Positions 1-37,197 of a stretch of DNA of 37,197 bases are shown piece after piece. Under the pieces are notes generated by a model. It was given only the letters and a program-made list of their open reading frames with translations, was not told the DNA's origin and made no database searches. The position numbers and the translations under genes are program-made. Numbering within the stretch: the stretch's first letter is position 1; each line of letters begins with the position of its first letter. Source of the DNA: Bacteroidota bacterium (GTDB lineage Bacteria > Bacteroidota > Bacteroidia > JABEUT01); the NCBI GenBank assembly GCA_021823405.1, contig JAKAOA010000012.1, positions 1-37,197 of the forward strand, given 5' to 3'.

Positions 1-220
1 ATCTATCGAATCCGGAAAATGACGGCGGTTGAAATCCGCCTGCCTGCGCATCGATGGTATAATTCACCTGAAACTGTTGTCCTATCCCAACTGTTGTTTG
101 CGATGCGGTTGCCCTGAAGCTTTGAGCATGTAGAAGTGAAGATACGGAGGTTAAAAATGTAAGAAAAAGAGCAACCCGTTTCAGTTTTTTAATCGACGAT
201 ATTTTTAAATTCCATTTCAT
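1..220 (-). CDS. batD: BatD-like oxygen-tolerance protein, N-terminal part (truncated by window edge)
   Basis: Not in the ORF track. Reverse strand reads MKWNLKISSIKKLKRVALFLTFLTSVSSLLHAQSFRATASQTTVGIGQQFQVNYTIDAQAGGFQPPSFSGFDR: signal peptide plus BatD-like N-terminus, directly downstream of batC. Confidence 0.72.
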   Translation of the reverse strand, partial: MKWNLKISSIKKLKRVALFLTFLTSVSSLLHAQSFRATASQTTVGIGQQFQVNYTIDAQAGGFQPPSFSGFDR

Positions 221-222
221 CT

Positions 223-969
223 TTACCAATTCTTCACGATTGTATCCTGTTTTGGATTTGCCTTTTTCTTTTGCATTTGCGCCTGAAGGTTTTTCTCGTC
301 ATTATTTAAAGCATCCAAAATACGTTGTGCATCCTGCTGACTGATATTCTGCTGCTGTTGCTGCTGTGGTTGTTTTTGCTGCTGCTTATCATTATCCTGC
401 TTTTGTTGTTGTTGCTGATTTTGCTGCTGATTTTGCTGCTTTTGCTGCTGATTATTCTGCTTCTGTTGCTGTTGTTTAAGTTTATCCTGTGCATACGCAA
501 GATTATAGCGCGTATCGTCGTCCGAAGGGTTATTGAGAAGCGAGTTTTCGTATTGTTTAATTCCTTCTTCATATTTTTTTTGCTCCATCTCGCAGTTGCC
601 TATGTTGTGATAAGCATGCGCCGTTAGTATCTTATCTTTGGTGAGCGACAATGCCTGTTTGTATGCCTCTACTGCCTGGTCATACTGCCCTTGTCGGAAG
701 TACGCATCGCCAAGATTGAATTTACCCTTGACAGCCGCCGATTTATCGTGTAGCGCTTTCTCATAATCGGCTTCTGCATCCTTATAGTTTTTAGCATCAT
801 ACGCTTTATTCCCTTTGCGAAGGTATAAATTACCTTGTTGTTGCGCACGGATTATCACCGGAATAAAAACCAATAACAGCAATGACATAACGGCTGACCG
901 GTATATTTCAAATAAAAAACACCTTTGCTTCCTTTTTAGAAAAAAATTGATTTTTAAAACTCCTTTCAT
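223..969 (-). CDS. batC: TPR-repeat BatC-like protein with Q/N-rich C-terminal tail
   Basis: TPR motifs (GNLYLRKGNKAYDAKNYKDAEADYEKAL; AYHNIGNCEMEQKKYEEGIKQYENSL), 4-bp overlap with batB, position in Bat operon. Confidence 0.8.
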   Translation of the reverse strand: MKGVLKINFFLKRKQRCFLFEIYRSAVMSLLLLVFIPVIIRAQQQGNLYLRKGNKAYDAKNYKDAEADYEKALHDKSAAVKGKFNLGDAYFRQGQYDQAVEAYKQALSLTKDKILTAHAYHNIGNCEMEQKKYEEGIKQYENSLLNNPSDDDTRYNLAYAQDKLKQQQQKQNNQQQKQQNQQQNQQQQQKQDNDKQQQKQPQQQQQQNISQQDAQRILDALNNDEKNLQAQMQKKKANPKQDTIVKNW

Positions 970-2024
970 TGCTTTTTATTTTTTTCGCCAAACAAATTAA
1001 GTTGATGATACCACTTTGTTTTTCGTTCGGTAACGAACACATCGAGTAGAAGAATAAGAAAGGCAGGTATTATAAAGAATTCAAATTGTTCATCATAATC
1101 CCTGTAAACTTTACTTGATATTAGCTTTTTGCCCATTTTGCGTATCTGGTCCAAAATGGTCTCCAGTCCTGCATCGGAACTAGTCGCTCTCACACATATA
1201 CCTCCTGCTGCATCGGCTATCTGACGGAGCAGGTCAATATTCAGTTTCGTAACAATTGTATTTCCGTCTTTATCCTTCATGTAACCTGATGCCTGTCCGT
1301 CTACCATTACCGGTATGGGAGCGCCTTCGGGTGAGCCCATACCTATGGTATGTATCGTAATTCCCTGTCCGGCTGCATCTTTGGCTGCGCGCAAGGCGTC
1401 GTCTTCCCAGTTCTCCCCGTCGGTTATCAGCACTATGGCTTTATTTCTGCCCTGTGCATTATCCGGCTGGTCATTCAGCATATTAGCCGACATATCAATG
1501 GCGGCACCGATAGCGGTGCCTTGCATCGGTATCATGTTTGTATTGATCGGGTCGAGCAGCATCTTTGCGGCGGAATAATCAGTGGTAATGGGCAACTGAA
1601 TATAGGGTTGACCTGCAAATACCACAATCCCGATGCGGTCTCCGTGGAGTTCACCAATCATTTTTTCAATCGCTTCTTTAGCCCTTTCAAGACGGCTCGG
1701 CTCAATATCTCTGGCATTCATGCTGTTGGACACGTCAAGGGCAATCACAATATCAGATCCCCGCCGCTCCACCGTTTCTTCATGTGAGCCGATTTCGGGG
1801 TCTATAATCGCTCCAATCATCAGAAAAAGGGCAAAAACTGCAAGAATAAACTTCAGGTTTTTCTTCGACAGTGAACTTTCAGGTGCCAAAACATGGAATA
1901 ATGGAAGTTCGGCGAACATCCGAATAGAACGTTTCCGGCTGCGTAGAGCAAGCCAATAGATACCAATAAACAGTGGTATGACAGCTAAGGCATAAACATA
2001 TTTTATATGAGCGAACTGCAACAT
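966..2024 (-). CDS. batB: VWA-domain protein, BatB-like
   Basis: MIDAS motif DVSNSMNARD, TM segments at both ends, overlaps batA and batC. Confidence 0.85.
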   Translation of the reverse strand: MLQFAHIKYVYALAVIPLFIGIYWLALRSRKRSIRMFAELPLFHVLAPESSLSKKNLKFILAVFALFLMIGAIIDPEIGSHEETVERRGSDIVIALDVSNSMNARDIEPSRLERAKEAIEKMIGELHGDRIGIVVFAGQPYIQLPITTDYSAAKMLLDPINTNMIPMQGTAIGAAIDMSANMLNDQPDNAQGRNKAIVLITDGENWEDDALRAAKDAAGQGITIHTIGMGSPEGAPIPVMVDGQASGYMKDKDGNTIVTKLNIDLLRQIADAAGGICVRATSSDAGLETILDQIRKMGKKLISSKVYRDYDEQFEFFIIPAFLILLLDVFVTERKTKWYHQLNLFGEKNKKQ

Positions 2025-3037
2025 TATGGCACGGTTTTCAGAATAGTATTTTTCAATGTTAATTCAAGTAGAATAAGAATAGATGCTGCTATGGCGAAGG
2101 GCAAAAACTCCTCGCTCTTTTCAGTATAATCCTTCTCCGTAATTTTTGATTTTTCCATCCTGTCTATTTCACTGTAAATTTTTGCCAGTCCCCTATTATC
2201 AGTAGCTCTGAAATATTTTCCTCCTGTCATTAGCGCTATTTGCCTTAGCAGGTCTTCGTCTATCTCTACATCCTGCAACGAATAATGATATTGGCCGTTT
2301 GGCAATATTGCGTCCGGCGTCATGGCTTTACCTATTGTTCCTACACCGATGGTGTATACTCTAATACCGAACACTTTCGCAATTTCGGCGGCTGTAAGAG
2401 GCGGAACCGAGCCCATATTGTTCACCCCGTCGGTGAGTAAGATTATTACTTTGCTTTTTGCAGTTCGGTCGTCTTTCAGCCGGCTCACGGCTGTTGCCAA
2501 CCCGTCTCCTATTGCTGTACCGTCTTCAATCATTCCTGTATGTACTTGTAGGAGCAGATTTTTCAATACTGCATGGTCGGTAGTGAGAGGGCATTGAGTA
2601 AATGCCTGACCGCTAAATACTACAAGTCCTATTTTATCATCGGGGCGGTTATCAATAAATGCCGAGTCCACTCTCTTGGCGGCGCCAATACGGTCAGGAT
2701 GAAAATCGGTAGAGAGCATTGAACCTGAAATATCCTGCGCCAGTATAATGTCTATTCCCTCGCTGCTGATGTTCTTCCAACTCATTGATGATTGCGGCTT
2801 TGCAATGATTACAATCAGTAGAGCAACGGCAAGGACTCGGAAAATAAACAGAGAATGGCGCATATAGTTTTTCCAATCGCGTTTCGGTGCATCAGTAACT
2901 GGAAATGGGAGTGGCATTTGCACAGCAGCCGTATAATAGTTATGCCTGAAATAATAAAATAGACCAAGCAATGGTACTGTAAACAGCAACCATAAATACT
3001 GCGGATGAGCAAATGTTATGGATTTAAAATATTCCAT
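2024..3037 (-). CDS. batA: VWA-domain protein, BatA-like
   Basis: DISGSMLSTDF MIDAS motif, LTDGVNNMG, N- and C-terminal TM segments. Confidence 0.85.
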   Translation of the reverse strand: MEYFKSITFAHPQYLWLLFTVPLLGLFYYFRHNYYTAAVQMPLPFPVTDAPKRDWKNYMRHSLFIFRVLAVALLIVIIAKPQSSMSWKNISSEGIDIILAQDISGSMLSTDFHPDRIGAAKRVDSAFIDNRPDDKIGLVVFSGQAFTQCPLTTDHAVLKNLLLQVHTGMIEDGTAIGDGLATAVSRLKDDRTAKSKVIILLTDGVNNMGSVPPLTAAEIAKVFGIRVYTIGVGTIGKAMTPDAILPNGQYHYSLQDVEIDEDLLRQIALMTGGKYFRATDNRGLAKIYSEIDRMEKSKITEKDYTEKSEEFLPFAIAASILILLELTLKNTILKTVP

Positions 3038-4133
3038 TTGTATTGTTCACTGATGGTTGATTATTATTACCGCCATTCTGCACGCTTTCATTGGCTGCCG
3101 GCTGAACCTGCTCCTGTTTAGGGATGGTTTCTTTTATAAAGTCGATAGCATCGGATAAACTCTTCTCATGCTCTGCCGCCAATGGCTTTTCTTTCGCAAA
3201 TTTAACCAAATCGGATAGTATCAGAATTTGCTGTAATGACATATAAAAAGGAGTATTGACCACTTCAGTGCGGCGCAGCGCTTGCATAATCTCCGAAGTA
3301 ATCATTTCAGGGGCGGCAATGCTGTATCGCTCACCGATATAGGTGCGTAATATATCGGAAATGGCTGTATGGTATTCCTTAATTCTTCCTTCCTGCCACA
3401 ATTTACGGTCAGCAAGATCCTGCAATGCCTTCAGCGCCTTTACATGTGGCTCTATAGGCGGCGCTTTTATAATTACAGGGGCAATTGTCTTATTTTTCAT
3501 TTTCTTGCGCACGTAGTAGATTATTATCAGGATAATGGCAAGCACTACAACTCCTATCCCTATCCACGGCAATATCTCAAATATGGACCAAGGCGCGCTT
3601 ATCGGACCTTTTATGTCTTTAATGCCTTTAGTGGTATCTACGACTACGGTATGCACTGTAAGCATCATCGGCTCGGTAATGAGAGGATGGGCTGTGTCGC
3701 CATTCACAATAAATCGAAACGGGGGAATTGCATAATAACCCGAATCGAAACATGTGATGAGAATGTCCTGTTTTTGCAACTGTTGTTCAGGGTGCGAACT
3801 ATCGCCCAACACGGTATCGATTTTTGATTTACTTACCACCTTTATTTTGCTCGCTACGGAATCGCCGATTGCGGGCCATTCAATTTTAATAAGCCCTTTA
3901 TGAAGATTGTAAAAGGCAGTAAGATGCAGATGTACCTGCTCCCCAATCAAGATGGTGTTGCTGTCGAGATGCGCTGCAACCTGCACGTTCTGCGCAGATG
4001 CTAATAAACCCCAAAACAAATAACATACCATGCAAAGTATAAGATACCCGCGGTGCAAATGGCGCGCACGCATAAGGGGATATGCCGCTTTCGCCTTGGT
4101 TTTAAATGGATTAATTTCTTTCTCTCTGTACAT
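3024..4133 (-). CDS. BatD-like / DUF4381-type membrane protein of the Bat operon
   Basis: Signal/TM at N-terminus, beta-rich domain, central TM (IGIGVVVLAIILIIIYYVRKKMK), cytoplasmic helical tail; between DUF58 and batA. Confidence 0.6.
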   Translation of the reverse strand: MYREKEINPFKTKAKAAYPLMRARHLHRGYLILCMVCYLFWGLLASAQNVQVAAHLDSNTILIGEQVHLHLTAFYNLHKGLIKIEWPAIGDSVASKIKVVSKSKIDTVLGDSSHPEQQLQKQDILITCFDSGYYAIPPFRFIVNGDTAHPLITEPMMLTVHTVVVDTTKGIKDIKGPISAPWSIFEILPWIGIGVVVLAIILIIIYYVRKKMKNKTIAPVIIKAPPIEPHVKALKALQDLADRKLWQEGRIKEYHTAISDILRTYIGERYSIAAPEMITSEIMQALRRTEVVNTPFYMSLQQILILSDLVKFAKEKPLAAEHEKSLSDAIDFIKETIPKQEQVQPAANESVQNGGNNNQPSVNNTNGIF

Positions 4134-4141
4134 AACAGTAT

Positions 4142-5011
4142 TTACCTGCCCCGGCGCGCAAACAGCGTGGTTAAAGGTTCTATATAAGATTGATCGGTAG
4201 CTATTGCTACACTATCTGTGCCTGAACGGAGAAATACCTCTTTTAATTCGGCTTCCTTTGTTCTCACCGCTGCAAAGTAACGGTCTCTTACCTTTCGGTT
4301 AGATGTATCCATCCATACACTTTTCCCGCTTTCAGTGTCAAAGAATTGTACTAGTCCGATAGACGGTAACTCCTTTTCGCGTTTATCATAAATCCTAAGG
4401 GCGATCAAGTCGTGTCTTCCAGACGCTATTTTCAGTGCATCCGTAAAATTGGAATCAAGAAAATCGGAGATTACAAAGGCGATACTTTTCTTCTTAATCG
4501 CATTGTTGAAATATTTCAAAGCGCCAGCTATATTTGTTTTCCTTCCTGCGGGCTTAAATTCGAGCAACTCGCGGATAATGTGAAGAATATGTGACTTACC
4601 CTTTTTAGGCGGAATAAATTTTTCAACACGGTCGGTAAAAAAAATCACGCTTATCTTATCGTTGTTCTGTATGGCTGAAAATGCCAGCACAGCGCATAAC
4701 TCCGTAATCATATCCTGTTTCAACTGTTTGCGCGTTCCGAAATGTTCTGATGAACTTACATCTACAAGCAGCATAACAGTTAATTCTCGTTCCTCCTCAA
4801 ATACTTTCACAAACGGGTGATTAAAGCGAGCGGTTACGTTCCAGTCAATATTACGAATATCGTCGCCTACAGAATATTCCCTCACTTCGCTGAAAGACAT
4901 ACCTCGCCCTTTGAACGCGCTATGATATTCCCCCGAGAATAAGTCCTGGGATAATCTGCGTGTTTTTATCTCAATTTTCCTTACTTTTTTTAATAGTTCG
5001 CCAGCTTCCAT
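4142..5011 (-). CDS. DUF58-domain protein
   Basis: EYSVGDDIRNIDWNVTARFNHPFVKVFEEERELTVMLLVDVSSSEHFG is a characteristic DUF58 signature; adjacent to MoxR. Confidence 0.9.
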   Translation of the reverse strand: MEAGELLKKVRKIEIKTRRLSQDLFSGEYHSAFKGRGMSFSEVREYSVGDDIRNIDWNVTARFNHPFVKVFEEERELTVMLLVDVSSSEHFGTRKQLKQDMITELCAVLAFSAIQNNDKISVIFFTDRVEKFIPPKKGKSHILHIIRELLEFKPAGRKTNIAGALKYFNNAIKKKSIAFVISDFLDSNFTDALKIASGRHDLIALRIYDKREKELPSIGLVQFFDTESGKSVWMDTSNRKVRDRYFAAVRTKEAELKEVFLRSGTDSVAIATDQSYIEPLTTLFARRGR

Positions 5012-5026
5012 TTTTTCGATATTTCC

Positions 5027-6013
5027 TTATGGAACTTCTATGGTGTTCAGTATCTCTGTAATGATGTTTTCGGTTGTGATATTTTCTGCTTCAGCTTCGT
5101 AGGTTAGTCCGATGCGGTGACGCAGCACGTCGTGGCAGATAGCCCGCACATCTTCAGGTATTACATATCCACGGCGTTTGATAAAGGCATACGCCTTAGA
5201 GGCGAATGCCATGCTAATGCTTGCCCTCGGCGATCCACCGTAGCTTATCATGGAGGCGTATTTCTCCATTTTATAATCTTTGGGGAAGCGTGTGGCGAAC
5301 ACGATATCAAGTATATACTTTTCAATCTTCTCATCCATATAAACTACCTTAACAGCATCGCGCGCCTTTAATATATCGGTTGGCTTTAAAATGTGGTTCG
5401 GTTTCGGAAAATCAGAGGCCAGATTTTGTTGCACTATTTTCTGTTCGTCGCTTTTTTGCGGATAATGAATCACCACTTTCAGCATAAAGCGGTCAACCTG
5501 TGCCTCCGGCAACACGTAAGTTCCTTCCTGCTCAATGGGATTTTGAGTTGCCAGCACCAGAAAAGGTTCAGGCAGTTTGTAAGTTTCCTCGCTTATGGTA
5601 ACCTGCCTTTCCTGCATAGCTTCGAGCAGCGCGCTTTGAACTTTGGCAGGAGCGCGGTTTATTTCGTCTGCTAAAATAAAATTTGCGAAGATAGGTCCTT
5701 TGCGAACTGTAAATTCTTCCTTTTTCTGATTATATATCATTGTGCCTATAAGATCGGCAGGCAAAAGGTCGGGAGTAAACTGTATGCGCGCAAACGAAGC
5801 GTCTATGGTAGAGGCAAGGGTTTTAATAGCAAGCGTTTTTGCAAGACCAGGAACCCCCTCGAGCAGTATATGTCCGTTGGCAAGCAAGCCCACAAGCAGT
5901 CGTTCCACCATATATCTTTGCCCTACTATTACTTTCTCCATTTCGAGATTCAGCAGGTCTACGAAGGAACTTTCCTTCTGTATCTTTTCGTTAATTTCTT
6001 TAATGTCAATCAT
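5027..6013 (-). CDS. MoxR-family AAA+ ATPase
   Basis: EGVPGLAKTLAIKTLA (Walker A region), LADEINRAPAKVQSALLEAMQERQVT, LATQNPIEQEGTY. Confidence 0.95.
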   Translation of the reverse strand: MIDIKEINEKIQKESSFVDLLNLEMEKVIVGQRYMVERLLVGLLANGHILLEGVPGLAKTLAIKTLASTIDASFARIQFTPDLLPADLIGTMIYNQKKEEFTVRKGPIFANFILADEINRAPAKVQSALLEAMQERQVTISEETYKLPEPFLVLATQNPIEQEGTYVLPEAQVDRFMLKVVIHYPQKSDEQKIVQQNLASDFPKPNHILKPTDILKARDAVKVVYMDEKIEKYILDIVFATRFPKDYKMEKYASMISYGGSPRASISMAFASKAYAFIKRRGYVIPEDVRAICHDVLRHRIGLTYEAEAENITTENIITEILNTIEVP

Positions 6014-6143
6014 AGCATTCGGTAGTGATTAGGGATTATTTAATAAATTTTCTGAAAGCGTTCGTTTTTAAGAATGCAAATTTACAATACGGCTGCGGTT
6101 TTATAATCCGGATGGCTGTTAAAAATTGTTAACCTTTCGGGCT

Positions 6144-6151
6144 TATATTTG
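6144..6151 (+). promoter_or_regulatory. Putative Bacteroidota -7 box (TATATTTG) upstream of small membrane protein
   Basis: Matches TAnnTTTG consensus, about 20 nt before ATG at 6171. Confidence 0.4.
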
Positions 6152-6170
6152 CACTTCAAAAATTGAAAGA

Positions 6171-6395
6171 ATGCAGCACGCAGGCAAATTAATGATGATG
6201 ACGGGAGCCCTTCTTTTTATATTCGGACTATTTATATGGGGCGGTGGAAAATATTTTAGGTGGTTCGGCCATCTGCCGGGCGATATTGCCATTGAACGGG
6301 ATAACTTCAAGTTTTATGCTCCGATTGCAAGCATGATACTCATCAGTATTGCCGCAAGTATATTTTACTGGCTAATACGGAAATTTTTTTTCTAA
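6171..6395 (+). CDS. DUF2905-like small membrane protein
   Basis: MQHAGKLMMMTGALLFIFGLFIWGGGKYFRWFGHLPGDIAIERDNFKFYAPIASMILISIAASIFYWLIRKFF; start taken at internal Met rather than the 6126 start of the ORF track. Confidence 0.75.
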   Translation: MQHAGKLMMMTGALLFIFGLFIWGGGKYFRWFGHLPGDIAIERDNFKFYAPIASMILISIAASIFYWLIRKFFF

Positions 6396-6586
6396 AACAT
6401 CACCCTTACCCATCTTCCTTAGATTGCTCCTAGCAAAAGGCGCTTAACTATGAGTACATTACTTTTCATTTTCGACACTTCGCTTATCCTTTACCGCGAT
6501 ACTGAAGGATATAAGTGTCTAAATTATTCATAATCTTCATATTAACTGTACATCTGTTTTCAACACGTCAAGATAATCCATTTTGT

Positions 6587-6594
6587 TATTTTTG
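6587..6594 (+). promoter_or_regulatory. Putative -7 box TATTTTTG upstream of M1 peptidase
   Basis: TAnnTTTG match 26 nt before ATG at 6620, supporting the shorter start. Confidence 0.4.
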
Positions 6595-6619
6595 CATCAT
6601 CCCAAAATCAGCTATTCCT

Positions 6620-8590
6620 ATGAAAACGCTCTTCAGATATACATCAATGCTTTTAATGCTCCAACTTTACGTATTGAACTCCCCCGCGCAAGAGCCGGGA
6701 TATGATCCCGGTCAAGTGTTCGACCCAACGTTTATGTCGCAGCCAGGTAACCCTTATCGCAGCGGGAGCGGTGCTGCCGGACCTATGTATTGGCAAAACA
6801 GAGCTGACTATAAAATAAACGCAACTTTGGATACGGTTATGAATGAGATAATCGGAACAGTAGTGATTACCTATACCAATAATAGCCCTGATGAGCTTGG
6901 GTACATTTGGCTCCAGTTAGACCAGAATCTCTTTACCAACCGTTCGAGAGGGCATAAGACAACACCGATAGGAGGTTACAGGTTTGGCAATGTTGAGTTT
7001 GAAGGAGGCGACAGTATACATTCCATTACAGTAAGCGAACACGGCAAGTCAGTCACCCCCCATTTTACAATTACCGATACCCGCATGCAGGTAATTCTGC
7101 CTGAAACTTTGAAGGCGAAGGGAGATAAAATAACTATGACGATAAACTACAGTTTCAAAATACCGATTTATGGCAGCGATAGGATGGGCATAACAACAAC
7201 AAAAAATGGGAAGATATATCAGATTGCCCAATGGTATCCACGTATGGCGGTATATGACGATGTGGAGGGGTGGAACAACCTGCCTTATTTAGGCGCAGGT
7301 GAATTCTACCTTGAGTATGGCGATATTGACTATTCTGTTACAGTGCCCGCCAATCAGATAGTGGCAGGTTCGGGTGAATTACAGAACCCTTCAGAGGTAC
7401 TTACCGCCGACGAAATCTCAAAATTGAACGCCGCCCGCAACAGTGACCAAAGGGTATATATCATTGGCAAACAGGATGTCGGAAAATCATCAACACATCT
7501 CAAAAACACAGGAGTTCAAACATGGCATTTTAAGATAACCAATACCCGGGATGCAAGTTGGGCAAGTTCTAATGCTTTTATATGGGACGCAGCGCGTATT
7601 AACCTGCCGTCGGGCAAAAAATGCCTTGCCATGTCTTTTTATCCCTCCGAAGTAGCCAGCGATTCGGGCTGGGGAAGGGCAACGGAGTATGTGAAAGGGT
7701 CAATAGAGTTCTATTCGCAGAACTACTATGTCTTTCCTTATCCGGTCGCCTCGAATGTTGCCGGGGATGTGCGCGGTATGGAATATCCCGGTATTGTATT
7801 CTGCGGGATGAATGCAAAAAAAGGCGGCTTGTTCTTTGTCACTACGCATGAATTCGGGCACACATGGTTCCCGATGATTGTGGGCTCAAATGAAAGAAAA
7901 TATGCATGGATGGATGAAGGATTCAACACATTTATCAATAAATATTCAGGTAAAAATTTCAACAATGGGGAATACTATAAGAAAGAAGACCCGAGACAGA
8001 TAGTATCCTTTATGCTTCGCATGAAAATACAGACCATTATGACATATCCGGACGTAATTCAGCCGCGTGATTTGGGACAACTCGCCTACTATAAACCTGC
8101 ACTCGGGCTATATATGCTCCGTGAAAGCATACTCGGACCGGAAAGATTTGACTATGCCTTCCGCACTTACATAAATAGATGGGCTTTTAAACATCCTACC
8201 CCTACCGACTTTTTCAGGAGCATGAACGATGCATCTGGCGAAGACCTGAATTGGTTCTGGAAGGAATGGTTCTATAACAACTGGACATTAGACCAGGCGG
8301 TAGAGGACGTTAAATATGTAAATTCGGATCCTGCTAATGGCGCAGACATCACGATAAGCAATAATAGCGATATGGTAATGCCGGCAGTGGTGGAGGTGCA
8401 GGAGCAAAACGGCAATACAGGGCGGGTTAATTTGCCTGTAGAAATATGGCAGCGCGGCGGAAAATGGACTTTTCACTACAACTCCACCAGCATGATAAAA
8501 TCGGTGGAAATAGACCCCGACCATGCTTTGCCCGATGTGAACCCGGATAATAATATTTGGACATCTGGTACCAATGCCCCTATAAAATAA
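6620..8590 (+). CDS. Secreted M1-family (gluzincin) metallopeptidase
   Basis: HEFGH-X18-E ([29 protein letters not shown]); signal peptide [24 protein letters not shown]. Confidence 0.9.
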
Positions 8591-8636
8591 AGCCGTTAGA
8601 GCCATAGAGGGTTAGCTAATGGAGCGGCTTTTTTTT
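8589..8636 (+). terminator. Putative intrinsic terminator
   Basis: AAGCCG / CGGCTT plus CCAT / ATGG stem followed by a T8 run; between convergent genes. Confidence 0.55.
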
Positions 8637-8642
8637 AATGTA

Positions 8643-9317
8643 TTAAGCCAGTAAATCCGGCCTTTTTGTTTTAGTTTTTTCTATGCTTCTGGCAAGGCGC
8701 CACTCTTCAATCTGTTTGGCGTTCCCCGAAAGAAGAACATCGGGAACTTTTAAACCATTATACTCGGCAGGGCGTGTGTAAACAGGCGGCGCTAGCAGGT
8801 TATCCTGAAAGGAGTCGGTTAATGCCGAGGTTTCGTCGGAAATAACACCCGGGAGCAGCCGTATTACAGAATCGCATAAAACTGCAGCGGGCAATTCTCC
8901 ACCGCTCAATACATAATCACCTATTGAAATTTCCTTTGTGATGAAAAGTTCCCTCACGCGCTCATCTATCCCTTTATAATGTCCGCAGAGCAATATTATA
9001 TTATCGAGCAGCGAAAGATTATTGGCGGTTGCCTGATTGAGCAAATCGCCGTCGGGGGTAAGGTATATTATCTCGTCATATTGCCTCGCCGATTTCAGTT
9101 CTTCAATACATCTGGCAATGGGTTCTATGCACATAACCATACCTGCACCGCCGCCAAAAGGGGCATCGTCTACCTGCCTATAATTGCCTGTGCCGTAACT
9201 GCGAAGATTTATGAAATTAACTTCTGCAAGTTTTTTCTCAATAGCCCTTTTTATAATGGAATGACTGAAAGGGCTTTCGAGTAAACCCGGATGCAGCGTA
9301 ATAATGTCTATTCGCAT
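8643..9317 (-). CDS. trmD: tRNA (guanine-N1-)-methyltransferase TrmD
   Basis: [66 protein letters not shown]. Confidence 0.96.
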
Positions 9318-9455
9318 GTGTAGTAATTTCCTTTGTATGCAAATATAATGGCATAACGCCTACCGTTTAAATATTTTTATCCGCCTGCCATAAATCATTT
9401 CATTATCGGCTCCTTTTTTGTTTCTTTGTAATATTGTTGAATAAATTGCCCTGTA

Positions 9456-9980
9456 ATGAATCCTGTGTGCTATCTCAACCTCATCTATTTGAGCATTTCC
9501 AATGCCGAAATTCTGATAGCCATACTTGCTTCACTGGCAGCTTCGATAGTAGTTTTCAGCATAACCGAGATAGTGGCTCCCTATTTCAGATACAGCAGAT
9601 TAGCCGGGAAATATGAAATATTCTGGATTAAAAACTGGCGCGAAGGCGGCGATGAAATTGATTTTACGAAACCGATGGGAAATGCCGAACTGACTTACAA
9701 AGGGGGTAACAAGTTAGAGATACTTTACAGGCAGACAAGACACGAAACGGAGTATAGCGAGGTTGACCACCGCTGGAAAGGAACTTTAATTATGGAAACT
9801 CCCCATAACGGCACTATCGCTTTTAATTATACGATGCTTGGCGGCAAACCCCTCGACATGCACAAACACCGTATCGGCTTCAAGAAAGTGATATGCGATC
9901 ACCGGCGCGACAAGAAGGTGATTTACCTTATCGGCTATCGCTCGGAGGGCTATGGCAAAGAGGTTCTGATTGAAAAATAA
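9456..9980 (+). CDS. Hypothetical membrane-anchored protein
   Basis: Single N-terminal TM followed by a soluble domain; coding-like ORF. Confidence 0.55.
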   Translation: MNPVCYLNLIYLSISNAEILIAILASLAASIVVFSITEIVAPYFRYSRLAGKYEIFWIKNWREGGDEIDFTKPMGNAELTYKGGNKLEILYRQTRHETEYSEVDHRWKGTLIMETPHNGTIAFNYTMLGGKPLDMHKHRIGFKKVICDHRRDKKVIYLIGYRSEGYGKEVLIEK

Positions 9981-10080
9981 ATATACTGCTCGTAAACGAT
10001 TTTGCTACCGTGTGCCGCCTTAGCTATAGCGGTGGTGCAACGCGAAATACTTGTGCAAGCCGTTATACCGAAGCTTTGAA

Positions 10081-10133
10081 TTTGTGGACCTTTACAACCC
10101 GATAGCTATCGGGTTCAATTGTGGTCGGTATAG
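10081..10133 (-). repeat. Dispersed palindrome-containing repeat, copy A (partial)
   Basis: Reverse complement CTATACCGACCACAATTGAACCCGATAGCTATCGGGTTGTAAAGGTCCACAAA aligns with 34238-34290. Confidence 0.7.
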
Positions 10134-10204
10134 TTACAGGAACAGGAGTACCTACTTCTGAAGCTGACATTTATTTGAAATGCCCTAAAAATCTTAATAC
10201 CAGA

Positions 10205-10276
10205 GCGGAAAACGGGGCTCGAACCCGCGACCCTCAGCTTGGGAAGCTGATGCTCTACCAACTGAGCTATTTCCGC
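10205..10276 (-). tRNA. tRNA-Gly(CCC)
   Basis: GCGGAAA/TTTCCGC acceptor, D arm GCTCAGTTGGTAGAGC, anticodon loop TTCCCAA, T arm GCGGGTTCGAGCCCCGT. Confidence 0.95.
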
Positions 10277-10495
10277 TTTTGCGCAAATGTAGTAATTGTC
10301 GGAAAATAGAACCGAATGTTGACGCTCCGATCAGCGCCATGACCAATGCTCTTTCAATACTACTTTCACTTTTAATCGCAAATTATCCAATTATCTCGCA
10401 TCTCAAATATTTGATTTTTTTACAATCCATAGAACCTTCGCGGTATCATTCTCTTCATCTTGGTTAATTTTGAGAGAGAAATTTACCTATTCCGG

Positions 10496-10903
10496 TTAAT
10501 AAATATTACGTGTTTCCCACTGTTTCATAAGCCATTCAACAGCCTTGTCCTCTTCGGTAAACACCTCCATAGGGTAAGGCGGCTTGCTTACTTCTGTGAA
10601 TGCCTTTACCACCAGGCGCTCCCCTACTCTATTAACCAGTACCGCCTGCGCTACAGCTTTAATTTTCTTCTGGAGTTCTATAGAAATTCTATGCCCTTCC
10701 GAAGTTAAATTTATTTGGATACGGGTATCAACAAAGGCAAGATATGGTTTTAAATTTGTAAAATCATTGGTAATCTCTGTACACTCTAATATCTCCTTCG
10801 GTCCCATGATAATAGATTTAGTGTACCGCCGGTATATAATAGGCGCTTTATACGATATAATAACATACTCCAACTTTACTTCCTTCATAACCCGGTGTTG
10901 CAA
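10496..10903 (-). CDS. Hypothetical protein, SpoIIAA/STAS-like (DUF7793-type)
   Basis: AQAVLVNRVGERLVVKAFTEVSKPPYPMEVFTEEDKAVEWL motif. Confidence 0.55.
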   Translation of the reverse strand: MQHRVMKEVKLEYVIISYKAPIIYRRYTKSIIMGPKEILECTEITNDFTNLKPYLAFVDTRIQINLTSEGHRISIELQKKIKAVAQAVLVNRVGERLVVKAFTEVSKPPYPMEVFTEEDKAVEWLMKQWETRNIY

Positions 10904-11111
10904 CTAAAGGTTCTGATAATCCATTAATTTACCCACTATTACTCATATTTCAATCATGAACAAAATTAATAATTGTAAAGAATCTCGGAGGATGTCAATT
11001 GAGAAAATAGTTTAAAATTTTGAGCCATTTAATCTGTCCATTTTGTTACAATACTGTAGGAAATCCTATAAATTTCTATAATTTGTTAAAAAAATACCCA
11101 AATCTGAAATT

Positions 11112-11131
11112 ATATCGTATATTTGCGATAT
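11112..11131 (+). promoter_or_regulatory. Putative ArsR operator overlapping -7 box
   Basis: ATATCG-TATATTTG-CGATAT: 6-bp inverted repeat whose 8-nt spacer is a TAnnTTTG box, 12 nt before arsR ATG. Confidence 0.55.
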
Positions 11132-11143
11132 TAAATTTAATTT

Positions 11144-11473
11144 ATGGCAATCGCTAAAACAGACGAATTCATCCTTAGAGATAATAGAATAGCCCAATAC
11201 GCTAAAGCGCTGGCTCATCCGGCAAGGGTTGCAATTATACAATTATTGCTTAAGGAACAGGCATGTATATGCGGCGATATTGTAAACGAGCTACCACTAT
11301 CGCAATCTACTGTATCACAGCATCTTAAAGAACTGAAAAAAGCGGGACTTATAAAAGGTGAAATAGAAGGAAAAAAAATATGCTACTGTATCAATACAGA
11401 GCAATGGAACAGAGCATCAAACTATTTTCATACAATCTTCCGTCCGGTTACCAACAAAAGCGAATGCTGTTAA
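11144..11473 (+). CDS. arsR: ArsR-family metalloregulator
   Basis: Winged-helix HTH LPLSQSTVSQHLKELKKAGLIKGEIEG with ACIC metal-site-like motif; heads ars operon. Confidence 0.93.
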   Translation: MAIAKTDEFILRDNRIAQYAKALAHPARVAIIQLLLKEQACICGDIVNELPLSQSTVSQHLKELKKAGLIKGEIEGKKICYCINTEQWNRASNYFHTIFRPVTNKSECC

Positions 11474-11489
11474 AAATTTGCCCTATATA

Positions 11490-11505
11490 ATCGAATTTAT
11501 ACGAT
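11490..11505 (+). promoter_or_regulatory. Second putative ArsR operator
   Basis: ATCG-AATTTATA-CGAT with the same N8 spacing as 11112-11131, in the arsR-arsM gap. Confidence 0.4.
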
Positions 11506-11532
11506 ATTATAAATCAAACTTAAAAATGTAAA

Positions 11533-12372
11533 ATGGAAACAGAGAAAAACATCAAAAAGACAGTAAAAGAAAAGTACAGTGAAATAGCTGTGCAAACAAA
11601 AGCACATAACTCATCATCGTGCTGCGGTTCAGGCGTTTGTTCTACCGAGATATATAATATTATGAGTGACGACTATACTAAAATCACGGGCTATAACCCG
11701 GATGCCGATTTAGGACTAGGATGCGGATTACCCACCCAATTTGCCCATATAAAAGAAGGAGATACGGTAATTGACTTAGGTTCGGGGGCAGGCAATGATT
11801 GCTTCGTAGCCAGAGCGGCAACAGGAGCGAAAGGCAAGGTAATAGGAATTGACTTGACCGAGGATATGATTAACAAGGCAAGGGTTAACGGAGATAAATT
11901 AGGATTAAATAACATAGAGTTCCGGCTCGGAGATATTGAGAACTTGCCTGTAACCGCTAATAAGGCAGATGTGATTGTTAGTAACTGCGTACTTAACCTT
12001 GTCCCCGACAAGAAGAAGGCATTTTTGGAGATATTTCGCGTACTAAAAACTGGCGGGCATTTCAGTATTTCGGATGTGGTGTTAAAAGACCAACTACCGG
12101 AAAGTATCAAAAAGGCAAGTGAAATGTATGCTGGTTGTGTAGCGGGGGCATTGCAGAAGACCGATTACATCAATATAATTCATGAAACGGGCTTTATCAA
12201 TGTAAAAATTCAAAAGGAGAAACCGATCGTTATTCCGGAAGACATTCTTAGCAGGTATCTGAATGAAACTGAATTAAAGGCATACAAAGAGAAGGGCACG
12301 GGTATATTCAGTATAACGGTTTATGGCGAAAAGCCAAAAGAGACATGCGGCGTAAATTGCGGATGCAGCTGA
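11533..12372 (+). CDS. arsM: Arsenite methyltransferase ArsM
   Basis: SAM motif VIDLGSGAGNDCFVARA, SNCVLNLVPDK, MYAGCVAGAL, Cys-rich ends (SSSCCGSGVC; CGVNCGCS); in ars operon. Confidence 0.93.
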   Translation: METEKNIKKTVKEKYSEIAVQTKAHNSSSCCGSGVCSTEIYNIMSDDYTKITGYNPDADLGLGCGLPTQFAHIKEGDTVIDLGSGAGNDCFVARAATGAKGKVIGIDLTEDMINKARVNGDKLGLNNIEFRLGDIENLPVTANKADVIVSNCVLNLVPDKKKAFLEIFRVLKTGGHFSISDVVLKDQLPESIKKASEMYAGCVAGALQKTDYINIIHETGFINVKIQKEKPIVIPEDILSRYLNETELKAYKEKGTGIFSITVYGEKPKETCGVNCGCS

Positions 12373-12396
12373 CAAAAATCTCAATTATTAACACCT

Positions 12397-13458
12397 ATGA
12401 ACAGTTCACCCGTCCCGCATAAAAAGAGGTTGACATTCCTGGACCGCTTCTTGACATTATGGATTTTCCTTGCAATGGCAGCAGGTGTGCTGCTTGGTAA
12501 TGCTTTTCCATCAAGCAGTTCATTTATTAATTCGTTTTCAAGCGGCGCCACCAATATCCCTATTGCCCTTGGGCTAATCCTAATGATGTATCCGCCTTTG
12601 ACAAAGGTGCGTTATGAAAAAATAAAGGAGGTCTTTAGTTCTGTGCGAACATTAATGGTTTCGCTTTTCTTGAATTGGGTAATCGGACCAGTCATAATGT
12701 TCTTTCTTGCCATTATCTTTTTACACAACTATCCCGATTATATGATCGGACTTATTATGATAGGTCTCGCCCGGTGTATTGCGATGGTGATAGTTTGGAA
12801 TGAACTGGGCGAAGGCAGCAGTGAATACGCAGCCGGATTAGTCGGCTTAAATAGTATTTTTCAGATCCTTTTTTTTAGCGTATATGCCTTTCTGTTTATA
12901 ACCGTTATACCACCGTTATTCGGAATAAAGAGTGTGGCACTGCACATTACTCTTTCCGAGATTGCAAAAGGCGTTGGCGTATATCTGGGCATCCCCTTTG
13001 CACTCGGCATCGTCAGCCGCTATGTTTTAATAAAATTAAAGGGACAAGAATGGTTTCAGGAGAAATATATTCCGTTTATCTCTCCTATTACCTTAGTTGC
13101 GCTTCTGTTTACTATTGTAGTAATGTTCAGTTTAAAAGGCAGACTGATTGTACATCTTCCCTTTGAGGTAATTCGTATTGCCATTCCGTTGCTGTTTTAT
13201 TTTATAATTATGTTTCTGGTAAGCTTTCTGGCAGGAAAAATTACAGGCGCCGGCTATCCGGAAACTGCTGCGATTGCCTTTACAGCCACAGGCAATAATT
13301 TTGAATTGGCGATAGCAGTCGCTATAGGCGTTTTTGGCATTAACAGCCCCGAAGCGTTTGCCGGGATAATAGGTCCCTTGGTAGAGGTACCGGCTTTAAT
13401 ATCGTTAGTGCATCTTGCCTTGTGGTTGAGAAAAAAATATTTTCAAGCAGTTAATTAA
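12397..13458 (+). CDS. arsB: ACR3-family arsenite efflux transporter
   Basis: Multi-[54 protein letters not shown]. Confidence 0.95.
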
Positions 13459-13467
13459 AAAACCAAC

Positions 13468-13908
13468 ATGAGTAAAATTAAGGTATTGTTCATGTGCATC
13501 CATAATTCTGCGCGCAGCCAGATGGCAGAAGCATTTCTTAACGTTTTTGCCGGGGACAGATTTGAAGCCGAAAGCGCCGGATTGGAGAAGGGACTACTGA
13601 ATCCGCTTGTCATAGAAGCAATGAAAGAAATCGGAATCGATATTTCCCGGAATAAGACCAAAGAGGTATTTGACTTTTTTAAGCAGGGTAAAAATTATCA
13701 TTTTGTAGTAACGGTTTGCGACGAGGCAAGCGCGGAAAATTGCCCCTTTTTCCCTTCCCAGAGAGAAAAAATAAACTGGTCGTTCCCTGACCCGTCAAAG
13801 TTTACAGGCAGCCATGATGAAAAAATAGCGCAAATAAGGATAGTCAGAGATGCTATTAAGAAAAAAGTGGAACAGTTTGTAGCGCAAAAAAGCGGCTTGC
13901 CTCTTTAG
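13468..13908 (+). CDS. arsC: Low-MW-phosphatase-type arsenate reductase
   Basis: [21 protein letters not shown]-loop, [28 protein letters not shown]. Confidence 0.95.
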
Positions 13909-13966
13909 CAATAGTTGTAAGAATAAACATTCGTCAGTTAAAAGTTCAGCGCAATTGAATGTACTC

Positions 13967-14644
13967 CTAATCCCTGTATTCCCTGCCGCTGCCGAATACA
14001 AACCTTAGGCAAAATTCAAACATGGTATTATTACCGTTATTGAAGGAGAGCGGATATGTTGCCAGGGCTTGCGCAGGTATGGCATTACGCTTTATCACCG
14101 GTATTACCGAATTTGAGAAGCGTACTCCGAAGTACCAATTATGAGAAATAAGATAGTTGATACCAAGAAGAACGCAGATATCAACAGAATTCAGATTGCT
14201 TTTGTCCAATGGCAGATTGTAGCCGCTCGAATTATAGCTGTAACTAAACAGGTAACCGCCCGATGCACCAAGTTCCCACTCAAAATTATTGTAAAACTTC
14301 CTGTTCATATTAACCCGTATTCTGTGACGCCAGATAAGAGGCACCTCTACATAATTAAAAACAAGTTTAAAATATCCGTTGTTTGTGGAATCGGGAAGTT
14401 GTTCGGTGCCCTTCTGCACATAGTTAATCTCAAGTTGCAAAATATCGTTCCTTCCGAACGTCCTATTCACAAAAATGCCACCACAATATCCTATTTTCGC
14501 ATAGTCGTTGTCGTAATCACGTGTATCGGTACCCTGTACATCACTTACCAAAGGACCTAAACTTAAGCCGGTGCTAAAATGCTGGGCACGCAATATCGTT
14601 GTCAGCGTAAGGAAACCGGCTACTAAAAATATCCTGTATCTCAT
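13967..14644 (-). CDS. Outer-membrane beta-barrel (PorT-like) protein
   Basis: Signal peptide; beta-barrel-like alternating strands; terminal FCLRFVFG. Confidence 0.6.
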   Translation of the reverse strand: MRYRIFLVAGFLTLTTILRAQHFSTGLSLGPLVSDVQGTDTRDYDNDYAKIGYCGGIFVNRTFGRNDILQLEINYVQKGTEQLPDSTNNGYFKLVFNYVEVPLIWRHRIRVNMNRKFYNNFEWELGASGGYLFSYSYNSSGYNLPLDKSNLNSVDICVLLGINYLISHNWYFGVRFSNSVIPVIKRNAIPAQALATYPLSFNNGNNTMFEFCLRFVFGSGREYRD

Positions 14645-14763
14645 TCCCTATTTTTAAAATAAAAGTAAAATTAAGGAAAATAACAGCATTGTAAACTTCC
14701 CTCCATTTTTAGAATAGGAATTGTTTAAAATTACACGGTTCTGTCAATTCTTGACTTATATGA

Positions 14764-14821
14764 AATATGGGAATATGTAAATAGCTAAACCTCTAATATT
14801 AAGCATATAAATTCCCATATT
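14764..14821 (+). repeat. Intergenic 11-bp perfect inverted repeat (AATATGGGAAT/ATTCCCATATT)
   Basis: Arms 14764-14774 and 14811-14821, 36-nt spacer. Confidence 0.7.
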
Positions 14822-14857
14822 GCGCCTATAATATAGAAAACAGCTGTCCGTTCTCTT

Positions 14858-16438
14858 TCAATCTGCACTATTTAATTCGCCGTTCGCACCCATAGTCCAT
14901 TTTCTGCCGCCTGTGTGCCTTTGCGCACGGTGTACCGTTCCGCACATAATATTATCTATACCTTCGGGCAACAGGATGCTTTTATTTACAGGGGCTTGAA
15001 GTACCAGTTCCATTTTCTGCTTTCTCCAGGGTGAGCCCTGTTCCAGTTCAAAGTAGGAATCGAGTTTTAGTACGGAGTCGTGCTGGGCGAAGTTGTAGTC
15101 GATACTTTTGGCTGCCTTTTGGGCTTCTGCCAAGGTAATCCCCCTGCCGTATTTTATAATTGTTAGATGATAAAGGGTATCGGGGCTAATTTCAACGCAG
15201 AAGGAAGGATTACCGCGGAAGATATTGTCGTCCGTTATATAAAAATTCAGCGAATCTATGCGTACCGATAACTCCTCCTCATCGGTTTGGGGCATCGATA
15301 TGTAAAGCGTTTTTGAAGGATTAGAAAAATTAATCATGTCAACTGTTCTTCCTGTAACCGAAAAATGACCAAACATGCTCACGGAACCGCCTATTATCAA
15401 AGCCCAGGAAACCACCCACAATATTCCAAGCACAATCGTTACGGCTCTTGAACGCTTATATATGCCTAATACCGCTCTGCCAATTCGTATGATAATGCCT
15501 ACCAATGGGACGCAAATAAAGAGGATAATCCCGGCAAGAATCATGCTCCTTGCCGCGCCCGACAGCGCAAAAAGAGAAAACAGTTTTTGAGCGCTGTAAT
15601 CGAGCCAGCGACCATTCCCGGCGTGAATATGAATAACATTAACGCCGCTGAACAGCGTTATCAGGAGGGCGATAAGGATAATAGAACAGATAAAGACGAG
15701 CAAAAATCCGACAAAGACGAATAAACTCCTGAAAACTGAATTAACTGAATTACCCGCACCGCTACCGAGCGAAACGAATAAATCTTTAAACCGTCTGCCA
15801 AGATTTGCACCTTGCTGCCCATGTTTATTTTGCAAATCGTCTTTTAAGTTATTTACTTTTTTTTTCAGGTATTCTAACTCCTCCTCTACCCTTCTACGTA
15901 TATTATTCACATCTACTGTTTCACCCATCATCTCCAGTTTTTCGCCCGCAGTAACGGCTTTAGGCATAATTACGGCAAGTATCAAATAAAGCAATATACC
16001 GAAACCGAATACAAAAACAGAAAGCGCCCAGCCGAGCCGTATCCAGAAAGGGTCGATGCCGAAATAATGCCCCAAACCTGAACATACTCCGAATAATACC
16101 TTATCGTCTGGGTCGCGGAATATTCTTTTACGAACATATTCGCGCTGATCCTGGGGCGATTGAGTTTGCCGCGCTCCGGAGCCGAACTCATTCGGTTTTC
16201 CCATTATTCCGATCACATCATCCACATCGTCAATGGTAACAACCTGCTTGAAATCCTTTATTTTGGGTAACAATATTTCGGCAATGCGCGACTCTATGTC
16301 ATTCATTATCTCCTTATGCCCTTCGGAGTCCGCTATGGAAGTAGCAATGCCGGCAAGATATTCCGATAATTTTTGATGAGCGTCCTCCTCCAACTGGAAG
16401 ACCACTCCGCCGATGCTTGCTGTTTGTGTCTTTTTCAT
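14858..16438 (-). CDS. PspC-domain membrane protein
   Basis: RKRIFRDPDDKVLFGVCSGLGHYFGIDPFWIRLGWALSVFVFGFGILLYLILAVIMPK. Confidence 0.88.
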   Translation of the reverse strand: MKKTQTASIGGVVFQLEEDAHQKLSEYLAGIATSIADSEGHKEIMNDIESRIAEILLPKIKDFKQVVTIDDVDDVIGIMGKPNEFGSGARQTQSPQDQREYVRKRIFRDPDDKVLFGVCSGLGHYFGIDPFWIRLGWALSVFVFGFGILLYLILAVIMPKAVTAGEKLEMMGETVDVNNIRRRVEEELEYLKKKVNNLKDDLQNKHGQQGANLGRRFKDLFVSLGSGAGNSVNSVFRSLFVFVGFLLVFICSIILIALLITLFSGVNVIHIHAGNGRWLDYSAQKLFSLFALSGAARSMILAGIILFICVPLVGIIIRIGRAVLGIYKRSRAVTIVLGILWVVSWALIIGGSVSMFGHFSVTGRTVDMINFSNPSKTLYISMPQTDEEELSVRIDSLNFYITDDNIFRGNPSFCVEISPDTLYHLTIIKYGRGITLAEAQKAAKSIDYNFAQHDSVLKLDSYFELEQGSPWRKQKMELVLQAPVNKSILLPEGIDNIMCGTVHRAQRHTGGRKWTMGANGELNSAD

Positions 16439-16535
16439 TTTTTAGTATATTAGGGTTAAACATTACTTAAGAATATTAAGCCGGATACCGATTTATTTTG
16501 GTCAATATTTTGTTCTGATTCTTTATTCTATGTTT

Positions 16536-16880
16536 TTAAAGGGTGTTAGGCGAGTATTTCTCTATAATCTCATCCACGGAACCCACAAGTCCTTTCCACG
16601 ATTTATGCACTCCTTTCAGGAATTCTTTGCCCTGCGGAGTAAGCTTGTAGTATTTTCTTGGCGGTCCTGATGTCGATTCCTTCCATTCGTAACTCAATGC
16701 TCCCTCGTTCTTCAATCGCATAAGCAGCGGATAGAGTGTGCCTTCCACCACTATCAATTCCGCTCTTTTCATGGCTTCTATAATGTCTGACGGGTATGCG
16801 TCATTCTCGGATAAAATGCAAAGTATGCAAAGCTCCAGAACTCCCTTTCTCATTTGCGCTGTGGCGTTCGCTGTGTCCAT
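16536..16880 (-). CDS. PadR-family transcriptional regulator
   Basis: MRKGVLELCILCILSENDAYPSDIIEAMKRAELIVVEGTLYPLLMRLKNEGALSYEW. Confidence 0.93.
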   Translation of the reverse strand: MDTANATAQMRKGVLELCILCILSENDAYPSDIIEAMKRAELIVVEGTLYPLLMRLKNEGALSYEWKESTSGPPRKYYKLTPQGKEFLKGVHKSWKGLVGSVDEIIEKYSPNTL

Positions 16881-16900
16881 GTTCTATATTATTGTGACGG

Positions 16901-16908
16901 CAAAGATA
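16901..16908 (-). promoter_or_regulatory. Putative -7 box (TATCTTTG) for padR-pspC
   Basis: TAnnTTTG match on minus strand upstream of padR start. Confidence 0.4.
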
Positions 16909-17014
16909 TATAAATTTTATGATACCTTGTATAACATAGTAGTAAAAAATAGTAAACATGTTACTACATATTGATTTTCAATAAATTATAATTTTATACT
17001 CTGGCTAATTTACC

Positions 17015-17575
17015 TTACTTTTCCATTACCGCCTCCACCTCGGGCAGAGACATAACAGTGCGGGCATTCTTCCAATTAATAGTAGGATGTTTCTTGATAA
17101 AGGCGGCAGGAATGGCGGCAATATCAAGGTAAATTGTCCCCTTAGGCGGAACAGTATATCCGGGAAGAAGTATCTTATACTTAACAATCACTTTGCCCAG
17201 TGACCATGTAAAGCCAAGCTGGTCTAATGTATCATTCGGGGCGGAATAATAGATGTCGGACGCTGGTAACACCGTCCATGGACCAGAACGGGAAACTATA
17301 GAATAATAAATTTCCACCACATTATAATTTGTGTCTGCAATTCCTGCATCCGCAATGGTATCGCAATAAGCCGCAGCGTTGGGAGAGCCAATTTGCTTCC
17401 AGCCCGTTTTAGCAATTGAATCTAGCTTAATCGAGACATTGGCGAAACTATTGGCTCCATTAATACCGTTAATTCCGTTAATACCCTGTGGTCCCGCCGG
17501 TCCCTGTGGTCCGGTGCATCCGTAAATGCTATATGCTGCTATTGCTCCAATGGAGACCAACTTCAAGTAATTCAT
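17015..17575 (-). CDS. Lipoprotein with short collagen-like segment
   Basis: Lipobox SIYGC followed by TGPQGPAGPQGINGINGINGAN. Confidence 0.7.
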   Translation of the reverse strand: MNYLKLVSIGAIAAYSIYGCTGPQGPAGPQGINGINGINGANSFANVSIKLDSIAKTGWKQIGSPNAAAYCDTIADAGIADTNYNVVEIYYSIVSRSGPWTVLPASDIYYSAPNDTLDQLGFTWSLGKVIVKYKILLPGYTVPPKGTIYLDIAAIPAAFIKKHPTINWKNARTVMSLPEVEAVMEK

Positions 17576-17716
17576 GTCTATTGTATTATCGGTTTACGAA
17601 GGTAAAGATAAACGAATTACAGACCGGTGCGAAAATAGGGCAGATTAAAATTTATGATAAATAAAAAGCCCCATATTGCGTATGGAGCTTAATAGATAAC
17701 CGGCTGCTTAAATCAA

Positions 17717-18244
17717 TTACTGATTAGCCGGCTTTTGAGCTTGAATAATTGCATTCACCTGCGACCAGTTCTTCCAGTTAGTGCCCGGATGCTGTTTCAT
17801 TACGGATGATGCTATATCCACAATCTTTATCTCGCAATTGGCAGAATAATATGTGTTCGGGTCGGGGTAATTAGGCGGTACAAACCCGTTATTATCTGAC
17901 CAAACAACATCAACCAAATTTAAACTTGTAATATAATTCATTGAATAAGCGCCAACAGTAAAAGGCAGTGCCTCAAACGAATTGCCACCGTCAATGCTCA
18001 TGAACACCTCCGTAGCGCCATAGGTCAAGATATTAGCATTCAGGTTATTGTCAGTTAAATCAGCATAATAGGTGCTTGACCCAGCCGACCAGGGATTAAT
18101 TGTCCATGAGGTTGGCAAAACATTGGCGTTGCCATTTAAACCCGCCGGACCCATTGGACCTGAAGGACCTGCCGGACCTTCGCATGAACAGAGTAGCAGA
18201 GTTATCCCTACAGTTAATGTAAAAAGCGCTCTTGATGGTGTCAT
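17717..18244 (-). CDS. Lipoprotein with short collagen-like segment (paralog of 17015-17575)
   Basis: LLCSC lipobox then EGPAGPSGPMGPAGLNGN; C-terminal KQHPGTNWKNWSQVNAI resembles KKHPTINWKNARTVMSL of neighbour. Confidence 0.7.
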   Translation of the reverse strand: MTPSRALFTLTVGITLLLCSCEGPAGPSGPMGPAGLNGNANVLPTSWTINPWSAGSSTYYADLTDNNLNANILTYGATEVFMSIDGGNSFEALPFTVGAYSMNYITSLNLVDVVWSDNNGFVPPNYPDPNTYYSANCEIKIVDIASSVMKQHPGTNWKNWSQVNAIIQAQKPANQ

Positions 18245-18393
18245 AATAATTTATTTGTTAGGATTTCTATTAAAACTGTTGCAAAAGTAAAAAAATATGT
18301 TGAATACTCAATCATCATCGGCTCAAATTGATTTATATTTGTAAAAAAGTAACGAAGGGTATGACTGAATTTAAGTCATAAGGTTTAATATTT

Positions 18394-19137
18394 ATGAATG
18401 ACAAAAATTTATTTTTCTTTAAACGATTACCTCTCTTCTGTGCACTGGCATGTATAAATTATTCTCTTTTTGGGCAGTCAGCCATTATGGTAAACGGTAA
18501 GGTGGTCGATCGCGACGGATTTTCATCATCACTTGTTCACACCATGATAGTTGACCAGAATAACGGTTCGGGTAGTTTTGCAAATTCTGATGGAACATTC
18601 TCCATATCCATGCAACGCAACGACACCCTTCTTATCACCGCCCGCGATTATCAGATTAAGAAAATCTGCTTTCGCGACTCCCTGCCGAAAAGCAGTTACC
18701 GAATTCTTGTACACCTCGACAGTATCCATTACGAACTGAACGAGGTTACCATACACCCTACCCCAAACTTGAAAGAAATTCATAAAGACATTAATACTTT
18801 AGGGATAAGAAATACAGATACCTACAAGGATGCCTCACTCGAGAGCCCCGTTACTTTACTTTATGAACGGTTCAGCAGAATTGAACAATCAAAAAGAAAA
18901 GTAGCCGAGATGGAGGACGAAGACCATAGACGGCAGGTATTGAAAGACCTTTTTCATCTCTATATAAAATATGACATCATCAACCTTTCCGACAAGGATT
19001 TTGACGACTTCATAGATTATCTTAACCTAAACGACGAATTCCTTAGAAAATCGACCGACTATGAGTTGGTAATGTACATCAAACAGCGCTATCAGTCCTA
19101 TATGAGGGATTTCGGCGGCGATTACAACACAAAATAA
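18394..19137 (+). CDS. Carboxypeptidase-like regulatory domain protein
   Basis: Signal peptide; VNGKVVDRDGFSSSLVHTMIVDQNNGSGSFANSDGTFSISMQRNDTLLITARDYQ. Confidence 0.65.
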   Translation: MNDKNLFFFKRLPLFCALACINYSLFGQSAIMVNGKVVDRDGFSSSLVHTMIVDQNNGSGSFANSDGTFSISMQRNDTLLITARDYQIKKICFRDSLPKSSYRILVHLDSIHYELNEVTIHPTPNLKEIHKDINTLGIRNTDTYKDASLESPVTLLYERFSRIEQSKRKVAEMEDEDHRRQVLKDLFHLYIKYDIINLSDKDFDDFIDYLNLNDEFLRKSTDYELVMYIKQRYQSYMRDFGGDYNTK

Positions 19138-19143
19138 GCGCCT

Positions 19144-19560
19144 ATGGGAAGAATTCCATTATCATTGTCGCTCTTATTTTTAAACACATTATTTTGCGCC
19201 GGACAATTTCACAAACGGACCTTTAAATTATCCGATACTACAGGGCTTGCCGGCATCGAAGCGAGGATAGGCGACTTTAAACTGGTGCTTAAGGATGACT
19301 CCGATAAAATGGCAACGCTTACAAACTTAGACAATATTAAGATTCTTACCAATATCCATTTGGCGATAGGCGATACGCTTCTCAATCATATATCGAAAAT
19401 CTTCGACGGTTACAACACCCTTCACCCCGACCAGGGGCAGGCGATTAAAGACATCTGCGACCTTTCGGAAAACATCCTTGGAACCAAAAGTTTGACAAAA
19501 GCAAAAAAGTACAATCAGCTTATTGAAAAGGAATATAGCAAGTTGGTGAATGCCAAATGA
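19144..19560 (+). CDS. Hypothetical exported protein
   Basis: Signal peptide MGRIPLSLSLLFLNTLFCAG; 6 nt after upstream gene. Confidence 0.55.
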   Translation: MGRIPLSLSLLFLNTLFCAGQFHKRTFKLSDTTGLAGIEARIGDFKLVLKDDSDKMATLTNLDNIKILTNIHLAIGDTLLNHISKIFDGYNTLHPDQGQAIKDICDLSENILGTKSLTKAKKYNQLIEKEYSKLVNAK

Positions 19561-19674
19561 GAATCGGTCAGATACTCGGCCTACCCGAACGATAATAAAA
19601 GCAGAAAATATCGGCTACCATACTGTCTCTCTCACAATCTTTATAAATATATCGAAGGGTAAAGAGATTTTCTA

Positions 19675-19682
19675 TACTTTTG
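19675..19682 (+). promoter_or_regulatory. Putative -7 box TACTTTTG for tRNA-Asp
   Basis: TAnnTTTG match 18 nt before tRNA 5' end. Confidence 0.45.
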
Positions 19683-19699
19683 CAACTCTTTGAAAAAAC

Positions 19700-19773
19700 G
19701 GTCTGGTAGTTCAGCTGGTTAGAATGCCTGCCTGTCACGCAGGAGGTCACGGGTTCGAGTCCCGTCCAGACCG
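19700..19773 (+). tRNA. tRNA-Asp(GTC)
   Basis: GGTCTGG/CCAGACC acceptor, anticodon stem-loop CCTGCCTGTCACGCAGG, T arm ACGGGTTCGAGTCCCGT. Confidence 0.96.
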
Positions 19774-19789
19774 CAAATAAAACAAATTA

Positions 19790-19823
19790 AACCCTTGTAA
19801 ATGTATAACCTACAAGGGTTTTT
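19790..19823 (+). terminator. Intrinsic terminator downstream of tRNA-Asp
   Basis: AACCCTTGTA...TACAAGGGTT perfect 10-bp stem followed by TTT. Confidence 0.75.
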
Positions 19824-20087
19824 GCATTTTACTGTGTCGAATTTGAAGTAAAAAGTGGGTAATTTCAGAGTTATGCCAAAACTAAAAAACCAGCCGCCGC
19901 CCTCCTATACTGGTTTAAATAGAATTTAAAATATTGAGATTTGTAATCTGTAATGGACAATCCTTTCTCACTTTGCAAATGATGAGGCAGAAAGTGAACT
20001 TAAACCTGTTCCGCCTTGTTTATTCACCCATATATCTGCCATAACGCTAATCCCACACAAAATGACAAGGTAGATTATTATTCCATT

Positions 20088-21788
20088 TTAATACTTCATC
20101 AGAACATACTCGTTTGTAGCGCTTATGCGTGTGGCAGGATTAAGAAAACGCGCGGTGAGCAGTGATACAGTGAAATTCCTGTATCTGCGCACAACTTTAA
20201 TGTCAGGGTGGAGATTTAATACCGACTGCGCATTAGCTGAATCGGCAAAAATAAAGGTGTGCCCTTTTATCAAATTACTGGAAATAGAATTGTCATCAAT
20301 ATCTTCGGAAACCGGTATTTTACTGTAGAATGCCATTGTATTTGAGGGATAATCTTTATATATAAGCAAATGCGATTGCAGGTCAGCCAACTTATTCATT
20401 TCCTTTACAGCCTCGGCGCCGGATTCATACCGCAGTACACGGGGATAAAAGACGAATGCAAGTATGAATCCAACTGTGATATAGGTAAGAACAGTGCCAG
20501 AGAACGCCTTGTATCCGTAGCTTATTTTTTTGTTAAAAAAAATATATGCAAACAGAGTTAAAGAAACGGTAATTGGAATATTGAAAAATATATTAGACGG
20601 GAAAATATAATTGATAAGAAGATAGATTGCGGCATAGAGGACTACCATCAGCGCAAAATGAATTCTATATGTAATATTAAAGACACTTACGGCGGATATT
20701 ACTTTTCCTTTGCTTGCCCCTTGATCGGATAAAAAGGGAATTAGGTACTTCGCTGTAATCACCGCCGCCAGAGGATGAATAGCAAATGTATAGTGCGGCA
20801 GCTGATATCGCGAGCGCATGAGAAAGAGTAGAATAAGAACAAATCCGCCAACAGTAATAGCCTCGGTTTTGAGAGCGCCGGCATACTCCTTAATTTTGCT
20901 CCGTATCTCCGATATGAGGGCGACTATAAAAAGGGCTGTCCATGGCAGAAATGTCCATAGAAACGAATGAAGAAGAAAAAAGGTATCGGGATTGTTAGAC
21001 CATGCACTTTCACCTGTGATTCTTCCAAAACTTTGCGTCCAGTAATAAAAACGTAACCCGGAAACGCCCCTTCTACCTTCAAATATCTTTTCAGGATGCA
21101 TATCGAATTGTTCATATAATCCGTAGCTCATCGGCAGGAGGATTATTGCAATTATTAACACACCTATTAGGTATTGCCAGCGCAAAAATGATTTCCATTG
21201 GCGGGTATAAATAAATTGGATAGAGAAAGCGGTAACAGGAATTACGAGCCCGATCGGTCCTTTGGTAATCATTACCAGTCCTATTCCGGCTGCACCAAGC
21301 GCAAGGTTCTTTAGCTTTAAGTTTATATTGTATTCCGCAAGTTGCCACATGGAAAACATTACCCAACCGGTTAGCATGGTATCAATCCGGACATCAAAAC
21401 ACATAAGGAACGCCGCCATGCAGGATGCCATTATCAGCGCTGCTATTTTGCCGGCAAGTTCGCCATAAAATAAACGGGCATACCTATAAGTGGAATAAAT
21501 ACCAAGCGCAAGGCAAAGAACAGAAGGCAGCCGGAAGGACCAATCATGAATGCCGAAAACTTTGAAGGAAAGACAACTCATCCAGAAAACAAGAGGTGGC
21601 TTATCAAGGTAATCGCGTCCATTAAGATGAACTTGCAGGTAGTTTCCTGTCCGGAACATCTCTTTGCTTATATACGCGTATTGGCTCGAATCCAGGTCGA
21701 GCAATGGTAGGTTAATGCAGACAACGCAAATTATAGTAAGCGCTGCTATGGCTGAATAAAAAAATATGTTAAAGTATTTCGGCTGCAC
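20088..21788 (-). CDS. ArnT/PMT-like glycosyltransferase (GT-C fold)
   Basis: N-terminal LDLDSSQYAYISKEMFRTGNYLQVHLNGRDYLDKPPLVFWM; about 12 TM segments. Confidence 0.88.
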   Translation of the reverse strand: MQPKYFNIFFYSAIAALTIICVVCINLPLLDLDSSQYAYISKEMFRTGNYLQVHLNGRDYLDKPPLVFWMSCLSFKVFGIHDWSFRLPSVLCLALGIYSTYRYARLFYGELAGKIAALIMASCMAAFLMCFDVRIDTMLTGWVMFSMWQLAEYNINLKLKNLALGAAGIGLVMITKGPIGLVIPVTAFSIQFIYTRQWKSFLRWQYLIGVLIIAIILLPMSYGLYEQFDMHPEKIFEGRRGVSGLRFYYWTQSFGRITGESAWSNNPDTFFLLHSFLWTFLPWTALFIVALISEIRSKIKEYAGALKTEAITVGGFVLILLFLMRSRYQLPHYTFAIHPLAAVITAKYLIPFLSDQGASKGKVISAVSVFNITYRIHFALMVVLYAAIYLLINYIFPSNIFFNIPITVSLTLFAYIFFNKKISYGYKAFSGTVLTYITVGFILAFVFYPRVLRYESGAEAVKEMNKLADLQSHLLIYKDYPSNTMAFYSKIPVSEDIDDNSISSNLIKGHTFIFADSANAQSVLNLHPDIKVVRRYRNFTVSLLTARFLNPATRISATNEYVLMKY

Positions 21789-21897
21789 GGGTTATTAAAT
21801 ATCGTGTAGACATATATGATTCGGAGTCATGAATGGGGAATTGACCCGCAGCATTAACATTACAAAATTATGAATTATTTAAGAGCGGAGGTACATA

Positions 21898-23217
21898 TCA
21901 ATTTAGGTGAAAACTGACCGTAAATTTCGACCCTTTACCAGGTTCCGACTCTGCACTTACTTCGGCTCCATGGAATTCGGCAATAGTTTTCACCATAGGC
22001 AGCCCCAGTCCATAGCTCTCTTCGCCCGAAGCATTGAACTTCTTAAACCTGTGAAATATCGACCGTAAATTTTCAGGGGCTATGCCGATGCCGGTGTCCT
22101 GTATGCTCACTTCATACGCACTCGCTGTTCTATTGGTTTCTATAAGAATGGAGCCGTTCGGTTTGTTGTATTTTACTGCATTATTCACCAGATTGAAGAA
22201 CATAGTGAATAAAAGCGACCGGTTGCATGGCGATAAAATATAATCGGGTCCCGGCGCTAATGAAACAGTAAGATTTTTCTCTATAAGGCGGTCTTCTATT
22301 TCTTCCGTTACTTCATTCAATATTTCCCGTACATGCGCCGTATCTTCTTTAGGGGGCTGATTATTTTCAATTTGCGATATGAGCAGGAGTGAACGTATGA
22401 TTTGTTTTAGGCGTCCTAGAGTATGCTGCGATTCTATAATTTTCATCTGCGCCTCGTCGTCAAGATTACCCTTCGCGAGCATATTCTCCAGTCGCGTCTG
22501 TAAGATAGATATGGGGGTAAGCAATTCGTGCGACACATTGGCTATAAATTCCTTTTCTATGTTAAAGGCATCCTGTATTTTTATCATCATATCACTGATG
22601 GTATTATCCAGATACCTGAAATCGGAGGTGGTAGTGGCAATCGGCTGGAAATTGAATTTTTCCGGATGGCGGGTAGCTGCAAGTTTTGATTCCAGTTTCC
22701 GCAAAGGATAAAAGAGGTATTGAGTTATTCCGAGGTCGAGAATTGCTGTAATAATAATTACGGCGAGCATTATATAAAGCCCCATACGTTTCAGTATCGA
22801 ATTTATATCGCGCGCGTATTGAACGCTCTCACCTATCTCAAGAAGAAATATATCTCCGTTATGATAAAAACAATGTTGAAGAACCCTGCACTGAACAATA
22901 TCTCCCTCAATATCTCTTGGCGAGGTAAAAATGGTGTCTTCTCTGAACTCTTTATCCGGTTCTACCGAAATATAATTTTCCTTGAATATGGTGTAATCCG
23001 AATAAGTACTATCTGCCGCTATTTTCGACATAAACTCGTTCATGCCGATGCGGGCGACAATATAATCGAAGAACTTGGTCTTCTTTTTTACGAGATTGGA
23101 ATCTACCTGGGTTACAGCTGCTTTATAGATAACGCCCGGCGCAAAAACTAAAAAAGCGGCTACTATCAGAATCCGCGTTACCGAATTAATAAGGGCGAGC
23201 TTGTAATAAAGCTTCAT
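21898..23217 (-). CDS. Sensor histidine kinase
   Basis: H-box FIANVSHELLTPISIL, N-box FFNLVNNAVKYN, G-boxes DTGIGIAPENL, GLGLPMVKTIAEFHG. Confidence 0.95.
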   Translation of the reverse strand: MKLYYKLALINSVTRILIVAAFLVFAPGVIYKAAVTQVDSNLVKKKTKFFDYIVARIGMNEFMSKIAADSTYSDYTIFKENYISVEPDKEFREDTIFTSPRDIEGDIVQCRVLQHCFYHNGDIFLLEIGESVQYARDINSILKRMGLYIMLAVIIITAILDLGITQYLFYPLRKLESKLAATRHPEKFNFQPIATTTSDFRYLDNTISDMMIKIQDAFNIEKEFIANVSHELLTPISILQTRLENMLAKGNLDDEAQMKIIESQHTLGRLKQIIRSLLLISQIENNQPPKEDTAHVREILNEVTEEIEDRLIEKNLTVSLAPGPDYILSPCNRSLLFTMFFNLVNNAVKYNKPNGSILIETNRTASAYEVSIQDTGIGIAPENLRSIFHRFKKFNASGEESYGLGLPMVKTIAEFHGAEVSAESEPGKGSKFTVSFHLN

Positions 23218-23223
23218 TCCTTT

Positions 23224-23904
23224 TTATTGCGATAAATTAACTCTATAGCCAATTCCTCTGACGGTCTCCAGCCAGTCCATACTCGCAAACTGTGACATTT
23301 TTTTTCGCAGGTTTTTTATATGAACATCAACATAATTGGAATCATAGTCCGCCTCAAGACCGTTCTCCCAAATATGTTCGGTAAGCTGTACGCGGGTTAC
23401 TACACGGCTCTTGTTAATAACCAGATACTGGAGTATGTCGAACTCCTTTTTAGTAAGACCGATAATCTGGTTTTTGAACAAAACCGACCTGTTTGTCAAG
23501 TCAATTTGAAAGTCGCCTATCTCTGTAACACTCTTCTTAATGCCATGTTTACGCCTTACGATCGCCTGCATGCGAGACGAAAGTTCGAGAAGGGAAAATG
23601 GTTTCGCAAGGTAGTCGTCGGCGCCCATATCGAGCCCCTTTACCTTATCGCCGGTGCTGCCACGGGCTGTAAGTATTATTACAGCTGCTTCCTGGTTCGC
23701 CTCCTTGGCCTCCTTCAGTAGGTCGAGCCCTTCGTAATCAGGTAAACCGAGGTCGAGGAGCATGAAATCGTAAGGATTCACAAAAACTTTCTCCGATGCT
23801 TCTTTACCCGTGTGGGCTACATCGCATACATATCCCTCATCCTTCAGGAATGTTGCCATCTCTTTGGCAAGCGATTTCTCATCTTCTACAATCAATACGT
23901 TCAT
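23224..23904 (-). CDS. OmpR-family response regulator
   Basis: MNVLIVEDEKSLAKEM, LLDLGLPDYEGLDLL, GADDYLAKPF, C-terminal winged helix VDVHIKNLRKKM; pairs with 21898-23217. Confidence 0.96.
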   Translation of the reverse strand: MNVLIVEDEKSLAKEMATFLKDEGYVCDVAHTGKEASEKVFVNPYDFMLLDLGLPDYEGLDLLKEAKEANQEAAVIILTARGSTGDKVKGLDMGADDYLAKPFSLLELSSRMQAIVRRKHGIKKSVTEIGDFQIDLTNRSVLFKNQIIGLTKKEFDILQYLVINKSRVVTRVQLTEHIWENGLEADYDSNYVDVHIKNLRKKMSQFASMDWLETVRGIGYRVNLSQ

Positions 23905-24432
23905 AACAGGCTATTCGGCTCTAAATAGAAGGTAAAGATAAACAATCGCCCGATTTGAAACCTTTCTGCCGGTAATACTGATATGCCTCTGCTTTCCAAA
24001 TGGCGGACATTAGCGTTTATAAGGCGATTAATGGCATCCATCAGCAGCAGGACTTGTATAAGGAGCCGCAACTAATGCCTTGACATGGACGCTCTTTAAC
24101 AATACCACAAAGAATACACTTAACCCCTTGAAACTCTAATTCTGATTGGCCGACTTTCGGGAAACTTACAGTACAATTTCAGATTTTGATAGTATAACTT
24201 CCTTTTTTTTAAAGCATTCATTTTTATTCTTTTCTTTCGTTTAGCTTGGCTTAACACGTCATTTTATGGTGCGAGTAGATGATAGGGTAATTTTGTTCAT
24301 AATTAATTTAACTTAATATAAATTATGTAATATAAAATGTATATATTTGATTTCAGAATCAAGGATTGAGAAGTTACAAATTACGAAACCCGAATTACGA
24401 ATTACGAAACCCCAAAAAACATCTAAACCATT

Positions 24433-24876
24433 ATGAACCAACAAGACAGTTCCGGAACGGAGAAGTACGAAAACGAACGCACAGTGCAAAGCACTGCGGA
24501 GGAGTGGAAGTTTACCGAGCCCAAAAAAGCGCTAATGATAGAACTTCTTAAGAAATCCTTGGGTGTGGTATCGCTGGCAGCCGAACAGGCAGGGATAGGC
24601 AGACGCACCCACTATAACTGGATTCATACCGACGAACTATATAAAGCCGCCGTTCAAAGTATCAACGAAACAACTCTCGACATGGCAGAATCCAAACTCT
24701 TCGAATACATTAAGCAGAGCGATTTCAAAGCCATCACCTTCCTGCTGCGCTTTAAGGGCAAGTCGAGGGGCTATACCCTGCACAACGAGAACGATATGGA
24801 GAAAAATATAGTCAACTACATTTTTAAGAATCGGGAGAGCTTTGAAGCGTTAATGAAAACTAAATCAAACCCGTAA
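24433..24876 (+). CDS. Orphan HTH protein resembling phBC6A51/terminase-small-subunit-type proteins
   Basis: LLKKSLGVVSLAAEQAGIGRRTHYNWIHTDELYKAAVQ HTH-like segment; isolated AT-rich context. Confidence 0.6.
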   Translation: MNQQDSSGTEKYENERTVQSTAEEWKFTEPKKALMIELLKKSLGVVSLAAEQAGIGRRTHYNWIHTDELYKAAVQSINETTLDMAESKLFEYIKQSDFKAITFLLRFKGKSRGYTLHNENDMEKNIVNYIFKNRESFEALMKTKSNP

Positions 24877-24922
24877 AAATGGACACTTTTTACCGTGAAC
24901 CTGTGCCAATGTGTGCCATTTT
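24876..24922 (+). repeat. Hairpin element H, copy 1
   Basis: AAAATGGACAC...GTGTGCCATTTT arms with loop TTTTTACCGTGAACCTGTGCCAAT; same loop as copies at 31.7 kb. Confidence 0.75.
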
Positions 24923-25059
24923 TATACGACTCGTACAAGTATTTTACATACGTAAAATCGCTAAGGGGCAGTACAGTTGAGGTGATAGCGAGAACAGCTC
25001 CGGTAGAACATCTGTAAGATTGCTAAATTTACGCATCTTTGTATAATTTTCATAAGACG

Positions 25060-25776
25060 ATGAGAAATACGATTGAAGTTTGTTTTTCGCCCCACTCATT
25101 CCGGCTTTATTCTCACGAGGATAAGCTGGTAGTTATAATTGACGTTCTACGTGCTACAAGCTGTATCTGCACCGCCCTGCATCATGAGGTAGGCAGAATA
25201 CTGCCGGTTGAGTCGATAGCCGAAGCCCGCGAATACCAGAACAGGGGCTTTCTTGTGGCTGCCGAACGCCAGGCGCAAAAGGTGGAGGGTTTTGACTTAG
25301 GTAACTCTCCTTATGAATATATGAAACCTGAACTGCGTGGCAAAATAATAGTATTCACTACCACTAACGGAACCCAGGCGATACGAGCGGCACGCAACTC
25401 GCACAAAATAGCAATTGGTTCCTTTCTGAACCTTTCAGCATTGAGTTTGTGGCTGGTAAAACAACATAATAACATTGTTCTGCTTTGCGCCGGTTGGAAG
25501 GATTTTTTTAACATGGAAGATACCCTCTGCGCAGGAGCCATAATCGACAAACTGGAACGCACCGGTTCGTTCGAGATAAGCGGCGACTCTACACTTGCTG
25601 CAAAGTATCTTTATGAGCGGGCGGGTGACAACCTATACGGATTCCTTGCCGAATCATCGCATTTCAACCGGCTTTCCAAGCTAAATCTCGACAATGAAAT
25701 ACGCTACTGCCTTACTCCCGATGCGGCGCCGGTAGTCCCTGTCCTCGAAGGCAACTACCTGGTAAGAGCAATCTAA
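25060..25776 (+). CDS. comB: 2-phosphosulfolactate phosphatase (ComB-like)
   Basis: VVIIDVLRATSCICTAL, VAAERQAQKVEGFDLGNSPYEY, VFTTTNGTQAI, LLCAGWKDFFNMEDTLCAGAII. Confidence 0.88.
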   Translation: MRNTIEVCFSPHSFRLYSHEDKLVVIIDVLRATSCICTALHHEVGRILPVESIAEAREYQNRGFLVAAERQAQKVEGFDLGNSPYEYMKPELRGKIIVFTTTNGTQAIRAARNSHKIAIGSFLNLSALSLWLVKQHNNIVLLCAGWKDFFNMEDTLCAGAIIDKLERTGSFEISGDSTLAAKYLYERAGDNLYGFLAESSHFNRLSKLNLDNEIRYCLTPDAAPVVPVLEGNYLVRAI

Positions 25777-25786
25777 AACATGCTGC

Positions 25787-26692
25787 ATGAAGACGGCGGA
25801 ACAGCATAGAATGAAACGGCTTATCGGTCTGGTTTTAATATTGGTTCTTATTCCCTTCTACCTTATTCCCCGTATGGCATATTCATGGGGGTTTTATGCT
25901 CACCGAAACATTAACCGCGAAGCGGTTTTAGCTCTACCGGAGCCGCTCGGTGACTTTTACAAAAAAAATATCGATTACATTACACTTCATGCTACAGACC
26001 CCGATAAAAGGCGCTATGTTGATTCAACCGAAGCGCCCCATCACTTTATAGACCTCGACCATTACGGTAGCAAATCTTTTGATAAGATACCTCACTACTG
26101 GTCGGCGGCTGTAGATATGTATTCTGCTGACACGCTTCAAAAATATGGTACTCTCCCATGGGCAACTCTTGAATGGGAGAACAAACTTATGCTCGCATTC
26201 AAAAAAAAGGATGTTACAGAAATATTGAGGGCATCATCATACCTAGGGCATTACGTTGCCGATGCACACGTTCCGCTGCATACCATAGCGAATTATAATG
26301 GTCAAAAGACCGAACAACAGGGGATTCATGCATTATGGGAGACGGCGATACCTCAAACATACGGCAACGACTACAATTACAATAATTGCAAAGCCGTTTA
26401 TATTAAGAATCCTGAAGAGGAGATATGGAACATTCTTCGTCAAAGTTATGCACTTGCACCGGCAACGCTGAAAGCGGAGAAAGCGGCAAGGTCTGCATTT
26501 ATGGGCAAAGATATTTATTTGGATTCGCAACACAAAAAGTTTTTACCCGGATACATCGAGACGTTTAACAAGGACCTGAACGGTATGGTTGAAAAACAGA
26601 TGCGGGCTTCAATATCCGACGTGGCTTCGTTCTGGTACACAGCATGGGTAAATGCCGGTCAGCCCGATATAACCAAAATAAAGGTTCAATAG
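25787..26692 (+). CDS. Zinc-dependent phospholipase C / S1-P1 nuclease-like protein
   Basis: Signal peptide then WGFYAHRNINREAV, EAPHHFIDLDHYG, SYLGHYVADAHVPLHT metal-ligand-like His motifs. Confidence 0.75.
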   Translation: MKTAEQHRMKRLIGLVLILVLIPFYLIPRMAYSWGFYAHRNINREAVLALPEPLGDFYKKNIDYITLHATDPDKRRYVDSTEAPHHFIDLDHYGSKSFDKIPHYWSAAVDMYSADTLQKYGTLPWATLEWENKLMLAFKKKDVTEILRASSYLGHYVADAHVPLHTIANYNGQKTEQQGIHALWETAIPQTYGNDYNYNNCKAVYIKNPEEEIWNILRQSYALAPATLKAEKAARSAFMGKDIYLDSQHKKFLPGYIETFNKDLNGMVEKQMRASISDVASFWYTAWVNAGQPDITKIKVQ

Positions 26693-26707
26693 AAGGCAGT
26701 TCTTAAA

Positions 26708-28615
26708 TCACTCCTTCCAAATCAACATTTTATTCTCATCGTAACGTAATTTGCCGTTATCAATCAGCCATTGAACGGTTTTTAATATTTTATCTTCCCG
26801 CAACTGATGAACCCCGCGTATCAGTTCAGTTAATGACAAAGGGTGTTTCATAAGCTGTTCTTTGAGTTGCATAGAAATATTTTCAAATTCAAGGTTGTTT
26901 ACCTCAAGTTTGTTCATTTCTATGCATACATCGCAAATACCGCAACGTACCGTTTCCTTTTCGCCAAAATAGGAAAGCAGGAATTCGCTCCGGCATCGGT
27001 TTTTTTCCACGGCGTAAGCAATCACCCATTCCATTCGCCTGATGGCATTCTCTTTAAGGTTGGTATAGTGCAGCCGCGAGATAGTTATGTTTCCGGGATG
27101 CAGCGCTTCCTCCGTAAATATTATCTGCGGTTTACTGCTGCGGGGTATGTAAGAGATTACGCCGGTTTTATCCAGCTTATTCAGCAATTTGAGTACAGCT
27201 TCTTCGGGCAAAGCGGACAACCTTGACAATTCCTTTTCGTTAATTTGCGCATAATTGCCGAAGAGTCCGCCGTAGGTACGCAGTAGAAGTTTGATAAATG
27301 CATCATACTGCGGATATTCCACCTGAAATTTATAAAGGTCCTTATGGTGGATAATTACCTGCACCTTAGAGGGTCGGTAAAATGATTCAGTCGCATTTAT
27401 ATAGCCCTCCCGTTCAAGAATCTTTATGCAGCTTTTGGTTTGATGCCGGTCAAAGGAGTATCGATGACAAAAATCGGCGATGTCGAAATCGAAACCGACT
27501 CCTTTAGCATTACCAGGGGCAAGCCGGAAATAGTTACACAGCGCCGAATAGGTCCTTTTTATTTCCTCAACAGGTGGAAATGACTGTTCAATATTCCGTT
27601 CTAAGGTGAGCCGGTCGTGTTCATTATATAATAGAACGGCGTACGCACGTTTCTCATCGCGACCTGCCCTGCCTGCTTCCTGAAAATAAGATTCTATACT
27701 GTCGGGCAGGTCTAAATGAACTACAAAGCGTACATTGGGTTTATTTATTCCCATGCCGAAAGCATTCGTAGATACCATTACTCTTATCTTGTCGCGGGAC
27801 CATTCCTCCTGTTTCCTGCTTCTCTCTTCCTGCGTTAATCCTGCATGATAAAAGTCGGCATTGATGTTATTTTGTTTCAGGAACCCGGCTATCTCCGCTG
27901 CTTTATTGCGGCTGCGCAGGTAAATTATTCCGCTCCCTTTCACATTATTTACAATGCGTAGCAACCGCTCGTTTTTCGATTGTTCATTAAGAACTATGTA
28001 TGCAATATTTTTTCTTTCGTAGCTTATCTGGAATACGTTTTCCGTTCTGAAGCAAAGCTGTTTCTGGATATCTTCCACAACATCGGGCGTAGCGCTTGCG
28101 GTGAGCGCCAGCACAGGGATTTTTGGAAACAGATCGCGTATTGCCGCTATTTTCAAATAGGCAGGTCGGAAATCGTAACCCCACTGTGAGATACAGTGCG
28201 CTTCGTCAACGGCAATCAGGTTCAATTTCATTTCCTGCACGCGTGCAAGGAATAAATCGTTGGCAAGCCGTTCGGGCGATACATAAAGGAACTTATAACC
28301 GCCGTGAATGGCATTATCAAGCGTTATATCTATCTCCTTCCCGGTCATAAAGGAGTTAATCATGGCGGCGCGTATTCCTTTCCCGATAAGAAATTCCACC
28401 TGGTCCTTCATTAACGCAACCAGTGGCGAAACAACGAGGCATAAGCCCGGTATGGCAATACCGGGTAACTGAAAACAGACCGATTTACCGCCTCCGGTCG
28501 GCATAAGGGCAAGCGTATCTTTCCCTTCCATTACCGACTTAATAATATCTTCCTGAATAGGGCGGAAGTGGGAATGCCCCCAGTAGCGGGTAAGTATTTG
28601 TTTCAGGTCTTCCAA
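26708..28615 (-). CDS. recQ: ATP-dependent DNA helicase RecQ
   Basis: FRPIQEDIIKSVMEGKDTLALMPTGGGKSVCFQLP, VDEAHCISQWGYDFRP, QEAGRAGRDEKRAYAVLLY, zinc site CRSEFLLSYFGEKETVRCGICDVC. Confidence 0.96.
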   Translation of the reverse strand: MEDLKQILTRYWGHSHFRPIQEDIIKSVMEGKDTLALMPTGGGKSVCFQLPGIAIPGLCLVVSPLVALMKDQVEFLIGKGIRAAMINSFMTGKEIDITLDNAIHGGYKFLYVSPERLANDLFLARVQEMKLNLIAVDEAHCISQWGYDFRPAYLKIAAIRDLFPKIPVLALTASATPDVVEDIQKQLCFRTENVFQISYERKNIAYIVLNEQSKNERLLRIVNNVKGSGIIYLRSRNKAAEIAGFLKQNNINADFYHAGLTQEERSRKQEEWSRDKIRVMVSTNAFGMGINKPNVRFVVHLDLPDSIESYFQEAGRAGRDEKRAYAVLLYNEHDRLTLERNIEQSFPPVEEIKRTYSALCNYFRLAPGNAKGVGFDFDIADFCHRYSFDRHQTKSCIKILEREGYINATESFYRPSKVQVIIHHKDLYKFQVEYPQYDAFIKLLLRTYGGLFGNYAQINEKELSRLSALPEEAVLKLLNKLDKTGVISYIPRSSKPQIIFTEEALHPGNITISRLHYTNLKENAIRRMEWVIAYAVEKNRCRSEFLLSYFGEKETVRCGICDVCIEMNKLEVNNLEFENISMQLKEQLMKHPLSLTELIRGVHQLREDKILKTVQWLIDNGKLRYDENKMLIWKE

Positions 28616-28695
28616 ATCAGAATCTTCGCTTTACCGGTTCACGCTTTTAAAGGGTTGACCATACGATTTCATACCATCAATATAAAAAATGCTCT

Positions 28696-28977
28696 TCAGC
28701 GGCGAACGAACCAAACTATGAACATCATGAATAGCAACGGTGCGGAATTAAGCAGAAGAGATAGAATGAGTAATCCTGTTGATGCTTGTTCGGTATCTTC
28801 GGTCCGCTGCGCCGCCACTATGTGGATACAGCAGAAGACAAAACCTGCAAAACCGCAGAATAACGACCCGATAATAAGAAGGTGCATAAAATTAGCCGCA
28901 GCGCACAGAAGCGAGGCAAGGGCGCCAAGGAGGATGGATAAAGTGAACGAAAGTTTTATAAATTTTGTTTTACTCAT
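28696..28977 (-). CDS. Hypothetical small membrane protein
   Basis: Predicted multi-TM 93 aa ORF between recQ and subtilase. Confidence 0.5.
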   Translation of the reverse strand: MSKTKFIKLSFTLSILLGALASLLCAAANFMHLLIIGSLFCGFAGFVFCCIHIVAAQRTEDTEQASTGLLILSLLLNSAPLLFMMFIVWFVRR

Positions 28978-28999
28978 TTGCTACGTTCCCTCTGAAGAA

Positions 29000-31243
29000 T
29001 TAATTTATTGCAAGTTTTTCGGTTTTAAGTCGTTCACCGTTCACCATTAAGGTGTAAAAATATATGCCGGAAGCAAGTGAATTTCTGGCCAGTAACGCTA
29101 CTCCTTTATTGTTGTTAAGGGTTATTGATTGAACTGACTTACCCATTATATCGTAAATAACAACACTCGCCGTATTATAATTTCCAAAAGTGGTAAAATC
29201 GTATGTGATAATAGCGCTGTTATCCATCGGATTAGGATAGGCATCCAGCAGATAATTATTTGCTGCAGTTATAATGGGCTTGATTCCAAGCACGCATTGT
29301 GTAAATGAATTAAAGGCGTTTACTTTACCATAACCCCAAGTATAATCGGGCAAGTGATTGCCCGTAAATGTATCCTCTACTGCCCCGCAGATTATAAGGT
29401 TTTTTATTTCGTTCGCTGTGGCGGTGGGGTATGCCTCGAACAGGAGCGCGGAGGTACCGGTTATAACCGGCGAAGCGGTAGATGTTCCTCCATCCATAAA
29501 ATGCCAAGCGCCCTGGTCCATATTTGCAGTATCACTATGGTTGGCTATATTATATGAACGGTATTGGGTGGCGAGACAGGAAAGCGTATTATTACCGGTG
29601 GCTGCAATATCGGGCTTTACTAATCCGTTTCTTGTCGGTCCCTTGCTGGAATTCAATGCGATAGCGCCGGGAATAAAGCCGGCTGCGGTAACAAGGCGTC
29701 CGTTATAATTAACCCACCACTTTCTGTTGTTGTAATTGGCTACTGTAATTACATCGGGTGAGCATTGAAAACCGCTGCAAACCGTTTCAAGTGAATCCGG
29801 CATCTTATAATGTACCACGGCGGGGTAATTTGCCGGTAAAGGCAGCCCTGAATTTACAATAGGAGCAGGGTTTCCCACCGGGTCGAAACTCCAGCAGTCG
29901 AACTTACCTGTGCCCGCGCTTATCAGCCGCCAGTCGTATGTAGTAGAATCAGGCGTTATATAATTATCAAGAAAATAAACCCCGCCCGAAACGCTTGCGG
30001 TAATACTGTCAATTCCTATAATTTGTCCGGCGCCATTGCGCAGGGTATCTTTACCATAATGCGAAAGATAGGGGAAGATGGAAGAAAATTTGGATTGTCC
30101 GCGTGAAGTAAATGCGGGTGACGTCTGGTCAGCTCCTATGGCGAACTTCACATTACGCAGGTTGGCTGTATCGGCATACACCTGTATATCGATACTTTTA
30201 TTGTCGTAATACGGGAACCATGAGAAGGCGGTATCAGGTGCGGTGAGGTTATATCCGGCGTGATAATCGGTTGCCCCCGAATTGCCTGATGCTGCTACAA
30301 AAGCCCTGCCGCCCTGTGCGGTTATCATGGTGTTCAGCATCTGGGTAGAGAGGTCGAGCCCGTCGTGTGAACCCTCATAATCTCCTAAACTGGCGTTGAT
30401 AACGCAGGGTTCGCCAAGTTGCAACGCCTTTTTGTAAATAAAATCCGCCGCATCGTTCATTTCAGTTATTGACTGGCTATTAAAATTATAAGAAACCACA
30501 ATTATGTCAGCATCGTAAGCCACACCTTTATTAAGTCCGTTACTTCTTGCATTGCCGGTTGCCACTCCCGATACATGACTGCCGTGGCTGAAGTAATATT
30601 GGGCATTGATGTCCATGGTGTCTATTTCAGCAGTATCGGTTGCAGGATTGGCGTAAACGGAATCAAGCTGCTTTTTACTCCACGCCTGTCCGTAACCATA
30701 CGGTGCCGGGGTGAATGAATTATTCGGTCTGTTCATATCCCATAGGTAGCGGATGCGCGTACTGTCAATACTATCGCGGAAATCGGGGTGAATAAAATCT
30801 ATCCCTGCGTCTATTATACCGACCACCACACCTTTTCCGCTGTATCCTTTTAATAGCGGCGCCTGTCCCATCTGTACTTCTACTATGTGATTTCGCATCC
30901 GCATAGAATCATTGAGCGGTCTGATGTGCGGCGGAGCGCCCTCCATCCTGGTAACGAATGGACTTTTCTGAAAAGCCGGGAGGGCAGCTACAGGTATTAT
31001 TACGGCGGCAATATCGCCATAGAAGTATTTAAATGTTCCGTTATTGCTCTCCACGAGTTTCTTTATAGAATTTATGTCACCTTGAACAAGTACGCTTAAT
31101 GTTTTTCCATCTTGCAATGTTCCGTTGGCTACCGCTTGGGTTTTGGCGTTAAGAAATGCATCAAATTTAGCCGTTGTCTGGCAGCGGACTACACCCTGTC
31201 CTATTAACAGGAGGATCAGCAGATTGGATAGATTTCTTTTCAT
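29000..31243 (-). CDS. S8 subtilisin-like peptidase with T9SS type A sorting domain
   Basis: Catalytic motifs VGIIDAGIDFIHPDF, SHGSHVSGVATG, DGGTSTASPVITGTSALL; C-term LDAYPNPMDNSAIITYDF...GIYFYTLMVNGERLKTEKLAIN. Confidence 0.95.
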   Translation of the reverse strand: MKRNLSNLLILLLIGQGVVRCQTTAKFDAFLNAKTQAVANGTLQDGKTLSVLVQGDINSIKKLVESNNGTFKYFYGDIAAVIIPVAALPAFQKSPFVTRMEGAPPHIRPLNDSMRMRNHIVEVQMGQAPLLKGYSGKGVVVGIIDAGIDFIHPDFRDSIDSTRIRYLWDMNRPNNSFTPAPYGYGQAWSKKQLDSVYANPATDTAEIDTMDINAQYYFSHGSHVSGVATGNARSNGLNKGVAYDADIIVVSYNFNSQSITEMNDAADFIYKKALQLGEPCVINASLGDYEGSHDGLDLSTQMLNTMITAQGGRAFVAASGNSGATDYHAGYNLTAPDTAFSWFPYYDNKSIDIQVYADTANLRNVKFAIGADQTSPAFTSRGQSKFSSIFPYLSHYGKDTLRNGAGQIIGIDSITASVSGGVYFLDNYITPDSTTYDWRLISAGTGKFDCWSFDPVGNPAPIVNSGLPLPANYPAVVHYKMPDSLETVCSGFQCSPDVITVANYNNRKWWVNYNGRLVTAAGFIPGAIALNSSKGPTRNGLVKPDIAATGNNTLSCLATQYRSYNIANHSDTANMDQGAWHFMDGGTSTASPVITGTSALLFEAYPTATANEIKNLIICGAVEDTFTGNHLPDYTWGYGKVNAFNSFTQCVLGIKPIITAANNYLLDAYPNPMDNSAIITYDFTTFGNYNTASVVIYDIMGKSVQSITLNNNKGVALLARNSLASGIYFYTLMVNGERLKTEKLAIN

Positions 31244-31674
31244 GCAGTGTGGTTTTTCTTGTTACGTTTTACTTTTAAACCGTTTACGATGATAGAGCTG
31301 TCTCCGATACTCTCATTTTATTTGATTTAATGCTCTGAACAGGGAGGCAATTCTTAAAAGTTCCTTTGCTTTAAAGTTAAAATTACTCTGATTGTATAAA
31401 CCTATATGAACGGTTTTTAGATTCTGACCGGTATTTACTCCAAAGCTGTATTCGTTCTTAATTGCAAATATACATTATTAGCTCAAAACGTTATAAGGAT
31501 ATATGATAATTACTGATTTACATTGATTTTACCGGATTTTTAACAGCCGTATCGGTACTTGAATGCCGACTGGAAATTGCAGCATTTCCGGTGAAGTAAC
31601 AGAAAAGCCATGTGTACTGTCTTTCGTATGGTGACCAATTCATAATAAAGTTCATAAATACATTACCATATTAG

Positions 31675-31731
31675 TGTGTATATAAATTTTGGACAGTTTT
31701 GCACAGGTTCACTATAAAAAGTGTCCAAATT
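31675..31731 (-). repeat. Hairpin element H, copy 2
   Basis: TGTGTATATAAATTTTGGACAGTTTTGCACAGGTTCACTATAAAAAGTGTCCAAATT; arms AATTTTGGACA/TGTCCAAATT. Confidence 0.8.
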
Positions 31732-31760
31732 CTTATTTTCATATCCGCTTCCATATATAG

Positions 31761-31817
31761 TGTGCATATAAATTTTGGACAGTTTTGCACAGGTTCAGGG
31801 TAAAAAGTGTCCAAATT
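31761..31817 (-). repeat. Hairpin element H, copy 3
   Basis: TGTGCATATAAATTTTGGACAGTTTTGCACAGGTTCAGGGTAAAAAGTGTCCAAATT; near-identical to copy 2. Confidence 0.8.
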
Positions 31818-31897
31818 TGCCGCTCTTGTTGTCCCCGACAGGGGTATTCTGTATGAATTGAACCTGCTTAAATCACCTCCTGTAGCTATTAAACTGA

Positions 31898-31988
31898 ACG
31901 GGTTAACACTTTTTTGCCTTCTAAAAATCATAATATGTTGATTAGCAAGTTTATTCAATTTAAAACAGCCCGAAATCTGTTAACCCGT
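31898..31988. repeat. 11-bp perfect inverted repeat ACGGGTTAACA/TGTTAACCCGT
   Basis: Arms 31898-31908 and 31978-31988; right arm continues as GTTAACCCGT-GTCAACCCGT. Confidence 0.65.
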
Positions 31989-32012
31989 GTCAACCCGTTA
32001 AATTACTCTTAG

Positions 32013-32131
32013 CTCATAGCTTATATCTCTTAGTTCATCGCTTATAACTCACACCTTATATCTCATCGCTTATAGCTCATAGTTTAAATCTCATCGCTTA
32101 TAGCTCATAGTTTAAATCTCATAGTTATAAA
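32013..32131. repeat. Degenerate approx. 14-bp tandem repeat (CTCATMGYTTAWAD)
   Basis: CTCATAGCTTATAT / TTCATCGCTTATAA / CTCACACCTTATAT / CTCATCGCTTATAG / CTCATAGTTTAAAT / CTCATCGCTTATAG / CTCATAGTTTAAAT / CTCATAGTTATAAA. Confidence 0.8.
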
Positions 32132-32215
32132 ATGCAAATATATACATTTATTATTACATAATACATATTAAGTTAAAATAGTTATCAACAACTTGCCTCA
32201 CTTTGTTCTTAACAA

Positions 32216-32326
32216 CCTCACCCCTTTACCCCCACTCCTTGCCCAAGGAGAGGGTTCACTTGAACTCAAAAGACCATTACTCTACCTCACCCTGCCCTCT
32301 CCTTGTGCAAGAAGAGGGTAAGAGGT
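32216..32326. repeat. Two copies of CCTCACCC...CTCCTTG/CAAGGAG hairpin repeat
   Basis: 32216-32256 contains CTCCTT-GCCC-AAGGAG; 32284-32326 contains CCTCTCCTTG-TG-CAAGAAGAGG. Confidence 0.65.
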
Positions 32327-32491
32327 AAAAAAGATTAACTTTGGCTTATTGTAGATGTTGTCATTTTATCTTGTGCTTAATTCTATTGCTAAAATACTGC
32401 TGTAATTGGTGTTAGGCAGCGCAAATGAATAAAGCCAATAAAATTAGATGAAAGGATTTAATTGTACATTAAAGAGATATACCGGCACTGA

Positions 32492-32788
32492 TTACATCCC
32501 GATTGTTATCGGGATAGCGCCTACGGGGATATAAAGAATGTTTATTTTTATTTTGGTGTTGGACTACATACTTTGCAGGATGTAACTTCCCCGGCTCATG
32601 CAGGTTTTCAGCCGTGGAGTAGTAATGAAAGTACTTATCAAGAATGGCAACACGTAAAACAAGAGTTGTTCTATCCTGCAGCAAATAGTAACCTCCAACA
32701 AGTAACTGATAAATGGCTGGAATGGTTTGAAAGCAATAATTCAACACTTCCAGCAGAAAACCTATTTTTGAATATAAAACACGATTAA
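32492..32788 (+). pseudogene. C-terminal fragment of a polymorphic-toxin/Rhs-tip-like protein
   Basis: Open frame without clear start: ...DIKNVYFYFGVGLHTLQDVTSPAHAGFQPWSSNESTYQEWQHVKQELFYPAANSNLQQVTDKWLEWFESNNSTLPAENLFLNIKHD; LHTLQDVTSPAHAGFQPW resembles Rhs-associated C-termini. Confidence 0.5.
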
Positions 32789-32789
32789 A

Positions 32790-33110
32790 ATGAAAGAATA
32801 TTTAGCTGCATTTGTTGTTGTTGCGATTTACATAGGTTTTTCTTTACTGTTTCATCGGAAATTTGTGAGCGGTAAACCCATTTGGCTGGTTATACTGCTA
32901 ATAGTAGTATATGGCATAGTGTCAAAGTATTATTTTGACCTCATTAACTATATCGACAATGAATTAGCAGCTATGGGAATCATATATTTCAATTTTGGAA
33001 CTGCTAATCTTAATTTATTATTGGTGTTTTTATTGTGTATTGTTCTTGGGGTGGCTAATATAGCGTATGCGTTAGGGAAACGATACAAGAACTTTAAGTC
33101 ATCGAAATGA
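32790..33110 (+). CDS. Small membrane protein, candidate immunity protein
   Basis: About three TM segments; starts 1 nt after the stop of the preceding toxin-like fragment. Confidence 0.55.
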   Translation: MKEYLAAFVVVAIYIGFSLLFHRKFVSGKPIWLVILLIVVYGIVSKYYFDLINYIDNELAAMGIIYFNFGTANLNLLLVFLLCIVLGVANIAYALGKRYKNFKSSK

Positions 33111-33114
33111 AATA

Positions 33115-33177
33115 ATGGATAGGATAAGTTGCGTCATACTGGACAACGACACGAAGAGCCGCGAGGTTTTGATATAA
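33115..33177 (+). pseudogene. 5' fragment of LytTR-type response-regulator gene (copy 1)
   Basis: ATGGATAGGATAAGTTGCGTCATACTGGACAACGACACGAAGAGCCGCGAGGTTTTGATATAA = MDRISCVILDNDTKSREVLI*; 54/57 nt identical to 33732-33788. Confidence 0.7.
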
Positions 33178-33275
33178 AATACTACCAAATGATACCGGCT
33201 ATGGACAATACTGCAGTGAATAAAAATGTGATACCATTGAAACCAGTAGTTAATGATCAGCTGCAAAAAAAATAG
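33171..33275 (+). pseudogene. Unidentified ORF tail preceding candidate immunity gene
   Basis: Frame shifted relative to RR fragment: DIKYYQMIPAMDNTAVNKNVIPLKPVVNDQLQKK*; no start codon of its own near the junction. Confidence 0.35.
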
Positions 33276-33306
33276 CAGAGAAGCGGATTAATGTTAAATT
33301 AGAGAT

Positions 33307-33708
33307 ATGATTGAAAAATTAAAAGAAGTGCTCATAGAGCAGGGTAAAAAATTCTTAGAAGAGTTTGGAGAATTTTTCCCTTTTGCGACCGCCATAAGTT
33401 TTGAGGGGAAAATAGTTCCAGTGGGGATATATTTCGGAGAAGATAATCCCTTATCCGAAGAGGTCTTACTCCAGTTAGAGACAGCTTTAAAAGCTGGCAA
33501 AGATGAAAAAAGATATAAAATGGTAGGAATTTGTACCAATGTGTTTGTTACCCCTCCAGGAGAGTCAGATAAGATAGATGCTTTTGAATTGAGAATAGAT
33601 GGTCAAGAAATAGAAAGAATTAATATTTATGTTCCTTATGAAGTGAAAGAGGGACATGTAGACTTTTTGAAATCTTATTCCGAAACTGGAAGTTTAATTT
33701 TATGGTAA
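33307..33708 (+). CDS. Hypothetical soluble acidic protein, candidate immunity protein
   Basis: EEFGEFFPFATAISFEGKIVPVGIYFGEDNPLSEEVL...YKMVGICTNVFVTPPGESDKIDAFELRIDGQEIERINIYVPYEV. Confidence 0.6.
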   Translation: MIEKLKEVLIEQGKKFLEEFGEFFPFATAISFEGKIVPVGIYFGEDNPLSEEVLLQLETALKAGKDEKRYKMVGICTNVFVTPPGESDKIDAFELRIDGQEIERINIYVPYEVKEGHVDFLKSYSETGSLILW

Positions 33709-33731
33709 CGATTTAAACAGGAATAAAACTG

Positions 33732-33977
33732 ATGGACAGGATAAGCTGCGTCATACTGGACAATGACACGAAGAGCCGCGAGGTTTTGGCAGAATATTGT
33801 CATTCTATTCCGTATGTGGAAGTTGTAGGCAGTTATCACTCATCCGAGCGATTTGTTGAGTCTTTACTAAATGATACTATTATTGTACGATTAAACGGCG
33901 GTATTTGCCAGCCGACAGAAGGTACTTTTTCGACAGGAATATTTCTTTTTAATGCAATAGAATTAACCGAACATTAA
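33732..33977 (+). pseudogene. Truncated response-regulator gene (copy 2), receiver N-terminus fused to unrelated tail
   Basis: MDRISCVILDNDTKSREVLAEYCHSIPYVEVVGSYHSSERFVESL then DTIIVRLNGGICQPTEG...; phospho-acceptor region and LytTR domain absent. Confidence 0.6.
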
Positions 33978-33982
33978 TTATT

Positions 33983-34228
33983 ATGCTTAAAAAAGCTTTT
34001 CTTATAGGGCTGCTCATTATTATGATTTCCATAGCAATGGCTCAAGATACAACAATGAATACAAATAATTACATCATTGTTTATAACGTTTTCGGACAAA
34101 TGATTTATCAGACGACCACCCCTGAATTCACACTAAATCTTGACTTAAACTCACAGCCACGAGGGCTTAACCTCTTAAGGGTTCAGAGCAGCGGCAATTA
34201 TTTTACCAAAAAGGTAGTAGTGCAGTAA
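33983..34228 (+). CDS. Mini-protein: signal peptide directly joined to T9SS-like C-terminal sorting domain
   Basis: MLKKAFLIGLLIIMISIAMAQ + YIIVYNVFGQMIYQTTTPEFTLNLDLNSQPRGLNLLRVQSSGNYFTKKVVVQ. Confidence 0.65.
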   Translation: MLKKAFLIGLLIIMISIAMAQDTTMNTNNYIIVYNVFGQMIYQTTTPEFTLNLDLNSQPRGLNLLRVQSSGNYFTKKVVVQ

Positions 34229-34237
34229 ATTCTATAT

Positions 34238-34350
34238 CCATACCGACACAATTGAACACGACAAGCTATCGGATTGCAAATATTCACAAACCCCGTTAAG
34301 CGTAGTTTAGCTAAGAGTGGGAGTCGGACGTCCCTATAGCTATAAGGACA
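34238..34350 (+). repeat. Dispersed palindrome-containing repeat, copy B
   Basis: Aligns with 36067-36168 (CAAACCCCGTTnnGCRTAGTTTAGYKAAGAGTGGGAGTCGG) and with reverse complement of 10081-10133. Confidence 0.75.
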
Positions 34351-34460
34351 CGGTTGTAAAACCGCTTAGGGGCAGCATATAATTCATTTCTATTCGGGTT
34401 TTGCTGATTCCCTTATGGTGAGCATAATGTATCGCCGCATCTTATTATTCAACTGTCGTG

Positions 34461-35843
34461 CTAAAACTCGGCATTCTTTGGCGTTCTTGGGAATGGAATA
34501 ACATCACGAACATTTGTCATGCCGGTTGTGAACTGCAACAGTCGTTCCAAACCCAAACCAAAACCTGAATGGGGTGCGGTTCCGAACCTACGGGTATCAA
34601 GGTACCACTTCATTTCTTCTGGGGCGACTTTCATTTCCGTCATTCGCTTCAGCAGGGCATCGTAGTTTTCTTCCCGCTGCGAACCTCCGACTATTTCGCC
34701 TGAATAATGGAAGAGTATATCCATTGCCCTCACCGTTTTGCCATCTTCGTTCAGTTTCATGTAAAATGCCTTAATGTCTTTCGGGTAATCGGTCAGTATT
34801 ACGGGTTTATTGAAATGGTCAACGAGGAAATTCTCGTGTTCCTTTTGTAAATCAAGACCCCAATCGGGTTTAAATTCAAATTTTTTGTCGGATGATTTTA
34901 ATACATCTATTGCCTCCGTATAGGTCATTCTCTTAAATGGCGCTTTCAGAATATGATGCAATCTGTGCAGCAATTCCTTGTCATACATATTGTTGAGAAA
35001 CTCCATGTCGTCCTTGCATGCATCGAGAGTATGCGCGATAACATACTTAAGCAGGTCTTCGGCAAGGTCCATATTGTCATTTATATCAAAGAAAGCCATC
35101 TCCGGTTCTATCATCCAGAACTCGGCTAAGTGGCGCGGAGTGTTCGAGTTTTCCGCCCTGAAGGTAGGACCGAATGTATATACCTTCGAGAGCGCCAGCG
35201 CGGCAAGTTCACCTTCAAGTTGTCCGGAAACCGTCAGATAGGCGGGCTTACCGAAGAAATCTTCTTTAAAATTAACGGTTCCGTCAGGATTTATGGGTAC
35301 ATTTTTCAGGTCTAAGGTTGTTACCCTGAACATTTCACCCGCTCCTTCGGCATCCGCACCGGTAATAACAGGCGAGTGGAGATAGAAAAAACCATGGTCG
35401 TTGAAGTATTTGTGTATTGCGTAAGAGAGTGCATGCCGTATGCGGAGCACGGAACCGAACGTATTGGTACGCGGGCGCAGGTGGGCTATCTCCCTTAAGA
35501 ACTCAAGCGTATGTCCCTTCTTTTGCAGTGGATAAGTTTCGTCGGCGGTTCCATAAACCGCTATCTCCTTTGCCTGTATCTCTACGTTCTGCCCTTGCCC
35601 CTGCGATTTTACCAGTTCACCCTTTATGCGCACCGAGGAACCGGTTGTAATTTTTTTTAACAGGTCTTCGCCGAACAATACAATACTGGCAACCGCCTGT
35701 ATGTTATGGATTGTGGAACCGTCGTTTACTGCGATAAACGCAATTTCTTTGCTTCCGCGCTTGGTGCGAACCCAACCCTTAATTTCCACATCTCTGTTTA
35801 ATTCTGTTGAGTTCAGAAGGTCCTTTATTATGTATTTCTTCAT
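34461..35843 (-). CDS. asnS: Asparagine--tRNA ligase
   Basis: [84 protein letters not shown]. Confidence 0.96.
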
Positions 35844-36066
35844 AATTTATTAAGGTATATCAGTAAGGAGACGCAAAGTTATAGCATTTCCTTATTGTGC
35901 AACTCCGCGGATATGTGGCATGCATTGTATCCGCCTCTGCGCTTTGTCTCCGGCACTATAATTGTTACCGGAATGCATATACCGCCAATGAATGAAAATG
36001 CAAAACCTTCATGTCGGTATGACTGCCAATAGAGGTATTTTGCATTGAGTCAACGCAATTACGGCT

Positions 36067-36168
36067 ACAATGGAACCCAATAGCTATCGGGCTTCACAAT
36101 GCGCAAACCCCGTTCGGCATAGTTTAGTGAAGAGTGGGAGTCGGGCATCCCGATAGCTATCGGGATGC
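36067..36168 (+). repeat. Dispersed palindrome-containing repeat, copy C, ending in a perfect 24-bp palindrome
   Basis: GCATCCCGATAGCTATCGGGATGC at 36145-36168; upstream part matches copy B. Confidence 0.8.
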
Positions 36169-36321
36169 TGTCGCCAAAGACCTTACGGGCATCACAAAAA
36201 AATAATTTATAAAACAGGTTCTCCGAACGCCTTGGAAATTCACCAAAAGAAAAACCACAGATGGTTAGGGCAGCGGGATTAGTTTTCCAAATTATAACTT
36301 AATTTATTATCTTTGTCTATT

Positions 36322-37197
36322 GTGTCAGGCGCGCCGTTACAAGTTAAAACTAAAATCAAAAGGGCTATTCCATTCTGGCTTGGCTTTATATTGGGCTTCT
36401 GGTTTATTACTTTAAATATCACAGGGCATAGCTTTGCATTCTATCCCGGAGATTTAGGCGATGCACGATTCAATAATTATATCCTTGAACATGATTATCG
36501 ATTTTTTATCCGGCAAGATGATTCTTTCTGGAACGCCCCTTTTATGTACCCTGAATCCAGTGTAGTAACCCTTTCCGATAATCTTGTGGGTACTGCTCCT
36601 CTTTACGGTATATTCCGAATATTGGGAATGGACAGGGAGACCGCTTTTCAGGGTTGGTACATTATCCTTGTATTTCTGAATTATTCCTGTTGTTACTGTT
36701 TTTTAGTTAAGCTCTTCGGCAACAGGTACAGCGCGGTATTGGGCGCCATGATTTTTGCTTTTTCAATGGCGTTACAATCACAATTAACCCATGCCCAGAC
36801 ATTTGCCCGCTTTCCGGTGCCGCTGACATTTTTAGCTGCAATGCTTTTTATTAAAGAGCTCAAACCTAAGTACTTTTTCTTAACTATACTAATACTTGTT
36901 TATCAATTATATTGCGGTATATACCTCGGTCTAATGCTCTCCGTTCCTGTGACAATACTGCTGATATCTTGCTTTATTTATAGAAAGGATATATTTTTTA
37001 GAAGGGTCAGGAGTATCAACTGGATAATCAAAATCAGCGTGGCGCTCGCTTTAAATGCCGCTCTTGCCTTGATTATCATGCTCCCATACTACATTCGTTC
37101 CAAAGGATTAGGATATTACGGGTATGAGGAGACACTCCATTCCATTCCTACTGTAAAAAGTTTTCTCTATAGCAAACCGGGAACTGTTAGATCGGAA
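36322..37197 (+). CDS. Multi-TM protein, YfhO/PMT-like glycosyltransferase family, truncated at window end
   Basis: Not in ORF track. VSGAPLQVKTKIKRAIPFWLGFILGFWFITLNITGHSFAFYPGDLGDARFNNYILEHDYRFFIRQDDSFWNAPFMYPESSVVTLSDNLVGTAPLYGIFRILGMDRETAFQGWY...; GTG start, no stop before edge. Confidence 0.65.
   Translation, partial: MSGAPLQVKTKIKRAIPFWLGFILGFWFITLNITGHSFAFYPGDLGDARFNNYILEHDYRFFIRQDDSFWNAPFMYPESSVVTLSDNLVGTAPLYGIFRILGMDRETAFQGWYIILVFLNYSCCYCFLVKLFGNRYSAVLGAMIFAFSMALQSQLTHAQTFARFPVPLTFLAAMLFIKELKPKYFFLTILILVYQLYCGIYLGLMLSVPVTILLISCFIYRKDIFFRRVRSINWIIKISVALALNAALALIIMLPYYIRSKGLGYYGYEETLHSIPTVKSFLYSKPGTVRSE

Follow-up and report, generated by a model that had tools for sequence, protein, structure and literature searches.

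The window, a 37,197-nt stretch of DNA from a Bacteroidota bacterium, carries two tandem units at positions 32552–33866, each composed of a 5′-truncated toxin tail, an intact small gene and the 5′ end of a LytTR-type response-regulator (RR) gene. An initial annotation, made from the sequence alone, had described an array of tail, complete small gene and RR fragment repeated twice, and this arrangement is present. In both units, the frame of the small gene is intact and both of its flanks are broken; the genes and fragments all lie on the forward strand.

Unit 1 opens with tail 1 (32540–32788), the C-terminal stub of an Rhs toxin tip. It has no start codon and has lost its 5′ part: the frame is free of stops from around 32492 to 32788, with recognisable homology from about 32540–32552. 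A palindromic repeat, CATCCCGATTGTTATCGGGAT (32495–32515, not assigned to a strand), lies at this broken 5′ side, and similar copies occur near 36146 and in other dispersed repeats. The gene for a 106-aa membrane protein, the candidate immunity protein of tip 1, starts 1 nt past the stop codon of the tail (32790–33110), with a GC content of 0.33 against 0.45 in host genes. RR fragment 1 (33115–33171), the seam copy that we call W1, begins 4 nt behind the stop of this gene and is 57 nt, or 19 codons, long. Unit 2 follows with tail 2 (about 33168–33275), a start-less stretch presumed to be another C-terminal toxin stub, which is joined to RR fragment 1 at TTTTG. Behind it are the gene for a 133-aa acidic soluble protein (33307–33708, GC content 0.34), the candidate immunity protein of tip 2, and RR fragment 2 (33732–33866, seam copy W2), whose 45 codons cover the first part of a receiver only and sit inside an 81-aa open reading frame (ORF) ending at 33977.

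Tail 1 has one confirmed relative in a scan of 84,980 species genomes, the C terminus of an orphan Rhs tip from Pedobacter sp. Bi126 (L017), with 56% identity over all 77 residues; single-sequence searches of PDB and NCBIfam gave nothing useful. The Pedobacter tip has an Rhs core motif and is preceded by a full-length Rhs gene; the next gene, for a 104-aa membrane protein, starts in overlap with the stop of the tip. The 106-aa protein of the window aligns weakly but end to end with this protein (25% identity); 4 of 5,000 shuffles attain the score, and all 35 hydrophobic controls fall short of it. A second, weaker relative, in genome G349, likewise comes with an Rhs core. The profile of the three tips matches Rhs/TccC cores and also phospholipase C structures (E 2.5e-4), the latter over a stretch that takes in the start of tail 1, and the G349 tip alone matches the Pfam zinc-dependent phospholipase C family below the cut-off. 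Because of these two phospholipase matches, tip 1 was probably a zinc-dependent phospholipase C-like enzyme, of which the C-terminal part alone remains here. The AlphaFold model of the full Pedobacter tip was poor (pLDDT 44) and was left out of the analysis.

The homologous domain in Pedobacter and G349 follows an Rhs core, whereas the window, like the rest of the genome, lacks a core. Tail 1 has a single occurrence there, as a stub, and is a remnant of an Rhs tip, not a complete tip. Directly downstream of it stands a gene of candidate immunity type, and a related protein is encoded at the same place in Pedobacter. The initial annotation had read the tails and small genes as toxin ends with their immunity genes; for unit 1, sequence comparison supports this reading, because the Pedobacter tip has an Rhs core and overlaps the gene for a related membrane protein.

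The toxin and immunity reading is weaker for unit 2, where it draws on a gene of the 133-aa type behind a similar short stub in another genome. Homologues of the 133-aa protein are found in 3 of the 394 other genomes of the class that were searched, at 37–40% identity. At one of them (L018), a stub ends at the gene start and has the pattern FxxKxYxxxPA in common with tail 2 (FEFKFYNVVPA in the stub, FDIKYYQMIPA in tail 2); the stub is short and the match marginal, its score being reached by 17 of 5,000 shuffles. The AlphaFold model of the 133-aa protein is confident (pLDDT 85.6, pTM 0.80) and a fold search against PDB gave no significant match, so that an immunity function is probable by position only. 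We regard the protein as an undescribed family and a candidate immunity protein. Neither the 106-aa nor the 133-aa gene belongs to a Pfam or NCBIfam family above cut-off.

No Rhs core was found in this genome, which is 99% complete. In a congener, G004, five modules of Rhs core and tip stand in tandem (L079, G004:C87:1-10094), each with an immunity-like gene behind it, one of them SUKH-1, and in both G004 and Pedobacter it is the Rhs core that recurs as the seam. The proposal that the modules of the window were displaced from a full-length toxin gene fits such arrays in relatives, although no core is left here. By synteny and similarity for the first and by position for the second, the 106-aa and 133-aa genes are probable orphan immunity genes, intact and with the cognate toxin missing from the genome. 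A further congener has three consecutive modules of Rhs tip and immunity gene (L084:2282-6476, G010:C16), of which the second and third tips start with a short shared peptide, NRNANQGG, and not with an Rhs core, an unusually short module seam.

The seam in the window is of another kind. W1 and W2 (33115–33171 and 33732–33788) share 95% identity across 57 nt, with differences at three synonymous sites only, and the 45-codon piece of W2 aligns with full-length proteins of the genus that have receiver and LytTR domains. Within the window, a 25-nt piece of the seam, with at most 3 mismatches allowed, occurs twice against 0 expected in shuffles; the repeat of the RR piece is not chance. Five RR 5′ fragments were found in the genome, the two in the window and those on contigs C68, C29 and C124, and all five lie on the same strand as a small, low-GC, immunity-like gene and 1–41 nt behind its stop. 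The window genes encode proteins of 106 and 133 aa, and the others a 134-aa YxiG-like protein on C68, a 282-aa protein with MORN repeats on C29 and a 189-aa protein on C124; in three of the five cases, the RR start codon comes 1–4 nt behind the stop. The RR seam is not a feature of the window alone: the near-identical copies on C68 and C29 and the divergent one on C124 all stand directly behind small genes, the very recurrence for which the initial annotation had suggested looking. The association is strong one way, with a small gene ahead of each RR fragment, and not obligatory the other way; C124 has one immunity-like gene without an RR end. The loci were found through a search with the RR piece, which under-counts immunity genes that lack one, and the module count for this genome is a lower bound.

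Four of the RR copies share 93% identity or more across nt 1–43, from the exact ATG, with none upstream, and past this stretch the identity of the C68 and C29 copies drops sharply. The C29 piece may originally have been longer, because a dispersed repeat at the contig end interrupts it. The copies keep only the first 14–45 codons of the receiver, against receiver and LytTR domains in the full-length homologues of the genus; they are gene fragments, not functional regulators, and no full-length parent for them was found in the genome. GC content is 0.27–0.36 in the small genes, 0.42–0.49 in the RR pieces and 0.44–0.46 in host genes, and by this contrast the modules look foreign and the RR looks native. 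At the junction of RR fragment 1 and tail 2, TTTTG is common to both sides, as read from the sequence with L018 as guide to the toxin side, which suggests a microhomology deletion. A hairpin or attC-like site in the seam was considered and rejected, the only palindrome read by eye being one of 5 bp that is not kept in W1 and C29.

Beyond this genome, the seam, tail 1 and the 133-aa gene are in none of the other genomes of the genus, family or order, all three of which comprise the same 11 genomes, the window's own included. The plasmid and viral collections held no relatives, and the RR seam was in no other genome or collection searched. Among the Rhs loci of the genus and of Pedobacter that were read, none has an RR seam or RR gene behind an immunity gene, none of the full-length RR genes of the genus has an immunity gene in front, and a complete locus of Rhs gene, immunity gene and RR gene was found in no genome. 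The idea that RR genes normally stand behind Rhs–immunity pairs was thus borne out neither by these full-length RR genes nor by the Rhs loci read. In genome G009, a truncated RR of the same family (L043:1501-1722, G009:C75) runs for about 55 codons and then goes out of frame, with no immunity-like gene ahead of it.

We consider it likely that the two units are a relic of Rhs-type polymorphic toxin modules in which the immunity genes were kept and the toxins eroded, and that the 3′ neighbour is an eroded native RR gene. The observations behind this reading are the homology of unit 1, the truncations, the recurrence of the junction, the GC contrast and the lack of Rhs cores. Two immunity genes would have stayed intact while their toxin genes were deleted down to C-terminal stubs, the 106-aa membrane protein acting against the phospholipase C-like tip and the 133-aa protein against the other; most likely, both would still protect the cell against matching toxins of its neighbours. 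The low-GC modules would have come to lie directly ahead of a native LytTR RR gene, itself later eroded to its 5′ end. Successive tip–immunity modules probably recombined in with the RR gene as downstream homology arm, giving the order tip 1, immunity gene 1, RR fragment, tip 2, immunity gene 2, RR fragment, and a later deletion through the TTTTG microhomology would have fused the first RR fragment to tip 2. Module exchange through RR homology is the most likely origin of the repeated junction, and the order of events and the role of the RR gene as homology arm are part of what we infer. This step has no living example, because no complete locus of the three genes is known from the genomes searched and no immunity genes stand before full-length RR genes. 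The suggestion in the initial annotation that the RR 5′ end marks a recombination or insertion boundary is accordingly plausible and gains from the recurrence in the genome, while the mechanism stays conjectural.

That Rhs modules decayed while their immunity genes were selectively retained is the most economical account, and a comparable history has been proposed for arrays in Vibrio cholerae: in its T6SS clusters, old immunity genes persist past the displacement of their effectors, whose 3′ ends are shifted back beside them (PMC5361080). The Vibrio arrays belong to active T6SS clusters that have a current effector, whereas here no Rhs toxin is left in the genome and the modules are scattered. 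Orphan modules at Rhs (rearrangement hotspot) loci, such as those of Pedobacter sp. Bi126 and G004, are alike in having a small immunity gene immediately behind a variable tip and in standing several in tandem, with old modules retained behind newer ones. Each of those modules keeps an Rhs core before its tip, with the core as the repeated piece; here no core is left, the tips are reduced to short stubs, and what recurs is the 5′ end of an RR gene downstream of the immunity gene.

The sharpness of the seam could instead point to a recombination joint, the first 45–57 nt or so of the RR gene being the place at which a site-specific enzyme precisely joins immunity cassettes, as at an integron or rAID intergenic site. 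Four copies at least 93% identical from the exact ATG, nothing shared upstream and the sharp drop afterwards on C68 and C29 speak for such a joint, and the rAID arrays described from Bacteroidales have a tyrosine recombinase as well as conserved motifs between their genes (PMC12247911). Those systems seem to resemble the present loci in their co-oriented, short, low-GC orphan immunity candidates with conserved sequence between them; they differ in that toxin stubs are still present here and the conserved piece, which follows four low-GC small genes, is the coding start of an RR gene. No tyrosine recombinase or other recombinase was found in the window ORFs or in those of C29, C68 and C124 that were read, a local test on short contigs. 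The RR sequence of W2 extends to 45 codons and a dispersed repeat truncates C29, which explains the seemingly short ends in other ways; the differences between W1 and W2 are all synonymous, as expected of coding sequence; and the seam is peculiar to this genome among all the genomes and collections searched. We therefore hold a dedicated joint to be unlikely. If true, it would be a system for capturing defence genes with the end of a regulator gene in place of an integron site.

Simple decay is about equally improbable as an explanation of the whole locus. It would make the small genes unrelated, horizontally acquired genes without an immunity role, lying by accident beside copies of a duplicated regulator, as the repeat-rich and decaying state of the region, the lack of family matches above cut-off for both window genes and the G009 RR stub without an immunity gene might suggest. 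It does not account for the homologous tip–immunity pair in Pedobacter, for small-gene frames that are intact between broken flanks or for RR fragments that in five of five cases lie within 41 nt of a small gene on the same strand. Hardly credible is a working role for the RR gene as third member of toxin–immunity–RR operons, regulating the toxin locus and leaving the fragments as operon ends: no immunity gene is followed by an RR in the Rhs loci read in the genus and Pedobacter, none precedes the full-length RR genes and the RR pieces are host-like in GC where the modules are not, even if a start codon 1–4 nt past the immunity stop in three of five cases looks like a translationally coupled operon.

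Under the preferred reading of decayed Rhs modules, orphan immunity genes beside toxin remnants are of a known kind, and the RR-end junction at immunity-like genes is a new, unexplained detail; we found no report of it among the papers searched on regulators combined with immunity. If the RR end proves to be a homology arm or joint of module exchange, it would correspond, on the 3′ side, to the Rhs-core seam. The orphan immunity genes are very probably antidotes to toxins injected by rival bacteria, and their probable retention in a bacterium without any recognisable Rhs toxin lends support to the view that defence is the sole reason for keeping such genes. The comparison also names the 133-aa protein as a candidate immunity family and pairs a small membrane protein with a phospholipase C-like Rhs tip.

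On C29, C68 and C124 of this genome, short open stubs lie ahead of intact small genes (YxiG-like, MORN-repeat and others) with dispersed repeats as bounds, and the modules as a whole are scattered over at least four contigs, with dispersed repeats at most of their broken ends. One such repeat, of about 214 bp with inverted ends (TACCCGCTAA...TTAGCGGGTA), occurs at L009:1213-1426 and 1-101, L010:984-1197 and 1-125, and L008:4620-4825; its C29 and C124 copies are about 98% identical and sit at contig ends and where immunity modules are broken off, and the copy on C68 is diverged. Also on C68, an imperfect inverted repeat of about 73 bp (L008:3870-3939 and 4831-4902) surrounds a stub, the YxiG-like gene and the RR fragment, possibly as a non-autonomous mobile unit. 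In the window, two direct repeats of 60 nt that are 93% identical and end in GTGTCCAAATT lie at 31672–31817, with a further copy near 24875–24926, and a 14-nt low-complexity tandem repeat (CTCATAGCTTATA-like) occupies 32006–32131 in the non-coding stretch before tail 1. On the other side of the units, an 81-aa ORF at 33983–34228 has a signal-peptide-like start that runs straight into a type IX secretion C-terminal sorting domain (PF18962), a layout such as deletion of the intervening cargo would give.
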